A stretch of 64,000 nucleotides of DNA from Rhodoferax sp. WC2427 (lineage in GTDB: Bacteria > Pseudomonadota > Gammaproteobacteria > Burkholderiales > Burkholderiaceae_C). The translations under genes and the position numbers were made by a program. The notes beneath the pieces were generated by a model. The model made no database searches, was not told the DNA's origin, and saw only the letters and a program-made list of their open reading frames with translations. This document shows positions 1-64,000 of the stretch, one piece after another; position 1 is the first letter of the stretch; each line of letters opens with the position of its first letter. The DNA lies in assembly GCF_040822085.1 (NCBI RefSeq), contig NZ_CP162006.1:2852001-2916000 (forward strand), written 5' to 3'.

Positions 1-228
1 GGCAAACCAGACCAGCTTCACATCGGCCCCGTTCTTCTTGAAGAAGCCCTTTTGCTCGGCCACATACCAGGCCACCCAGCCCGGCCAGTCGGACACACCC
101 ACTTTGATTTCGGCGGCAGCGGGCGTGGTGATGCCAGCCGCCGCCACACCCACCAGCAAAGCGCCGACGACGTTGCGTTTGAAAGCACGGGAAATCGAAA
201 AGAAACGGGAAGAGGTAGAACAAGACAT
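1..228 (-). CDS. ABC transporter substrate-binding protein, NitT/TauT-like (N-terminal part only)
   Basis: The first 76 codons are visible; the gene runs off the left edge of the window. The start (ATG, complement of 226-228) is followed by a basic segment and a hydrophobic stretch ending in an AxA-type cleavage region (TTPAAAE), so the protein is secreted to the periplasm. The mature part opens with IKVGVSDWPGWVAWYVAEQ, the opening of periplasmic nitrate/sulfonate/bicarbonate-type binding proteins and close to those encoded with urea/guanidine carboxylase genes. The leader carries a guanidine-I riboswitch (284-394), so guanidine or a breakdown product is the likely substrate; this is inference, because the permease and ATPase genes lie outside the window. 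Confidence 0.85.
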   Translation of the reverse strand, partial: MSCSTSSRFFSISRAFKRNVVGALLVGVAAAGITTPAAAEIKVGVSDWPGWVAWYVAEQKGFFKKNGADVKLVWFA

Positions 229-283
229 GGCAAGACTCCAGGTTGAGGGACAAATGCGGGAGACCACCTCGATCACGAAGTGA

Positions 284-394
284 ACCTCCCGGGCTTTTGT
301 CCCGCCGTGGAGCCTGCAGTGGTATGGGCCGCTGCTGGCCGACTGCTCTCGGACCAGACACCACCTGAAGATCAAGCAGCCGGAACCCTAGCGG
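284..394 (-). promoter_or_regulatory. Guanidine-I (ykkC/yxkD) riboswitch
   Basis: Read on the minus strand, the leader contains the ykkC signature blocks in order: CTAGGGTTCCGG, then TGGTCCGAGAG, then CACGGCGGGACAAAAGCCCG followed by GGAG. Variable arms (GGCCAGCAGCGGCC and others) separate them. These blocks form the conserved P1-P3 core of the family that binds guanidinium. It lies about 56 nt upstream of the substrate-binding-protein start, the expected place for a leader that switches expression on with guanidine. The ykkC subtypes for ppGpp and PRPP share the scaffold, but the transporter downstream favours guanidine. Confidence 0.93.
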
Positions 395-591
395 TCATTT
401 GTAGAAGCAATCCAGTGTGGCTGCCCCCGCGCTGAGGGTGCATGCAAATTCAATGCCAGGCGTTGGGAAATGGGTGTCTTCAGAGGGAAATGGGGCTTGG
501 CGGCTCGGACAGTGGGCCTGCCCATGCACCGCATCCGCGCGGCGGCAGGCACGCCGGTGGTGCCTGGACGCCACCGCGGTGCAAATTTGCA

Positions 592-655
592 ATATTTGCT
601 ATTTATTTGGGAGCTACTTGCGCTTGTTTTATCAGCACGAAAGGCTCATTTTATG
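592..655. repeat. Comamonad palindromic repeat, degenerate copy
   Basis: GCTATTTATTTGGGAGCTAC, then TTGCGCTTGTTTTATCAGCA and AAAGGCTCATTTTA: the same order of blocks (GCTAT, AGCTACTTGCGCTT, AGCRC, GGC, T-rich) as the other copies in the window. It sits between the guanidine-riboswitch transcription unit and the histidine kinase end. No gene is seen in 395-699. Confidence 0.6.
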
Positions 656-699
656 CAGGGAATTTCGGCCGTTTTTGATAGCGCGCCGCGGCGCCTGCT

Positions 700-3591
700 T
701 CAGGACAAATAGTGCAACGCCACGTTGAAGTCGAAATCATTCAGCGCCTGTTCAATCTGCGGCGCTGCGGGGAACTGCTGCTGCAGCAGACTGCGGTGCG
801 TGTTCCACAGGTCGACGGCGGCACTGTCGTCTTGCCCGAGCAGGCTTTTGAGTTCCTCCACGACCTCCTTCACCCTCTCGGGGTCTGCGCCGTGGCCCTC
901 TGGCAGCGGTGGGTGGGCGTCGTCCGTTTGCGCGAAACCCGGGCTGGCCTGCAGCGCCTGGATGAGTGATGCCAGACAGGCATCGGCCTGCGCCAGTGCG
1001 GACGCCAGGTCGCCATCTTGCGGCGCCTGCGGTTGGCGCACCCGGTTCTCTACCTGCTCGGCCAGTGCGGCCAGACGCAATGCGCCCACATTGGCGGCCA
1101 CACTGCGCAGGGTGTGGGCAATGCGTTCGGCCGTGCCAGGGTCGCCAGCGTTGAGTGCCTCTTGGGCCCGTTGCACGGCGTCGGCCTGGCTGGCTACAAA
1201 CTTGCGCAGCATGGTGGCATAGAACGTGGGTTTGCCGGAGGTGCGGCGCAGCCCCACATCGACATCCAGCCCGTCAACGGTGCGCAGCGCCTGCATCAGC
1301 GCATCGGTGCTGGCGTCGGGCGGTGCGGTACCGGCTGGCGGGAAGCCAGGCGCCAGGGCGATGGCGGGTTTTGCAACCGGCCCCAGCCCGGGCCGGGATT
1401 GGACCCACACCAGAAGCGCTTTCCAGAGCTCGCTTTGGTTGATGGGCTTGGTCACCACATCGTTCATACCTGCGGCCATGCACAGGTCGCGGTCGGCCTT
1501 CATGGCGTTGGCGGTCATTGCCACAATCGGCAGCGCCTGGGCAGAGTGGCTCTGGCGAATGCTGCGCGTGGCGCTGGGGCCGTCCATCACGGGCATCTGC
1601 ATATCCATCAGCACGATGTCGTACGGCAGGCCCTCGGCAGTGCGGGCATGGACCTTAGCCACGGCCACCTGGCCGTTTTCGGCCACTTCGACCTCGAACC
1701 CAGCCCCCTGCAAAATTTCGCAGGCCACTTGCTGGTTGATTTCGTTGTCTTCCACCAGCAGAATGCGCGCGCCCTGGATGCGAACCATCTCGAGCAGCAA
1801 GGCATCGTTGTCGCGCAACTGCGGGCTTGTGTCAGACGGCTGCGCCGTGTAGCCCATGACCTGCATCATGGTGTTGACCAGCAAAGAGCAATTGATGGGC
1901 TTGCTCAGCACGTAGTCCACCCCCAAGGACTGCGCGCGCTGCACCAGCTCCTGGCGGCGGTGCGCGGTCACCATGATCAGGTGGGGCGGCCTGGGCAGCG
2001 CCATGGCCTGTATGGCCGACACAGCTTCCAATCCGTTCATGATGGGCATCAGCCAGTCCATCAGCACAAAGTCGAAGGGTTCTGCCGTGGCGTGGCGCAA
2101 CGCGTGCAGCGCGGCCTCCCCGGAATGCACACAGCGCACCGAGAAACCAATGGCCTGCATCATCTCTGCCAGCACCATGGCGGCCGATTCGTTATCGTCC
2201 ACCACCAAAACCTTGCGGCCATACAGTTCGCTGGGCGGTTGGGCCACCACTTTTTCTGCATCGGCAATGCCCAGGCGCGCACTGAACCAAAAGGTGGAAC
2301 CCTGCCCGTACACGCTGCGCACCCCCACGTCGCCGCCCATGGCCTGCGCCAGACTTTTGCTGATGGCCAAACCCAGCCCGGTGCCGCCGTATTGCCGGGT
2401 GATCGAGGAATCGGCCTGCTCAAAGCTCTTGAACAAGCGGCCTATTTGCTCCTCGGTCAAACCAATGCCGGTGTCGGACACCGAAAAAACCACCACGGCC
2501 TCGGTGGCCGTGCATTCCTGCAGGGTGATCGACAGTTTGATTTCACCTTTGACGGTGAACTTCAGCGCATTGTTGGCGTAGTTGATCAAAATCTGGCCAA
2601 TGCGCAGCGGGTCGCCCAGCAGCATTTTGGGCAGATGGGGATCGAAGTCGCACAGCAGTTCCAGCTCTTTTTCTTCCACCCTTTGGCTCAACAGATTGAC
2701 CAGATTTTCAATCACCGGCTCCAGGCTGAATGGCACGGCCTCTATTTCCAGCTTGCCAGATTCTATTTTAGAAAAATCCAGAATATCATTGATAATACCC
2801 AGAAGATGCTCGCCCGATTTATTGATCTTGGTTAAATAATCGCGCGTGCGCAGGTCCAGCTCATTTTTCAATGCCAAACCAGACAGCCCAATGATGGCAT
2901 TCATGGGCGTTCTGATTTCATGGCTCATATTGGCCAGAAACTGGCTTTTGATCTCGCTCAGCTTGAGGGCCTCGGCACGGGACTCTTCCAGAGCCAGGTC
3001 GCTGATCGATTTTGCGAATTGAAACAGAATGGCCAATATGCCGCAGACCAGGGTAATCCCCAGGTTGGCGGCCAGCGCCAGCCAATAGCTGTCGCGCGGG
3101 GCAAAGGGCGGAAATGCAACCCAGTGGTAGGTGCCGGCCAGATAAAACAAAACCGTGGTACCCAATGCCAGCGCGATCGAAATAACCCCACCATTCACCC
3201 CGAACACAAAAATGGATACCAGAGGGAAGATCGCCATCCACACGGCATTGGCGTGGTCTACCCTTCCGCCAAAGGTCCAGATGGTGAGGGTAAAGCAGAA
3301 ATACACATTACCGGCGGCGGCCCATCGGGCCAGTTTCAGGGCACCAAAGCGCCGGATCAGCGTCGATGCCACCAACGCAACGGCCACGTTGCCGCACACA
3401 ATCTGGGCCAAGAATATATTATTCTGAAGGTAATATTCCAAAATAAAGAGTGGCGCAACCAAAATATAGGCAACCAGCGCAGCCACCACATTTCTGGCCT
3501 GGTTTCTTTGCTCATTTTCAGGCCAATCCGTCGGGATAAACAGGTCGAGAAAATTACGTAACAACAAAAAAATCTTGACTGTATTACGCAT
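700..3591 (-). CDS. Hybrid sensor histidine kinase with two receiver domains and an Hpt domain
   Basis: 963 residues. Residues about 35-192 form five or six membrane segments with almost no periplasmic loop, an MHYT/MASE-like integral sensor whose ligand I cannot name. A dimerisation/phosphoacceptor helix follows with His at about 224 ([19 protein letters not shown]). Next come a HATPase domain ([20 protein letters not shown]), two receiver domains (phosphoacceptor Asp in [12 protein letters not shown] and [12 protein letters not shown]) and a C-terminal Hpt helix with His about 826 ([13 protein letters not shown]). This is a complete internal phosphorelay of the BarA/TorS type. No output regulator is adjacent, so the final receiver is encoded elsewhere. 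The gene is preceded by an AT-rich leader with an inverted repeat. Confidence 0.92.
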
Positions 3592-4056
3592 ACCTATATT
3601 TCATTCAATATATTCAAAAATTGAAATAGCCCAATTGAAATCAACCCACCGCCTGCAAGACCCCACCAAAAACAAAATCGAGGCAACGCACCAAACTCCA
3701 AACCCATTTGAATATATTGCGACTTTCAACGCGATCGGCTGGCCTGGCTTCTGGTCGGTAGCGCGGCGACCGCCGCTGCATTTGCCGTTGGGCGCGCCTC
3801 ATGTTACTGAGTTGAAAGCAATTGTTTAATTTTGTTACTTTACGCCAACTTGCGCGGAAGTCCATGCAACTGCCTAAAAACCCGGCAGCCGGATTCGATC
3901 ACCGCCCGCCGCGTGGGCAAGCCCAGGCTGGGGTGTGTGGTGCCATGGATGGGGTGGCCCCCGGCGCGGTCCAGGGCCAGGACCTGCAACACCGCATTTG
4001 CTATGGTTTATAGAGCTGCCTACGCTTGTTTGATCGGCGCCAACAGCCCATTTCGC
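3592..4056 (-). promoter_or_regulatory. AT-rich upstream region of the hybrid kinase with 12-bp inverted repeat
   Basis: No gene is seen in these 465 bases. The part nearest the kinase start is markedly AT-rich against the GC-rich background. It carries a perfect inverted repeat, CAATATATTCAA at 3606-3617 and TTGAATATATTG at 3708-3719, plus several extra TTGAA/TTCAA half-sites between them. It is probably the kinase promoter with operator half-sites; the cognate regulator is unknown. The distal end (3995-4054) is a copy of the palindromic repeat. Confidence 0.4.
3995..4054. repeat. Comamonad palindromic repeat, degenerate copy
   Basis: Blocks TTGCTATGGTTTATAGAGCT, GCCTACGCTTGTTTGATCGG and CAACAGCCCATTT match the order of the family. 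It ends two bases from the stop of the ATP-grasp gene. Confidence 0.6.
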
Positions 4057-4959
4057 TCAAGCCCCCATCAACAACTCCGCCAGCGCGGCCGCGATCGGCA
4101 GCCCGCTCTCCACCTCAAAGTAGCTGAAGGCCGGCATGGGGTTGACCTCGAAGCACACGTACTCGCCGTCGGGGCGCAGGCGCAGGTCAATACCACTCAG
4201 GGGCAGGCCCATGGCGTGGGACATGGCAATGCAACGGGCGGCAACCGTGGGGGGGAGCGTGGTGGCAACCACCTGGGCGGCCGCGCCGCTGCGGTGGGCG
4301 TACCGGTAGTCGGTGGCGGTGCTGGTGATCTCGGCGGCCAGGGCCTGCTGGCCCACCACATGCACCCGCACATCCACCCCCGGCACATGGGCCTGGAACT
4401 GGGTGGGCAGCTGGGCCAGGCGGTGCATGCGCGAGAGCCAGGTGTCGTCCAGCTCGGTCACGATGGAGCGGATGCCGCTGACCGACTTGAACACCACCCG
4501 GCCATGGATTTTGTGGAATGCACGCACCTCGGCCGCGTCAGAGGTTACCAGCGTGGGCGGCACCAGAAATCCGGCTTCTCCGATCCACTGGGCCTGCAGC
4601 GGCTTGGACGCATTGGCCTGCATGGCGGCCGGGCGGCTGACGACGCAGGCCGGGGCCACGTCCAGCCACTCCACCAGGTGCCGGTGCAGTTGCAGGGCCT
4701 GCTTTTGCGCGGGCTCGGGCAGGCTGTCCACGGCGGGCTCCAGCGGGCGGGCATAGACAGCGCGGATGTCGGCCAGCGCGGTGCACACGCCGTCCAGTAC
4801 CAGCTCGCCCGCCAGGCCCTGCGGCCCCACCTGGATGTCCAAATGGGACTGGTGCAGCCGGGCAATGTCCAGCAGTTGAAAGCTTGCGCCCGCGCGGTGC
4901 AGCGCGGCCACCAGGTGCTCGATGGGCGGGTCATCGCCCTGGCCGTAGACGAGGATCAT
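4057..4959 (-). CDS. ATP-grasp ligase with pre-ATP-grasp N-terminus (RimK/MvdD-like)
   Basis: 300 residues. Residues about 1-120 look like a pre-ATP-grasp substrate domain. The ATP-grasp fold follows: a strand with the adenine-site lysine (GRVVFKSVSGIRSI) and the metal-binding C-terminal motif CFEVNPMPAFSYFE, where E and N ligate Mg. GIDLRLRPDGEYVCFEVNP is typical of carboxylate-amine ligases that modify proteins or peptides (RimK, graspetide cyclases). The start overlaps the preceding stop by 4 nt (ATGA), so it is translationally coupled to the degenerate partner (4956-5738) and, through it, to the M6 protease. The substrate is unknown; peptide or protein side-chain ligation is inferred from fold and context only. 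Confidence 0.8.
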   Translation of the reverse strand: MILVYGQGDDPPIEHLVAALHRAGASFQLLDIARLHQSHLDIQVGPQGLAGELVLDGVCTALADIRAVYARPLEPAVDSLPEPAQKQALQLHRHLVEWLDVAPACVVSRPAAMQANASKPLQAQWIGEAGFLVPPTLVTSDAAEVRAFHKIHGRVVFKSVSGIRSIVTELDDTWLSRMHRLAQLPTQFQAHVPGVDVRVHVVGQQALAAEITSTATDYRYAHRSGAAAQVVATTLPPTVAARCIAMSHAMGLPLSGIDLRLRPDGEYVCFEVNPMPAFSYFEVESGLPIAAALAELLMGA

Positions 4960-5738
4960 GCGGCTTCTTCGACCAGGGTGCGTTCGGCCAGGTCCGCAAG
5001 GCAGCGAGCCACCGCGTCAATGTCTTCCAGGTCGCTGAGTGCGGGGTGCGGGCTGACATCGACCAGCACGGCCCCCGCCGCACCGCGCTGGAAGCGGAAC
5101 TCCAGCAGCTTGAAGCCCAGGTTTTGCGCAGTGGCCACGCAGGCCACGCCCAGCCGCCTGGCCAGGACGCCGGTGGTCAGCGTGCCGGCCACCAGCACGG
5201 TGGCGTCCCAGGACGGGGGGACCGCCAAGGCACTTTGCTCCGCCAATGGCAGGCCGCAGCGGGCGGCTGCACTGGCCCAGTGCAGCAGGGGCAGCTGCGG
5301 GGTCAGCCAGGGCTGGCCGCGCAACGGCTGCACCACGCAGCCGCCACAGGCGGCCAGCCAGCTCAGTACCAGGGCTTGCAGCTCCATGGCGGCGTAGTCG
5401 CGGTCTTTGGGGGGGGCCTGGCTGAACTGCGGCAGGGGCAGGTGCTGGATGCGGTTGAACACGGCGCGGATCTGCGTGCTGTGCAGCGCCGGGCGGCCCG
5501 GCAGCACCAGGCGGGTGCGGGCCACGCCGTGCGCATCCACGGTGTGAGACCACGCGGCCAGCCCCAGGCTTTCAGGGCGCACCGTCCATACCTCCACCGG
5601 GGCCCCGGCGAGCAGGCTGCGCACCGAGGCGGCCACCGAGGCTGCACCGGCATCGCTGGCATGGGCCAGTACCAGGATGACGCCAGGGGCCTCCCCGGTG
5701 CCGGGGAGCTCACGCGGTGGGTTCATCAAGGTATTCAT
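4956..5738 (-). CDS. Degenerate ATP-grasp-like partner protein
   Basis: 260 residues, no named family recognised. It resembles its downstream neighbour in two places. The middle (IRAVFNRIQHLPLPQFSQA, then DRDYAAMELQALVLSWLAAC) parallels that protein's pre-ATP-grasp segment (IRAVYARPLEP..., LQLHRHLVEWLDVAPACVV). The C-terminus (LGFKLLEFRF...VLVDVSPHPALS) parallels its GIDLRL...CFEVNPMPAF motif, with the metal-binding Glu/Asn replaced (DVSPHP for EVNPMP). The ATP-binding core between the two looks shortened and no nucleotide lysine motif is visible. It is probably a catalytically dead paralogue forming a complex with the active ligase; that is inference. ATGA overlaps at both ends couple it to its neighbours. 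Confidence 0.6.
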   Translation of the reverse strand: MNTLMNPPRELPGTGEAPGVILVLAHASDAGAASVAASVRSLLAGAPVEVWTVRPESLGLAAWSHTVDAHGVARTRLVLPGRPALHSTQIRAVFNRIQHLPLPQFSQAPPKDRDYAAMELQALVLSWLAACGGCVVQPLRGQPWLTPQLPLLHWASAAARCGLPLAEQSALAVPPSWDATVLVAGTLTTGVLARRLGVACVATAQNLGFKLLEFRFQRGAAGAVLVDVSPHPALSDLEDIDAVARCLADLAERTLVEEAA

Positions 5739-7642
5739 CGGGGCACGGGCGCGTCAAAGGCCCGTTTCGCGTCGCGGTCCCCGGCGGCCATGCGTTGTTG
5801 CAGGTCGCTGCCGTCGTCGTAGGCCGGGCCACCCACCAGGTCCGGGCGCAGGCTGGCGTCGATGAAGGGCTGGGCCATGCCCCGGGCTTCGCCACCATCG
5901 GCAACACCACCGGACGGGCTCGCGGCAAACGCCCGCGCACCCACCATGGCCTCCAGCATCTGCAGCCGGGCTTCCAAGTCAGACAGCACCACGTCCAGGT
6001 GGCTGGGGTCGGCCACCGGGGCGGCGCGCACAACGCGGTGCTCCAGCATGTCCTTGCGGTCTTTGACGATTTCCTTGGCCACCTCTTTGGCGGTTTCCTT
6101 GGCGGTTTCTTTGGCTATGTCCTTCTGGATTTCCTTGCCCTCCTTGGCGGTTTCCTTGGCCAGCTCCTTGCCCTCCTTGCGCAGGTCTTTGCGGTCTTTG
6201 ACCAGCGACTTGGCGCTGCAGCGCACGCCCAGCGTGGCCGCCATGGTGGGGCCGGAGGCGGAAATAGCGGTGACCGACACGCAGGTATTCACCCCCGCAT
6301 ACGACCTGGAATTGGGCGTGGTGGTGGCGCTGAAGGCGGTTTTGGCCGCAGCCCCGGGGAACGGGTCGCCGCTATCGCCCTGGTCGCCAAAGCTGCCGGC
6401 CGGGTGGCTGGCATCCAGCTCGCGCAGGCCGTCGGCCTGGACCAGGGCCACCTTGTAGTGGCTCTCGTCGCTGTTGCCAGACTGGGTTTCATCGATGTGC
6501 CAGACCAGCAGGCCGGCGCCGGGCAGTTGCGCATCAAAGCCGCTGCGCTGGCGGTTCTCCAGCAAAAAATACTCGCTGCCGCCCGCGCCGTTCTTCCACA
6601 GGCGGTGCACGGTGTGGCTGGTTTTGACATCGGGCAGCGACACCGTGCCGCTGGTGGTGACGTTGGTGGTGCCCACCCAGCCCTGGTTGACCTTGCACCA
6701 GGCCGAGGGGTGGGCCGGAATGTCGCCGCCGCCATTCCACGAGCCGCCCGACATCAGGCACCAGTCGCCAATGCCCTCGGAGGTGCCGTCGGTGTCGTAC
6801 AGGTCGGGAAAGCCAAACAGCAAATGCCCCAGCTCATGCGCACACACGCCCAGCCGGGCATCTTCGGGCACGGTGAGGTAGGCGTAGATCTGCTTGCCGT
6901 CGGCGGGCATGGCCGCAGGCAGCACGTGCTTGTGCGACCAGATGTCGCCGGCATTACCGGTTTGCTCGCCGCCGCGCCCGGCGTGCACCACGATGAAGGC
7001 ATCCACAAAGCCATTGCCGTCGTTGTCATACAGGCCAAAGTTGACCGCCGGGTTGGCCGCCACGGCCGCATCCTTGGCCATGATGTTGGCCCGGAACGCG
7101 CCGCCACCCCGGCTGATGCCGAAGTTGTGGTTGGCGTACCAGGCCAGGGTCTGCGGCAGGGTGTAGGGGCCCACCACCTCGCCCACGATGTCTACCAGGC
7201 CGCCGGTGACCTCCTGGTAATACTCTTTCACGCTACCGTGGGGCAGCACGCCGCTGGAGAAGAACAGGTCACGGTAGTGCTGCGCCGTCTGCACCATGGC
7301 CTTGTCGCTGAACTGGGCCAGCACCACGATGACCCGCAGCGGGCCGCGCAGGGGGGCCCGGTCGGCGGCGGCATTGCGGATGGCCGACTTGGGCGTGCCC
7401 TCGGGAAACTGGTCGGGCGGGAAAATCACACCATCGTTGAAACCCAGCCGCGTGGGGCTGCGCGCCAGCGTCAGCGCGCTGGCCAGCTCGGCGCTGACGC
7501 TGCCGCGCGCCTTGGCCAGTTCGGCCTTGAGACGGGCCTTGAGCTCGGGGCTGGGGGCGACGGCGCAAAAGTCACTCCACCGGGCGCGCACGCGGCCTGC
7601 GGCGGGGGCATCGCAGCTGCAATGGCTTTGGTATGTCGTCAT
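5735..7642 (-). CDS. M6 family (immune inhibitor A-like) metalloprotease with Lys/Glu repeat tail
   Basis: 635 residues. The zinc motif HELGHLLFGFPD starts at His269 (HExxHxxxGxxD, the M6 signature), followed by LYDTDG and GDWCLMSGGSWNG, the family Met-turn region. Unlike classical secreted M6 proteases it has no N-terminal signal peptide; it begins with a polar Cys-containing segment. The catalytic domain ends near residue 475. Residues about 481-536 are a highly charged stretch of KE, KET and AKE repeats, then a coiled-coil-like helix and a polar tail. The start has AAGGAG 8 nt upstream. It is the first gene of the coupled cassette with the two ATP-grasp-like genes. Cytoplasmic location and a role as partner or substrate of the ligase are inferences. 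Confidence 0.88.
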   Translation of the reverse strand: MTTYQSHCSCDAPAAGRVRARWSDFCAVAPSPELKARLKAELAKARGSVSAELASALTLARSPTRLGFNDGVIFPPDQFPEGTPKSAIRNAAADRAPLRGPLRVIVVLAQFSDKAMVQTAQHYRDLFFSSGVLPHGSVKEYYQEVTGGLVDIVGEVVGPYTLPQTLAWYANHNFGISRGGGAFRANIMAKDAAVAANPAVNFGLYDNDGNGFVDAFIVVHAGRGGEQTGNAGDIWSHKHVLPAAMPADGKQIYAYLTVPEDARLGVCAHELGHLLFGFPDLYDTDGTSEGIGDWCLMSGGSWNGGGDIPAHPSAWCKVNQGWVGTTNVTTSGTVSLPDVKTSHTVHRLWKNGAGGSEYFLLENRQRSGFDAQLPGAGLLVWHIDETQSGNSDESHYKVALVQADGLRELDASHPAGSFGDQGDSGDPFPGAAAKTAFSATTTPNSRSYAGVNTCVSVTAISASGPTMAATLGVRCSAKSLVKDRKDLRKEGKELAKETAKEGKEIQKDIAKETAKETAKEVAKEIVKDRKDMLEHRVVRAAPVADPSHLDVVLSDLEARLQMLEAMVGARAFAASPSGGVADGGEARGMAQPFIDASLRPDLVGGPAYDDGSDLQQRMAAGDRDAKRAFDAPVPR

Positions 7643-7802
7643 GGCATCTCCTTGCGTTGCTGTGGAATGAGTATCAACGCACGGTAGACGCGGCCCGGAG
7701 CACGCTGGCCGTGGTCATCCCCCATTTGGGGGAAAAAGACTTTGGCCGTTCTTGCACTGCTGTGGAGCACCCTGCCCGCCTGGCGCTGTAACAATAAGCC
7801 CC

Positions 7803-9164
7803 ATGACGACCCATCCCGCCCTGACCCCGTCCGCGCTGGCCTCACGCTTCGCCACCGAAACCCAGCGCTTCACCGCCATCCACCCGCGCTCCATCGCCCT
7901 GGCCACCCAGGCCGCGCAGCATTTCCTGTTTGGGGTGCCGCTGCACTGGATGCGCGACTGGCCCAGCCCGGCCAGCCTGTGCGTGCAGCACGCCCAGGGC
8001 GCGCAACTCACCTGCGCCGACGGCCATGTCTACAGCGACTTCTGCCTGGGCGACACCGGCGCCATGTTTGGCCACAGCCCGGCGCCGGTGGCCCAGGCCA
8101 TCGCCCAGCAGGCGGCGCGCGGGCTGACCAGCATGCTGCCCTCGGTACAAACCGCCGAGGTGGGTGCGCTGCTGGCCGCCACCTTTGGCCTGCCGCAGTG
8201 GCAAATGGCCCTGACCGCCAGCGACGCCAACCGCTTTGTGCTGCGCTGGGCGCGGGCCGTGACGCAGCGCCCCCAGTTGCTGGTGTTTGACGGCTGCTAC
8301 CACGGCGCGGTGGACGACACACTGGTAGACCTGCAAGGCCAAGACGGCAAAACCACCGTGCCCCGCCCCTCGGTGCTGGGCAATGTGCACAACCACGCCG
8401 CCTTCACCCGCATCGTGCCCTTCAACGACCTGGCCGCGCTGGAAGCCGCCCTGGCCGACCGCCAGGTGGCCTGCCTGCTGGCCGAGCCCGCGCTGACCAA
8501 CTGCGGTCTGGTGCTGCCAGACCCGGGGTTTTGGCAAGCTGCCCAGGCCCTGTGCCAGCGCTATGGCACCCTGCTGGCGCTGGACGAAACCCACACCTTG
8601 TCCACCGGCTGCGGCGGCTACGCCAAAGTGCACGGCCTGGCCCCCGACCTGCTGGTCATCGGCAAGGCCGTGGCGGGCGGTCTGCCCTGCGCGGTGTATG
8701 GCTTCACCGACGCCCTGGCCCAGCGCATGCGAGACGCCAAACAGGCCGCGCCCGAGGGCCACAGCGGCATTGGCACCACGCTGGCGGGCAATGCGCTCAC
8801 GCTGGCCGCCCTGCACGCCGCCCTGACCCACCTGCACACGCCCGCCACCTACGCCCCCATGCTGGCGCTGGCCGACACGCTGGCGGCGGGCTTGCGGGCC
8901 CAGATTGCCGCCCATGGCCTGGGCTGGACCGTCACCCAGCTCGGTGCCCGCATGGAGCTGCAATTCACCGCCCAGCCGCCGCGCAACGCCGCCGAAGTGC
9001 ACGCCACCAGCCAGCCCGCGCTGGATGCCTTGTTGCACCTGTTTTTGCTGAACCGGGGCGTGCTGCTCACCCCTTTCCACACCATGCTGCTGGTGTCGCC
9101 CGCCACCACGCAGGCCAACGTGCAGCAGATGTTGGACGGGTTGGCGGCTTTTTTGACCCTTTGA
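7803..9164 (+). CDS. Class III PLP-dependent aminotransferase (GSA aminomutase-like)
   Basis: 453 residues. Fold-type I aminotransferase related to glutamate-1-semialdehyde 2,1-aminomutase: GDTGAMFGHSPAPVA near the N-terminus, the cofactor Asp in LLALDETHT, the Schiff-base lysine in VIGKAVAGGLPCAVYG, and GIGTTLAGNALT. The amino-group substrate cannot be read from sequence. Start chosen at ATG 7803 because residues match the family from there; an upstream TTG (7752) would add an unlikely Cys/Pro-rich extension. It is divergent from the M6 cassette across a 160-bp region that must hold both promoters. An EamA exporter and a LysR regulator follow on the same strand, suggesting an amino-acid metabolism/export unit. 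Confidence 0.85.
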   Translation: MTTHPALTPSALASRFATETQRFTAIHPRSIALATQAAQHFLFGVPLHWMRDWPSPASLCVQHAQGAQLTCADGHVYSDFCLGDTGAMFGHSPAPVAQAIAQQAARGLTSMLPSVQTAEVGALLAATFGLPQWQMALTASDANRFVLRWARAVTQRPQLLVFDGCYHGAVDDTLVDLQGQDGKTTVPRPSVLGNVHNHAAFTRIVPFNDLAALEAALADRQVACLLAEPALTNCGLVLPDPGFWQAAQALCQRYGTLLALDETHTLSTGCGGYAKVHGLAPDLLVIGKAVAGGLPCAVYGFTDALAQRMRDAKQAAPEGHSGIGTTLAGNALTLAALHAALTHLHTPATYAPMLALADTLAAGLRAQIAAHGLGWTVTQLGARMELQFTAQPPRNAAEVHATSQPALDALLHLFLLNRGVLLTPFHTMLLVSPATTQANVQQMLDGLAAFLTL

Positions 9165-9230
9165 TTTATACGCTTTTTAGCCTTCCAGCGCTTATGGATA
9201 GAGCGTGAGCAGCTATCAAAACTATAGTTT
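9165..9230. repeat. Comamonad palindromic repeat abutting a start codon
   Basis: Contains TTCCAGCGCTTATGGATAGA followed by GCGTGAGCAGCTATCAAAAC: a well-preserved copy. Its right end (ACTATAGTTT) touches the ATG at 9231, so the repeat forms the whole ribosome-binding region of the exporter gene and no clear Shine-Dalgarno is left. Confidence 0.75.
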
Positions 9231-10145
9231 ATGTACCACCCCTCCCCCTTCACCGCCCGGCTCTGCCTGGCCGCTGGCATGGCCCTGGTCGGCGTGTATG
9301 TGGGCTTAAGCAAGCCGCTGGTGGCCGCGCTGCCGGTGTTTTTGCTGGCCTGGCTGCGCTTTGGCATTGCAGCCATCGCCATGCTGCCCTGGCTGAAGAA
9401 GCCCGCCTCAGAAGGCCCCCTGTCGGCGCACACCCGCTGGCTGGTGTTTCTGGAGTCGTTTTTGGGCAACTTCCTGTTTTCAATCTGCATGCTGTACGGC
9501 ATGGGGCTGACCAGCGCGGTGTCGGCCGGGGTGATTCTGGCGGCCATTCCGGCCTCGGTGGCGCTGCTGAGCTGGCCGCTGCTGGGTGAACGCATCACGC
9601 TGCGCACCGGGGCCGCCATCGCCTGCGGGGTGCTGGGCATTGCCTTGCTGGCGCTCACAAAATCAGAGCACCTTACGCCTATGCTGTCTGCGCAAGAGGC
9701 CGATTTGGCATCTAAAAACCAGGTGTGGGGCAATCTGCTGATCGTCGGCGCGGTGCTGTGCGAGGCGGCCTATGCGGTGATCGGCAAAAAGCTCACCGGC
9801 AGCCTGGGGCCCAAACGCATCAGCGCGCTGATCAACCTGTGGGGCCTGGCGCTGATGACGCCCATGGGCCTGTACCTGGCACTGTCGTTCCCGTTTGCCA
9901 GTGTGCACCCCGGCACCTGGCTGCTGCTGGTGTACTACGCCATGGCCGCCAGCATTGGCACCGTCTGGCTGTGGATGACCGGCCTGCGCGTAGTGCCCGC
10001 CGCCCAGGCCGGCGTGTACAGCGTGCTGCTACCGATCTTCACCGCACTCACCGGCGTGCTGGTGCTGGGCGAAACCCTGGGGCCGGTGCAGTGGCTGGCA
10101 TTTGCCATCGCGCTGCTGGGTGTGGTGCTGGCAACCTTGCCCTGA
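9231..10145 (+). CDS. EamA/DMT family transporter
   Basis: 304 residues with about ten hydrophobic segments in two EamA repeats. The second repeat ends with QAGVYSVLLPIFTALTGVLV and ETLGPVQWLAFAIALLGVVL, the typical RhtA/YdcZ-like pattern. It is an inner-membrane metabolite exporter whose substrate is not identifiable; the neighbouring aminotransferase suggests an amino acid. Residues about 142-163 (SEHLTPMLSAQEADLASKNQ) form a polar loop between the two halves whose DNA looks like an in-frame copy of the genome's palindromic repeat. The ATG lies directly against another copy of the repeat, so an internal ATG further in (near residue 17) is a possible alternative start. Confidence 0.85.
   Translation: MYHPSPFTARLCLAAGMALVGVYVGLSKPLVAALPVFLLAWLRFGIAAIAMLPWLKKPASEGPLSAHTRWLVFLESFLGNFLFSICMLYGMGLTSAVSAGVILAAIPASVALLSWPLLGERITLRTGAAIACGVLGIALLALTKSEHLTPMLSAQEADLASKNQVWGNLLIVGAVLCEAAYAVIGKKLTGSLGPKRISALINLWGLALMTPMGLYLALSFPFASVHPGTWLLLVYYAMAASIGTVWLWMTGLRVVPAAQAGVYSVLLPIFTALTGVLVLGETLGPVQWLAFAIALLGVVLATLP
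9656..9717. repeat. Palindromic repeat copy inside the EamA coding sequence
   Basis: AGCACCTTACGCCTATGCTG followed by TCTGCGCAAGAGGCCGATTT keeps the block order of the family (TTACGC-TTAT-...-GCGC-AAGAGGCC-ATTT) and is read through in frame as a polar loop. The match is weaker than intergenic copies. Confidence 0.5.
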
Positions 10146-10161
10146 AAAACTAGGACCCCCC

Positions 10162-11064
10162 ATGCGCCTGCGCCACATCGAAGTCTTCAACGCCATCATG
10201 CTGACCGGCAGCGTCAGCGCTGCCGCGCGGCTGATCAACGTGACCCAACCCGCCGTCAGCCGGGTGCTGGCGCATGCCGAGCTGCAGCTGGGTTTTCCGC
10301 TGTTCCAGCGCAGCAAGGGAAGGCTTACGCCGACCAACGAGGCGCAAACCCTGTATCCGCACATCGAGCGCCTGTTTGCCCAACTGGACGACGTCCAACG
10401 CCTGGCCAACAGCCTCAAGCGCGGCCACCAGGACGGCGAACTGCACATCCTCACCGTACTGGCACTGAGCTACGAGGTGCTGCCCCGGGCGCTGCGGCTG
10501 TTCCGCCAGCAGCACCCGAACGTGGTGGTCACCATGGACGCGCTGCACTCGCCGCAGATCATCTCGTCGCTGGTGCTGCAGGAGGCCGATGTGGGCTTTG
10601 TCTTCAGTGCCATCGCCCACCCCTCGCTGGAGCAGCGGCATCTGGCCGACGGCCGCATGGTCTGCGTAGCCCCCAAGGGCGTGTTCAGCGCCCAGCAGGT
10701 CGAGCAAGGCATGGTGCACCTTACCGACCTGGCCCGCACGCCGGTGGTGAATATCGATGTGCGCGACCCCGTAGGCTCAACCCTCAGCCACGCCTGCCGC
10801 GAGGCCGGTGTGGGCCTGGTATCGGCCGTCACGGTGCAAACCTACCATGCAGCCCTGGCGCTGGCCCACCACGGCCTGGCCGTGGCCCTGGTGGACAGTT
10901 GCACCGCCCTGTCGGCCGACAGCACCAAGGTCGACGTGCTGGCGCTGGAGCCGCAGATCGTGGTGCCCATCAAGGCCTTGCGCGCGGTGAACCGCCCAAG
11001 CTCGCTGCTGGCCAGCGCGATGACGCAGTGTGTGCAGAAGGTGGTCGAAACGGCCTTGCACTGA
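10162..11064 (+). CDS. LysR family transcriptional regulator
   Basis: 300 residues. The N-terminal winged helix-turn-helix (MRLRHIEVFNAIMLTGSVSA, then AARLINVTQPAVSRVLAHAE) is followed by a substrate-binding domain. The start at ATG 10162 gives the standard LysR N-terminus; it lies 16 bp after the exporter stop, so the two are probably co-transcribed. The target is likely the local amino-acid genes; a perfect palindrome at 12370-12397 in the dadA/binding-protein divergent region is a candidate site. Its last 95 bases overlap the 3' end of the oppositely oriented dadA-like gene. Confidence 0.9.
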   Translation: MRLRHIEVFNAIMLTGSVSAAARLINVTQPAVSRVLAHAELQLGFPLFQRSKGRLTPTNEAQTLYPHIERLFAQLDDVQRLANSLKRGHQDGELHILTVLALSYEVLPRALRLFRQQHPNVVVTMDALHSPQIISSLVLQEADVGFVFSAIAHPSLEQRHLADGRMVCVAPKGVFSAQQVEQGMVHLTDLARTPVVNIDVRDPVGSTLSHACREAGVGLVSAVTVQTYHAALALAHHGLAVALVDSCTALSADSTKVDVLALEPQIVVPIKALRAVNRPSSLLASAMTQCVQKVVETALH

Positions 11065-12289
11065 CGGCATCCTGGCCCAGCAATTCCTCGGCCAGCACCT
11101 GGGCCGTGCCAAACGCCAGTGTCAAGCCCAACGCCCCGTGCCCGGTGTTGAGCAGCAGGTTCTCCGGCCCCCGCGCCTGCCACCCCACCAGCGGCAGACC
11201 GGTGGGCGTGGCCGGGCGCATGCCGGTCCAGGGCTGCACATCGGCACCCGCCACGCAGTGCGGGAACAGCGCCCGGGTGCTGTCCAGCAGGCTCCGTATC
11301 CGCTCGGGCGGGATGCGGCCGTCCTGCCCCACCAGCTCGGCCATGCCCGCCACGCGCAGGCGGTGGCCGATGCGGGCGAACACCACCTTGCGCGCCGCGT
11401 CTGTCACGCTGACGCGCGGAGCGCTGTGGGGCGCATCGCCAATATCCAGGGTGATGCTGTAGCCCTTGAGCGGATACACCGGCACCTGCAGGCCCACCTG
11501 GCGGGCCAGTACCGGGCTGGCGCTGCCCAGGGCCAGCACAAACTGGTCGGCCTGCACCGTGCCTGCGGTTGTCTGCACGCTGCGGATGCGGGCCCCCTGG
11601 CGCACCACGCCCTGCACTTCGGCACCCAGCACAAATTTCACCCCGCGCTGCTGCAGCGCGGCATGCAGGCCCACGCAGACCTTTAGGCAGTCGGTGGCGC
11701 ATTCGTCCGGGGTGTAGACCGCGCCGACCATGCGGGCCTGGTCGTGCTGCAGCGCGGGCTCCAGTTCCACACAGCGCTGCGGCGACACGACTTCCTGCAC
11801 GCTGCCCAGGCCCTGCTGTAGTGCCACTTGCTGACCCGCTGCCGCCAGGGCCGCTGCGCTGCGGTACACCACCAGCTTGCCGGTGCGGCTGAAATCGCAG
11901 TCCAGCGCCAGGTCTTGCAGCATGGCCTCAAAACCCACCCGGCTGCGTGCCGCCAGTTGCAGCAGTTGGGCCGTGCTGCGGGCCGAGGTGCGGGCATTGC
12001 AGGCCCGCAAAAACGCCAGACCCCAGCGCCACTGCTGCACATCCCACTGGGGCTGCAGCTTCAGCGGCGAGTCGGCCGACAGCAAAAGCTTGGGCAGTTG
12101 CCGCCAGATGCCGGGGTCGGCCAGCGGCTGCACATAGCTGTAGCTGAGCTGGGCGCCGTTGCCGCCGCTGGCACCGGCACCGGGCGTGGCGCGGTCTACC
12201 ACGGTCACCTCCAGCCCCTGCTGGCGCAGCACATAGGCCGTGGCCAACCCGACGATACCGGCCCCTAAAACACATACATGCATCTGCAT
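10970..12289 (-). CDS. dadA: FAD-dependent D-amino acid dehydrogenase (DadA-like)
   Basis: 439 residues. The N-terminal dinucleotide fold (VCVLGAGIVGLATAYVLRQQ) and the DAO-family features YPLKGYSITLDI, WTGMRPATPTGLPLVG and NTGHGALGLTLAFGTA are those of small-subunit D-amino acid dehydrogenases, which oxidise D-amino acids to 2-oxo acids at the membrane and pass electrons to quinones. The last ~30 residues are low-complexity (Ala/Ser/Pro/Arg) and are encoded opposite the end of the LysR gene, so the 3' extension is probably non-essential. It is divergent from a polar amino-acid binding protein and next to an Asp/Glu racemase, which fits D-glutamate/D-aspartate or related D-amino acid use; the exact substrate is inferred. 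Confidence 0.85.
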   Translation of the reverse strand: MQMHVCVLGAGIVGLATAYVLRQQGLEVTVVDRATPGAGASGGNGAQLSYSYVQPLADPGIWRQLPKLLLSADSPLKLQPQWDVQQWRWGLAFLRACNARTSARSTAQLLQLAARSRVGFEAMLQDLALDCDFSRTGKLVVYRSAAALAAAGQQVALQQGLGSVQEVVSPQRCVELEPALQHDQARMVGAVYTPDECATDCLKVCVGLHAALQQRGVKFVLGAEVQGVVRQGARIRSVQTTAGTVQADQFVLALGSASPVLARQVGLQVPVYPLKGYSITLDIGDAPHSAPRVSVTDAARKVVFARIGHRLRVAGMAELVGQDGRIPPERIRSLLDSTRALFPHCVAGADVQPWTGMRPATPTGLPLVGWQARGPENLLLNTGHGALGLTLAFGTAQVLAEELLGQDAVSARPFRPPSAHTASSRWPAASLGGSPRARP

Positions 12290-12369
12290 TCACCCTGGTT
12301 GATCTTGCATCGACTGTAGGCAAACGCACTGGATCCGGCCAATGCCAAACGCCCCTGCATCCATCAGCA

Positions 12370-12397
12370 AAAGTTATGCCCGGCCACCCATAACTTT
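12370..12397. promoter_or_regulatory. Candidate operator: perfect 9-bp inverted repeat in divergent promoter region
   Basis: AAAGTTATG, ten bases, CATAACTTT, midway between the dadA-like gene (minus) and the amino-acid binding protein (plus). The symmetry and total length fit a LysR-type or other dimeric regulator site; LysR genes are nearby at 10162 and 15804. Regulator assignment is inference. Confidence 0.5.
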
Positions 12398-12496
12398 CGG
12401 TCATACCCTGCCCCGAAAACGGCACTGTCCCTGGTGGGCAGCTGCTCCTAAACTGCCCCCAGCCTACTCCCCACCACCTCCGCACCAAGGATCCCC

Positions 12497-13387
12497 ATGC
12501 ACGCAACTTCCCCTTTGTCCACCCTGGTTTTGGCCGTCGGCCTGGCCGCCACCCTGCCGGTGGGTGCCGACACCCTGCAAAAAATTACCGAGTCGGGCCA
12601 GATCACCCTGGCCTACCGCGAGTCGTCGGTGCCGTTCAGCTACCTGGCGGGCGGTAACACCCCCGAAGGCTTTGCGGTGGACATTGCCAACGCAGTGGCC
12701 GACGCGGTGAAGAAACAGCTGAAGAAACCCGACCTGAAAGTGACGCTGCAGGCCGTGACCTCGCAAAACCGCATCCCACTGCTGCAAAACGGCACCATCG
12801 ACCTGGAGTGCGGCTCCACCACCAACAACACAGTGCGCGGCAAGGATGTGCAGTTCGCCATCAACCACTTCTATACCGGCACGCGGCTGCTGGTGAAGAA
12901 GACATCGGCCATCAAGAACTACGCCGACCTGGCCAAGAAAACCGTGGCCAGCACCTCCGGCACCACCAATGCGCAGGTGATCCGCAAGTACAACATCGAG
13001 AAAAACCTGGGCATGGAGATCCAGCTCGGCAAGGACCACGACGATGCGATGCTGCTGGTGGACAGTGGCCGGGCGGTGGCGTTCGCCATGGACGACATTT
13101 TGCTGTTCGGCCTGATCGGCAACGCCAAGAACCCCGCCGAATGGGAGGTGGTGGGCGACTCGCTGCAGGTCGAGCCTTATGCCTGCATGCTGCGCAAGGA
13201 CGACCCGCAGTTCCAGCAGCTGGTCAACGGGGTCATTGGCGGCATGATGAAGTCCGGCCAGTTTGAAAAGCTCTACAACAAGTGGTTCATGTCGCCCATT
13301 CCCCCCAAGGGCCAGAACCTGAACCTGCCCATGGGCAAGGAGCTGCGCGACAACATCAAGGCCCTCAGCGACAAACCGGCTATCTGA
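12497..13387 (+). CDS. Polar amino acid ABC transporter substrate-binding protein (GltI-like)
   Basis: 296 residues. Signal peptide of about 24 residues ending PVGADT; the mature part has the SBP_bac_3 pattern TESGQITLAYRESSVPFSYL, DLECGSTTNNTVRG and MDDILL, closest to glutamate/aspartate binding proteins (GltI). It would capture an acidic or polar amino acid in the periplasm. No permease or ATPase gene is adjacent, so it either docks on a transporter encoded elsewhere or the locus has lost them. It is followed 2 bp later by an Asp/Glu racemase, suggesting uptake coupled to racemisation. Confidence 0.87.
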   Translation: MHATSPLSTLVLAVGLAATLPVGADTLQKITESGQITLAYRESSVPFSYLAGGNTPEGFAVDIANAVADAVKKQLKKPDLKVTLQAVTSQNRIPLLQNGTIDLECGSTTNNTVRGKDVQFAINHFYTGTRLLVKKTSAIKNYADLAKKTVASTSGTTNAQVIRKYNIEKNLGMEIQLGKDHDDAMLLVDSGRAVAFAMDDILLFGLIGNAKNPAEWEVVGDSLQVEPYACMLRKDDPQFQQLVNGVIGGMMKSGQFEKLYNKWFMSPIPPKGQNLNLPMGKELRDNIKALSDKPAI

Positions 13388-13389
13388 GC

Positions 13390-14121
13390 ATGCAGGTCGT
13401 CGGCATTCTGGGTGGCATGGGGCCCGCCGCCGGGGCAGACTTTGTGCGCCTGTTCGTGCAGTCCTGCGTGGAACATATGCAGGCCATCGGTATCACGGTC
13501 AGCGACCAGCGCTTCCCCGAGCACTGGCTGGCCCAGGTGCCGGTACCCGACCGCACCCAGGCACTGGCTAGCGACGCGCTCGGAGCGCAGCAGCCGCTGG
13601 AGCCCATGCTGCAGGCCCTGGGCCGCCTGGCGGCACTGGGCGCGCGTAGCGTGGCCATGCCCTGCAACACGGCCCATGCCTGGCACGGCCGTTTGCAAGA
13701 CCGGTTTCCGCAGCTGGATGTGCTGCACATCGCCGACGAAATGGCCCGCACGCTGGCCGCCCGCCAGGTATCCGCCGCGGCCCTGATGGCCACCGAGGGC
13801 ACCTACCGCAGCGGGGTCTACACGCAGGCCCTGGCCCGCGTCGGCGTGCCCTGCCACCTGCCCACGCCCGCCGAGCGCGCGCGCATCATGCAAGGCATTT
13901 ACGACGGCGTGAAAGCGGGCAATATGGCGCTGGCGCAACGTTGCTTCAGCGAAGTGGCCCTGGCCCTGGCGCAACGCCACGGCGGTGCGGCCCTGGTGCT
14001 GGGCTGCACCGAGATTCCGCTGGCGCTGGACGGCCTGGCCCAGACTGCCGAGCTGCCGCTGTTCAACCCGGCCCGGGTGTTGGCCCAGGCCCTGGCGCAG
14101 CGGGCCTACGCCCCGGCCTGA
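13390..14121 (+). CDS. Aspartate/glutamate racemase family protein
   Basis: 243 residues. Cofactor-independent racemase fold with both catalytic cysteines in place: AMPCNTAHAWH and LVLGCTEIPLAL. The N-terminus VVGILGGMGPAAGADF is the family signature and fixes the start at ATG 13390, directly after the binding-protein stop. It interconverts L- and D-aspartate or glutamate (or an analogue) in the cytoplasm. With the DadA-like oxidase and the binding protein it makes a plausible D/L acidic amino-acid catabolic set. The 3' end overlaps the convergent PNPOx-family gene by 16 nt. Confidence 0.88.
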   Translation: MQVVGILGGMGPAAGADFVRLFVQSCVEHMQAIGITVSDQRFPEHWLAQVPVPDRTQALASDALGAQQPLEPMLQALGRLAALGARSVAMPCNTAHAWHGRLQDRFPQLDVLHIADEMARTLAARQVSAAALMATEGTYRSGVYTQALARVGVPCHLPTPAERARIMQGIYDGVKAGNMALAQRCFSEVALALAQRHGGAALVLGCTEIPLALDGLAQTAELPLFNPARVLAQALAQRAYAPA

Positions 14122-15074
14122 ACCCACCCGCCCGTGCCGTCCAGGGCGGGCGAGAGCGTTGCCGCACTCCAGCGCAGCGCCAGCGCTGCCGCCCGCCGCA
14201 GCACCTGCTGGACCTGCAAGCGCAGCAGCCGCTGGGCGCCGGGGTAGCGGGCCAGTTCGGGGCCGTCCCAGACGATCTCGGCGCGCACGGCCAGGTGCAG
14301 CAGGTCGCCGTTGTCAAAGTCAATGAACAGCAGGCCCGCCTGCGGCTGCAGCAGCAGGTTGCCCAGGGTGTTGAAAAAGTAGTTGCCCACCAGGTCGGGA
14401 ACGGTCAGCCACTGTTGGCCTGCGGCGTCCAAGTCCACCCGCACAAAGCCGGGTTTGCCGCCGCGGTGGGACACATCCACACCATGGTCTCCCGCTAGCC
14501 CCGCGCCAGGATGGGCGCTGGCGATGAAGAAGGTATCGGCCCCCTGCACCAGGCGCAGGGCGGCGGCATCCAGCTGTGTGCCCCGGGTGGCCGGGGCCTC
14601 CACCCGCTCGGCAAGCACCGGCTCGCGGGCCTGGATGTACTTGGGGCAGTTGCCAAAGCTTTGCTCTACCGCCAGGCCAAAGCCGCCGCCGTACAGCGCG
14701 GTGACGCGGCCATTCACCCGGTTGCGCCGCCGGGTGTGGGGCTCGATGCCCAGCATGCCGATGGGCGCGCCCTCGGCCAAATTACGCGCCAGCGGGTCAA
14801 CCGCGGCGGGCATGGCCTGCACCCGCAGCCGGGCGGCATCGGGTGAGCGGATGAAGCCCGGCGGCCCCGCCAGCACCGAGGCCCAGGGTTGGCCCTGCGC
14901 GTCCACGCTGCCCAGCACCACAAAGGGCAACTGGCCGAAAAAGTCGCGGTGCTGTTCGGGCATGTAGCTGCGGATCACGCGCGGCCCCACCTCGGCCATG
15001 CGCTGGGCCACGCCTGCGCGCTGCTGCAGGGCGACCTCCCCCGCGTGGAAGGCAGCGGGAACAGGGGTGTTCAT
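14106..15074 (-). CDS. Pyridoxamine 5'-phosphate oxidase-like FMN-binding protein
   Basis: 322 residues. The split-barrel flavin-binding pattern is seen in FFGQLPFVVLGSVDAQGQPW, ASVLAGPPGFIRSPD, GMLGIEPHTRRRNRVNGRV and, in the second half, DTFFIASAHP...HRGGKPGFVRVD followed by YFFNTLGNLLLQPQAGLLFI. This two-barrel arrangement occurs in stand-alone or ferredoxin-fused PNPOx-family oxidoreductases; no ferredoxin domain is present here. The substrate is unknown. Start at ATG 15074, overlapping the GST stop by 4 nt (ATGA), so the two genes are translationally coupled with the GST first. Confidence 0.8.
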   Translation of the reverse strand: MNTPVPAAFHAGEVALQQRAGVAQRMAEVGPRVIRSYMPEQHRDFFGQLPFVVLGSVDAQGQPWASVLAGPPGFIRSPDAARLRVQAMPAAVDPLARNLAEGAPIGMLGIEPHTRRRNRVNGRVTALYGGGFGLAVEQSFGNCPKYIQAREPVLAERVEAPATRGTQLDAAALRLVQGADTFFIASAHPGAGLAGDHGVDVSHRGGKPGFVRVDLDAAGQQWLTVPDLVGNYFFNTLGNLLLQPQAGLLFIDFDNGDLLHLAVRAEIVWDGPELARYPGAQRLLRLQVQQVLRRAAALALRWSAATLSPALDGTGGWVQAGA

Positions 15075-15691
15075 GCCAGTAACCCAATGCGGCTGCGCAC
15101 CATGGGCACAAAGCCCGGCAGGGCCTCGATGCGGGCCAGCCAAGCGCGTATCCGGGGGTACGGCGCCAGCGAGACGTTGCCCTCGGGCGCATGGGCGGTG
15201 TAGCTGTAGTGGGCGATGTCGGCAATGGTCGGCGTGGGGCCCACCAGGTAGTCGGACTGCTGCAGATGCGCCTCCACCACGTTGAATAGCTGGGCAGACC
15301 GCTGGATGGCCTCGTGGGGGTCGGTGGGCCGCTGGAACAGCTGGATCACCCGTGCCAGGGCCGGGCCAAAGGCCAAGGGGCCCGCCGCCACCGACAGCCA
15401 GCGCTGCACCTGCGCGGCCGCCACGGGCTCGGTGGGCAGCCAGGTGCCGGGCGGGGCGTAGCGGCTGGCCAGGTAGACCAGGATGGCGTTGGAATCGGCC
15501 AGCACGGTATCGCCGTCCTGTAGCACCGGCACCTGGCCAAAGGCGTTCAGGGCCAGAAACGCCGGGGCTTTGTGGGCCCCGGCCAGCAGGTCGATGTCTA
15601 CCAGTTCGCAGGGCAGGTCCAGCAGCGACAGCATGAGCTGCACGCGGTGGGAATGGCCCGAGACGGCATGGCGGTAGAGCGTGATAGGCAT
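15071..15691 (-). CDS. Glutathione S-transferase family protein
   Basis: 206 residues: a thioredoxin-like N-terminal domain (MPITLYRHAVSGHSHRVQLM) with the glutathione-binding NAFGQVPVLQDGD and ADSNAILVYLA segments, then an all-helical C-terminal domain (PTIADIAHYSYTAHAPEG). It would conjugate glutathione or reduce an electrophile or peroxide; no substrate can be assigned. It is the first gene of a two-gene unit with the PNPOx-family protein, and divergent from a LysR regulator that probably controls it. Confidence 0.88.
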   Translation of the reverse strand: MPITLYRHAVSGHSHRVQLMLSLLDLPCELVDIDLLAGAHKAPAFLALNAFGQVPVLQDGDTVLADSNAILVYLASRYAPPGTWLPTEPVAAAQVQRWLSVAAGPLAFGPALARVIQLFQRPTDPHEAIQRSAQLFNVVEAHLQQSDYLVGPTPTIADIAHYSYTAHAPEGNVSLAPYPRIRAWLARIEALPGFVPMVRSRIGLLA

Positions 15692-15803
15692 GGTGTTCTT
15701 TCTATGGGGTGTGCAGAGAGGTCCATTGTGTTTATTCCACCCGCAACGATAAATGGCCTGCAACGCATTTGACTACTCCACATCTCGAACTAATATCAAC
15801 AGC

Positions 15804-16697
15804 ATGGACAAGCTCAAAGCCATGCAGACTTTTGTGCAGATTGCCGACCAGGGCAGTCTGACCGCCGCCGCGCTGGCGCAGGGCACATCCCTGCCCGCAG
15901 TGGTGCGCGCGCTGGCGGCGTTGGAGGCGGATCTGGGTGTGCGCCTGTTCCAGCGCACCACCCGGCGCATCGCCCTCACCGAAGAGGGCCGCCGCCACCT
16001 GGAGAGTTGCCGCCAGGTGCTGGCCAGCCTGCAAGATGCCGAGGCCGCGCTGAAGGCCGATGCCCGCGAACCCGCAGGCCAGCTCACCATCACCGCGCCG
16101 GTGCAGTTCGGCCAGATGCACGTGGCCCCGGCCGTGACGCGCTTTGTGCAGCGCTACCCGCAGATGCGCTGCAGCGTGTTGCTATACGACAGGGTGGTGA
16201 ACCTGCTGGAAGAAGGCATTGACGTGGGCATACGCATTGGCCCGCTGGAAGACTCGTCGCTGGTGGCGCACACCCTGGGCCACATCCGCCGCGTGGTGGT
16301 GGCCAGCCCCGCCTACCTGGCGCGCGCCGGGGTGCCGCGCCACCCCAAAGACCTGCTGCGGGCCAACTGCGTGCGCCGCACCGGCAACAACCCCAGTTGG
16401 GGGCCGTTCATTGACAAGGGCCGCCCGTTCAGCATCAACGTCAGCGGCAACCTGGACTTCAACCAGATCGCACCCGCCGTGGAGGCCTGCGTGGCGGGCA
16501 TGGGTATGGGCATGTTTTTGCAGTACCAGGTGGCCCCCTACCTGGCCGACCAGCGGCTGCAGATTTTGCTGGAGGCTTTCGAGTCGCCGCCCCGCCCCTT
16601 GAGCCTGGTGCTGCCCCACGCCCGGCTGCTGCCCACCCGCACCCGGGTCTTCATCGACTGGATGCGCGAGGCGCTACAGGGCTTTCGTCGGCCCTGA
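15804..16697 (+). CDS. LysR family transcriptional regulator
   Basis: 297 residues. The HTH is MDKLKAMQTFVQIADQGSL, TAAALAQGTSLPAVVRALAA; the effector domain has LTITAPVQFGQMHVAPAV and GIDVGIRIGPLEDSSL, the sub-group that regulates a divergent small oxidoreductase gene. The start at ATG 15804 gives the canonical N-terminus. It faces away from the GST/PNPOx unit across a 112-bp promoter region, the classical LysR arrangement. Confidence 0.9.
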   Translation: MDKLKAMQTFVQIADQGSLTAAALAQGTSLPAVVRALAALEADLGVRLFQRTTRRIALTEEGRRHLESCRQVLASLQDAEAALKADAREPAGQLTITAPVQFGQMHVAPAVTRFVQRYPQMRCSVLLYDRVVNLLEEGIDVGIRIGPLEDSSLVAHTLGHIRRVVVASPAYLARAGVPRHPKDLLRANCVRRTGNNPSWGPFIDKGRPFSINVSGNLDFNQIAPAVEACVAGMGMGMFLQYQVAPYLADQRLQILLEAFESPPRPLSLVLPHARLLPTRTRVFIDWMREALQGFRRP

Positions 16698-16707
16698 GAA
16701 TTTCCCC

Positions 16708-16768
16708 AAGAAATAGGCCGCTTGTGCTTTATCCACAAGCGTAAGCAGCTACTTTTTATGTAGCGTTT
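16708..16768. repeat. Comamonad palindromic repeat in convergent gap
   Basis: GCCGCTTGTGCTTTATCCAC followed by AAGCGTAAGCAGCTACTTTT. It fills the gap between the LysR gene and the convergent rraA gene and ends at the rraA stop; it may act as a bidirectional terminator. Confidence 0.72.
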
Positions 16769-17266
16769 CTAGACGATTGCGGTGGCGCTGACCACCATGC
16801 CGTCTTCGTCGGCGTACAGCCATTCGCCCGGCATGACCCAGGTGCCCTGGATGTGCACCGCCACGTTGCTCTGGCCCTGGTTGCGTTTTTCCGTGGGCAT
16901 GGGCATGGTGGCCAGGGCGCGGATGCCGACCTGCAGGGCGGCCAGCTCGGCCACGTCGCGCACGCAGCCATCGATCACCACACCGGCCCAGCCGTTGGCC
17001 ACGGCAGCGGCGCCCAGGTTGCCGCCCAGCAGGGCCCGGCGCAGCGAGCCGCCCCCGCCGACCACCAGCACCCGGCCCTTGCCGGGGGTATCCAGCGCGG
17101 CCTTGACGAGGGAGTTGTCTTCAAAACACTGCACGTTGAACACCTGGCCGCTGAATTTGGAAATGCCGCCAAAGTCGCGGAACGCCGGCGCCAGCACGCG
17201 GAACGCACCGGTGAGGTCGTTTTTGTGTACGTCGCACAGGTCGCAGGTGGAGAAGGTAGCGGTCAT
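16769..17266 (-). CDS. rraA: RraA family protein (RNase E inhibitor-like / aldolase-like)
   Basis: 165 residues, the usual RraA length. It has the family core GKGRVLVVGGGGSLRRALLG, GNLGAAAVANGWAGVVIDGC and VRDVAEL. The GWAGVVIDGCVRD region is the metal/substrate site of the aldolase-like members (4-hydroxy-4-methyl-2-oxoglutarate aldolase); E. coli RraA instead inhibits RNase E. Sequence alone does not separate the two. The ATG overlaps the stop of the upstream Lrp-type regulator by 4 nt, so the two are co-translated, which hints at a metabolic rather than RNA role. Confidence 0.82.
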   Translation of the reverse strand: MTATFSTCDLCDVHKNDLTGAFRVLAPAFRDFGGISKFSGQVFNVQCFEDNSLVKAALDTPGKGRVLVVGGGGSLRRALLGGNLGAAAVANGWAGVVIDGCVRDVAELAALQVGIRALATMPMPTEKRNQGQSNVAVHIQGTWVMPGEWLYADEDGMVVSATAIV

Positions 17267-17766
17267 TTGGAGTTCGCCTTGGTAGTGGATGGGGATGAGG
17301 TTGATGGGGTTTCCCGCCGCGCGGGCAGCACCAGCGCATTCTCGCGCGGGGCGTTCAGCACGATGGACGTAGAGGTGGGGCTGAGGATACAAAATTTGCT
17401 GACCACCACGTCCAGGTGGCGCACGTCGATGACGGCAATTTCCAGCACCCAGCTGTCTTCGCCGGTGACGTTGTAGGCGTTGAGCACCTCGGGGGTTTGC
17501 TCGATCAGCTTGACCACGCGGGCATAGTCGGCCCGGGCCACGCGGATGATGGCGCGGATGCCGTAGCCCAGCCGCGTCAGGTCCACCTCGGCGCGGTAGC
17601 CTTTGATGACGCCACTGGTTTCCAGCTTGCGCACCCGCTCGGTCACCGCCGGTTGGCTCAGGTGCACCCGCCGCCCCAGCTCGGCCATGGTGATGCGGGC
17701 ATCGCGCTGCAATTCCCCCAGGATGCGGTCGTCACAGGCGTCGAATTCGGTAACTTCGGTCAACAT
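17263..17766 (-). CDS. Lrp/AsnC family transcriptional regulator
   Basis: 167 residues from ATG 17766. The N-terminal HTH (DDRILGELQRDARITMAELG, RRVHLSQPAVTERVRKLE) is followed by a RAM/ACT-like effector domain (GVIKGYRAEVDLTRLGYGIR; NAYNVTGEDSWVLEIAV). The last ~20 residues are Ser/Thr/Lys-rich and unlike the family. Divergent from an EamA exporter 90 bp away, a common pairing in which the regulator controls an amino-acid exporter. The upstream in-frame start (17835) would add a hydrophobic segment and is less likely. Confidence 0.88.
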   Translation of the reverse strand: MLTEVTEFDACDDRILGELQRDARITMAELGRRVHLSQPAVTERVRKLETSGVIKGYRAEVDLTRLGYGIRAIIRVARADYARVVKLIEQTPEVLNAYNVTGEDSWVLEIAVIDVRHLDVVVSKFCILSPTSTSIVLNAPRENALVLPARRETPSTSSPSTTKANSK

Positions 17767-17856
17767 GCAGATTTGATTTAAAAGTAAAGGCCAGGCCGCT
17801 ATTTTTACAGCAATCTTGCATGGTGTGGCCGCCAATGTCTACCTAAGATAACGGCC

Positions 17857-18756
17857 ATGTCTACTGCCACATCCCTCGCTCTCCGCCCCAACGCCCTGCT
17901 GCTGCCCGCTCTGTTGGCCTGCTACCTGGTGTGGGGCTCCACCTACCTGGCCATCCACCTGGCGCTGCCGAGTTTTCCGCCGTTCTTCCAGATGGGCACG
18001 CGCTTTCTGGCGGCGGGTGGGTTGCTGATGGCCTGGCTGCTGGCGCGCGGGCAGGCCCTGCCCAGCGCTACAGAGTGGCGCAATGCGCTGGTGATCGGCG
18101 TGCTGATGCTGGGCGGCGGCATGGGGCTGACGGCGCAGGCCTCGCTGCACATTGGCTCCGGGCTGATCGCCACCTTCATCGCCGTGGTACCCATGCTGAC
18201 CTGCGGCTGGGGCCTGCTGTTTGGCAAGCGCCCTAGCGCGTTGGAACTGCTGGGCATGGCCATCGGCCTGGTGGGCGTGGCCCTGCTGGTGCAGGGGGCC
18301 AGCTTTGCCGCCGCGCCCGGGGGCCTGCTGTGCATCACCGGGGCCACGCTGGCCTGGTCGCTGGGCTCGGTGCTGTCCACCACCCGGCTGCCACTGGCCA
18401 AGGGGCCGATGGGCTATGCCAGCGAAATGCTGTGCGGCGGCACGGCGCTGCTGTTGGTATCGCTGGCGCTGGGCGAACAACCCACCTGGCCGCCCACGGC
18501 GGCGGCCACGGCGGCCTGGGTGTACCTGGTGGTGGCGGGCTCGCTGGTGGCGTTCAGCGCCTACCTGTACCTGCTGGCCCACGCCACGCCCGCGCTGGCC
18601 ACCAGCTACGCGTTCGTGAACCCCTTGATTGCGCTGTTTCTCGGCGTGGCGCTGGCCGGGGAGGTGGTGACAACGCGGGAATGGGCCGCCTGCGCAGTGG
18701 TGCTGCTGGGGGTGGTTTGCATCCTGGTGGCGGGCCAAAAATCGCGCAAGCACTGA
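17857..18756 (+). CDS. yedA: EamA family drug/metabolite exporter (YedA-like)
   Basis: 299 residues, ten hydrophobic segments, two EamA repeats. LACYLVWGSTYLAIHLALPS and PPFFQMGTRFLAAGGLLMAW are characteristic of the YedA branch; the C-terminal half has ATSYAFVNPLIALFLGVALA and GEVVTTREWAACAVVLLGVV. Inner-membrane exporter, probably of amino acids or related metabolites. Probably controlled by the divergent Lrp-type regulator. Confidence 0.87.
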   Translation: MSTATSLALRPNALLLPALLACYLVWGSTYLAIHLALPSFPPFFQMGTRFLAAGGLLMAWLLARGQALPSATEWRNALVIGVLMLGGGMGLTAQASLHIGSGLIATFIAVVPMLTCGWGLLFGKRPSALELLGMAIGLVGVALLVQGASFAAAPGGLLCITGATLAWSLGSVLSTTRLPLAKGPMGYASEMLCGGTALLLVSLALGEQPTWPPTAAATAAWVYLVVAGSLVAFSAYLYLLAHATPALATSYAFVNPLIALFLGVALAGEVVTTREWAACAVVLLGVVCILVAGQKSRKH

Positions 18757-18922
18757 AAACCTCCGTTCCCAGTGCGATTTACCAATGAAAAGACGGCTCC
18801 CGGGTGCGAAAAAGTTGCTCTGCCTATGGGAAACCCGTTTTTTCTCCATTAGCATCGTGGTCTGCCGGTGGAGACGATGTTTTTCGCTGGTGTGAACCTA
18901 ACTCCAACAAGGACTGACCATC

Positions 18923-19318
18923 ATGGCAACTGCAAAAAAAGCCCCAGCAAAATCTGCTGCTCCTGCAAAGAAAGCTGCTCCGGCAGCCAAAGCACCGACC
19001 ACCAAGGTAGCGGCCACCAAAACCGCTGCCAAAGCCGCTCCCGCCAAGAAGGTTGCCGCTGCTCCAGCGCGCGCCGTCAACGCGGCTTTCATGAAGGCCC
19101 TGACCCCCAGCAAGGAACTGGCTGCCGTCGTCGGCACCGCAGCTCTGCCCCGTACCGAAGTGGTCAAGCAGCTGTGGGTCTACATCAAGAAGAACAACCT
19201 GCAAAACCCCGCCAACAAGCGCAACATCAAGTCCGATGCCAAGCTCAAGGCCGTGTTCGGCAAAGACGAAGTCACGATGTTCGAAATGGCTGGCCTGATC
19301 GGCAAGCACCTGAAGTAA
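18923..19318 (+). CDS. SWIB/MDM2 domain protein with histone H1-like Lys/Ala tail
   Basis: 131 residues. Residues 1-50 are Ala/Lys/Pro repeats (AKKAPAK, KKAAPA, AKAAPAKK) like the C-terminal tail of histone H1 and bacterial H1-like nucleoid proteins. Residues about 57-131 form one SWIB domain (LTPSKELAAVVGTAALPRTE, VVKQLWVYIKKNNLQNPANK, MFEMAGLIGKHLK). It probably binds DNA and acts in nucleoid structure; this fusion is common in betaproteobacteria. Its own promoter lies in 18757-18922 and a strong terminator follows, so it is monocistronic, probably highly expressed. Confidence 0.9.
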   Translation: MATAKKAPAKSAAPAKKAAPAAKAPTTKVAATKTAAKAAPAKKVAAAPARAVNAAFMKALTPSKELAAVVGTAALPRTEVVKQLWVYIKKNNLQNPANKRNIKSDAKLKAVFGKDEVTMFEMAGLIGKHLK

Positions 19319-19348
19319 TCGGCTCTACCGCCCTTTATGCCCCAAAAA

Positions 19349-19374
19349 AAAAGCCGCGTAAAGCGGCTTTTTTT
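19349..19374 (+). terminator. Rho-independent terminator of the SWIB gene
   Basis: Perfect 9-bp stem AAAAGCCGC / GCGGCTTTT with a GTAAA loop, followed by T residues; a run of A on the other side lets it also work for leftward transcription. Confidence 0.92.
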
Positions 19375-19379
19375 ATGGG

Positions 19380-19438
19380 TAAAAAAGGCTGCCAGCGCTT
19401 ATTCCATCAGCACAGGCAGCTCCTTTTTTATAGTATTC
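19380..19438. repeat. Comamonad palindromic repeat in convergent gap
   Basis: GGCTGCCAGCGCTTATTCCA followed by TCAGCACAGGCAGCTCCTTT; lies between the SWIB terminator and the convergent tctA stop. Confidence 0.72.
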
Positions 19439-19443
19439 AACCG

Positions 19444-20940
19444 TCAGGCCAAGGCCTTGCGCGCACCGATCATCTTCAGCACCCGGGGCAGCACCAGCAC
19501 CGACAGCACCACCACCAGCAGCGTCAGCGACATGGGCCGCTCCAGGAAAATGGTCCACTTGCCTTCGCCGATCGACAGCGCGTTGCGCATCTGCGCCTCG
19601 GCCAGCGGGCCCAGGATCATGCCGACCACCACGGGGGCGGTCGGGAAGTCGTAGCGGCGCATCACCACGCCCAGCAGGCCAATGCCGTACAGCAGCACCA
19701 GGTCGAACGCGCTCTGGCGCATGCCGTAGACACCCACCGTGGCAAAGATCAAGATGCCCGCGTAGAGCTGGGGCTTGGGGATCTTCAGCAGCTTGACCCA
19801 CAGGCCCACCAGCGGCAGGTTCAGGATCAGCAGCATCACGTTGCCGATGTACAGCGAGGCAATCAGCGCCCAGACCAGATTGGCGTTGGTGTCAAACAGC
19901 TGCGGGCCGGGCTGGATGCCGTAATTTTGGAACGCGCCCAGCAAAATAGCCGCCGTGTTGGAGGTGGGGATGCCCAGCGTCAGCAGCGGAATCAGCGTGG
20001 CGGTGATGGCCGCGTTGTTGGCCGCCTCGGGGCCGGCCACGCCTTCGATGGCGCCGGTGGTGCCAAACTCTTCCTTGTGCTTGGAGATCTTTTTCTCGAC
20101 CGCGTAGCTCAGGAACGTGGGAATCTCGCTGCCCCCGGCCGGAATGGTGCCGAACGGAAAGCCGATGAAGGTGGCGCGCAGCCAGGCGGGCCAGGAGCGC
20201 TTCCATTCGCTGGCCGTCATGTGCACCTTGCTCATGGGGTTGGCGGTTTCGACGGTTTTGCCCTCGTACATCACGTTGTACAAGGCCTCGCTCACCGCGA
20301 ACAGGCCCACGGCGATCAGCACCACCTCCAGCCCGTCCATCAGTTCGGACACGCCGCCGGTGTAGCGCGCGGCGCCAGTGAGCTGGTCCAAGCCCACCAG
20401 TCCCATGGCCAGGCCGATGAACAGCGACGTCAACCCACGCAGCGTGCTCTTGCCCAGCACCGCGCTCACGGTGGTGAAGGCCAGCAGCATCAGCATGAAG
20501 TATTCGGGCGGGCCCAGGCGGATGGCGTAGGCGGCCACCAGCGGCGCAAACAGCGTGACCAGCACGGTGGCGATGGTGCCCGCCACAAACGAGCCGATGG
20601 CCGCCGTAGCCAGCGCCGCACCGGCACGGCCATTTTTGGCCATCTTGTTGCCCTCCATGGCGGTGACCATGGAGCCGGATTCACCCGGTGTGTTGAGCAG
20701 GATGGAGGTGGTCGAGCCGCCGTACATCGCACCGTAGTAGATGCCCGCAAAGAAGATCATCGAGGCCGTGGCCTCCACCTTGACGGTGATGGGCAGCAGC
20801 ATCGCCACGGCGGTGGCCGGGCCGATGCCGGGCAGCACGCCGATGGCCGTGCCCAGGGTGCAGCCCAGCAGGGCCCACAGCAGGTTCACCGGCGTACCCG
20901 CCGTGATGAAGCCCTGCAATAAGTTGTTCCATAGATCCAT
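19444..20940 (-). CDS. tctA: Tripartite tricarboxylate transporter large permease TctA
   Basis: 498 residues, very hydrophobic. The TctA signature [17 protein letters not shown] lies near the N-terminus, followed by [20 protein letters not shown] and the mirrored second repeat [20 protein letters not shown]...[18 protein letters not shown]. It forms the transport path for citrate-like carboxylates together with TctB and the binding protein TctC. ATG 20940 overlaps the tctB stop (TAATG) and gives the conserved [11 protein letters not shown] start; an ATG nine bases upstream is possible. Confidence 0.92.
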
Positions 20941-21446
20941 TACAACCATCCCGTCGTGGTGAGGCCGGGCAAATTGATGGCCAGCAGCTTGGTAAACATC
21001 CAGTACACCGGGGCCGAGATGGCGAAGCCAACGGCGGCATCCTTGGCCCAGGTGCCCAGCGACTTGTCGTTGCGGCCCTCGGCCGATTTAAAGCCGCGCA
21101 CGGCCAGCACAAACAGCAGCGTGCAGCTCAAGATGAAGCCGATGGTGGTGATCAGCGCGGCGTTGGCCAAAATGCCCACCGACACCCAGGCGAAGGCGAC
21201 CCAGTCGGCCCGTTCTCCGCCCGAGGCCTCGTCCATGAAACGGAAGCCGCCGGTGCGCGACTCCCAGGCCAACCATGCGCCAAACAGGATCAGCGCAATC
21301 GACACCACCCAGGGCAGAAAGTTGGGGCCGACGCCCGCGTAGCCGGCATCGGACTTGATGTCCAGGGCGCCCAGGGCCATGGCCACACCCAGCACCAGCG
21401 TGCCCAGCCCGATCAGGGTCTGGGAGGTTTGCATAGTCAGTTTCAT
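20940..21446 (-). CDS. tctB: Tripartite tricarboxylate transporter small permease TctB
   Basis: 168 residues with four hydrophobic segments ([80 protein letters not shown]), the TctB layout. Small membrane subunit of the Tct transporter. It lies between tctC (14 bp upstream) and tctA (overlapping), in the usual CBA order. Confidence 0.9.
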
Positions 21447-21460
21447 GGACGCTGGCTCGG

Positions 21461-22420
21461 TTAGACCATGCCCGACTTGACCATGGTGGCGCGCAGGCTG
21501 GCGAAGTCGTCATCGACAAACTTTTCGAACTCGGCACCGGTGATGACGGCGGGGGTCCAGTTGTTCTTTTCGATGGCGTCGGCCCAGGTCTTGGACTTGG
21601 TGGCCTTGACGATCATGTCGATCAGGGCCTTGCGCTGCTCGGGGGTGATGCCGCCCGCGCCGTACACGCCGCGCCAGTTGCCGATCTCGACATTGATGCC
21701 CTGCTCTTTCAGGGTGGGGATGTCCACCCCCTTGAGGCGGGTGCCCGAGGTCATGGCCAGCGCGCGCATCTTGCCGGTCTTGATGTACTCGGAGAACTCG
21801 CTCAGGCCGCTGCCGCCCACCGTGACGTTGCCGCCCAGAATGGCCGCCGTGGCCTCACCGCCGCCCCGGAAGGCCACGTAGTTGATCTTGGACGGGTCCA
21901 CGCCCACGTCGCGGGCAATCATGGCCGCGGCAATGTGCTCAGTGGAGCCGCGCGAACCGCCGCCCCATTTGATGCTGCCGGGGTCTTTCTTGAGCTGCTC
22001 GACCACTTCCTTCATGCTCTTGTAAGGCGAATTGGCGGGCAGCACGAACACGTTGTATTCGGTGGTCAAACGGGCCAGCGGCGTGGCCTGGTTCAGCCCG
22101 ACCGGTGGCTTGCCGGTGATGATGCCGCCCAACATGACCGCGCCCATCACCATCATGGCGTTCGGGTCGGCCTTGCTGCCGTTGACAAACTGGGCCAGGC
22201 CCAGCGCACCGGCAGCACCGCCCTTGTTGTCAAAGCTGACCGAGTCGGCCGCCTGCGAATCCGTCAGCGCCTTGCCCAGGGCGCGGCCTGTGGTGTCCCA
22301 GCCGCCACCGGGGTTGGCCGGAATCATCATCTTGATATTGGCCGCCGCGCGGGCCGCAAAAGGCAGGGTTCCGGCAGCCGCCAGCACAGCCAAGGACTTC
22401 AAAAAAGCATCACGACGCAT
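21461..22420 (-). CDS. tctC: Tct periplasmic carboxylate-binding protein TctC (Bug family)
   Basis: 319 residues. Signal peptide MRRDAFLKSLAVLAAAGTLP followed by FAARA. The mature part shows the Bug/TctC pattern IKMMIPANPGGGWDTTGRAL, DSVSFDNKGGAAGALGLAQF and GGSGLSEFSEYIKTGKMRAL. It captures a di- or tricarboxylate in the periplasm for TctAB. First gene of the tctCBA operon; divergent from the tctDE two-component genes, which by analogy activate it when citrate is present. Confidence 0.92.
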   Translation of the reverse strand: MRRDAFLKSLAVLAAAGTLPFAARAAANIKMMIPANPGGGWDTTGRALGKALTDSQAADSVSFDNKGGAAGALGLAQFVNGSKADPNAMMVMGAVMLGGIITGKPPVGLNQATPLARLTTEYNVFVLPANSPYKSMKEVVEQLKKDPGSIKWGGGSRGSTEHIAAAMIARDVGVDPSKINYVAFRGGGEATAAILGGNVTVGGSGLSEFSEYIKTGKMRALAMTSGTRLKGVDIPTLKEQGINVEIGNWRGVYGAGGITPEQRKALIDMIVKATKSKTWADAIEKNNWTPAVITGAEFEKFVDDDFASLRATMVKSGMV

Positions 22421-22519
22421 CGCAGTCTCCTCATTAAATGGACGAACCTACCGATCATGCATGCCATATCTGTCAGTTGGCCGTCGGAAATGCCTAGGGA
22501 AAATGCTAATGTCGGAGGC

Positions 22520-23212
22520 ATGAAGCTGCTCCTAGTTGAAGACGATCCCGCCATGCAAACCACCCTGGTGCGGGCCCTGGGTCGGCGCAACATGCGCATC
22601 CAGGCCTGCAGCGATGGCATTGAGGCCCTGGCCCTGTGGCTGGCCGCGCCGCCCGACGTGGTGCTGCTGGACCTGAGCCTGCCCGGCATGGACGGCCTGC
22701 AGGTGCTGGCCGCCGCCCGCAAGGCCGGGCTGCGCACGCCCGTGCTGATCCTCACCGCCCGCGGCACGGTGGGCGACCGGGTGCTGGGCCTGAACGCCGG
22801 GGCCGACGACTACCTGCCCAAGCCGTTCGACCTGGAAGAGCTGGAAGCCCGCCTGCGCGCCCTGGCCCGGCGCAGTGCCGACACGGCCGGGGACTTTGAA
22901 GACAAATCAGCCCCCAGCGCCATCACCGTGGGCACACTGCGCTATGAAAAAGAGAGTGGCGCGGTGTACCACCACGACCAGCCCATGGAACTCAGCCCGC
23001 GCGAACTGGCCCTGCTGCGCCCCCTGCTGGCCCAGCCCGGCCATGCGGTCACCAAAGAGCGGCTGTTCGAGCTGGTATTCCCCGGCGCGCAGGAGGTGCA
23101 GTTCGAGGCGATTGAAGTGATTGCCTACCGGCTGCGCAAAAAGCTGGCCAGCACCGGCGTGCGGCTGATGACGCTGCGCGGACTGGGCTATTTGCTCAAG
23201 GTAGAAGCGTGA
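22520..23212 (+). CDS. tctD: Two-component response regulator TctD (OmpR family)
   Basis: 230 residues: an N-terminal receiver with acidic pair LLVEDD, phosphoacceptor Asp51 (VVLLDLSLPGMDG), Thr in LILTAR and Lys in LPKPFD, then an OmpR-type winged helix (ELSPRELALLRPLLAQPGHA; EVIAYRLRKKLASTGVRLMT). GGAGG lies 4 nt before ATG 22520. Divergent from tctCBA over 99 bp, so that gap is the expected binding region. Overlaps the kinase start (TGATG). Confidence 0.92.
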   Translation: MKLLLVEDDPAMQTTLVRALGRRNMRIQACSDGIEALALWLAAPPDVVLLDLSLPGMDGLQVLAAARKAGLRTPVLILTARGTVGDRVLGLNAGADDYLPKPFDLEELEARLRALARRSADTAGDFEDKSAPSAITVGTLRYEKESGAVYHHDQPMELSPRELALLRPLLAQPGHAVTKERLFELVFPGAQEVQFEAIEVIAYRLRKKLASTGVRLMTLRGLGYLLKVEA

Positions 23213-24627
23213 TGGAGCCTGCAGGCCAGGTCCGTTCGCTGCGCCGCACCCTGCTGATCGGAATCTTGCTGCCGGTCATTGCCGTGGTGGCGCTGAACAC
23301 CGTCAGCCTGTACCGGCAGGCGCTGGCTGCCATTACCACCGCCTACGACCGCACCCTGCTGGCCTCGGCCAAGTCCATCGGCGAGCTGCTGGATGTGGAC
23401 GGCTATGACGAAGCCGCCGTGCTGCACGCCACCGTGCCGTATTCAGCCCTGGAAGCCTTCGAGGCCGACAACAAAAGCAACATCTACTACCGCGTCTCCA
23501 GCCTGCAAGGCGAAATGGTCTCGGGCTACGCGGTGCTGCCGTTCTGGCGCGGCACCATCCCGGCCAAACCGGCCTACGCCGCACTGGTGGATTTCTACGA
23601 CGACCATGTCAATGGCGAACCGGTGCGCGTGGCCGTGCTGCTGCAGCCCGTGGCCACCGACGACGGGCGCGGCATGGCGGTGATCCAGGTGGCCGAAACG
23701 CTGGAGCTGCGCCACACCCTGGCAAGGCAAATCCTGCTCGATACCCTGTGGCGGCAGGCCGCTCTGGTGGCCTTCATCGCCCTGGTGGTGGTGCTGGTGG
23801 TGCAGCGCGCCACCCACCCGGTGCGCCGCCTGAGCCAGACCCTGCAAGCCCGCCTGGAAAACGACCTGACCCCCATCACCGCCCCCGACGCCCCGCGCGA
23901 GCTGCGCCCCCTGGTCGATGCCACCAACCACGTGATGACCCGCCTGCAGCACCTGCTGGACCACCAGAAACGTTTTGTGCGCGACACCGCCCACCAGCTG
24001 CGCACGCCGCTGGCGGTGCTGAAAACCCAGGTCCAGTCGGCCCTGCGCAACGATATAGAGCCGCGCCAGGCCCTGCTGGAGATCAACGCCACCGTCGACC
24101 GCGCCGCCGTACTGGCCAACCAGATGCTGGCCCTGGCCAAGGTGGAGCAGCTGCGCCAGCAGGCCAATGCCGAGGTGCTGGACTGGTCGGCCGTGCTGCG
24201 CGCCGTGGCCATCGACCTGTCGCCCCTGCTGGCCGACAAAGACATCGACTTCGCCATCCACACCACCCCCACCCCGGTGCGCGCCCACGACTGGATGCTG
24301 CGCGAACTGGCCCGCAACCTGCTGCACAACGCCATCAAGCAAACCCCGGTGGGCAGCGCGTTGCAGGTGGACCTGGTGGCCGACGGCACACAGGCCCACC
24401 TGTGCATTGCCGACAGTGGCCCCGGCATCAGCCCCGACCTGGCCCGGCGCCTGTACCAGCCGTTTTCTGCGGGCGACGTGCAGCACGGCTCCGGCCTGGG
24501 CCTGGCCATCTGCTTTGAAATCGTGCAGGCCCTGGGTGGCAGCATCGCGCTGGTGAACCGGGTGCAGCAAGGCGTACACCAGGGCCTGGATGCCACCGTG
24601 CGGCTACCGTTGGTTCAAAATACCTAG
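23212..24627 (+). CDS. tctE: Sensor histidine kinase TctE
   Basis: 471 residues. Membrane segments at about residues 12-32 and 178-198 bracket a periplasmic sensor (2CSK_N-like) domain. The H-box is FVRDTAHQLRTPLAVLKTQV, the N-box NLLHNAIKQTPVGSAL, and the G-boxes DSGPGI and GSGLGLAICFEIVQ. It senses the transported carboxylate and phosphorylates TctD. ATG 23212 directly overlaps the tctD stop; a GTG three bases earlier is an equivalent alternative. Confidence 0.9.
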   Translation: MEPAGQVRSLRRTLLIGILLPVIAVVALNTVSLYRQALAAITTAYDRTLLASAKSIGELLDVDGYDEAAVLHATVPYSALEAFEADNKSNIYYRVSSLQGEMVSGYAVLPFWRGTIPAKPAYAALVDFYDDHVNGEPVRVAVLLQPVATDDGRGMAVIQVAETLELRHTLARQILLDTLWRQAALVAFIALVVVLVVQRATHPVRRLSQTLQARLENDLTPITAPDAPRELRPLVDATNHVMTRLQHLLDHQKRFVRDTAHQLRTPLAVLKTQVQSALRNDIEPRQALLEINATVDRAAVLANQMLALAKVEQLRQQANAEVLDWSAVLRAVAIDLSPLLADKDIDFAIHTTPTPVRAHDWMLRELARNLLHNAIKQTPVGSALQVDLVADGTQAHLCIADSGPGISPDLARRLYQPFSAGDVQHGSGLGLAICFEIVQALGGSIALVNRVQQGVHQGLDATVRLPLVQNT

Positions 24628-24629
24628 CT

Positions 24630-25043
24630 ATGGACAAACTTCGCATTGATAAGTGGCTGTGGGCCGCGCGCTTCTACAAAACCCGCAGCCTGGCCACCGA
24701 AGAGGTCAACAAGGGCCGGGTACAGATCGGCGGGCAGGACGTGAAGCCCGCACGCGAGGTCAAGCCCGGCGACCTGATCACCCTGCGCCAGGGACCGGTG
24801 GTGCGCACCATCGAAGTGGTGGGCATCAGCCAGGCCCGGGGTCCGGCCCCGGTAGCCCAGGCCCTGTACGCCGAAACCGCCGACAGCCTGCAGGCCCGCA
24901 CCGCCGCCGCCGAACAGCGCCGCCTGGCCCCCGAACCCGCCCACAGCCTGGACCATGGCCGCCCCACCAAGCGCCAGCGCAGGGATCTGGACCAGGCAGG
25001 CCAGGGCTGGGGTGACCGCTGGAGCGCGTCGGTAGACGATTAA
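24630..25043 (+). CDS. hslR: RNA-binding S4 domain protein, heat shock protein 15 (HslR)
   Basis: 137 residues. The S4 domain spans residues 3-65 (LRIDKWLWAARFYKTRSLAT, EEVNKGRVQIGGQDVKPARE, VKPGDLITLRQG), then a basic C-terminal tail (GRPTKRQRRDLDQA). Hsp15 binds 50S subunits carrying stalled nascent chains and recycles them. It starts 2 bp after the tctE stop, so it is probably read from the same transcript, although no functional link with carboxylate sensing is known. Confidence 0.88.
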   Translation: MDKLRIDKWLWAARFYKTRSLATEEVNKGRVQIGGQDVKPAREVKPGDLITLRQGPVVRTIEVVGISQARGPAPVAQALYAETADSLQARTAAAEQRRLAPEPAHSLDHGRPTKRQRRDLDQAGQGWGDRWSASVDD

Positions 25044-25082
25044 TCCACCCGGGGCGGTCCGTCTTACGCCATAATTTTTTAA

Positions 25083-25673
25083 ATGGACGAAGACCCCAAA
25101 TCCAAAAGCTGGTGGAACACCTTGCCCGGTGTGCTCACCGCAGTGTCGGCGGTGATTGCCGCCGTCACCGCGCTGGTGTCTACCCTGCACCAGACCGGCT
25201 GGATCGGTGCCAAGGCCTCCACCAGCCCGCCTTCTTCCACGCAGCCCCCACCATCGTCCCCGTCCCCGTCCCCGGCACCGGCCCCCACGGCAGCCCCTGC
25301 GTCCGTCTCGGCACCAGGCGGCATCGGGCTGCCCGCCCAGACCACCTTCAGCTACGGCAAGCTGTCGTACCAGCTGCTGGCCGCCCGCGTGGGCCACCCC
25401 ACGCCCGACACGCTGTCGCTGCAATTCACCGTACGCATGACCAGCGACGACCAGTACGAGGCCAACTTCTGGGACGCGTCGTTTCGCCTGCGCGTCAACG
25501 GCGTGCTGCAGGCCCCGGTGAGCAACCTCAACAAGGTGGTGGCGGGCAACAGCTCGACCGACGGCGTGGTGGAGTTCCTCGTGCCCCGCGGCACCGCCCA
25601 GGTGGAGCTGCAGATGGGCGAGGTGGGCAACGGCAAGCCCGCCATGGCCATCCACTTGCCTGCGGGGGCGTGA
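25083..25673 (+). CDS. Hypothetical membrane-anchored protein with proline-rich linker
   Basis: 196 residues, family not recognised. A short acidic N-terminus (MDEDPKSKSWWNTL) is followed by one hydrophobic segment (about 16-38, with cytoplasmic Lys/Trp before it), so a single-pass inner-membrane protein. A linker of Pro/Ser/Ala (about 46-80) leads to a C-terminal domain rich in beta-strand patterns (LSLQFTVRMTSDDQYEANFW, DASFRLRVNGVLQ, FLVPRGTAQVELQM), reminiscent of DUF4352-like or immunoglobulin-like extracytoplasmic domains. ATG at 25083; the preceding TAATTTTTTAA is an unusual AT-rich leader. No operon partners. Function unknown. Confidence 0.7.
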   Translation: MDEDPKSKSWWNTLPGVLTAVSAVIAAVTALVSTLHQTGWIGAKASTSPPSSTQPPPSSPSPSPAPAPTAAPASVSAPGGIGLPAQTTFSYGKLSYQLLAARVGHPTPDTLSLQFTVRMTSDDQYEANFWDASFRLRVNGVLQAPVSNLNKVVAGNSSTDGVVEFLVPRGTAQVELQMGEVGNGKPAMAIHLPAGA

Positions 25674-25707
25674 AAAAGCGGCCCGCCAGCGGCCCATGGG
25701 GTTTGCA

Positions 25708-25768
25708 TTAAAAACAGGCCGCCCACGCCCGTCCAATCAGCACAAGCAGCTATCAAAAATAGAGCAAA
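25708..25768. repeat. Comamonad palindromic repeat in convergent gap
   Basis: AACAGGCCGCCCACGCCCGT, then CCAATCAGCACAAGCAGCTA and TCAAAAATAG; ends at the stop of the Bug-type gene. Left half is degenerate (CCCACGCCCGT for the usual TTGCGCTTAT). Confidence 0.65.
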
Positions 25769-25772
25769 CGGC

Positions 25773-26735
25773 CTATTCCAGCCGGATCCCCCGCGCCGCA
25801 ATCAGCCCGCGCATCCGGCCCATTTCTTCCTGCACCCGGCTCTTCAACCCTTCGGGCGCACTGCCCACCGCCTGCCAGCCCTGGTGGAACAGCTTGCTGC
25901 GCACTTCGGGGTCGCGGTAGATGCGGGCGATCTCGGTGCCCAGCCGGGCCTGCGCCGCGTGGGACAGGCGGGCCGGGCCGACCAGCGCCGTCCACACCTC
26001 CAGGTTCACCCCGCGCACCCCGGCCTCGGCCAGCGCGGGCACGTCGGGCACCAGGGCGCTGCGGCTGCCGGCCAGTCCGATGGCCCGCAGCTTGCCGGAT
26101 GCCACGTGCGGCATGGCCAGGCCCGGCGGCACCAGCGCCATTTGGATCTGCCCGCCCAGCAGCCCGGTGACCACTTGCGGATTGCCCTGGAACGGGATGT
26201 GGACCGGGGCCATGCCGGGCAGTTGGGACACCAGCCACTCCATGCCCAGGTGCGCCAGGGTGCCGGTGCCGGGCGAGCCGTAGTTCCAGCGGTTGCCGCC
26301 TTGGCGCGCCGCGTCGAAAAAGGCTTTGCCGCCCGGCAGGTGGGCTGGGGCCAGCAGCACCAGCGGCGCGGTGGTCAGCAGCGACAGGTAGCTGAAATCG
26401 TGGGCCGGGTCGAACGGCAGCTGCGGGTACAGCATCTTGGCCGAGGTCAGGTTGCCGTTGATGACGACCCCCAGCGTGTGGTCGTCGGTGGCCTTGGCCA
26501 CCGCGTCCGCGGCGATGTTGCCCGAGGCCCCGGGTTTGTTGTCCACGATGACCGGCTGGCCCAGGGTTTTGGCCAGGGCATCGGCCAGCGCGCGGGCCGA
26601 AATGTCGGGTGAGGAGCCACCCGCAAAGCCCACGACGATGTGCACCGGCTTAGTTGGCCAGGTGGCCTGGGCGAAAACCGGGCTGGCGGTGAGGGCATTG
26701 GCCAGGGCCAGCAGGCCCAGGTGGCGTCGTTGCAT
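25773..26735 (-). CDS. Orphan Bug-family tripartite tricarboxylate transporter receptor
   Basis: 320 residues. Signal peptide HLGLLALANALTASPVFAQA, then the TctC/Bug pattern WPTKPVHIVVGFAGGSSPDI, VIVDNKPGASGNIAADAVAK and IQMALVPPGLAMPHVASGKL. A periplasmic solute-binding protein for an unknown carboxylate or aromatic acid. No TctAB genes adjoin it, as is typical for the many orphan Bug receptors of Comamonadaceae. Start at ATG 26735 has AGGA 8 nt upstream; ATG 26744 is in frame but with poor spacing. Monocistronic on the minus strand. Confidence 0.88.
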   Translation of the reverse strand: MQRRHLGLLALANALTASPVFAQATWPTKPVHIVVGFAGGSSPDISARALADALAKTLGQPVIVDNKPGASGNIAADAVAKATDDHTLGVVINGNLTSAKMLYPQLPFDPAHDFSYLSLLTTAPLVLLAPAHLPGGKAFFDAARQGGNRWNYGSPGTGTLAHLGMEWLVSQLPGMAPVHIPFQGNPQVVTGLLGGQIQMALVPPGLAMPHVASGKLRAIGLAGSRSALVPDVPALAEAGVRGVNLEVWTALVGPARLSHAAQARLGTEIARIYRDPEVRSKLFHQGWQAVGSAPEGLKSRVQEEMGRMRGLIAARGIRLE

Positions 26736-26837
26736 AGTCGGCATCCTGATCGCAAAAAACAGCGATTGTCGTCGGCCCAAGCGTCCCCATGTAGGAAGCA
26801 TGCCGCTGGACCTGCACGTTGGTCCATTACTCTCCTT

Positions 26838-26885
26838 TCCATAGCATGGTTTGCAAGCTGAATCAGCACGAGCCCTGCTTTTTAA
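26838..26885. repeat. Truncated palindromic repeat remnant
   Basis: CATAGCATGGTTTGCAAGCT, then GAATCAGCACGAGCCCTGCT and TTTTAA: the GCAAGCT, TCAGCAC and GCC/T-rich blocks are kept but the central GCTTAT part is missing. It lies just upstream of the flavin oxidoreductase start. Confidence 0.35.
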
Positions 26886-26898
26886 CCCTAAGATACCC

Positions 26899-27897
26899 AT
26901 GATCCCTTTTTCTGTACTCGACCTGGCCCCCATCGTCGAAGGCGGCACCGCTGCCGACTCGTTCCGCAATACCTTGCAGCTGGCGCAGCACGCCGAAGCC
27001 CTGGGCTACCAGCGCTACTGGCTGGCCGAGCACCACGGCATGCGTGGCATTGCCAGCGCCGCCACTGCGGTGGTGATGGGCCATGTGGCGGCAGGCACCC
27101 GCACCATCCGCGTCGGGGCCGGGGGCGTGATGCTGCCGAATCATTCGCCGCTGGTGATTGCCGAGCAGTTCGGCACGCTGGAGTCGCTGTTTCCCGGCCG
27201 GATCGACCTGGGCCTGGGCCGTGCGCCTGGCTCCGACCAGGCGACCGCACGCGCTCTGCGCCGCGACCTGCAGACCGATGCCCAGCAGTTTCCGAACGAC
27301 GTGGTCGAGCTGCAACACTACTTTGCGCCGGTAGAACCCGGCCAGACCCTGCGCGCCGTGCCGGGTGCGGGTCTGGAGGTGCCGCTGTGGATCCTGGGGT
27401 CGAGCACCTTTGGCGCGCAACTGGCCGCCGAACTGGGCCTGCCCTACGCGTTTGCCTCGCACTTTGCGCCCGGCGACCTGATGAACGCGATTGCCATTTA
27501 CCGCGCCCGTTTCAAGCCGTCCAAGCAGCTCGCCAAACCCTATGTGATGCTGGGCTTCAACGTGTTTGCGGCGGATACCGACGAGGCCGGGCGCTTCCTG
27601 TTCAGTTCGCTGCAGCAGGCTTTTGTGAACCTGCGCAGCGGCCGCCCGTCGCTGCTGCAACCGCCAGTGGACGGCTTTGCCGAGCGCCTGCACCCCGGCG
27701 ACCGGGCCATGATCGACAGCGCCCTGTCCTGCTGTGCCGTGGGCTCGCCCGACACCGTGCGCCGGGCGCTACAGGCCTTCATCGACAAAACCGGCGCCGA
27801 TGAGCTGATGCTGACCTCGCAAATCTTCGACCACACCGCCCGGATGCGCTCGTACGAGATTGCCGCCGAAGTGCGGGAAGAAGCGGTTAGCGCTTAG
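26899..27897 (+). CDS. LLM class flavin-dependent oxidoreductase (MsnO8-type)
   Basis: 332 residues. Luciferase-like TIM barrel: [60 protein letters not shown] and [20 protein letters not shown], typical of the MsnO8/YhbW subgroup that uses FMNH2 supplied by a reductase. Substrate unknown. ATG 26899 gives the conserved start [11 protein letters not shown]. Tail-to-tail overlap of 11 nt with the DUF3820 gene. Confidence 0.88.
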
Positions 27898-28102
27898 GCC
27901 TTAACGGCTTCAACAGGTCCGACAGCCCGTTGTGGTCGATCTCGTGCATCAGCGCCAGCAGACGGCCGACATCGGTTTTGGGGAAGCCTTCGCGGGCGAA
28001 CCAGTTGAGGTAGTTGCCGGGTAGATCGGCAATCACCGTGCCCTGGTGTTTGCCGAGGGGCATGGTCACAGTGACGAGGCGTTGCAGTTGGTCGGAGTCC
28101 AT
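27887..28102 (-). CDS. DUF3820 family protein
   Basis: 71 residues. The whole protein matches the DUF3820 pattern: [40 protein letters not shown]. This small domain is also found as the YljA/PD-nuclease-associated 'quorum' type, but no biochemical role is established. ATG 28102 is preferred over an upstream GTG (28111). Divergent from a Gfo/Idh/MocA oxidoreductase with only 23 bp between starts, so the promoters must overlap. Confidence 0.8.
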
Positions 28103-28125
28103 GGCGGGCACTTTACACTGGCCCC

Positions 28126-29112
28126 ATGCACCACCCCCCCACCCCGCTCGCCTGGGGCATCATTGGCTGCGGCCAGGTTACCGAGCGCAAAAGCGGCCCG
28201 GCCTTCAACAAGGTGGCCGGTTCCCGCCTGGTCGCCGTGATGCGCCGCAACGCCGCGCTGGCCCAGTCGTATGCCGAGCGCCACGGCGTACCCCGCTGGT
28301 ATAGCGATGCCGACGCGCTGATCAACGACCCCGAGGTCAACGCCGTCTACATCGCCACCCCGCCCGACAGCCACCATTTCTACGCACTCAAGGTCGCCGC
28401 CGCGGGCAAGGTCTGCTGCGTGGAAAAGCCCATGGCCCCCAGCCACCGCGCATGCCTGGAAATGACCGCCGCCTTCGAGGCCGCCGGGCTGCCGCTGTTT
28501 GTGTCGTACTACCGCCGCTCCCTGCCGCGCTTTGCACAGGTGAAAGACTGGTTGGCGGCTGGCGAGATTGGCGCTGTGCGCCACGTCCACTGGTCGTTTG
28601 CCCGCATGCCCAACGCCGCCGACAAGGCCCACGCGCCGAATTGGCGCACCGACCCCGCCTTCGCCCCCGGTGGCTACTTTGAAGACCTGGCCAGCCACGG
28701 CCTGGATTTGCTGCTGCACCTGCTGGGCGACATCACCAGCGCCCAGGGCATCGCCAGCAACCAGCAAAGCCTGTACGCCGCCGCCGATGCCGTCACCGGC
28801 GTGTGGCAGTTCGCCAGCGGGGCGACGGGCTCGGGCTACTGGAACTTCGGCGCGGCGCAGGCGCTGGACGAGGTGGTCATCCACGGCAGCACGGGCGAGA
28901 TCCGCTTCTCGGTCTTCGGCGAGCAGCCGGTACAACTGCGCAACGCACAGGGCACGCAAAGCCACGAGATTGCCCACCCCGAAAACATCCAGTTCTTCCA
29001 CATCGAGAACATGCAAAAGCACATGGACGGGCTAGGCACCCACCCGTCCACGGGGCACACGGCGCAGCGGGCGACGTGGGTGATGGAGCAGATCAGCCTC
29101 CGGCGCGCTTGA
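28126..29112 (+). CDS. Gfo/Idh/MocA family NAD(P)-dependent oxidoreductase
   Basis: 328 residues. N-terminal Rossmann domain (WGIIGCGQVTERKSGPAFNK) with VEKPMA, the family's catalytic lysine motif, followed by the C-terminal alpha/beta domain (APGGYFEDLASHGLDLLLHL; EVVIHGSTGEIRFSVFG). It probably oxidises or reduces a sugar or sugar-like alcohol; substrate unknown. The start codon is close to the divergent DUF3820 gene, and the 3' end overlaps yciH by 20 nt. Confidence 0.87.
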   Translation: MHHPPTPLAWGIIGCGQVTERKSGPAFNKVAGSRLVAVMRRNAALAQSYAERHGVPRWYSDADALINDPEVNAVYIATPPDSHHFYALKVAAAGKVCCVEKPMAPSHRACLEMTAAFEAAGLPLFVSYYRRSLPRFAQVKDWLAAGEIGAVRHVHWSFARMPNAADKAHAPNWRTDPAFAPGGYFEDLASHGLDLLLHLLGDITSAQGIASNQQSLYAAADAVTGVWQFASGATGSGYWNFGAAQALDEVVIHGSTGEIRFSVFGEQPVQLRNAQGTQSHEIAHPENIQFFHIENMQKHMDGLGTHPSTGHTAQRATWVMEQISLRRA

Positions 29113-29452
29113 CGGTGTAGCCCTGCTTCTGTAGCAGCCCGATCACGGTGTCAACGTGGTCACCCTGCACTTCGATCACGCCGTCTTTCACCGTGCCGCC
29201 GCTACCGCAGGCGGCCTTGAGCTGCTTGCCCAGGGCCGTCAAGGCGGTGGCGTCCAGCGGCACGCCCTTGACCAGGGTCACGCCCTTGCCCGCCCGGCCC
29301 TTGGTTTCGCGGGACACGCGGACGATGCCGTCGGTTTTGGGCGCGGGCTTTTGGCCGCAGGTGCACTGGGCAATGGGCTGGCGGCAGACCGGGCACATGC
29401 GGCCTGCTTCGGTGGAATAGACCAGGCCGCCGCCGCTGGGTTTGCTTTTCAT
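29093..29452 (-). CDS. yciH: SUI1-family translation factor YciH
   Basis: 119 residues, like E. coli YciH (108). The N-terminus carries a small Cys cluster (MCPVCRQPIAQCTCG) that may bind zinc. The SUI1/eIF1-like domain follows: GRAGKGVTLVKGVPLDATAL, LGKQLKAACGSGGTVKDGVI, EVQGDHVDTVIGLLQKQGY. It likely binds the small ribosomal subunit near the P site and affects initiation fidelity, particularly of leaderless mRNAs. Separated from the downstream ppa gene by a strong hairpin (repeat copy). Confidence 0.9.
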   Translation of the reverse strand: MKSKPSGGGLVYSTEAGRMCPVCRQPIAQCTCGQKPAPKTDGIVRVSRETKGRAGKGVTLVKGVPLDATALTALGKQLKAACGSGGTVKDGVIEVQGDHVDTVIGLLQKQGYTVKRAGG

Positions 29453-29457
29453 ACAAT

Positions 29458-29515
29458 TACTATCAAAAAAATAGCACCTAGCGCCTATGGAATGGGCGCT
29501 AGGTGCATATTTTGC
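29458..29515. repeat. Comamonad palindromic repeat with perfect 12-bp stem
   Basis: GCACCTAGCGCC (29474-29485) and GGCGCTAGGTGC (29495-29506) around a TATGGAATG loop, flanked by AAAAAATA and ATATTTTG: the most perfect hairpin of the family in this window. It lies between yciH and ppa, both on the minus strand, and could attenuate read-through. Confidence 0.8.
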
Positions 29516-29580
29516 TTAAGGATCACAGTGTTTCAGGTTCAGACTACGCGCAGCGCTGCAGCCTGGGGGTGGGCACTATT

Positions 29581-30117
29581 TCAAGCGAGGGACTTCTTGT
29601 AGTTGGCCATACCGTCGGTGATTTCCTTCTTGGCGGCATCAATGCCTTCCCAGCCGATCACCTTGACCCACTTGCCTTTTTCCAGGTCTTTGTAGTGTTC
29701 GAAGAAGTGGCTGATGGCCTTGAGGCGCATCTGGTTCACGTCTTCGATTTTTTGCCAGTGGGTGTAGATGGGCAGGATCTTGTCGGTGGGCACGGCCAGC
29801 ACCTTGCCGTCCACGCCGGCTTCGTCTTCCATCATCAGGATGCCGATGGGGCGGCAAGTCACCACCACGCCGGGGAACAGGGGGTAGGGGGTGATCACCA
29901 GCACGTCCACCGGGTCGCCGTCGCCGCTCAGGGTCTGGGGCACGTAGCCGTAGTTGGTGGGGTAGTGCATGGCCGTGGTCATGAAACGGTCCACAAAAAT
30001 CGCGCCGGACTCTTTGTCCACCTCGTACTTGATCGGGTCGGCGTTCATCGGGATTTCGATGACGACGTTAAAAGCATCGGGGGCGTTTTTACCGGGAGGG
30101 ACGAGGTTCAGGGACAT
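29581..30117 (-). CDS. ppa: Inorganic pyrophosphatase (soluble, type I)
   Basis: 178 residues, the length of E. coli PPase (176). The active-site Asp motif is [20 protein letters not shown]; other conserved parts are [31 protein letters not shown] and [15 protein letters not shown]. Hydrolyses pyrophosphate in the cytoplasm with Mg. GGGAGGGACGAGG lies in the leader upstream. Divergent from hppA, the membrane pyrophosphatase: two enzymes for one substrate share a 273-bp promoter region. Confidence 0.96.
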
Positions 30118-30390
30118 GGTTGTCTTCTTCGTTTGGAGTGGATTAATCGGTTTTTTACACAGTGGCTTATTTTGCCTTAGCCCGCTGGCATGACCCTGAC
30201 ACGCCAAGCGCCCACCGAACCTGCCTAGGACATACCCCTAGCCGTGTGACTTTGTGTAGCTTTGCACCGTATATTGCCCACGTTGGCCAATCGTCTCCCA
30301 GCTGTGCCGGGGTTACGAGGAAGCAACGCAGCGGGGGCCTCGCTAGCGTTGCGTCCCCACCTCGCGACAACGACTCTGGAGACCCATCCT

Positions 30391-32841
30391 ATGGCTGGTA
30401 ACACGGCGCTCATACTGGCGCTTATTTGTGGCTTCATCGCGGTGGCTTACGGCTTTTGGGCCCGCAGCTGGATACTTTCCCAAGACGCAGGCAATGCGCG
30501 GATGCAAGAAATTGCCGCCGCCATCCAGACCGGCGCAGCGGCCTACCTGGCCCGGCAGTACCGCACAATCACCATCGTCGGCGTGGTGCTGGCGGTGCTG
30601 ATCGGGCTGTTCCTTGACTCTCTGTCGGCCATCGGCTTCGTGGTGGGCGCGGTGCTGTCGGGGGCCTGCGGCTTCATCGGCATGAACGTGTCGGTGCGGG
30701 CCAACGTGCGCACCGCCCAGGCCGCTACCAAAGGCATTGGCCCGGCGCTCACGGTGGCGTTTCGCGGCGGGGCCATCACCGGCATGCTGGTAGTGGGGCT
30801 GGGCCTGCTGGGCGTGACCGGCTTTTACTGGTTTCTGGTGCCCGATGGCGCCCCCACCGCAGCGCGGCTGAACCCGCTGATCGGCTTTGCCTTTGGCTCG
30901 TCGCTGATCTCCATCTTTGCGCGTCTCGGTGGCGGCATTTTCACCAAGGGCGCCGACGTGGGTGCCGACCTGGTGGGCAAGGTAGAGGCCGGCATCCCCG
31001 AGGACGACCCGCGCAACCCGGCGGTGATCGCCGACAACGTGGGCGACAACGTGGGCGACTGCGCCGGTATGGCTGCCGACCTGTTTGAGACCTACGCGGT
31101 CACCCTGATCGCCACCATGGTGCTGGGCGCGCTGCTGGCCTCGGGTGGCGGTGCAGCCACGGTGGTGTACCCGCTGGCGCTGGGTGCCGTGTCCATCGTG
31201 GCCAGCATCATTGGCTGCTTTTTTGTAGTGGCCTCGCCCGGCATGAAAAACGTGATGCCTGCCCTGTACAAGGGGTTGGCGGTCGCGGGCGTGCTGTCGC
31301 TGATCGCCTTCTACTTCGTGACCCAAGCCCTGGTGCCCGACAACGCGCTGGGCGGGACCGGCGCGGCCATGAAGCTCTATGGCGCCTGCGCCGTGGGCCT
31401 GGTGCTGACCGCCGCGCTGGTGTGGATCACCGAGTACTACACCGGCACGCAGTACGCCCCGGTGCAGCACATCGCCCAGGCATCGACCACCGGGCACGGT
31501 ACCAACATCATTGCCGGGTTGGGTGTGTCCATGCGCTCCACCGCCTGGCCGGTGATCTTTGTGTGCATCGCCATTTGGGTGGCCTTCCACCTGGCGGGCC
31601 TGTACGGCATTGCGATTGCGGCCACCTCCATGCTCAGCATGGCGGGCATTGTGGTGGCGCTGGACGCCTACGGCCCCATCACCGACAACGCGGGCGGCAT
31701 CGCCGAAATGGCCGAAATGCCCAAGAGCGTGCGCGACGTGACCGATCCGCTGGATGCCGTGGGCAACACCACCAAGGCCGTCACCAAGGGCTACGCCATC
31801 GGCTCGGCGGGCCTGGCCGCGCTGGTGCTGTTTGCCGACTACACCCACAAGCTGGAAGCCTACGGCCACGTGGTGAGCTTTGATTTGAGCAACCCCATGG
31901 TCATCATCGGCCTGTTCATCGGCGGCCTGATTCCCTACCTGTTTGGCGCCATGGCCATGGAGGCCGTGGGCCGCGCGGCAGGCAGCGTGGTGGTGGAAGT
32001 GCGCCGCCAGTTCCGCGACATCCCCGGCATCATGGAGGGCACGGCCAAGCCCGAGTACGGCAAGGCGGTGGACATGCTGACCACGGCGGCCATCAAGGAA
32101 ATGATGGTGCCCAGCCTGCTGCCCGTGGTGGTGCCGATTGTGGTGGGCCTGCTGCTGGGCCCGGCGGCGCTGGGCGGGCTGCTGATGGGCACCATCGTCA
32201 CCGGCCTGTTTGTGGCCATCAGCATGTGCACCGGCGGCGGTGCCTGGGACAACGCCAAAAAGTACATCGAAGACGGCCACCACGGCGGCAAGGGCAGCGA
32301 GACGCACAAGGCCGCCGTGACCGGCGACACCGTGGGCGACCCGTACAAGGACACCGCAGGCCCGGCCGTCAACCCGCTGATCAAGATCATCAACATCGTG
32401 GCCCTGCTGATCGTGCCGCTGGTGATGCAGATCCACGGCGGCGGCGCACCCGCGACAGCGGCGTTGGCCGCGCCCGCCATGCACGCCGTGGCCCCGGTGG
32501 CGGCGATGAGCGACAGCGCGTCCATCGCGGTGGTGGCTGGCGTGGTGAAGTTCTACTTTGCCACCGGCAAGGCCGATGTGGCCGAGGGCGCTGCCGCCGC
32601 GCTGGCCGACGTGATCAAGGCGGTGGCCGAGGGCAAGAAAGCCCTGGTCAGCGGCTACCACGACGCCTCGGGCGACCCGGCCAAGAACGCAGAGCTGGCC
32701 AAGCAGCGCGCCCTGGCCGTGCGCGATGCCCTGACCGCCCTGGGTGTGGCCGAAGACAAGATCGAACTGCAAAAGCCCGCACAAACCCAGGCCGACGGCC
32801 CCCCTGCCGAAGCGCGGCGGGTCGAGGTCACCGTGCAGTAA
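30391..32841 (+). CDS. hppA: Membrane-bound H+-translocating pyrophosphatase with C-terminal OmpA-like domain
   Basis: 816 residues, about 100 more than usual. The pump core has all signatures: [20 protein letters not shown] (substrate loop), [19 protein letters not shown], and [20 protein letters not shown]. The Lys in GNTTKA marks the K+-independent class, which pumps protons. Near residue 718 a separate domain begins ([53 protein letters not shown]), an OmpA/MotB-like fold, apparently periplasmic and peptidoglycan-binding in type. Almost the same domain occurs in the stand-alone gene at 34115-34603. It uses PPi energy to energise the membrane. Divergent from ppa. Confidence 0.95.
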
Positions 32842-32862
32842 CTGGCCCTTCCCCACCCACCC

Positions 32863-32886
32863 AGCCCGGCCCCGCCGGGCTTTTTT
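32863..32886 (+). terminator. Rho-independent terminator of hppA
   Basis: AGCCCGGC, CCC loop, GCCGGGCT, then TTTTT; 22 bp after the hppA stop. Confidence 0.92.
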
Positions 32887-32923
32887 GTGAGGGGATGTAA
32901 GACCGGCAGAAATCCCGCTGAAT

Positions 32924-32984
32924 CGCTATAAACTTAATAGCTGCCTGTGCTTATCCTATAAGCGCAGGCACTTGTTTTTATAGG
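32924..32984. repeat. Comamonad palindromic repeat upstream of lipoprotein gene
   Basis: TAGCTGCCTGTGCTTATCCT followed by ATAAGCGCAGGCACTTGTTT: a stem TGCCTGTGCTTAT / ATAAGCGCAGGCA with one mismatch. It sits 10 bp before the first lipoprotein start, so its transcription passes through it or begins within it. Confidence 0.75.
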
Positions 32985-32994
32985 CAATTCAGGT

Positions 32995-33540
32995 ATGCAT
33001 ACACTTTCCTCCCAAAGGATCCCCACCGCCCTGCTCTGCGCCGCCACCCTGGCGCTCACCGGTTGCGGTTCTTTTCTGCGCGAAGGCACCGGGGTGACGG
33101 CCGGTATTGGCGGCGCGGCGCTGGCCAGCACCGTGACGAAAAACGCCGCCGTGGCCACCGGCATCGGCATCGGTGTGCAGGCCGTGGCCCAGGCCGGGCT
33201 GCAAATGGCCGAGCGCAATGCCCACCAGGACGAACAAGACCACATTGCCCAGATTGCCGGAGCGCTAAAAGTAGGCGAAGTGGCGCGCTGGAAGATGGTG
33301 CACAAAATTCCGCTGGAGGTGGATGAACAGGGTGAAGTCACCGTCAGCCGTGTCATCGGAGGTGCAGGGGGTGCAGGAAGCAAGGGCCTGGACTGCCGCG
33401 AAATCGTCTTCTCGGTGGAGATGACCGACATCTCCGAATTCCCCCGCTCGTTTTACGTGGCCACCATTTGCCGCAACGGCCAGACCTGGCAATGGGCCTC
33501 GGCCGAGCCCGCCACCGGGCGCTGGGGGGCCTTGCAGTGA
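32995..33540 (+). CDS. Putative lipoprotein, paralogue of the next gene
   Basis: 181 residues. Type II signal peptide with lipobox LALTGC (Cys about 24), so outer- or inner-membrane lipoprotein. A Gly/Ala-rich glycine-zipper-like segment (GVTAGIGGAALASTVTKNAA, VATGIGIGVQAVAQAGLQMA) follows, then a soluble part with HQDEQDHIAQIAGALKVGEV and the ending WQWASAEPATGRWGALQ. The family is not recognised by name. The next gene (GTGA overlap) repeats this architecture and the same last residues, so the pair arose by duplication. Function unknown; glycine zippers suggest insertion or oligomerisation in a membrane. Confidence 0.75.
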   Translation: MHTLSSQRIPTALLCAATLALTGCGSFLREGTGVTAGIGGAALASTVTKNAAVATGIGIGVQAVAQAGLQMAERNAHQDEQDHIAQIAGALKVGEVARWKMVHKIPLEVDEQGEVTVSRVIGGAGGAGSKGLDCREIVFSVEMTDISEFPRSFYVATICRNGQTWQWASAEPATGRWGALQ

Positions 33541-34034
33541 GGGCCGTGCGCTGGGTGTGCCTGGTGGCCTCGCTGGCCGTGGCCGGGTGCAGTTCGGTGG
33601 GCGGGCTGGCGGGTGCGGTGGCGGGCATCACCTCGGGGGCGGCCACGTCCAACCCGGCGGTGGGCATTGCTGTCAGCGTGAGCGTCAAGGCCGCCACCGA
33701 TGCGGGTATCAAGCACGCCACGCGCACGTTGCACGCCGAAGAGCAGGACCTGATCGCCGCCATCGCAGGCAATCTGCCGGTAGGCGCGCGGCGCGACTGG
33801 CGCATGCAGCGCAGCATTCCCTACGGCAACGAACACGGTGAGCTGCAGGTCACCCGCATCCTCGACACGCCGCTGGCCCAATGCCGTGACGTGGCGTTCT
33901 CGGTGGCCGTGGACGATGCCCCGCCCGACCAGCCCTCCGCCCAGTGGTACACCACCAGCATCTGCCTGCAGCTCAACGGCTGGAAGTGGGCCGCCGCCGA
34001 ACCGGCCGTACCGCGCTGGGGGGCCTTGCAGTAA
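33537..34034 (+). CDS. Putative lipoprotein, paralogue of the preceding gene
   Basis: 165 residues from a GTG that overlaps the previous stop by 4 nt. Lipobox SLAVAGC at about residue 17. Glycine-zipper-like segment GLAGAVAGITSGAATSNPAV, GIAVSVSVKAATDAGIKHAT; then HAEEQDLIAAIAGNLPVGAR and the ending WKWAAAEPAVPRWGALQ, aligning with the upstream protein (EEQDLIAAIAG against DEQDHIAQIAG). Overlap implies translational coupling and a 1:1 partner. Function unknown. Terminated by a strong bidirectional hairpin. Confidence 0.72.
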   Translation: MRAVRWVCLVASLAVAGCSSVGGLAGAVAGITSGAATSNPAVGIAVSVSVKAATDAGIKHATRTLHAEEQDLIAAIAGNLPVGARRDWRMQRSIPYGNEHGELQVTRILDTPLAQCRDVAFSVAVDDAPPDQPSAQWYTTSICLQLNGWKWAAAEPAVPRWGALQ

Positions 34035-34058
34035 CCGCTGCCCTTGGCACACGCCCAT

Positions 34059-34098
34059 AAAAAAACCGCATCGCCCTCGCAGGCGCTGCGGTTTTTTT
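34059..34098. terminator. Bidirectional rho-independent terminator
   Basis: AAAAAAACCGCA and TGCGGTTTTTTT form the stem, with an inner GCC/GGC pairing in the loop; A-run on one side and T-run on the other. It serves both the lipoprotein pair (plus) and the OmpA-like gene (minus). Confidence 0.93.
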
Positions 34099-34114
34099 AT
34101 CAACGCGGTGCGGT

Positions 34115-34603
34115 TTATTGCACGATCACGACTTCGACGCGGCGGGCTTCGGCGTTGCTGCCAGAGCCGGTCATGGCTTCGGGCTTGACCAGTTCGATCT
34201 TGTCGGCAGCCACGCCCAGGGCGGTCAGGGTGTCGCGCACGGCGATGGCACGCTGCTTGGCCAGTTCCTGGTTCTTGGCCATGTCGCCGGTGGCATCGTG
34301 GAATCCGCTGACGCGCACCGACTTGCCATCGGCGGCCAGCTTGACCACTTCGGCCAGGGCCTCGTTGGCACCGGCGGCGATGTCGGCCTTGGCGGTGGCG
34401 AAGTAGAACTTGACGACACCGTCTACCACCTTGACGCTGGCACCGTCGGCTTCGACCATTTCCACCGCCGCAGGGGCAACCGCTTTGGGCATGCGGGTCT
34501 TGTAGATGCCCAGCCCGATCACCAGGCCGAGGATGGCCGCCAACACGCCAAACAAAATAGCCAGCACTACGCCGTGGCTGGTGTCGTCGTCAGAAGAAAA
34601 CAT
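34115..34603 (-). CDS. Single-pass membrane protein with OmpA-like domain, paralogue of the HppA C-terminus
   Basis: 162 residues. Short polar N-terminus (MFSSDDDTSHG), one membrane segment (about 12-33, VVLAILFGVLAAILGLVIGL), then an OmpA-like domain: [60 protein letters not shown]. Residue by residue this follows the tail of HppA 1.3 kb away ([40 protein letters not shown]). It should face the periplasm. An earlier start (34726) is possible but the sequence before 34603 is not conserved-looking. Role unknown; perhaps a cell-wall tether. Confidence 0.82.
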   Translation of the reverse strand: MFSSDDDTSHGVVLAILFGVLAAILGLVIGLGIYKTRMPKAVAPAAVEMVEADGASVKVVDGVVKFYFATAKADIAAGANEALAEVVKLAADGKSVRVSGFHDATGDMAKNQELAKQRAIAVRDTLTALGVAADKIELVKPEAMTGSGSNAEARRVEVVIVQ

Positions 34604-34737
34604 TTGGGGGTACTCCAGAAAATAGAAGGGGGACAGGGCGCAGGACCCAGGCGGGGGCGATGCGGACAAGATGTCGGGGCCGATTGTAGAGGGCTGGTCA
34701 GCCGGGTTTACCAGGGGTCGGCACAATGGGCACCGCC

Positions 34738-34801
34738 CAAAAATAGTAACAAAAAGTGCACTCGGTGCTTATTCCATCGGCATGAGCAGCTATTCTTTTT
34801 G
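34738..34801. repeat. Comamonad palindromic repeat
   Basis: GTGCACTCGGTGCTTATTCC followed by ATCGGCATGAGCAGCTATTC, with A- and T-rich flanks. It lies between the OmpA-like gene and mnmH, both on the minus strand. Next to it CATCCCCACC (34831-34840) and GGTGGGGATG (34863-34872) could pair as a weak terminator for mnmH, without a U-tract. Confidence 0.65.
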
Positions 34802-34885
34802 AGAATACGCCATGGATGGGGAGGTGAATCCATCCCCACCACCAGGCCGTGGCCGGTTTGTGGGGTGGGGATGCGATGCGGTCTG

Positions 34886-35932
34886 TCAAAAATCCAGTGC
34901 GGCCACCCTGTGCGCCAGCGCGTCCACCCCGACCTGCGTCAAGTCGTCCGTCTCCAGGGTTTGGCGGGTTGCCCAGGCGCTGAAATTATTGCTCTGCGAA
35001 CGCGAGTAATGCGGGTCGTAGTGCAGGGCCATCAGCTCGGCAAACAGTGCCTGCAGGTTCCCCGCCAGCGCCCAGGCCTGCCAGCGCTCGATCACCTGCC
35101 GACCGTGCAGATCCTTGAGCAAACCCAGCTTGTCGGCCAGGGCCTGGGGCGCATCGCCCAGATAGGCGTAGTCGCGCAGCAGGTAGTCCAGCCGGGCCTG
35201 GGGCGTGGCGCTGATTTCGATGCAGGGGCTGGCGCGCAGGCGCAGCACCAGCGGCGTGGGCAGGGTCAGGCGGCCAATCTTGCGGCTTTCGCCCTCGACA
35301 AACAGCGGGCGGTTCGGGTCGAGCTTTTCCAGCACATGGGCCAGGCCGGTTTCAAACGCGGTTTGCGAGGGCTGGGCCTGGCCCGGCACCGCACCCAGGA
35401 TGGAGCCCTTGTGCACCGCCAGCCCTTCCAGGTCCAGCACCTGGTGGCCCTGGGCGGCCAGGGAGTGCAGCACGCTGGTCTTGGCGCTGCCGGTGGCACC
35501 CACCAGCACCCGCAAAGGCAGCGTGGGGCACTGGGCTTCCAGCGCGTCGATCACGAAGCGCCGCCAGGACTTGTAGCCGCCTTGCAGTTGCTGGGCGTCC
35601 CAGCCCACCATGCGCATCCAGGTCACCATGGAGCCACTGCGCATGCCGCCACGCCAGCAGTACACCAGCGGGGTCCACTTGGCGGGCTTGTCGGCAAATT
35701 GCTCGCGCAGGTGCTTGGCCAGGTTTTCCGCCACCATGGCGCCGCCCACCCGGCGGGCCTCGAAAGCGCCCTGCTGCTTGTACAGCGTGCCCACGATCAC
35801 GCGCTGCGCGTCGTCCAGCACCGGGCAGTTGATGGCCCCGGGGATGTGGTCGATGGCGTACTCGGCGGGCGAGCGCGCGTCGATCAGCGTGTGGAAGGCG
35901 TGCCGGTCCTTGACCGTAGTAGGGGCTCTCAC
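34886..35932 (-). CDS. mnmH: tRNA 2-selenouridine/geranyl-2-thiouridine synthase (SelU/MnmH)
   Basis: 348 residues, close to E. coli YbbB (364). N-terminal rhodanese domain (LIDARSPAEYAIDHIPGAIN) with catalytic Cys92 in YCWRGGMRSG, then a P-loop domain (VGATGSAKTS, about 145-153). Exchanges sulfur for selenium at U34 of Lys, Glu and Gln tRNAs, via a geranylated intermediate, using selenophosphate made by SelD. Its start lies 33 bp from the divergent selD start, so the two genes share a promoter region. Confidence 0.93.
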   Translation of the reverse strand: MRAPTTVKDRHAFHTLIDARSPAEYAIDHIPGAINCPVLDDAQRVIVGTLYKQQGAFEARRVGGAMVAENLAKHLREQFADKPAKWTPLVYCWRGGMRSGSMVTWMRMVGWDAQQLQGGYKSWRRFVIDALEAQCPTLPLRVLVGATGSAKTSVLHSLAAQGHQVLDLEGLAVHKGSILGAVPGQAQPSQTAFETGLAHVLEKLDPNRPLFVEGESRKIGRLTLPTPLVLRLRASPCIEISATPQARLDYLLRDYAYLGDAPQALADKLGLLKDLHGRQVIERWQAWALAGNLQALFAELMALHYDPHYSRSQSNNFSAWATRQTLETDDLTQVGVDALAHRVAALDF

Positions 35933-35965
35933 GGAAAAACCTCGGCTGGCACAATCGAACCACTT

Positions 35966-37021
35966 ATGACCCAGACTTCAGAACCCATTGCATTGACCCA
36001 GTTTTCGCACGGTGGCGGCTGCGGGTGCAAGATTGCGCCCGGCTTGTTGGCCGAGATTTTGGCACGTGCACCCCAGGGCCTGGTGCCGCCCGAGCTGCTG
36101 GTGGGCACCGAGACCAGCGACGACGCCGCCGTGTACCGCCTCAACGCCACCCAGGCGCTGGTGGCCACCACCGACTTTTTCACCCCCATCGTCGACGATG
36201 CCTATGACTTTGGCCGCATCGCCGCCACCAATGCGCTCAGCGACATCTACGCCATGGGCGGCACACCCATCCTGGCGCTGGCGCTGGTGGGCATGCCGAT
36301 TGCCAAGCTGCCGCCCGAAGTGATTGGCCAGGTGCTGGCCGGGGGCGCGGCCGTGTGCCGCGAGGCGGGCATCCCCATCGCAGGCGGCCATTCCATCGAC
36401 GTGCTGGAACCCATTTACGGCCTGGTCGGCCTGGGCCTGGTGCACCCCGACAAGGTGCGCCGCAACGCCGACGCCCGGGCGGGCGACGTGCTGGTGCTGG
36501 GCAAACCGCTGGGCGTGGGTATTTTGTCGGCGGCCCTGAAAAAAGGCATGCTGGGTGCCGACGGCTACGCCGAGATGCTGCACCACACCACCCAGCTCAA
36601 CAAGGTCGGCATCGCATTGGCGCAGATCGATGGCCTGCACGCCATGACCGATGTGACCGGCTTCGGCCTGGCCGGGCACCTGCTGGAGATGTGCCGGGGC
36701 TCCGGCCTGTCGGCCCAGGTGGATGCCAACACCCTCCCCCTGATTGCCAGCGCCGTGGCCTTCGCCCAGCAAGGCATTGCCACCGGCGCCTCGGCCCGCA
36801 ACTGGGACGGCTACGGCGGCCAGGTGCAGTGGCGCGGCGACGACTGGCTCAAGGCCCTGGTCACCGACCCGCAAACCAGCGGCGGCCTGCTGGTGAGCTG
36901 CAGCCCCGACGCAGCCCCCGCTGTGCTGGCGGCCTTTGCCGAGGCCGGGTTTGCCCAGGCCGCGCAGATCGGCCGCATGCACACCCCGGCCCCCGGCCAG
37001 CCCGTGGCACTGTCGTTCTAA
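35966..37021 (+). CDS. selD: Selenide, water dikinase (selenophosphate synthase)
   Basis: 351 residues. The glycine-rich active site GGGCGCK holds Cys19, Cys21 and Lys22, equivalent to E. coli Cys17, Cys19 and Lys20; Cys rather than selenocysteine is used. ATP/Mg-binding parts follow: [53 protein letters not shown]. Makes selenophosphate from selenide and ATP. The start ATG 35966 is the only one matching the family N-terminus. Co-oriented with moaA 5 bp downstream. Confidence 0.95.
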
Positions 37022-37025
37022 AGCC

Positions 37026-38135
37026 ATGGTCCACCGCGTCATCCCCTTGCTGGACCAGCGCAATCACGCCACGCAGGCGCTGCGCTCCGCCACGCCGGTG
37101 GATGGCCCGCTGTTGGACACCCTGCACCGCCCGCTGCACGACTTGCGCATCAGCGTCACCGACCGCTGCAACTTCCGCTGCAGCTACTGCATGCCCAAGG
37201 CGGTGTTCGACAAAGACTACCCCTACCTGCCGCACAGCGCGCTGCTCAGCTTCGAAGAAATCACCCGCGTGGCCCGCGTCGCCGTAGCCCAGGGCGTGCG
37301 CAAGATCCGCCTCACCGGGGGCGAGCCGCTGCTGCGCAAGAACATCGAGGTGCTGGTGGCCCAACTGGCCGCCCTGCGCACCCCCGACGGCCAGCCGCTG
37401 GACCTCACGCTCACCACCAACGGTGCCCTGCTGGCCCGCAAGGCCCAGGCCCTGAAAGACGCTGGCCTGCAGCGCCTGACCGTCAGCCTGGACGGGCTGG
37501 ACGACCGCATCTTTCGCCAGATGAACGATGTGGACTTTCCGGTGCGCGACGTGCTCGACGGGCTGGACGCCGCCCACCGCGCCGGGCTGGCCCACATCAA
37601 GGTCAACATGGTGGTGCAGCGCGGCACCAACGACCATGAAATCCTGCCCATGGCCCGGCACTTCAAGGGCAGCGGCAACACCCTGCGCTTCATCGAATAC
37701 ATGGACGTGGGCGCCACCAACGGCTGGCGCATGGACCAGGTCGTCCCCTCCCGCGAGGTACTGCAGACCCTGCAAACCGAATGGGCGCTGCGCCCTCTCG
37801 CCCCCGCCGCACCGGGTGAAACCGCCCAGCGCTGGGCCTACGCCGATGGCAGCGGCGAGATCGGCCTGATCAGCAGCGTGACCCAGGCCTTCTGCGCCGA
37901 CTGCAGCCGTGCCCGGTTGTCCACCGACGGCAAGCTCTACCTGTGCCTGTTCGCCACCCAGGGCCACGACCTGCGCAGCCTGCTGCGTGGCGACGCAAGC
38001 GAAGACCAACTGGCCGGCGCCCTCCAGCACATCTGGCAAGGCCGCAGCGACCGCTATTCCGCCCTGCGCGCCGCCTTGCCCTTTGAGACCGGCACCGGTG
38101 CCAAGCGGGTGGAGATGAGCTACATCGGTGGTTGA
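37026..38135 (+). CDS. moaA: GTP 3',8-cyclase MoaA
   Basis: 369 residues. Radical-SAM cluster motif CNFRCSYC, the SAM-binding [13 protein letters not shown], and the C-terminal second cluster [18 protein letters not shown] that binds GTP; it ends with the family's GG tail (MSYIGG), which is essential for activity. First step of molybdenum cofactor synthesis. Starts 5 bp after selD and overlaps mobA by 8 nt, so a selD-moaA-mobA transcript is likely. Confidence 0.95.
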
Positions 38136-38724
38136 CATCCACGCCATCACCGGCCTGGTTTTGGCCGGAGGCCGGGGCACCCGCATGGGCGGCGTGGACA
38201 AGGGCTTGCAGGATTTCCACGGCCAGCCGCTGGCCCTGCACGCGCTGAACCGGCTACGGCCCCAGGTGGGCCCGCTGATGCTCAACGCCAACCGCCACCT
38301 GGCCGATTACACCGCCTTCGGCGTGCCCATCTGGCCGGATGCCGACGCCGAATTCGCCGGGCCGCTGGCCGGCATGCTGGCCGGACTGACCCACTGCACG
38401 ACTCCGTACCTGGCCACCGTACCCTGCGACGCGCCGCTGTTTCCACTGGACCTGGTGGAGCGCCTGGCCGCAGTGAAGGCCGACATCGTGGTCGCCACCG
38501 CACCCGACGCCACCGGCGTGCAGCGCCTGCAGCCCGTGTTCTGCCTGCTGCGCACCGGTCTGCAAGGCAGCCTGGCACAGTTCCTGGCCACGGGTGGCCG
38601 CAAGGTCGGCCAGTGGATGACGCAGCACCAGTGCGTGCGCGTGGCGTTTGGCGAGGCGGCTGCATTTGCCAATGCGAACACCTTGGACGAATTGGCAGAT
38701 ATTCAGCATCAAATAGGTTTCTAA
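38128..38724 (+). CDS. mobA: Molybdenum cofactor guanylyltransferase MobA
   Basis: 198 residues. Nucleotidyltransferase start [20 protein letters not shown], with the [11 protein letters not shown] and LQPVFCLLR motifs. Adds GMP to Mo-molybdopterin for the DMSO reductase family of enzymes. The start is a GTG 8 nt inside the end of moaA, which gives the family N-terminus. The last few codons (QIGF) and the stop lie within a copy of the palindromic repeat that begins at about 38711. Confidence 0.92.
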
Positions 38725-38765
38725 CGCTTATGGAATGGGCGTAAGTAGCTATTTAAAATATAGCA
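38711..38765. repeat. Comamonad palindromic repeat spanning the mobA stop
   Basis: AAATAGGTTTCTAACGCTTA followed by TGGAATGGGCGTAAGTAGCT and ATTTAAAATA. It covers the last mobA codons and its TAA, then the gap to the convergent O-antigen-ligase-like gene. Confidence 0.75.
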
Positions 38766-38769
38766 ACCC

Positions 38770-41307
38770 CTAGCGCCGCCCAGACGACCCCACCCGCGCA
38801 GCCGTCGCCTGCCGCAGCGTCAACCCCAGCAGCAGTACCACGTAAAACACAAACGCCAGCCGTGGCACATCCACCAGGCTGTCGAACAGGCCGACCAGCA
38901 CAAAGCCCACCAGGCCACCGCCGATGCCGGGGGCCAGCGGGTGGTCTTTGGCGGTGCCCACCGTCACCCGCCACAGGGCGGCCAGCAGCATGGCCGAGAA
39001 CAGCAGCAGACCCACGCTGCCCTGGTCAAACAGCACGTTCATGAAGACGTTCTTGATGTGCCAGGGCAAGTGGTTGCGGTCGCTGGAGAAGAACCAGCGG
39101 CGCAGGTCCTCGGAGAAGTCGCCGTTGTCCAGCAGCTGGCGGCCATCCGGGCCGAGCAGCTGGATGTCGTCCACGTCGAACAGCGCCAGCGGGGTGTCGG
39201 TGGCAATCGAGAAAGCCACCATACGCGGCGCGTACCAGTCGCCGCCGGCCAGCTGGTTGCCGGCCAGCGGGATGCGCAGGTCTTGCCACACGCCCGGCAT
39301 GGGTTTGACACCGGTGCCCGCCAGAAAGCAGTCGCCGTTGTAGAGCAGCTGCTTCTCGCAGACCTCCAGGTGCAGGCCCAGCTCTTTGGCGGTGCGCACC
39401 CGCAGGGCCACCGCCACCGGGCCCTGCGGGGCGCGGATGCGCTGCGACACGCGCAGCATTTCGCCCCAGCCCATGTAGGCCTGCTTGCCGCCGCCCAGCA
39501 CCAGGTAGGTATTGCCGTCCTGGCTTTTGAGACGGTAATCGCCAGGGTGCTCCGAGGAGGTGCCCGTCAGGTAGTAGCTGGCGGGGTAGCGGCCCATGCC
39601 CTTGCCCAGCACCGGGTCCCAGGGGGCGGTGAGCATGTTCCAGCCTTGCGTCCAGTGGGCTACGCGGGTGTCCATGTCGCTGCTGCTGGTGGAAAAACGT
39701 TCGCTCATGTAGGCGCCGCCGCCAAAGATGCTGAGGATGCCGCCCACCATGGCCATGCCCGCCCAGGTGGTGGCATGCCAGCGCAAGCTGGTGGGCCACA
39801 CGGCTTTGGGCGAGGCACCGGCGGCCAGGGTCAGCAGCAAGAAGCCGCCCAGCACCGGCAGGATGGCGTCACCGGCGCGTGCATAGCCCCAGTGCTCGGC
39901 CACCAGGCCGGCACCCACCAGCACGGCCATGAAACCGGCCAGGGCCAGCTGCGCCGCAAGGCCCACGCGGACCCGCTTGCCCGTTGCGGGCACGGCGGTG
40001 GTGCGGCTGGCAAACAACAGGCCCAGGCTCAACAGCAGACAGGCCCCGTAGCCGAGGTAGGAGCCTTTGGAGCCCTGCATCGCCCCGGCCCACAACGCCA
40101 CGCTGAGCAGCACCCCGGCCACCAGGCCGACCATCCAGTCCGCCAGCTGGAAGCGCCGCAGCACGCCCGCCAGCGGCAGGGCCACGGCCGCGGCCCCGAG
40201 CAAGGCCAGCAGGCCGCGGTAGCCGCTGGAGGGAAACGTCCACAGAATCGCCGCACCGAACAGCAGGACCAGCACCGCGCCCGGCCCCAGGTGGAGCTGG
40301 GGCGCAGCCACTGCCGAGGCCATGGGGCCGCCCCGGCGCAGCTGGCGGCGCGCACTCAGCAGGCACAGCGCCACCGTCACCGCCAGGCCAACCGGCACCG
40401 CCAGGTACACCCCGCGGGAAAACGTGGTCAGGCAGGCGTAGCCCCCTAAACCCAGGCAGGCCACCACGGCGGCCCAGCGCCGGTGCGAGTGGGCCACAAA
40501 CAGCTCGCGCAGCACAAACGGCATCAGCAGGGCCAAAAACCCGTCCAGTGCCGCACCGCCCACGTGCATTTCCCAGAACAGGCCGGTGGTGCGGTAGTCG
40601 GTAGAAAAATTGAACAGGCCCACAAAGGCCATGCGCTCCCACACCGTGGCCATACACGCGCCCGCCAGCCCCAGCATCAGGCCCGTGGCCAACCAGGTCG
40701 GGGCCTGCGCGCCGCGGCGCACCACGGCTGCCCGCCACAAGGGCATCACCAGCAGGGCCAGAAAAAAGCTTTTGGCCAGGCGCAGGCTGTTCATGGGCTC
40801 GTGGTAGCCCTGGAACCAGCCAAAACTGAACCCGCCCGCATCGGCAAAGCCGCGCGCCATCGCCACCAGCGTGGAGACCGCAAACAGCAGCAGCATCAGC
40901 CACGCGCCTGCCGAACTGCGGGGCTGGCGGGCCACCGCCGGGGTGTTGGCCGAGGGCCAGGCCAGCCGTGCATAGCCGCCCGCCGCCGCGGCCAGCACCA
41001 GCAGGTCCAGTTCTTCAAAGGTGATCCAGCCGGTCCAGGGCGCAAAGCCGATCAGCGGCAGCGCCAGCGGCACGGCCACCAGCCAGCTGTCGGGCCAGAC
41101 AAAAAAGGCCACGCAGCAGGCCACAAACAGCAGGCTGGCCGCCCAGGGCGCCACCGGGTAGTGCAGCACCAGAAACACCCCCGCGGCAGCTAACGCCAGG
41201 GCCCATAGCCCAACCGACCAGCGGATGCCCACGGCACGCGGCCGGGCATCCGCGCGGCGCGATGGCGGAGCCCTGTCGGAGGATTTCACGGGGTTGAGAC
41301 TGTCCAT
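38770..41307 (-). CDS. O-antigen ligase-like polytopic membrane protein with large extracytoplasmic domain
   Basis: 845 residues with about twelve hydrophobic segments. The pattern around the large loop and the following helix (PWHIKNVFMNVLFDQGSVGL, LLFSAMLLAALWRV) resembles the Wzy_C/WaaL family. Residues about 560-770 contain a beta-rich, signal-less domain (YRLKSQDGNTYLVLGGGKQA; GVWQDLRIPLAGNQLAGGDW; LDNGDFSEDLRRWFFSSDRN) like a carbohydrate-binding jelly roll inserted in the loop. It probably transfers or polymerises envelope glycans. Adjacent to the GT39/GT2/deacetylase genes in the same region but convergent with mobA. Confidence 0.7.
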   Translation of the reverse strand: MDSLNPVKSSDRAPPSRRADARPRAVGIRWSVGLWALALAAAGVFLVLHYPVAPWAASLLFVACCVAFFVWPDSWLVAVPLALPLIGFAPWTGWITFEELDLLVLAAAAGGYARLAWPSANTPAVARQPRSSAGAWLMLLLFAVSTLVAMARGFADAGGFSFGWFQGYHEPMNSLRLAKSFFLALLVMPLWRAAVVRRGAQAPTWLATGLMLGLAGACMATVWERMAFVGLFNFSTDYRTTGLFWEMHVGGAALDGFLALLMPFVLRELFVAHSHRRWAAVVACLGLGGYACLTTFSRGVYLAVPVGLAVTVALCLLSARRQLRRGGPMASAVAAPQLHLGPGAVLVLLFGAAILWTFPSSGYRGLLALLGAAAVALPLAGVLRRFQLADWMVGLVAGVLLSVALWAGAMQGSKGSYLGYGACLLLSLGLLFASRTTAVPATGKRVRVGLAAQLALAGFMAVLVGAGLVAEHWGYARAGDAILPVLGGFLLLTLAAGASPKAVWPTSLRWHATTWAGMAMVGGILSIFGGGAYMSERFSTSSSDMDTRVAHWTQGWNMLTAPWDPVLGKGMGRYPASYYLTGTSSEHPGDYRLKSQDGNTYLVLGGGKQAYMGWGEMLRVSQRIRAPQGPVAVALRVRTAKELGLHLEVCEKQLLYNGDCFLAGTGVKPMPGVWQDLRIPLAGNQLAGGDWYAPRMVAFSIATDTPLALFDVDDIQLLGPDGRQLLDNGDFSEDLRRWFFSSDRNHLPWHIKNVFMNVLFDQGSVGLLLFSAMLLAALWRVTVGTAKDHPLAPGIGGGLVGFVLVGLFDSLVDVPRLAFVFYVVLLLGLTLRQATAARVGSSGRR

Positions 41308-41435
41308 CCTGGGGTGCCGCCTGGTTAAAGTGAAAAGAGGTGCCAGGATGGTAGCGCAGCCATCGGCATGCCCGGCCCTGCAAGGGCCCCGAAAAGCCCC
41401 GCTGGTGCCAGATGCGCCTCGCTAGAATCGCGCCG

Positions 41436-42110
41436 ATGCAACGCCCGCCCCGCTTTTTCCTGTTTCGCCATATCCACCTGCGGCCCCGCCTGTTTGCCGC
41501 GGGGCTGGTGGGCCTGCTGGCCGTGCTGCTGTTGTCGGGCATGCCCGGGCTGCTGACCGTCACCCGGCTGGTGATCGGCTGGAATGTATTTGCCTGCCTG
41601 TACCTGGCCCTGGCAGTGCACATGATGGTGCTGGCCGACCACGACCAGATGCGCATGCGCGCCCAGGACCAGGACGAAGGGCGGCGCACCGTGCTGGCCA
41701 TGGTGGTGGTGGCCGCACTGGCCACGCTGGGCGCCATCCTGGCCGAGCTGGCGGTGGTGAAAGACATGCAGGGCACGCCGCGCTACGCCCACATTGCATT
41801 GGCCGTGCTGACCATCGCTACCTCCTGGGGCTTCACCCATGTGATGTTTGCGCTGCACTACGCCCACGACTTTTACTCCAACCGGGCGAAAAAACAGCCC
41901 GATGGCCTGCTGTTTCCCGGCACCGAGCAGCCCGACTACGGCGACTTCGTTTATTTCGCCTTCATCATCGGCACCTCAGGCCAGACGGCCGATGTCAGCC
42001 TAACCACGTCGGCCATGCGCCGCACCGGGGTGCTGCACTGCGTGCTGGCCTTCTTTTTCAACACCACCCTGGTGGCGCTGACCATCAATATCGCTTCCGG
42101 ACTTTTGTGA
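41436..42110 (+). CDS. DUF1345 domain membrane protein
   Basis: 224 residues, five predicted membrane segments. ATSWGFTHVMFALHYAHDFY and FIIGTSGQTADVSLTTSAMR are the diagnostic motifs of DUF1345 (related to potassium-channel-like membrane proteins); no function is established. The stop overlaps the GT39 start by 4 nt (GTGA). ATG 41436 is the start matching the family. Confidence 0.85.
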   Translation: MQRPPRFFLFRHIHLRPRLFAAGLVGLLAVLLLSGMPGLLTVTRLVIGWNVFACLYLALAVHMMVLADHDQMRMRAQDQDEGRRTVLAMVVVAALATLGAILAELAVVKDMQGTPRYAHIALAVLTIATSWGFTHVMFALHYAHDFYSNRAKKQPDGLLFPGTEQPDYGDFVYFAFIIGTSGQTADVSLTTSAMRRTGVLHCVLAFFFNTTLVALTINIASGLL

Positions 42111-43603
42111 CCTTCTCCATGTTTCTGACCTCGCCCCGCCGGGTGCTGGCGCTGCTGGCGGTATGGCTGCTGGCCACCCTGGGCGCGCGCCCGCTGCTGC
42201 TGCCCGACGAGGGCCGCTACGGCAACGTCGCCCGTGAAATGCTGCAGGGCAATGGCTTTGGCTTCGGCCTGGTGCCCACGCTCAACGGCCTGCCCTTCTT
42301 CCACAAGCCGCCGCTGATGTACTGGCTGGACATGGCCGCCATGCAGCTGCTGGGCGTGAACGCCTTTGCCGCCCGGTTTGGTGCGTTTGTGGGGGCCTGG
42401 CTGATGGGCGCGGCGCTGTTTCTGGCGCTGCGCCGCTGGGTCGGGCCACGGCCCGCCACCATCACGCTGGGGGTGCTGGCCACCTGCCCGTTTTTCTTTG
42501 TAGGCAGCCAGTACGCCAACCTGGACATGCTGGTGGCCGGGGTCCTGACAGCCACGGTGCTGTGCTTTGTGCGTGCGGTGGAGTCGCCCCGCCGGGTAGA
42601 CCTGCGCTGGCTGCTGGCCGCCTGGCTGGCCTGCGCGCTGGCGGTGCTGGCCAAGGGCTTGATCGGCATTGTGCTGCCCATGCTGGTCCTGGGCCCCTGG
42701 CTGCTGGCACAGGGGCGCTGGCGGCAGATTCTGCAGATGCTGCACCCGCTGGGGCTGCTGGTGTTTGTGGTGGTGGCCGGGCCGTGGTTTGTGCTGATGC
42801 AGCGCGAGTTTGCCGAGTTCAACGACTACTTTTTTATCGAGCAGCATTTCCGCCGCTTTGCCCAGACCGGCTTCAACAATGTGCACCCTTTCTGGTTCTA
42901 CATTGCCGTGCTGCCCGCGCTGACCCTGCCCTGGGCGCTGTGGCTGCGCCGCCCGGTGGCCACCGTACCCGAAGCCGGTGCCAGCACCCTGCCCGGCCTG
43001 ACGGGCCTGTGGGTCTGGTGGGGTGTTGCGGTGCTGGGCTTCTTCAGCCTGCCCAGCAGCAAGCTGGTGGGTTACATCCTGCCAGCCCTGGCGCCCTGGT
43101 GTGCGCTGCTGGGCATGGCGGTGGCGCGGGGCCGGGCCTGGCGCTGGGTGCTGCCTGCCAGCGCGCTGGCCTGTCTGGCGATCGTGGCAGGCCTGGCCTG
43201 GAAAGCCCCCGGCTCGCACCGCGACGTGGCCGAACGCCTAGCCGCGCTGCAGCAGCCGGGTGACCGGGTGGTGTTCATCGATAGCGCGTTCTATGACGTA
43301 CCCTTTTATGCCCAGCTGAAAACCCCCGCCATCGTGCTCAGCGACTGGAATGACCCCACCATTCCGCAGCGCGACAACTGGCGCAAGGAGTTTGCCGACG
43401 CGGCCCGCTTCGACCCGGTGGCCGCAGCCAAAATACTGTGGACGCCCGACCGCGCCAAAGACCTGCGCTGCGGCCCCGGCCGCACCTGGCTGGTGGCCGA
43501 CAAGGACTACCAGCCGCCCGCCGCCATGGGCACGGTCAGCCCGGTGTTCGTAGGCGCCAATGCACAACTGCTGCAAGTGGCCGCCGGAACCGACTGCCCG
43601 TAA
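42107..43603 (+). CDS. ArnT-like GT39 polyprenyl-phosphate glycosyltransferase
   Basis: 498 residues, about twelve membrane segments. LLPDEGRYGNVAREMLQGNG is the ArnT/PMT signature with the catalytic Asp (DEGRY), followed by FFHKPPLMYWLDMAAMQLLG and the conserved FWFYIAVLPALTLPWALW; the last 120 residues are periplasmic. Moves a sugar from undecaprenyl phosphate to an envelope acceptor such as lipid A. Start GTG 42107 overlaps the DUF1345 stop; ATG 42119 is a good alternative. Works logically with the GT2 and deacetylase genes just downstream on the other strand. Confidence 0.85.
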   Translation: MTFSMFLTSPRRVLALLAVWLLATLGARPLLLPDEGRYGNVAREMLQGNGFGFGLVPTLNGLPFFHKPPLMYWLDMAAMQLLGVNAFAARFGAFVGAWLMGAALFLALRRWVGPRPATITLGVLATCPFFFVGSQYANLDMLVAGVLTATVLCFVRAVESPRRVDLRWLLAAWLACALAVLAKGLIGIVLPMLVLGPWLLAQGRWRQILQMLHPLGLLVFVVVAGPWFVLMQREFAEFNDYFFIEQHFRRFAQTGFNNVHPFWFYIAVLPALTLPWALWLRRPVATVPEAGASTLPGLTGLWVWWGVAVLGFFSLPSSKLVGYILPALAPWCALLGMAVARGRAWRWVLPASALACLAIVAGLAWKAPGSHRDVAERLAALQQPGDRVVFIDSAFYDVPFYAQLKTPAIVLSDWNDPTIPQRDNWRKEFADAARFDPVAAAKILWTPDRAKDLRCGPGRTWLVADKDYQPPAAMGTVSPVFVGANAQLLQVAAGTDCP

Positions 43604-43668
43604 ATTTATAGAAAATCAGGCTCCAGCGCTTATGGAATAAGCGTGAGAAGCTACTGAATAAATAGCAA
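43604..43668. repeat. Comamonad palindromic repeat in convergent gap
   Basis: CTCCAGCGCTTATGGAATAA followed by GCGTGAGAAGCTACTGAATA; fills the gap between the GT39 and deacetylase genes. Confidence 0.75.
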
Positions 43669-44484
43669 TCACCACACACTGCCCAGCACCACGTCGGCGG
43701 CCTGCAGGTCGTGCAGGAAGGCGTCGCTGGCCAGGTAGGCCCGCTCCCGCACCCGCGCCGGGGCAATCGGGTCGACCACGGTAGGCACCTGCTCGGCGTA
43801 GCCGGGGTGGCAAAACAGCAGGCCGCCCGCCGCAGGCAGGGCCGCCAGCCAGCCGCGCATCTGGCCGCCGTAGTCGGGATCGATGAAGTCGTAGGCCCCG
43901 GTCAAACTGGGGTTGTGGCGGATGCCGCGCTGGCGCAGCGCCCGCTGCAGGGCCCAGCCGCCCGTGCCCTCGATCAGCCAGCGCTTCAGGCCAAAGCCGG
44001 GTCCGGTGAGGCGCCCCGTATTGCGCACCGCCGGAACGCTTGGCAAGGTGCTGATGGCCTCCAACACCTCGTCCCGCACGCCGGGCAGGTGGTGCACATG
44101 CTGGTGGCCGTCCACAAACTGGGGCGCGGCCCCGCTGGCGTCGGCAAACGCCTGCCACTGCGCGGCCCACTCGGCGGCCAGCGCGGCCCGGGGCAACTGC
44201 CCCAGGTGCGCGGCCAGGATCAGGCGCGGCAAAGCCAAAAACTGCGGCCAGATGCGGCGCAACTCGGCGCTCAGCGGTGCGCCTTCGGTCAAATTGAAAT
44301 GCAGCCCGCGCTGTACCAGGGCGGGCAACCCGGCCAGCAGCGGTAGCGAGGCGCGCCAGGCCGGGGCCTGGGGCATGCACGAGACGGCGGTGATGCGCCC
44401 GGCCTGGGCCAGTTCGCCTATGGCCTGCGAGATGCCCAGGGTGAGGCCGAAGTCGTCGGTGCAGACGGCCAGGGTCCGCGTCAC
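43669..44484 (-). CDS. ChbG/HpnK (YdjC-type) carbohydrate deacetylase
   Basis: 271 residues. TDDFG near the N-terminus supplies the metal-binding Asp pair; FVDGHQHVHHLPGVRDEVLE supplies the His ligands; LHFNLTEG is also conserved. Members remove acetyl from N-acetylhexosamines, either free or on polyprenyl carriers (NaxD), or act on hopanoids (HpnK). Given the GT2 upstream (4-nt overlap) and the ArnT-like neighbour, deacetylation of a polyprenyl-linked HexNAc is the likely job. Confidence 0.85.
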   Translation of the reverse strand: MTRTLAVCTDDFGLTLGISQAIGELAQAGRITAVSCMPQAPAWRASLPLLAGLPALVQRGLHFNLTEGAPLSAELRRIWPQFLALPRLILAAHLGQLPRAALAAEWAAQWQAFADASGAAPQFVDGHQHVHHLPGVRDEVLEAISTLPSVPAVRNTGRLTGPGFGLKRWLIEGTGGWALQRALRQRGIRHNPSLTGAYDFIDPDYGGQMRGWLAALPAAGGLLFCHPGYAEQVPTVVDPIAPARVRERAYLASDAFLHDLQAADVVLGSVW

Positions 44485-45482
44485 TCGGCCTCCGTGGCTG
44501 CGAACGCGCTGCGCCCCCGCTGGTCGGCCACGATGTAGATGGGCCGCTGTTTGACCTCGTCAAAGATGCGCCCCACGTATTCGCCCAGAATGCCGATGGA
44601 CAGCAACTGCACGCCGCTGAAAAACAGCATGCTGGTGGCCAGCGTGGCCCAACCGGGCACGGGCTGGGCTTCAAAGAAATGCTCGAACACGATCCACAGC
44701 CCGAACAGCATGGCCCCGAAGGCGATCAAGGTGCCCAGCGCGCTCCACAGCCGCAGCGGAAAGTTGGTGAACGAGGTCACCCCGGTAAACGCCAGCCGCG
44801 CCAATCCGCGGATCGAGAAGCTGCTCTTGCCCGAAGCCCGCTCGTGCGGTGTGTAGGGCAGGATTTCGGTACGAAAGCCCACCCAGGCAAACAGGCCTTT
44901 CATGAAGCGGTTGCGCTCGGGCAAGGATTTGAGGGCGTCCACCACGCGACGGTCCATCAGCCGGAAATCGCCCGCGTCCACCGGGATCTGCACCATGCGG
45001 TTGGTGTTGACCAGCCGGTAAAACAGCCAGGTTCCCAGGCGTTTGGCCAGGGTTTCATCCACCCGGGTGGCGCGCGTGGCGCACACCATGTCCACCCCAT
45101 CGCGCCAGCGCGCCAGCATGGGGGCGATCATCTCCACCGGATGCTGCAGGTCGGCATCCATGCACACCACGACATCGCCCTGGGCATGTTCGATGCCCGC
45201 CGTGAGCGCGCATTCTTTGCCGAAGTTGCGGCTCAGCCGCAGGTAGCGCACACCGGGCTCCACCAGCCAGGACAACATGGCCACCGGGGTGGCATCGCGG
45301 CTGCCGTCGTCCACCACCAGAACCTCCCATTGGTCGGTCAGATCCCGCAAGACCGGTGTCAGCACCGCCATCAGGGCAGGTAAATTGGAGGCTTCGTTGT
45401 AAGCAGGGACCACCACGCTGAGGCGGGGACGCGCGGGGCGCCGGGGTGCGGTGGCCGGTGCTAGGGCAGAAGGGTTATTCAT
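44481..45482 (-). CDS. GT2 polyprenyl-phosphate glycosyltransferase (ArnC/FlmF-like)
   Basis: 333 residues from ATG 45482. GT-A fold with LSVVVPAYNEASNLPALMAV, VLVVDDGSRDATP, VVCMDADLQHPVEMIAPMLA and DAGDFRLMDRRVVDALKSLP; two C-terminal membrane helices (ALGTLIAFGAMLFGLWIVFE; ATLATSMLFFSGVQLLSIGI) and ILGEYVGRIFDEVKQRPIY. Loads a nucleotide sugar onto undecaprenyl phosphate at the inner face of the membrane. It overlaps the deacetylase gene by 4 nt; GTG 45488 is a less likely start. Confidence 0.9.
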   Translation of the reverse strand: MNNPSALAPATAPRRPARPRLSVVVPAYNEASNLPALMAVLTPVLRDLTDQWEVLVVDDGSRDATPVAMLSWLVEPGVRYLRLSRNFGKECALTAGIEHAQGDVVVCMDADLQHPVEMIAPMLARWRDGVDMVCATRATRVDETLAKRLGTWLFYRLVNTNRMVQIPVDAGDFRLMDRRVVDALKSLPERNRFMKGLFAWVGFRTEILPYTPHERASGKSSFSIRGLARLAFTGVTSFTNFPLRLWSALGTLIAFGAMLFGLWIVFEHFFEAQPVPGWATLATSMLFFSGVQLLSIGILGEYVGRIFDEVKQRPIYIVADQRGRSAFAATEAE

Positions 45483-45563
45483 ACACACTATTATCCAAAG
45501 AGTCGGTTCTACCGCCCCAAGTGTAGGGGCTCCACACGCACCATTGCGCCGGTATTCTTCATA

Positions 45564-45622
45564 TAAATAAAATGCCCCCAGCGCTCTCCCTATCTGCGCT
45601 GGCAGCTATTAAATAAGTAGTA
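45564..45622. repeat. Comamonad palindromic repeat abutting a start codon
   Basis: TGCCCCCAGCGCTCTCCCTA followed by TCTGCGCTGGCAGCTATTAA and ATAAGTAGTA. It ends 5 bp before the TTG start of the CoA hydrolase, so it forms the 5' leader; no clear Shine-Dalgarno remains. Confidence 0.72.
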
Positions 45623-45627
45623 ACCCT

Positions 45628-46755
45628 TTGAACGCATTGACCCCCGCTCCGGCCGTACTTCTCGACACCTTGCCCACCCACAGCGGCCTGCACTGGGGTG
45701 TCGCCACCCTGAACGCCCCGGCGGCGCTGAACGCCCTGTCCCCGGCCATGGTGGAGACGCTGGCCACGCAGCTGGCGCGCTGGGCGGTCGACCCCGGGGT
45801 AGCCGGGGTACTGCTGCAGGCCAGTGGCGACAAGGCCTTTTGCGCGGGCGGCGACATACGCCAGATCTACCAGGAAATTGGCGGCGACAACCACCGCCAG
45901 CCCAATGCCGCCGTGCAAAGCTTTTTCAGCAGCCAGTACGCGCTGGACTACGCCATCCATACCTACCCCAAGCCCCTGCTGTGCTGGGGCCACGGCATCG
46001 TGATGGGCGGCGGCCTGGGCCTGATGGCGGGTGCGTCGCACCGCGTGGTCACGCCCGGCAGCCGCCTGGCCATGCCCGAGATCGGTATCGGCCTGTACCC
46101 CGACGTGGGCGGTAGCTGGTTTCTGCGGCGCATGCCGGGGCGGGTTGGCCTGTTTCTGGCTTTGACGGGCGCGCCGCTGAACGCCGCCGACGCCTTGTTT
46201 TGCGGGCTGGCAGACCACGCACTGCCACACGCCGACAAAGCCGCCGTGCTGCAGGCCATGGCCGGGGGGCCGTGGACGCGGGATGCGCCGCACAACCGCG
46301 CCAGCCTGTCCCGGCTGCTGGGGCAGCAAGCCGCAGCCGCTGTGCCGACATCACCCGTGCGTGCGCATTTCGACCAGATCCAGCAGTTGATGGCCGGCGA
46401 AGATCTGCAAGACATCGACACCCGGCTGCGTGCCCTGCAGACCGACGACTCCTGGTTGGCCAACGCGGCGGCCACCTACGCCCAGGGCTGCCCTACCAGT
46501 GCGGCGTTGGCGCATGCTCTGTGGCAACGCTGCCTGCACCTGTCGCTGGCAGACGTGTTTCGGCTGGAGTACACGGTGTCGCTAGGCTGCTGCGCCCATC
46601 CCAACTTTGGTGAGGGTGTGCGCGCCTTGCTGGTGGACAAAGACCGCAAGCCACGCTGGTCGCCCGCCCGGCTGGCCGAAGTGACACCCGCCTGGCTGCA
46701 AGCGCATTTCGAGCCCCGACATGCCGGAGCGCATCCGCTTGCCAGTTTGGTGTAA
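45628..46755 (+). CDS. Enoyl-CoA hydratase/isomerase family, 3-hydroxyisobutyryl-CoA hydrolase-like
   Basis: 375 residues; the length and the C-terminal ECH_2 domain fit 3-hydroxyisobutyryl-CoA hydrolases rather than hydratases (~260). Crotonase oxyanion-hole features: DKAFCAGGDIRQIYQEIGGD, CWGHGIVMGGGLGLMAGASH, MPEIGIGLYPDVGGSWFLRR (catalytic Glu in PEIGIG), and the C-terminal LEYTVSLGCCAHPNFGEGVR followed by LLVDKDRKPRWSP. Valine degradation step that leads to propionyl-CoA, matching the Pcc/Mcm genes downstream. Start is an apparent TTG at 45628; an ATG further in would lose the first strand. Confidence 0.82.
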   Translation: MNALTPAPAVLLDTLPTHSGLHWGVATLNAPAALNALSPAMVETLATQLARWAVDPGVAGVLLQASGDKAFCAGGDIRQIYQEIGGDNHRQPNAAVQSFFSSQYALDYAIHTYPKPLLCWGHGIVMGGGLGLMAGASHRVVTPGSRLAMPEIGIGLYPDVGGSWFLRRMPGRVGLFLALTGAPLNAADALFCGLADHALPHADKAAVLQAMAGGPWTRDAPHNRASLSRLLGQQAAAAVPTSPVRAHFDQIQQLMAGEDLQDIDTRLRALQTDDSWLANAAATYAQGCPTSAALAHALWQRCLHLSLADVFRLEYTVSLGCCAHPNFGEGVRALLVDKDRKPRWSPARLAEVTPAWLQAHFEPRHAGAHPLASLV

Positions 46756-46859
46756 GCACTGTGACGCACCGTGCAAACAGTTGCTGCAGTTACAAAGGGG
46801 GCACAAAGCTCCTGATTTCGTGCAATTTCCTCCCCATTACGGGTAATCTTGCGCTCCAC

Positions 46860-46914
46860 ATTGGTGTTATCACTCCAATTTATTACACCAATCCACTGCT
46901 ATATTGCACTGCAA
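46860..46914 (+). promoter_or_regulatory. Candidate regulatory palindromes upstream of phaZ
   Basis: ATTGGTGT (46860-46867) with ACACCAAT (46885-46892), and TTGCACTGCAA (46904-46914), in an AT-rich stretch ending about 37 bp before the phaZ start. TGC-rich symmetric sites are typical of PhaR-type repressors of PHA genes, so the second element is a reasonable candidate operator; the assignment is inference. Confidence 0.4.
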
Positions 46915-46951
46915 CATTCGTTCTCTCGTTCATCCCACGTTTTAGGCCGCC

Positions 46952-48349
46952 ATGCTCTACCAAATCTACGAAACCCAACGCTCATTGATGGAGCCGTTTG
47001 CTGATTTTGCGCAAGCCGCCTCCAAGCTCTACAGCAATCCGCTCTCGCCACTGGGCAAAAACGCCATGTCGCAACGCGTGTCCGCTGGTTACGACCTGCT
47101 GTACCGCCTGGGCAAAGACTACGAGAAGCCCACCTTTGGCCTGCAAACCATCGAAGTGGACGGCACCCAGGTCGCCGTCCATGAGCGTGTCGAAATCGAC
47201 AAGCCGTTTTGCGAGTTGCGCCGTTTCAAGCGCTTCACCGACGACCTCCACACCCTGACCCAGCTCAAGGGCCAGCCCGCGGTGTTGATCGTGGCCCCGC
47301 TGTCCGGCCACTACGCCACGCTGCTGCGCGACACCGTCAAAACCATGCTCAAGGACCACAAGGTCTACATCACCGACTGGAAAAACGCCCGTCTGGTGCC
47401 CTTGAGCGAAGGTGAATTCCACCTGGACGACTACGTCAACTACGTGCAGGAGTTCATCCGTCACCTGCAGGGCATCTACGGCAACTGCCACGTGATGAGC
47501 GTCTGCCAGCCCACGGTGCCGGTGCTGGCCGCCGTGTCGCTGATGGCTTCGCGCGGCGACCTGACCCCGCTGACCATGACCATGATGGGTGGCCCCATCG
47601 ACGCGCGCAAGTCGCCCACCGCGGTCAACAACCTGGCCATGAACAAGGGCTACGAGTGGTTTGAAAACAATGTCATCTACAAGGTGCCCGCCAGCTTCCC
47701 CGGCGCGGGCCGCAAGGTCTACCCTGGCTTCCTGCAGCACACCGGCTTTGTGGCCATGAACCCGCAGCACCATGCCAAGAGCCATTTCGACTACTTCAAG
47801 GACCTGGTCAAGGGCGACGACGTGAGCGTGGAAGTGCACCGCAAGTTCTACGACGAATACAACGCCGTGCTGGACATGGACGCGCACTACTACCTGGAAA
47901 CCATCGCCACCGTCTTCCAGGACTTCAAGCTGGTCAACGGCACCTGGAACGTGCGCGGTGTGGACGGTACGGTCGAGTTGGTCAAGCCGCAAGACATCAC
48001 CAACACCGCCTTGCTGACGGTCGAAGGCGAACTGGACGACATTTCCGGCTCGGGCCAGACCAAAGCCGCACACGACCTGTGCAGCGGCATCCCGACGCAG
48101 CAGCAACGGCACATCGAAGCCGAAGGCGCAGGCCACTACGGCATCTTCAGCGGCCGCCGCTGGCGCGATGTGGTGTACCCCGAGGTCAAGGCCTTCATCA
48201 AGGCGCACAACACCGGCACCGTGACAGTGGCCGCCCCCGCAGCCCCTGCCGCCCCCGTACCCGTGGTGGCGATGGCCGAAGCAGCGGCAAGCACGCCGCA
48301 CGCCTCGGCCAAACTGCCGGTCAAAAAATCCGCCAAGCACAAGGCCTGA
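46952..48349 (+). CDS. phaZ: Intracellular polyhydroxyalkanoate depolymerase PhaZ
   Basis: 465 residues. [20 protein letters not shown] is the conserved start of i-PHA depolymerases; the nucleophile is Cys185 in [11 protein letters not shown], equivalent to Cys183 of Ralstonia PhaZa1, with the Asp and His in the C-terminal half ([26 protein letters not shown]). It releases hydroxybutyrate from storage granules inside the cell. The tail is an Ala/Pro/Lys-rich segment ([12 protein letters not shown]) of unclear role, perhaps for granule surface binding. Followed 5 bp later by the RsxB-like gene. Confidence 0.95.
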
Positions 48350-48354
48350 TCCTG

Positions 48355-48996
48355 TTGCCGGTTTCAACCGCATCCGGGCTGGCGGCACGCATCAATGCCG
48401 CCTTGCCGCAGACGCAGTGCACGCGCTGCGGCTTCCCGGATTGCGCGGCCTACGCCCAGGCAATTGCCGAGGGCACGGCCCCTATCAACCAGTGCCCGCC
48501 CGGCGGTGCCGAGGGCATTGCAAAGCTGGCGGCCCTGACCGGCCAACCCGCCCTCCCCCTGAACCCCGACTTTGGCATCGAAGCCGGACGGTCCGTGGCC
48601 GTCATCGACGAAGCTTGGTGCATAGGCTGCACCCTGTGCATCGCCGCCTGCCCGACCGATGCCATCTTTGGCAGCAACAAGCGCATGCACAGCGTGATCC
48701 CCTTGCACTGCACCGGTTGCGAACTGTGTCTGCCGGTGTGCCCCGTAGACTGCATCCAGATGGTCAATGCCAGCGACAGCCGCACCGGCTGGAGTGCGTG
48801 GTCCCCGCCGCAGGCCGAGCACGCCCGCCAGCGCTATGCCCAGCACCGCGAACGCCTGAGCCTGGCTGCGCGCCCGCTGCCTGCACATCCGCCAGCCAGC
48901 CAGTTGCCAGCGACCGCCCCCACCGACCCCAAAAAAGCCACCATAGCCGCCGCTTTGGCACGCGCCCGGGCCCAGCGCGCCCCGCCTTCGGCCTGA
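48355..48996 (+). CDS. rsxB: RsxB/RnfB-like ferredoxin, soluble orphan form
   Basis: 213 residues from TTG 48355. The Fe-S domain [20 protein letters not shown]...CPPGG (CxxCxxxxC...C) is followed by two classical [4Fe-4S] motifs, [12 protein letters not shown] and [15 protein letters not shown]. It lacks the N-terminal membrane helix of E. coli RsxB, and no other rnf/rsx gene is present, so it is probably a free ferredoxin-like electron carrier. The C-terminal ~50 residues are Ala/Arg-rich and low-complexity. The start is non-ATG and is only 5 bp from the phaZ stop, suggesting translational coupling. Confidence 0.82.
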
Positions 48997-49109
48997 GCAG
49001 GCTGTGGTGCCGCAGGAAATCTACAGGTATCCGACACTTGAGGACCATCCCTTGCTATAGTTGCCCGTAACAAAATGCGACGTTTCGTCGTACAACACGG
49101 GGAACTAGG

Positions 49110-49616
49110 ATGCCAATTTCAATGCGCACCGCACGGATTGGGCTTATGGCCGTAGCGTTTTGCAGCGCCGCAGCGTTTGCGCTGGACAAGCCTGCTGGCA
49201 AAGTCGTGCTGACCATCAGCGGCGCAGTGTCCCAGGCCAACAACGGCGCCACGGCCGTTTTTGACATGGCGATGCTGGAAAAACTGCCGCAAAAGACATT
49301 CACCACCCAAACCCCCTGGTACCCCAAGCCCGTGACCTTTACCGGCCCCTTGTTGCGCGACGTGCTGGCCGCTGCCGGGGCCAAGGGCAGCAAAATTGTG
49401 GCGGTGGCGCTGAACGACTACAAAACCGACATTCCGTTCGACGATGCCACCAGGTTCAATCCCATCGTGGCCCATCTGCTGGACAACAAACCCATGTCGA
49501 TCCGCGAAAAGGGTCCGCTGTTCATCGTCTACCCGTTTGACACGGCAGCCGAGTTGCGTACCGAGATGTACTACAACCGGTCGGCGTGGCAACTCAGCAG
49601 CTTGAAAGTGCAGTAG
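49110..49616 (+). CDS. Periplasmic molybdopterin-oxidoreductase-fold protein (no catalytic Cys)
   Basis: 168 residues. Signal peptide ARIGLMAVAFCSAAAFALDK. The mature part has the oxidoreductase molybdopterin-binding (SUOX) fold pattern VVLTISGAVSQANNGATAVF, KPVTFTGPLLRDVLAAAGAK, AVALNDYKTDIPFDD, NRSAWQLSSLKV. The single Mo-ligating cysteine of active enzymes is absent; the only Cys is in the signal peptide, so it is probably a binding or sensor domain rather than an enzyme. It lies 40 bp upstream of an HD-GYP response regulator, suggesting a role in its signalling pathway. Confidence 0.75.
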   Translation: MPISMRTARIGLMAVAFCSAAAFALDKPAGKVVLTISGAVSQANNGATAVFDMAMLEKLPQKTFTTQTPWYPKPVTFTGPLLRDVLAAAGAKGSKIVAVALNDYKTDIPFDDATRFNPIVAHLLDNKPMSIREKGPLFIVYPFDTAAELRTEMYYNRSAWQLSSLKVQ

Positions 49617-49656
49617 TCCGGCTTCCACTGGCCTCTTAGATTCAGGACACCACACC

Positions 49657-50835
49657 ATGAGCAACCCATTGGACCCGGGCGAAAAGCGCACGGTGTTGGT
49701 GGTAGACGACACGCCGGACAACCTCTCGCTGATGAGCAGCCTGCTGCGCACCGACTACCGCGTCAAACTGGCCCCCAGCGGTGAACGGGCCCTGAAAATC
49801 GCCAGTGCCGACGGCAAGCCCGACCTGATCCTGCTCGACATCATGATGCCCGACATGGACGGCTACGAGGTGCTGCGCCGCCTGCGTGCCGACCCGGGCA
49901 CGGCCGATATCCCGGTGATTTTTCTCACCGCCATGAGCGCCACCGAAGACGAAAAAATTGGCCTCGACATGGGCGCGGTGGACTACATCACCAAGCCCAT
50001 CAGCCCGGCCACGGTGATGGCCCGGGTGCGTAACCACATCGAGCTGAAGCTGGCACGCGACTTTCTGCAAAACCAGAGCCGTTACCTGGAGCAGGAGGTG
50101 CAAAAGCGCACCCGCGAGATCGTTGCCATCCAGGACATCACGGTACGTGCCATCGCGCTGCTGGCGGAAACCCGAGACAACGAAACCGGCAACCACCTGC
50201 GCCGCACGCAAAAGTACGTCAAGGCCCTGGCCATCCAGCTGAAATACCACCCGCGCTTTGCGTCGGAATTGACCAACGAGGCGATCGAGTCGCTGTACAA
50301 GTCGGCACCGCTGCACGACATCGGCAAGGTGGGCATTCCCGACCGCATCTTGCTCAAGCCCGGCAAGCTCGACGATGACGAGTACGAAATCATGAAGACC
50401 CACACCACGCTGGGCCATGCCGCGCTGGTGCACGCCGAGGAGGAAGAAGGCCACGAGATGCCGTTCCTGCGCTATGCCAAGGAAATCACCCTGTGCCACC
50501 AGGAGAAGTGGGATGGCACGGGTTACCCCATGGGCCTGCACGGCGACGCGATCCCGATATCGGCCCGGCTGATGGCCCTGGCCGACGTGTACGACGCGCT
50601 GATCAGCAAGCGGGTGTACAAGCGCGCCTTCAGCCACGACGAGGCCAGCGCCATCATTTTGAAAGGTCGCGGTTCGCACTTCGATCCGGACATCGTGGAC
50701 GCGTTCGAGGCCATCGAAGCGCAGTTCCGCACCATCGCCATCGACTTTGCCGACGACGACGGCGAAGCCGCCTCGGAGGTGTTCCGCATGGCGGTGGACC
50801 TGACCAACCGGCACCCGGTAGGAACCGTCGGCTGA
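49657..50835 (+). CDS. Response regulator with HD-GYP cyclic-di-GMP phosphodiesterase domain
   Basis: 392 residues. Receiver at residues 8-125 with phosphoacceptor Asp in LILLDIMMPDMDGYEVL and Lys in YITKPISP; a coiled-coil linker (LEQEVQKRTREIVAIQDITV); then HD-GYP with LHDIGKVGIPDRILLKPGKL (HD), LGHAALVHAEEEEGH and CHQEKWDGTGYPMGL (GYP). All metal ligands look intact, so it should hydrolyse c-di-GMP. Same class as RpfG. The partner kinase is not in the window. The upstream periplasmic SUOX-fold protein is co-oriented. Confidence 0.93.
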   Translation: MSNPLDPGEKRTVLVVDDTPDNLSLMSSLLRTDYRVKLAPSGERALKIASADGKPDLILLDIMMPDMDGYEVLRRLRADPGTADIPVIFLTAMSATEDEKIGLDMGAVDYITKPISPATVMARVRNHIELKLARDFLQNQSRYLEQEVQKRTREIVAIQDITVRAIALLAETRDNETGNHLRRTQKYVKALAIQLKYHPRFASELTNEAIESLYKSAPLHDIGKVGIPDRILLKPGKLDDDEYEIMKTHTTLGHAALVHAEEEEGHEMPFLRYAKEITLCHQEKWDGTGYPMGLHGDAIPISARLMALADVYDALISKRVYKRAFSHDEASAIILKGRGSHFDPDIVDAFEAIEAQFRTIAIDFADDDGEAASEVFRMAVDLTNRHPVGTVG

Positions 50836-50837
50836 TT

Positions 50838-50900
50838 TTGAATGTTTTAGGGCGCTTACGCTTATAGATAAAGCGTAAGCAGCTACTAAATCAATAGCTA
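50838..50900. repeat. Comamonad palindromic repeat in convergent gap
   Basis: Perfect 10-bp stem GCTTACGCTT / AAGCGTAAGC around an ATAGATA loop, then AGCTACTAAATCAATAGCTA. Fills the gap between the HD-GYP gene and the convergent epimerase-like gene. Confidence 0.8.
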
Positions 50901-50901
50901 A

Positions 50902-51375
50902 TCAGCCCGCCAGCTTGGCGAAGGCCGCCACCACTTCGGGCGGTGCCTGCACCATTTCCACCAGCACACCCTCCCCGGCAATCGGAAATTCCGGGCTGGC
51001 TTTGGGGTGCAAAAAGCAGATGTCGAACCCCGCCGCGCCCTTGCGGATGCCGCCGGGGGCAAAGCGCACGCCTTGCGCGGTGAGCCACTCCACCGCCACC
51101 GGCAGGTTGTCGATCCACAGGCCCACGTGGTTCAGTGGGGTGGTGTGCACGGCGGGCTTTTTCTCCGGGTCCAGCGGCTGCATCAGATCGACCTCGACCT
51201 TGAACGGGCCGCTGCCGATGGCGCAGATGTCTTCATCCACGTTCTCGCGCTCGCTGACGAAGTTGCCGGTAACCTCCAGGCCCAGCATGTCCACCCACAG
51301 GGTGCGCAGGCGCTGTTTGTCGGGGCCGCCGATGGCGATTTGCTGGATGCCCAGCACCTTGAACGGGCGGGTCAT
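50902..51375 (-). CDS. VOC-fold protein, probable methylmalonyl-CoA epimerase
   Basis: 157 residues. Two VOC repeats: [20 protein letters not shown] with [20 protein letters not shown], and [20 protein letters not shown] with [15 protein letters not shown]...[10 protein letters not shown]. The FLHPK...GVLVEMVQ block corresponds to the conserved C-terminal strand of methylmalonyl-CoA epimerases (FMHPK...GVLIELTQ), and the metal ligands fit that family (His/Gln/His/Glu). The gene is coupled to bioB (ATGA overlap) at the end of the pcc/mcm block, which otherwise lacks an epimerase. Annotation as generic glyoxalase/VOC is the alternative. Confidence 0.65.
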
Positions 51376-52406
51376 TGCGGTGTGCAGCCCTGGGCCAGCA
51401 TGCCGCTGGTGGGCAGGCCGAGCTTGGTGAGCAGGCTGCGGTCGGCTTCCACATCGGGGTTGCCGGTAACCAGCAGCTTGTCGCCGTAAAAGATGGAATT
51501 GGCACCGGCCATGAAGCACATGGCCTGCACGGCTTCGCCCATCTGCTGGCGGCCTGCGGACAGGCGCACGCGGGTGGTGGGCATGGTGATGCGGGCCACG
51601 GCGATCACGCGCACAAATTCCAGCGGGTCCAGCGGCGGTGTGTCGGCCAGCGGCGTGCCCTCCACGCGCACCAGGTTGTTGACGGGCACGGATTCGGGGT
51701 AGCTAGGCTGCAGATTGGCCAGCTGGGCGATCAGTCCGGCGCGCTGGGCCCGGGTTTCGCCCAGGCCGACGATGCCGCCGCTGCAGACCTTCACGCCCGC
51801 GCCGCGCACGCGGTCCAGGGTGTCCAGCCGGTCCTGGTAGACGCGGGTGTCGATGATGTCGCCGTAGAAGTCGGGGGCGGTGTCGAGGTTGTGGTTGTAG
51901 TAATCCAGGCCGGCGTCGCGCAGCTGGGCGGCATGGCCGTCTTCCAGCATGCCTAAAGTGGCGCAGGTTTCCATGCCCAAGGCTTTGACGGCCTTGACCA
52001 GCTCGGCCACGTTGTCCACGTCACGGTCTTTGGGGCTGCGCCAGGCCGCACCCATGCAGAAGCGGGTGGCACCGGCTTCTTTGGCGGCTTTGGCCGCCGC
52101 CACCACCACGTCCACGCCCAACATCTTGGTGGCGGTGACGCCGGTGTCGTAGTGCACCGACTGCGGGCAGTAGCCGCAGTCTTCCGGGCAGCCGCCGGTC
52201 TTGATGGACAGCAGGGTGGACAGCTGCACGTCGCCCGCGGGGAAGTTTTCGCGGTGCACGGTTTGCGCGCGGTGCATCAGGTCCAGAAACGGCAGCTCAA
52301 ACAGCGCCTCCACAGCAGCCAGCGGCCAGCGCTCTTCGGCGTTGGCGACAGGCTTGGGCGCTGGGCGGTGCAGGGTGACGGGCTTTTCAAGGGTCGAAGT
52401 ATTCAT
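51372..52406 (-). CDS. bioB: Biotin synthase BioB
   Basis: 344 residues. Radical-SAM motif CPEDCGYC with Cys73, Cys77 and Cys80, preceded by [11 protein letters not shown]; further conserved parts are [53 protein letters not shown] and [18 protein letters not shown]. Inserts sulfur into dethiobiotin. Other bio genes are absent; its position directly downstream of pccA suggests biotin supply for the carboxylase. The following epimerase-like gene overlaps by 4 nt. Confidence 0.96.
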
Positions 52407-52416
52407 ACGGTTTTTG

Positions 52417-54477
52417 TTATGTGAATCGAATGATGGGTTGGTCTACAGAGAGCGATTCTCCCTTAGTGGCCAACACGGCATCTACGACGCCATCGTTGAT
52501 GGCAAACAGCACATTTTCCATCTTCATAGCCTCGATCACCGCAACCCGCTCACCGGCCTGCACTTTTTGGCCTGCCACCACCGCCACATCGACCAGCAAA
52601 CCGGGCATCGGCGACAGCACAAAGCGGCTCATGTCAGGGGCCGCCTTGAACGGCATCAGGGTGTAGAGCTCGGCGGCGCGGGGGGTCAGCACCAGGGCAT
52701 CGAGCTGGCGGCCATTGTGGGCAATGCGCAGCGCCAACGGGTTCTTGCTGGCCCCGCCGGTGCCGCCGCGCTCCACCTGGGCGGCGAACGCCGTACCGTT
52801 GCAGGTGCCGTGGATGCGCACCGCACCCAAACGCGCATTGCTGCAAAACTGATAGCTGCTTGTGCCGATGGATACAGCGCTGGAGCCTGTTTTTTCTTGA
52901 AAATCGACCACGGTCACCGGGGTTTGTACGGTCTTGCCGCCCGCGCCCAAAGACACCACGGTAAAGGCCTCGCCCACTTCAAACTCGTGCCCGGCCACCT
53001 GGCCGCTGATGCCGCTGGCGCGCTGCAGGTAGCGGCGGTGCACAAAGGCGGCCAGGGCCACCAGAAAGTCGGGGTCGTCGTGCGGCACGTCTTCGGCGTG
53101 GAAACCCGCCGCATAGTTTTCGGCGATGAAGCCGGTGTTGAAGTCACCCGCCACAAACTTGGGGTGCGCCAGCAGCGCCGACTGGAACGGGATATTGCTG
53201 CCCACACCGCGGATCACAAAGCCGTTCAGCGCTTCGCGCATCTTGGCAATCGCGTCCAGCCGGTCGGTGCCGTGCACGATCAGCTTGGCAATCATCGAGT
53301 CGTAGAACATCGGGATTTCGCCGCCGTCCTGCACACCGGTGTCCACCCGCACGCCGTGCCAGTGGTCGGTGTCAGAGGCAAACATGGTTTCTTTGGGCGG
53401 CTGAAAGCGCACCAGGCGGCCGGTGGAGGGCAGAAAGTTGCGGAACGGGTCTTCGGCGTTGATGCGGCACTCGATGGCCCAGCCATTGCGCTGCACCTGC
53501 TCCTGGGTCAGCGGCAGCTTTTCGCCCGCCGCCACGCGGATCATCAGCTCCACCAGGTCCAGCCCGGTGATGCATTCGGTGACCGGGTGCTCCACCTGCA
53601 GGCGGGTGTTCATTTCCAAGAAGTAAAAGCTCTGGTCTTTGCCCACCACAAACTCCACCGTGCCCGCGCTCTGGTACTTGACGGCCTTGGCCAACTGCAC
53701 CGCCTGCTCGCCCATGGCTTTGCGGGTGGCGTCGGTGATGAAGGGCGACGGCGCTTCTTCGATCACTTTCTGGTGGCGGCGCTGGATGGAGCACTCGCGC
53801 TCGTTGAGGTAAATCACATTGCCATGGCTGTCGCCCATGAGCTGGATTTCGATGTGGCGCGGCTCTTCGACAAACTTTTCGATGAACACCCGGTCGTCGC
53901 CGAAGCTGTTGCGGGCCTCGTTGCGGCAGCTGGTGAAGCCTTCAAAGGCCTCTTTGTCGTTAAAGGCCACCCGCAGCCCCTTGCCGCCGCCGCCCGCGCT
54001 GGCCTTGATCATCACCGGGTAGCCGATGCCCTTGGCGATTTCGACCGCCTTTTCGGGGGTTTCAATTGCGTCGTTCACGCCCGGGATGCAGTTCACACCG
54101 GCGGCACCGGCCAGCTTTTTCGACTCGATCTTGTCGCCCATGGCGGCGATGGAGTAGTGCTTGGGGCCGATGAAGACGATGCCCTCTTCTTCCACCCGCT
54201 TGGCAAACCCGGCGTTTTCGCTCAGGAAGCCGTAGCCGGGGTGTACCGCCTGCGCGCCGGTGGCCTTGCAGGCGGCAATGATCTTGTCGGCCTGCAGGTA
54301 GCTTTCGCGGCTGGGCGCGGGGCCGATGTGCACGGCCTCGTCGGCCAGCGCCACGTGGCGGGCTTCCTTGTCGGCATCCGAGTACACGGCCACGGTTTTA
54401 ATGCCCATTTTGCGGGCGGTGAGGATGACGCGGCAGGCGATCTCGCCACGGTTGGCAATCAGGATTTTGGTAAACAT
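52417..54477 (-). CDS. pccA: Propionyl-CoA/acetyl-CoA carboxylase biotin-containing alpha subunit
   Basis: 686 residues: biotin carboxylase domain ([60 protein letters not shown]), a BT-type linking domain and a C-terminal biotinyl domain with EAMKMEN (biotin on Lys). Carboxylates biotin for PccB. Residues about 525-545 ([16 protein letters not shown] region) are encoded by what looks like an in-frame copy of the palindromic repeat within the linking domain. A 298-bp structured gap with inverted REP-like elements separates it from pccB. Confidence 0.93.
52844..52905. repeat. Palindromic repeat copy inside pccA
   Basis: ACTGATAGCTGCTTGTGCCG followed by ATGGATACAGCGCTGGAGCC and TGTTTTTTCTTGAAAA: a near-complete, easily recognised copy (compare the intergenic copy at 56325) read through without a stop in the pccA frame. 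Confidence 0.75.
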
Positions 54478-54524
54478 GGTCTTGTCCTATTTTTTGAATT
54501 CATGGGGGCTAAATCCGCAACGGC

Positions 54525-54749
54525 CGCGGTGTGCCAGCCTCCGCTCGTGTCCCCCGCCCTGCGGGCTCCTCCTTTACCTCGCTGCGACAGGCACACCGCG
54601 CCCGTCGCTACGAGGGTGCTGGCTGTTCGACCCGCTAACAGCACCCCGCACGCCCGTTTCGGAGAGGGCTGTCTGGACGTTTTGCGAAGGTAAAGGAGGA
54701 GGCCGCAGGCCGGGGGACACGTAGCAAAGCGTCCAGACAGCCCGCTCCG
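54525..54749. repeat. Inverted pair of REP-like structured elements between pccB and pccA
   Basis: First element: CGCGGTGTGCC (54525-54535) pairs with GGCACACCGCG (54590-54600) and encloses GTGTCCCCCGCCCTGCGGGC, TCCTCCTTTACCT. Second element: GGGCTGTCTGGACG (54666-54679) pairs with CGTCCAGACAGCCC (54730-54743) and encloses AGGTAAAGGAGGAGGCCGCA, GGCCGGGGGACAC, which is the reverse complement of the first core. So the same ~33-nt core occurs twice in opposite orientation, each in its own perfect hairpin. No gene is seen in 54478-54775. Confidence 0.85.
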
Positions 54750-54775
54750 GTCACCCCCACAACGCACTGCACAGA

Positions 54776-56308
54776 TCACAGCGGAATATTCCCATGCTTG
54801 CGCCAAGGGTTCTCCACCTTCTTGCTCGCCAGCATCACCAGCGACCGGCAAATCCGCTTGCGCGTCTCGTGCGGCAAGATCACGTCGTCGATAAACCCCC
54901 GGGCACCGGCCACAAACGGATTCGCAAAGCGGGCTTTGTATTCCGCCTCTTTGGCCGCCAGCTTGGCCGGGTCCCCCTTGTCTTCGCGGAAGATGATTTC
55001 CACCGCGCCCTTGGCACCCATCACCGCGATTTCGGCGTTGGGCCAGGCAAAGTTCACGTCGCCGCGCAGGTGCTTGGAGGCCATCACGTCGTAGGCACCG
55101 CCGTAGGCCTTGCGGGTAATGACGGTGACCTTGGGCACCGTGCACTCGGCGTAGGCGTAGAGCAGCTTGGCACCGTGCTTGATGATGCCGCCAAACTCCT
55201 GGCTGGTGCCGGGCATGAAACCGGGCACGTCAACGAAGGTGATGACGGGGATGTTGAAGGCATCGCAGAAGCGGATAAAGCGCGCCGCCTTGATGGAGCT
55301 CTTGATGTCCAGGCAACCGGCCAGCACCAGCGGCTGGTTCGCCACGATGCCCACGGTCTGGCCTTCCATGCGGGCGAAGCAGATGACGATGTTTTTGGCG
55401 TACTCGGGCTGGATCTCGAAGAAGTCGCCGTCGTCCACGGTCTTGGCGATCAGCTCCTTCATGTCGTAGGGCTTGTTGGGGTTGTCGGGCACCAGGGTGT
55501 CCAGGCTGAAGTCCATGCGGTCGGCGCGGTCGCCGCTCTTGCGCACCGGAGCTTTTTCGCGGTTGTTCAGCGGCAGGTAGTTGTACAGGCGGCGCAGCAT
55601 CAGCAGCGCTTCCACATCGTTTTCAAACGCCAGGTCGGCCACGCCGCTCTGCGTGGTGTGGGTGATGGCGCCGCCCAGTTGCTCGGCGGTCACTTCCTCG
55701 TGGGTCACGGTCTTGACCACCTCGGGGCCGGTGACAAACATGTAGCTGCTGTCCTTGACCATGAAGATGAAGTCGGTCATGGCCGGGCTGTACACCGCGC
55801 CACCGGCGCAGGGGCCCATCACCATGCTGATCTGCGGGATCACGCCGCTGGCCATCACGTTCTTCTGGAACACGTCGGCATAGCCGCCCAGGCTGGCCAC
55901 GCCCTCCTGGATGCGCGCGCCGCCCGAGTCGTTCAGGCCAATGACGGGTGCGCCCACCTTCATCGCCTGGTCCATGATCTTGCAGATTTTCTCGGCATGG
56001 GCTTCGCTGAGGGCGCCGCCAAACACGGTGAAATCCTGGCTGAAGACAAACACCAGGCGGCCATTGATCATGCCGTAGCCGGTGACCACGCCGTCGCCGG
56101 GGATTTTGTTGTCGGCCATGCCAAAGTCGGTGCAGCGGTGCTCGACAAACATGTCCCACTCTTCAAACGTGCCCTCGTCCAGCAGCAGCTCGATGCGTTC
56201 GCGGGCCGTGAGCTTGCCCTTGCCGTGCTGCGCGTCAATGCGCTTTTGGCCACCGCCCATGCGGGCTTGCTGGCGTTTGGCTTCTAGCTGTTCGAGGATG
56301 TCTTGCAT
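54776..56308 (-). CDS. pccB: Propionyl-CoA carboxylase carboxyltransferase (beta) subunit
   Basis: 510 residues, standard length. Two carboxyltransferase halves: [80 protein letters not shown]; then [20 protein letters not shown] and [20 protein letters not shown]. Transfers CO2 from carboxybiotin to propionyl-CoA giving (S)-methylmalonyl-CoA. Lies downstream of meaB in the same strand. The full motif set of the acyl-CoA carboxylase family is present; propionyl specificity comes from the mcm/meaB context. Confidence 0.94.
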
Positions 56309-56324
56309 GGGTTTTTTACTCCGT

Positions 56325-56372
56325 TATTGATAGCTGCTTGTGCTTATGTATATTGGGCTTGCAGTAAATTTC
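56325..56372. repeat. Comamonad palindromic repeat spanning the meaB stop
   Basis: TTGATAGCTGCTTGTGCTTA followed by TGTATATTGGGCTTGCAGTA. The meaB stop and its last residues (QAQYT) are read from it, and it extends toward pccB. Confidence 0.7.
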
Positions 56373-57332
56373 GTGCTGCGGTGGATGCGGCGAGACGCCC
56401 TGCCACCACCTCTTGCAGCATCTGCGGCAACAGGGCTTGCACCTGCGGGTGCTGGCGAAACGCGAGCTTCAGGCCCGCGTCCACGCGTTCCCACATCCAG
56501 GCCAGCGACTGCTGCTGGCGGCGGTTGCTCCACAGGCCGTTAGTGGTCTGCAGGTGTTGGAATTGCAGGGCGGCGGCCCAGAAGCTGTCGATGCCCTTGC
56601 CCGCCAGCGCGCTGAGCTGCAGGGCCTGGGGCCGCCAATGCGTATCGTCGTGGGCGGTGAACAGGCCCAGCAACTGCATGGCGGCTGTTATTTGCAGCTG
56701 GGCGCGCTGGGCGGCCAGGGGGTCGATGTCGGCCTTGTTGATGACCACCAGGTCGGCCAGCTCCATCACGCCTTTCTTGATGGCCTGCAGGTCGTCGCCC
56801 GCATTCGGCAGCTGCATCAGCACAAACATGTCGGTCATGCCCGCTACCGCGGTTTCGCTCTGGCCCACGCCCACGGTTTCCACGATCACCACGCCGTAGC
56901 CCGCCGCCTCGCAGACCAGCATGGCCTCGCGGGTCTTCTCGGCCACGCCGCCCAGCGTGCCGCTGCTGGGGCTGGGGCGGATGTAGGCCTGGGGGTGCAC
57001 CGACAGCATTTCCATGCGCGTCTTGTCGCCCAGGATGGAGCCGCCCGACACCGTGCTGGACGGGTCGATGGTCAGTACCGCCACGCGGTGGCCCAGGCCG
57101 ATCAAATACAGGCCCAGCACCTCGATAAACGTGGATTTGCCTACGCCCGGCACGCCGCTGATCCCTAAGCGAAATGATTGCCCGGTGTGCGGCAACAAGG
57201 CCGTCAGCAGCTCATCCGCCTGCGCGCGGTGGTCGGCGCGGGTGGATTCGAGCAGGGTGATGGACTTGGCGATGGCGCGGCGCTGCACGGCGGCATCGCC
57301 GGTACGCACCGCCTGCACCAGCTGGGCTGGGT

Positions 57333-57342
<10 letters not shown>
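56344..57342 (-). CDS. meaB: Methylmalonyl-CoA mutase-associated GTPase MeaB
   Basis: 332 residues. P-loop [20 protein letters not shown] with GIKxDPSS-like [20 protein letters not shown], then [13 protein letters not shown] and [14 protein letters not shown] (NKAD guanine specificity). G3E/ArgK GTPase that loads and protects the adenosylcobalamin cofactor of the mutase. Start is a GTG at 57342, overlapping the mcm end by 10 nt, so it is coupled to it. The last few residues are repeat-derived (see repeat at 56325). Confidence 0.93.
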
Positions 57343-59489
<2,147 letters not shown>

Positions 59490-59608
59490 ATCAGGTACTT
59501 TGCGGGTGCTTTGAGGCGCTTTGGACGGGGCTTTGCTGCGGTGCAACAGAGTTTAATGCATCCATAATTATAAATTCAGAATTATTTGGGTCGCGTAGAA
59601 TTTAGAAT

Positions 59609-60244
59609 ATGGCCGTGACAACACTAACCCCCCGCGCACTCTACGAAGAAGTAGCCGAGCTGCTGCGCCAGCGCATTTTTGACCGCACGCTGGAGCCCGG
59701 CAGCTGGATCGACGAACTCAAGCTGGCCGAGGAATACGGCATCAGCCGCACACCCCTGCGCGAGGCCCTGAAGGTGCTGTCCACCGAAGGCCTGGTCACC
59801 ATGAAGGTGCGGCGCGGCGCCTACGTGACCGAGGTGTCCGAGACCGACCTGGCCGACGTGTACCACCTGCTGGGCCTGCTCGAATCCGACGCCGCCGGGG
59901 TGGTGGCCGCACGCGCCACGCCCGAGCAACTGGCCGATTTGCAGGCCATCCATGCCGAACTGGAAGCCGCCGTGGATGACCGCGAGCTGTTTTTTGCCAT
60001 CAACGAGCGCTTCCACATGCGCCTGCTGGCCGTGGCCAACAACCGCTGGCGCGACCAGATGGTGGCCGATCTGCGCAAGGTGATGAAGCTCAACCGCCAC
60101 AACTCCCTGCTCAAGTCGGGCCGCATCCAGGAATCTCTGCGCGAGCACCGCGCGCTGATGCAGGCCCTGGAGGCCAAAGACGCGCCGGTGGCCACCCAGC
60201 GCATGCTGGAACACTTCCAGAACGGACTGGCGGCCGCCGCTTAA
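59609..60244 (+). CDS. GntR family transcriptional regulator (FCD/FadR-type)
   Basis: 211 residues. The wHTH is LYEEVAELLRQRIFDRTLEP, LKLAEEYGISRTPLREALKV, LVTMKVRRGAYVTEVSETDL; the C-terminal helical FCD domain (DLADVYHLLGLLESDAAGVV; FAINERFHMRLLAVANNRWR, where His/Asp bind metal or ligand) follows. Divergent from mcm across 119 bp, so it probably represses the propionate block until its acyl-CoA or organic-acid effector is present. Convergent with the RHH gene with only 4 bp between stops. Confidence 0.92.
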   Translation: MAVTTLTPRALYEEVAELLRQRIFDRTLEPGSWIDELKLAEEYGISRTPLREALKVLSTEGLVTMKVRRGAYVTEVSETDLADVYHLLGLLESDAAGVVAARATPEQLADLQAIHAELEAAVDDRELFFAINERFHMRLLAVANNRWRDQMVADLRKVMKLNRHNSLLKSGRIQESLREHRALMQALEAKDAPVATQRMLEHFQNGLAAAA

Positions 60245-60248
60245 AAAC

Positions 60249-60587
60249 CTAGTGGCGCAACAGGCTGGGCGCTGCGGGCAGCACCGTCGGCATCAATGCC
60301 GGGTGCTCGGACACCGCAAACTCGCGCCCGGGTTGCGACAGGTAGCGCAGGCAGCACACCCGCAGGAACGAGGTGAAGTTGCCGTTGTCCTCGCGCAGGG
60401 CGGTCAGTTCCTCGTGCAGGGTGGTGATCATCTGGTTGGTGGTTTTGCCCTCGCGCCCGGCAATCTCGGCCAGCACATCCCAGAACAGGTTTTCCAGCCG
60501 GATGGTGGTCAGCACGTTGTGGATGCGCAGCGAGCGGGTGCGGGCCTCGTACTGGATGGGGTCGGCACTGACGTAGACGGAACACAT
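60249..60587 (-). CDS. Ribbon-helix-helix domain protein (RHH_4)
   Basis: 112 residues from ATG 60587. TRSLRIHNVLTTIRLENLFW, DVLAEIAGREGKTTNQMITT and LHEELTALREDNGNFTSFLR make up an RHH_4 (PF13467-like) DNA-binding domain, here the first beta-strand plus two helices of the MetJ/Arc fold. Probably a small transcriptional regulator. Same strand as the GMC oxidoreductase genes and 61 bp downstream of them, so it may control them or itself. The upstream in-frame start (60644) would add a region that does not look conserved. Confidence 0.8.
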   Translation of the reverse strand: MCSVYVSADPIQYEARTRSLRIHNVLTTIRLENLFWDVLAEIAGREGKTTNQMITTLHEELTALREDNGNFTSFLRVCCLRYLSQPGREFAVSEHPALMPTVLPAAPSLLRH

Positions 60588-60648
60588 GGGGCAGTCTCCT
60601 TTTATTTTTAGTGGGGCCAGCTTGCGAAGCCAGCCCCACAGCATGGCA

Positions 60649-62217
60649 CTAAATGGCCTTTTGCGCCATTTGCTGGGTGATGTAGCCCGCCTGCCGGATG
60701 GCCAGCGACACGATGGTCAGCGTGGGGTTTTCTGCCCCGCCGGTGGTGAACTGGCTGCCGTCGGAAATGAACAGGTTAGGGATGTCGTGCGTCTGGCCCC
60801 ATTTGTTGCACACGCCGTCGCGGGCGTTGGCGCTCATGCGGCAGGTGCCCAGGTTGTGGGTAGACGGGTACGGCGGCGTGCGGAAGGTGCGGATAGCCCC
60901 GGCCGCCTGGTAGACCCGCTCACCCTGGGTGAAGGCGTGGCTGCGCATGGCGAGGTCGTTGTCGTGGTCGTCAAAATGCACGTTGGGTACGGGGTTGCCC
61001 CACTGGTCCTTGACATCCATGTTGAGCGTCACGCGGTTGGTTTCGCGCGGCATGTCTTCGCCCACGATCCACATGCCCGCCATGTGGGTGTAGCGGTCCA
61101 TCCACCAGCTGAAGTCGGCGCCCCAGCCGCCGGGGTTCAAGAACGCCGCCATGAAGGGCACACCCAGCGACAAAGTTTCCATCTCGTAGCCGCCGACAAA
61201 GCCGCGCTTCGTGTTGTGCACCACCTCGTCGCGCACGATGCCGGCCATGGTGGTGCCGCGGTACATGTGCACCGGGTTCTTGAAGGCGCCGTAGACCGTG
61301 CCGGTCAGGTGGCGCATGTAGTTGCGCCCCACCTGGCCGGAAGAATTGGCCAAGCCGTTGGGGAACAGGGTAGAGGCCGACAGCAGCAGCAAACGCGGCG
61401 TTTCGATCGAGTTGCCCGCCACGCAGACGATGCGGGCTTTTTGCCGCTGCTCCTTGCCGTCCTTGTCGAAGTAGACGACCCCGCTGGCCTTGCCTTCGGC
61501 GTTGTGCTCGATGCGCGAGACGTGCGACTGGGGCCGCAGGTCCAGGTTGCCGGTGGCCTCGGCCTTGGGAATTTCCACGTACAAGGTAGACCACTTGGCC
61601 CCCGATTTGCAGCCCTGGAAGCAAAAGCCCAGCTGCATGCAGCGCCCCCGGCCGTCGCGCGGCTGGCTGTTGATGGCCATGTTGCCGGTGTGCACCTCTT
61701 TGTAGCCCAGCTTGGTGGCCCCGGCGTGGAGCACCTTGAAGTTGTTGTTGCCCGGCAGGCCGGGGATGCCGTTGGTGCGGGTCACGCCCATCTTGTCCTC
61801 GGCCCGGGCGTAGAACGGCTCCAGCTCCTGCAGGGTGATGGGCCAGTCCATCAAATTGGCCCCTGCCAGCTCGCCGTAGTGGGTTTTGGCGCGGAACTCG
61901 TGGTCTTGCAGGCGCAGCGAGGCACCCGCCCAGTGGGTGGTGGTGCCGCCCACGGTTTTGCAGATCCAGCTGGGCAGGCCCGCAAAGTCCTTGGCGATGC
62001 GCCAACTGCCCGAGGTGGTGCGCTTGTCCAGCCAGGCGAGCTGGCCAAACGACTTCCACTCGTCGTTGATGTAGCTGGACTGCGACTGCATCGCGCCCGC
62101 CTCCAGCACCACCACTTTCACGCCCTGGATGCATAACTCGTGCGCCAGCGTACCGCCGCCCGCGCCCGATCCGATGATGACGACGGCACTGTCGTCATTG
62201 AAGTCAATGTTGGTCAT
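60649..62217 (-). CDS. GMC family FAD oxidoreductase (gluconate 2-dehydrogenase alpha-type)
   Basis: 522 residues. FAD-binding DSAVVIIGSGAGGGTLAHEL at residue 8-30, then KTVGGTTTHWAGASLRLQDH, CVAGNSIETPRLLLLSAS, RNYMRHLTGTVYGAF, and the C-terminal GMC block THNLGTCRMSANARDGVCNK...PNLFISDGSQFTTGGAENPT. Membrane-associated dehydrogenase of a polyol, sugar acid or alcohol with electrons passed to a cytochrome subunit. The small partner gene is upstream (39 bp); the usual cytochrome c subunit gene is not in the window. Confidence 0.88.
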   Translation of the reverse strand: MTNIDFNDDSAVVIIGSGAGGGTLAHELCIQGVKVVVLEAGAMQSQSSYINDEWKSFGQLAWLDKRTTSGSWRIAKDFAGLPSWICKTVGGTTTHWAGASLRLQDHEFRAKTHYGELAGANLMDWPITLQELEPFYARAEDKMGVTRTNGIPGLPGNNNFKVLHAGATKLGYKEVHTGNMAINSQPRDGRGRCMQLGFCFQGCKSGAKWSTLYVEIPKAEATGNLDLRPQSHVSRIEHNAEGKASGVVYFDKDGKEQRQKARIVCVAGNSIETPRLLLLSASTLFPNGLANSSGQVGRNYMRHLTGTVYGAFKNPVHMYRGTTMAGIVRDEVVHNTKRGFVGGYEMETLSLGVPFMAAFLNPGGWGADFSWWMDRYTHMAGMWIVGEDMPRETNRVTLNMDVKDQWGNPVPNVHFDDHDNDLAMRSHAFTQGERVYQAAGAIRTFRTPPYPSTHNLGTCRMSANARDGVCNKWGQTHDIPNLFISDGSQFTTGGAENPTLTIVSLAIRQAGYITQQMAQKAI

Positions 62218-62256
62218 TTTGGTTTCCTCTGAGGTAGGGGTTGCACGCGCGACAGA

Positions 62257-62877
62257 TCAGCCGAACCACGGAGGCGGGCTGGCCTCTTGGCTGGGCGCTG
62301 GCAACCATTTCAGATCCTGGAACCCGCGGGTGATGTAGCCACCCTTTTCCCACGACGAGCCGGGGTAGCCCAGCACGGCAAAGGCCATGTCGTTGTCGTA
62401 CAGCGAGGTCACGCACTGGCCGCGTACGGTGGCGAAAAACGGCGTGCCCTCCAACCCTTTCACGATCTCCAGCTGCTTGGCGGCGCTGGCCTTGGCAAAC
62501 TGGCCGCCCGCGGCCGTGTCCAGGCTGGCAATGCCGCTGCGCAGCAACTCCAGCTTGGCCGGGTCTTTGGCGGCACCGGCATCCAGGTCTTTGGACAGCA
62601 GCGCGTACACCGCGTCGGGCAGCTTGGCGTGCGGGTACAGCACGCGGCCCATCTTCATCAGGGTGGCGCCCTCGGCGCTGGTCAGGGTGGTGAGCTCGAC
62701 CGCCCAGGCGCGGGACGGCGCCAGCAGCGACAGCGTGCTGCCCGCCACCAGCGTGCCCAGCAGCAGGCCGCTGCCGCGCAACAGGCTGCGCCGGGTCAGG
62801 GGGATGTTTTGGCGCGGCACTTCGCCGCTGTCTTCGCCGCAGCTGTCGACCAGGGGCGTGATGGGGATGACTTTCAT
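62257..62877 (-). CDS. Gluconate 2-dehydrogenase subunit 3 family protein, TAT-exported
   Basis: 206 residues. The twin-arginine signal is TRRSLLRGSGLLLGTLVAGS with an AWA cleavage site, followed by a helical domain (LTTLTSAEGATLMKMGRVLY, PHAKLPDAVYALLSKDLDAG, GYPGSSWEKGGYITRGFQDL) of the small subunit family. It carries no cofactor itself; the TAT signal exports the GMC subunit by hitch-hiking, as the GMC protein has no signal peptide. First gene of the pair. Confidence 0.87.
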   Translation of the reverse strand: MKVIPITPLVDSCGEDSGEVPRQNIPLTRRSLLRGSGLLLGTLVAGSTLSLLAPSRAWAVELTTLTSAEGATLMKMGRVLYPHAKLPDAVYALLSKDLDAGAAKDPAKLELLRSGIASLDTAAGGQFAKASAAKQLEIVKGLEGTPFFATVRGQCVTSLYDNDMAFAVLGYPGSSWEKGGYITRGFQDLKWLPAPSQEASPPPWFG

Positions 62878-62958
62878 CGTTGTCTCCTTATGGGGTAATT
62901 TTTTTTGGCTGACTCACTGACTCTTTTTTGGGGGGGGAAATCGGTTGCGCGCTACTGG

Positions 62959-63357
62959 TTACTGGTAATGGCCGTGGCGTTCAAGCACCTCCACCTTGTA
63001 GCCATCCGGGTCCTGGATGAAGAAATAGCGGGCGATCAGCGTGCCATCGTCGGCCTTGAACTCCTTGATGTCCAGCGGGCTGTAGCCCAGCGCCAGCAGC
63101 CGCTGCCGGTCGGCCACGGCATCGGCCACGCACACGCCCACATGGCCATAGCCGTCGCCGTGGGTGTAGGGCTCGGTGCGGTCGCGGTTCCAGGTGAGCT
63201 CAATCTCGGCATCGTTCTCGGCATTGCGCAGGTACACCAGGGAAAAGCCGGGGAAGTCCAGCCGGTGCGCGGGCTGCAGACCAAAGCAGTCGGCATAGAA
63301 CTTCAGGGATGCCTCCAGGTGCAGTACGCGCACCATGCTGTGGATGATTTTGGCCAT
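62959..63357 (-). CDS. Glyoxalase I / VOC family protein (lactoylglutathione lyase-like)
   Basis: 132 residues. MAKIIHSMVRVLHLEASLKF, YADCFGLQPAHRLDFPGFSL, VYLRNAENDAEIELTWNRDR, GDGYGHVGVCVADAVA and FFIQDPDGYKVEVLERHG show the GloA-like metal site (His, Glu, His, Glu). It would isomerise the hemithioacetal of methylglyoxal or act on a related ligand. Alone on the minus strand. Confidence 0.88.
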   Translation of the reverse strand: MAKIIHSMVRVLHLEASLKFYADCFGLQPAHRLDFPGFSLVYLRNAENDAEIELTWNRDRTEPYTHGDGYGHVGVCVADAVADRQRLLALGYSPLDIKEFKADDGTLIARYFFIQDPDGYKVEVLERHGHYQ

Positions 63358-63926
63358 ACGTGCCTCGTGGATGGAACAGGCTTTAACTCTAGGCCTGCGG
63401 CCACCGGGGCAGGTAATAAACGGCTAAATCCCCGGCGCCCAGGGCCCAGAAATAGCCCCCTCGGAAACCCTAGTGTGGTGCGGCCGCAATAAGCCTAAGC
63501 GGCGGCTGATTGAGCCTGGGTGCCCGACGTTCGGCATACCGTTTGCTAGGTTTTTTGTAACACCTTATGCTTTATAAATAAGCACAATCGGCATATTTCT
63601 TATAAGAATTCCGCGCACGCCAAGTGGGCGCAGCGGGGCTCGCCAGTACATAGAAATGGTTACTGAATGTCTTTTCAGCTAAGCTCTGTCCTCGTCCGTT
63701 TAACCTCGACCCACCGCACCGCTGTGCCATGCCATCGGACCAGGTCCCGGCCTGCGGCGGGCGGGTGGCCGCGACGCAGCACACCGTCAACAACCTGGCT
63801 TTCAGCGCACCCTGGCATTTAAAGAATATGGCAGTCTTGAGCAAACCCCATCGGCACAACCAGCTATAGAATAAATAGCATGCTGCCCTTGGCCATGTCC
63901 CTCCCTCCCCGCACCCGCCCCACACC
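63358..63926. other. 569-bp non-coding region with two repeat remnants
   Basis: No gene is seen. A partial palindromic-repeat copy (CTTATGCTTTATAAATAAGC and CATATTTCTTATAAG) lies at about 63556-63605 and a fragment (CAGCTATAGAATAAATAGCA) at 63848-63885. The region must hold the promoter of the partial gene at 63927 and that of the glyoxalase-like gene on the other side; I cannot place either with confidence. Confidence 0.6.
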
Positions 63927-64000
63927 ATGCGCACCTGGTTGAACCGCTGGCAGTTGTGGCACAAGTTCGCCCTGCTGGGCGTGCTGGGCCTGTTGATGCT
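63927..64000 (+). CDS. Membrane sensor or chemoreceptor, N-terminus only
   Basis: 24 codons are visible before the edge: MRTWLNRWQLWHKFALLGVL followed by GLLM. A short basic segment then a membrane helix, the opening of many methyl-accepting chemotaxis proteins and membrane sensor kinases. The family cannot be decided from this fragment. Confidence 0.4.
   Translation, partial: MRTWLNRWQLWHKFALLGVLGLLM

What the first reader, a model, noticed from the sequence alone, without database searches (positions are those of the whole stretch)
4057..7642. Translationally coupled cassette: M6 metalloprotease, degenerate ATP-grasp-like protein and ATP-grasp ligase
Three genes on one strand are joined by two ATGA overlaps: an M6 protease with intact HExxHxxxGxxD but no signal peptide, an ATP-grasp-like protein with altered metal motif (DVSPHP for EVNPMP), and an apparently active ATP-grasp ligase. 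Active/inactive ATP-grasp pairs and proteases are the logic of peptide- or protein-modifying systems (RimK, graspetides), but pairing with an M6 protease and without an obvious small precursor gene is not something I can match to a known pathway. It may modify the protease itself or be an undescribed defence or maturation module. The repeat at 3995-4054 lies just after the ATP-grasp stop.
Basis: partly seen in the sequence, partly recalled or inferred. Interest (0 to 1): 0.75.

Follow-up and report, generated by a model that had tools for sequence, protein, structure and literature searches.

The report
Protease with graspetide-like repeat tail
Next to a bacterial protease sit a peptide-stapling type of enzyme and its inactive twin, and the protease itself carries a lysine/acid repeat tail ending in a conserved tag that looks like what the enzyme staples; similar tails and tags sit on unrelated proteins in other bacteria.

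Summary
The ATP-grasp is a graspetide-type ligase (best NCBIfam TIGR04187, below cut-off; PsnB in PDB). The 260-aa protein is a pseudo-graspetide-synthetase. The "missing precursor" is the protease's own C-terminus: after the M6 domain come about 57 residues of K-[DE]-x(1,2) repeats (15 K, 15 acids), a short helix and the tag PFIDASLRPDLVG. The tag lies near the ATP-grasp in 31 of 80 loci found by ATP-grasp alone, versus 1 of 2,539 opposite-strand ORFs; all 31 fall in one ATP-grasp clade. Carriers include M6, subtilase and Ig-like/DUF6519 proteins and stand-alone peptides. Repeat K columns are 417/437 Lys, 6 Arg. Three congeners lacking the M6 gene keep the pair, but their ATP-grasps lost Lys158 (3 of 3; Lys in 79 of 80 others). 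A sister clade appends KFRDD-type repeats to astacin, M43, S8, S1 and tyrosinase enzymes. Best reading: enzyme-appended, C-terminally tagged graspetide arrays, probably the unidentified precursors of Makarova's peptidase-linked branches 7/8. Cross-link chemistry and role are inferred.

The parts
5735..7642 (-). M6-family metalloprotease carrying the tail (635 aa); no hydrophobic N-terminus
   Evidence: TIGR03296 249 bits, Peptidase_M6 84.7 bits; HELGHLLFGFPD
6497..7327 (-). M6 catalytic domain (residues 106-382)
6041..6211 (-). K-[DE]-x(1,2) repeat tail (residues 478-534): 15 Lys, 15 acids; proposed cross-linked core
   Evidence: K columns 417/437 Lys across 33 M6 proteins
5924..6007 (-). predicted short helix (residues 546-573) between repeats and tag
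   Evidence: low confidence; conserved LEARL..LE
5831..5869 (-). C-terminal tag PFIDASLRPDLVG (residues 592-604), proposed recognition element ('follower')
   Evidence: P592 F593 I594 R599 P600 L602 G604 invariant in 33 of 33 M6 proteins, among them 12 of 12 not picked through the tail
5735..5738 (-). ATGA overlap M6 stop / partner start
4956..5738 (-). partner: pseudo-graspetide-synthetase lacking the segment that holds K158 in the ligase (260 aa)
4956..4959 (-). ATGA overlap partner stop / ATP-grasp start
   Evidence: 4-nt overlap in 18 of 23 loci
4057..4959 (-). graspetide-type ATP-grasp ligase (300 aa) with K158, D196-x-R198, D258, E271, N273
   Evidence: roles of these residues recalled from the ATP-grasp family

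Best explanation
A protein-scale graspetide cassette. The M6 protease is also the substrate: its C-terminal K-[DE]-x(1,2) repeat tail is the core, and the terminal PFIxxxLRPDLxG tag is the recognition element, placed at the C-terminus like a follower instead of an N-terminal leader. The coupled pseudo-ATP-grasp probably forms a complex with the ligase and helps hold the tagged tail. The ligase phosphorylates Asp/Glu side chains of the tail with ATP and lets neighbouring Lys amines attack, forming Lys-Asp/Glu isopeptide cross-links and so a compact, protease-resistant tail on an otherwise active enzyme that has no signal peptide. Shown by sequence: genes, order, tag, repeats, conservation, loss of the ligase's Lys where the carrier is missing, pseudoenzyme fold (predicted). 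Inferred: tag binding, complex, cross-link chemistry. Unknown: purpose (self-protection of the protease, rigid spacer or anchor, export).
For: Ligase family: TIGR04187, MvdC/MvdD, 7drm = PsnB at 1.7e-23; 7 of 7 ATP-grasps scanned from other loci also match TIGR04187 best. Tag: near the ATP-grasp in 31 of 80 loci against 1 of 2,539 minus-strand ORFs; in 31 of 35 non-orphan loci of one ATP-grasp clade and 0 of 42 loci outside it. Carriers unrelated: M6, S8, Ig-like/DUF6519, PqqD, none; stand-alone repeat peptides, tag in 117 of 120 listed relatives of one of them (169 found). Tag portable: N-terminal to K/D/E repeats in L075, N-terminal on a PqqD-like protein in six Nitrospira-type loci (Pfam-tested in one). 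Chemistry-like conservation: repeat K columns 417/437 Lys, only 6 Arg; acid columns 407/434 D or E, freely exchanged; spacers variable; in the 12 rows not picked through the tail 144/152 Lys, 2 Arg. K-then-acid order z = +29.8. Co-decay: 3 of 3 congeners without M6 lost K158, 79 of 80 other rows keep it (1 gap). An untailed M6 of the same genus (G001) has no ATP-grasp or partner match in its genome, which is 73% complete. Sister clade: K..[DE][DE] 84 in the tails against 4.7 +/- 2.2 shuffled and 0 in the enzyme bodies. In print: a TIGR04187 enzyme makes KxxxD isopeptides in a large repeat precursor (PMC13097080, section read); an engineered C-terminal leader still works (PMC13003496, passages).
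Against: No mass data; no cross-link shown. NCBIfam cut-off for TIGR04187 not reached (132.9 of 350 bits), so this is a divergent relative. Two clade loci with room upstream (L082, L083) show no tag; three Rhodoferax-type genomes keep partner and ATP-grasp without a carrier, the ATP-grasp changed but the partner frame open. The Nitrospira-type loci with the tag on a PqqD-like protein show no K/D/E repeats in my scan. L076 has the tag but no dense repeat. In the sister clade 2 of 25 carriers (L105, L128) show neither repeat pattern tested. Of the 33 M6 proteins aligned, 21 were found through the tail itself, so tag invariance is partly by selection; the 12 others agree. Untailed M6 controls are mostly distant relatives. 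The M6 model is poor (mean pLDDT 57.9) and the tail lowest, so no structure supports specific pairings. Lys-to-acid spacings other than +4 are enriched too.
Confidence: 0.72

Rival explanations
1. The peptidase is a maturation or supply enzyme: it cuts peptides out of other proteins, which the ATP-grasp then modifies; the tail is incidental (the proposal in Makarova 2022).
For: Peptidases are the commonest carriers with a family hit here; peptidase link stated in print (PMC8939145 section 6).
Against: The same tag and repeats sit on non-peptidases and stand-alone peptides and, in the sister clade, an array sits on a tyrosinase; tag columns are as conserved as the catalytic domain (3.66 against 3.65 bits); the ATP-grasp loses its Lys where the carrier is missing.
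Confidence: 0.08
2. RimK-like glutamylation: the ligase adds free amino acids (for example Glu) to the tail or its C-terminus rather than cross-linking it.
For: Pfam RimK above cut-off; RimK-like names from sources.
Against: Graspetide maturase profiles score better than rimK_fam (132.9 against 55 bits); PDB hits are led by graspetide ligases; Lys and acid positions are both conserved, about 1:1, which glutamylation would not need.
Confidence: 0.1
3. The tail is a charged single alpha-helix or spacer and only the tag or another site is modified.
For: K/E-rich, charge-balanced sequence; helical stretches at 480-497 and 524-534 in the low-confidence model.
Against: Arg hardly replaces Lys (6 of 437); D is nearly as common as E (175 against 232); acid four residues before Lys is depleted (z -8.1) while acid four after Lys is enriched (z +10.5); AlphaFold gives pLDDT about 28-42 for 481-550 rather than a confident helix.
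Confidence: 0.1

Closest known systems
Graspetides of TIGR04187 type (plesiocin/PsnB, fuscimiditide/ThfB, corallotide/CorB)
   Same: Ligase family and fold; Phh-type recognition motif; repeated nucleophile/acid cores; KxxxD isopeptides in corallotide. That PsnB and ThfB belong to TIGR04187 is recalled.
   Different: Here the core array is the tail of a large enzyme, the tag is C-terminal, and a pseudo-ATP-grasp partner is coupled to the ligase.
ATP-grasp branches 7 and 8 of Makarova et al. 2022 (PMC8939145)
   Same: Peptidases of unrelated families; branch 8 with a truncated inactive ATP-grasp; no small precursor.
   Different: They found no precursor and took the peptidase as a peptide supplier; here the peptidase tail is proposed as the precursor. 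Identity with their branches is inferred, their tree was not available.
Group 32 graspetides (Carter 2026, PMC13097080)
   Same: 'Diverse families of neighboring proteases'.
   Different: Proteases read there as maturation or resistance genes; whether these loci are in group 32 could not be checked.
Partner-dependent rosaritide (MirB/MirC, PMC13097080)
   Same: Ligase needs a co-purifying partner.
   Different: MirC is SurA-like with a possible RRE, not a pseudo-ATP-grasp.
Engineered C-terminal leader and protein cyclisation by ThfB (PMC13003496, PMC12291112; passages read)
   Same: Shows that a leader can act from the C-terminus and that proteins can be cyclised.
   Different: Engineered; the present loci would be a natural case.

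Membership tests
Graspetide biosynthesis | ATP-grasp of the graspetide-synthetase type with ATP/Mg and DxR residues in place | tested here: met
   note TIGR04187 below its curated cut-off
Graspetide biosynthesis | precursor with a conserved recognition motif (Phh type) | tested here: met
   PFIxxxLRPDL, C-terminal; N-terminal in L075; binding itself not tested
Graspetide biosynthesis | core with paired nucleophile (K/S/T) and acid (D/E) residues | tested here: met
   pairing itself not tested
Graspetide biosynthesis | small stand-alone precursor gene | tested here: not met
   none noticed between or beside the genes (ORFs of 60 aa or more; sequence); stand-alone carriers in relatives L061 and L075. 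Not a chemical requirement, so the claim is 'works like, variant of'
Graspetide biosynthesis | loss of 18 Da per side-chain cross-link | not testable with these tools
   needs mass spectrometry
Makarova branch 8 | peptidase plus truncated inactive ATP-grasp beside the ligase | tested here: met
   the partner here lacks an internal segment rather than being plainly two N-terminal domains
Makarova branch 8 | position in the published ATP-grasp tree | not testable with these tools
   supplementary tree not available
RimK alpha-L-glutamate ligase | member by curated RimK model | tested here: not met
   TIGR00768 55 of 143.4 bits; the broader Pfam RimK domain is met
M6 peptidase | M6 domain with HExxH | tested here: met
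   sequence
Anti-phage defence system | match to a known defence protein model | tested here: inconclusive
   no PADLOC hit; absence does not exclude a new system

The most novel reading that the evidence does not exclude
A natural, phylum-spanning protein-tailing system: graspetide ligases cross-link repeat arrays appended to whole enzymes (M6, astacin, M43, subtilase, trypsin, tyrosinase) or surface-type proteins, guided by C-terminal tags (PFIxxxLRPDL in one clade, PFVLSTPHH-like in its sister clade). Graspetides would then be not only small molecules but stapled domains of large proteins made without signal peptides.
Probability: 0.6. Interest if true: 0.9.

Novelty: new variant of a known kind. 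Interest (0 to 1): 0.8.

Why it matters
Two published branches of graspetide-type ligases lack precursors. If the precursors are the tails of the neighbouring enzymes, that puzzle becomes directly testable, RiPP chemistry extends from small peptides to whole enzymes, and a natural C-terminal tag plus pseudoenzyme gives a tool for stapling proteins. It could also explain why an enzyme of an often secreted family occurs here without a signal peptide: it would need cytosolic, ATP-dependent modification first.

Tried and rejected
Small precursor upstream of the pair in M6-less congeners: only short ORFs with no likeness I could see. M6 remnant there: best tblastn hit E 0.30. Tail-like proteins elsewhere in the genus (8 genomes): beyond the three cassettes (G000, G002, G007) only hits at E 0.045-0.89; the two I read, L134 and L137, looked spurious. 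Partner in a sample of 398 Pseudomonadota genomes: only the window's own, 1 of 398 (at most 6 candidates per genome were scored, so relatives may be missed); this gave no second validation set. Plasmids: 4 Streptomyces records with tgmB, not followed. Defence: no PADLOC hit. The GRASP_targ precursor model (name recalled) was not among the NCBIfam hits of the M6 protein. Promoter/terminator scan uninformative. Hydrophobic start as a marker of tailed M6 proteins: of 33 tailed relatives 30 score at most 1.38 and three 1.66-1.72 (first 50 residues), while 18 of 20 untailed controls reach 1.71 or more, but over 120 residues, where the window's own protein reaches 1.61; the ranges touch, so I use it only as a hint. 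The class II regex flagged 25 loci as class II only; I left out L096 and L110 (weak), later added L119 (not flagged) and L048 = G014, giving 25 carriers. Papers: search listings and passages of PMC13039773; none of the held papers that these searches listed describes these tags or enzyme-appended arrays as far as I saw; Iyer 2009 is not held, so prior mention there is not excluded.
Full report
WHAT IS THERE. Three minus-strand genes, M6 protease (5735-7642), 260-aa protein (4956-5738) and ATP-grasp (4057-4959), are joined by two ATGA overlaps exactly as reported. The M6 domain is clear. The ATP-grasp matches TIGR04187 and MvdC/MvdD graspetide maturases better than rimK_fam, though below the curated cut-offs, and its best solved relative by sequence is 7drm (named PsnB).

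THE MISSING PRECURSOR. The M6 protein continues about 160 residues past its homologue in G001, a congener (73% complete) without a match to partner or ATP-grasp, which stops where the tail begins. The tail holds K-[DE]-x(1,2) repeats, a short predicted helix and PFIDASLRPDLVG. In 33 aligned M6 proteins the tag residues P592, F593, I594, R599, P600, L602 and G604 are invariant, while the residues between the repeat K/acid pairs vary. Of these 33, 21 were found through the tail; in the other 12 the tag is just as invariant. The repeat Lys columns are Lys in 417 of 437 cells and Arg in 6; acid columns are D or E in 407 of 434; in the 12 rows alone 144 of 152 Lys, 2 Arg, and 139 of 152 acid. Over 26 carriers (one without a segment) Lys is followed directly by an acid 388 times against 140.8 in shuffles (z 29.8); in the window's tail 14 of 15 Lys are, and no acid directly precedes a Lys. 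That is a conserved chemical pattern rather than a charged linker.

NEIGHBOURHOOD TEST. I scanned named genomes with the ATP-grasp alone (the best 80 of 84 loci were returned). A same-strand ORF with the tag F[IV]-x4-RP-x-x within 2.6 kb is present in 31 of 80 loci; of 2,539 minus-strand ORFs in the same loci 1 has it. In the ATP-grasp tree (83 rows) all 31 fall on one side of a branch with SH-aLRT 99 that holds 35 non-orphan loci; the four without are two short contigs (L054, L072) and L082, L083; outside, 0 of 42 loci. In the 23 loci with an upstream carrier the order carrier-partner-ligase holds in 23 of 23; partner and ligase overlap by 4 nt in 18, carrier and partner by 4 nt in 12 (partners are rows of A5 in 17, and hit its HMM in the other 6). 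The other 8 tag loci have the tagged ORF downstream of the ligase (L075, L077 and six Nitrospira-type loci). The carriers differ: M6 in 12 loci; S8 in L073; Ig-like, S-layer or DUF6519 in L065 and L068-L070; no family in L066, L074, L076, L077; a 188-aa stand-alone repeat peptide in L061. That peptide has 169 relatives at E 0.001; of the 120 listed 117 carry the tag 21-45 residues from the C-terminus. In L075 the tag is N-terminal and the repeats follow, the usual leader-core order; in six Nitrospira-type loci it is N-terminal on a PqqD-like protein (Pfam-tested in one).

NATURAL KNOCK-OUT. Three congeners (G003, G005, G006) keep partner and ATP-grasp but have no M6 match; G006 is 71% complete, but no M6 lies between its flanking gene and the pair. 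Their ATP-grasps have E, S and T in place of K158, and two of the three have lost further active-site residues; among the other 80 rows K158 is Lys in 79 and a gap in 1. So the ligase is changed at its ATP-binding Lys (role recalled) where the carrier is missing.

CONTROLS. In 398 Pseudomonadota genomes 22 M6 loci were found; only the window's has repeats and tag. Of the other 21, 13 were seen to the stop codon and 7 ran off the fetched stretch, none with repeats or tag; one (L151) was not resolved. N-terminal hydrophobicity separates tailed from untailed M6 proteins only loosely with the windows I used.

SISTER CLADE. Many of the related ligases without the class I tag sit behind other enzymes. 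Of 19 carriers scanned (of 25) 7 are astacins, 6 M43, 2 subtilases, 2 trypsins, 1 tyrosinase, 1 none. Before a C-terminal PFVLSTPHH-like motif they carry arrays such as PTLKFRDDVPPTLKFRED or KEVRKDP. K..[DE][DE] occurs 84 times in these tails against 4.7 +/- 2.2 in shuffles and 0 times in the enzyme bodies; 17 of 25 carriers have it, 6 more have the KE..KD type, and L105 and L128 show neither. Two other loci outside the clade (L087, L091) have small GEEG-repeat precursors that I would call plesiocin-like from recall.

HOW IT PROBABLY WORKS. By the chemistry known for graspetide synthetases, the ligase would activate tail acids with ATP and Lys would attack, giving isopeptides; a TIGR04187 enzyme does this at KxxxD in the large corallotide precursor (PMC13097080, section 10). 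Acid four residues after Lys is enriched here (224 against 134.8, z 10.5), though other spacings are too. A C-terminal leader works in an engineered graspetide (PMC13003496, passages). Substrate identity is well supported by sequence; pairing, stoichiometry and purpose are not known. A tail that inhibits its own protease is unlikely as the general role, because non-proteases carry it too.

AGAINST PRINT. Makarova 2022 (sections 5-7 read) reports branches 7 and 8 with unrelated peptidases, no precursor, and in branch 8 a truncated inactive ATP-grasp, and suggests that the peptidases supply peptides. Carter 2026 (sections 7, 9, 10 read) notes diverse proteases in group 32. My searches of the held library listed no paper with these tags or arrays (the one listing is a titin paper that shares a short word by chance). 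Equating my clades with branches 8 and 7 is inference. I therefore call it a new variant of a known kind.

Noticed in passing
L093-L129 (25 carriers with L048): Astacin, M43, subtilase, trypsin and tyrosinase proteins with KFRDD- or KEVRKDP-type repeat arrays and a PFVLSTPHH-like C-terminal motif directly before a graspetide-type ATP-grasp.
   Followed up: partly
L065 3087-3881; L069, L070: An eCIS_core protein with a K/D/E-rich stretch follows the ATP-grasp in L065, and DUF6519 carriers occur in L069/L070: possible link to contractile injection systems.
   Followed up: no
L079-L081, L084-L086: Nitrospira-type loci where the tag is N-terminal on a PqqD-like protein, beside a 330-aa ORF that looks like a second ATP-grasp (not family-tested).
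   Followed up: partly
L049 5035-7471: Two tandem ATP-grasp-like ORFs with a microviridin-like precursor (PFFARFLE leader, KYPSDGDDHL cores) in another genus of the same family.
   Followed up: no
L042, L043, L044: M6-less Rhodoferax-type loci: ATP-grasp changed at key residues but partner frame open, so the partner may have another use.
   Followed up: partly
window 3995-4054: Repeat-like stretch with three further partial matches elsewhere in the genome.
   Followed up: partly
window 700-3591 (-) and 7752-9164 (+): Flanking ORFs: one that looks like a hybrid histidine kinase downstream and an aminotransferase-like ORF diverging upstream (read, not family-tested); an aminotransferase-like ORF also flanks the cassette in relatives.
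   Followed up: no
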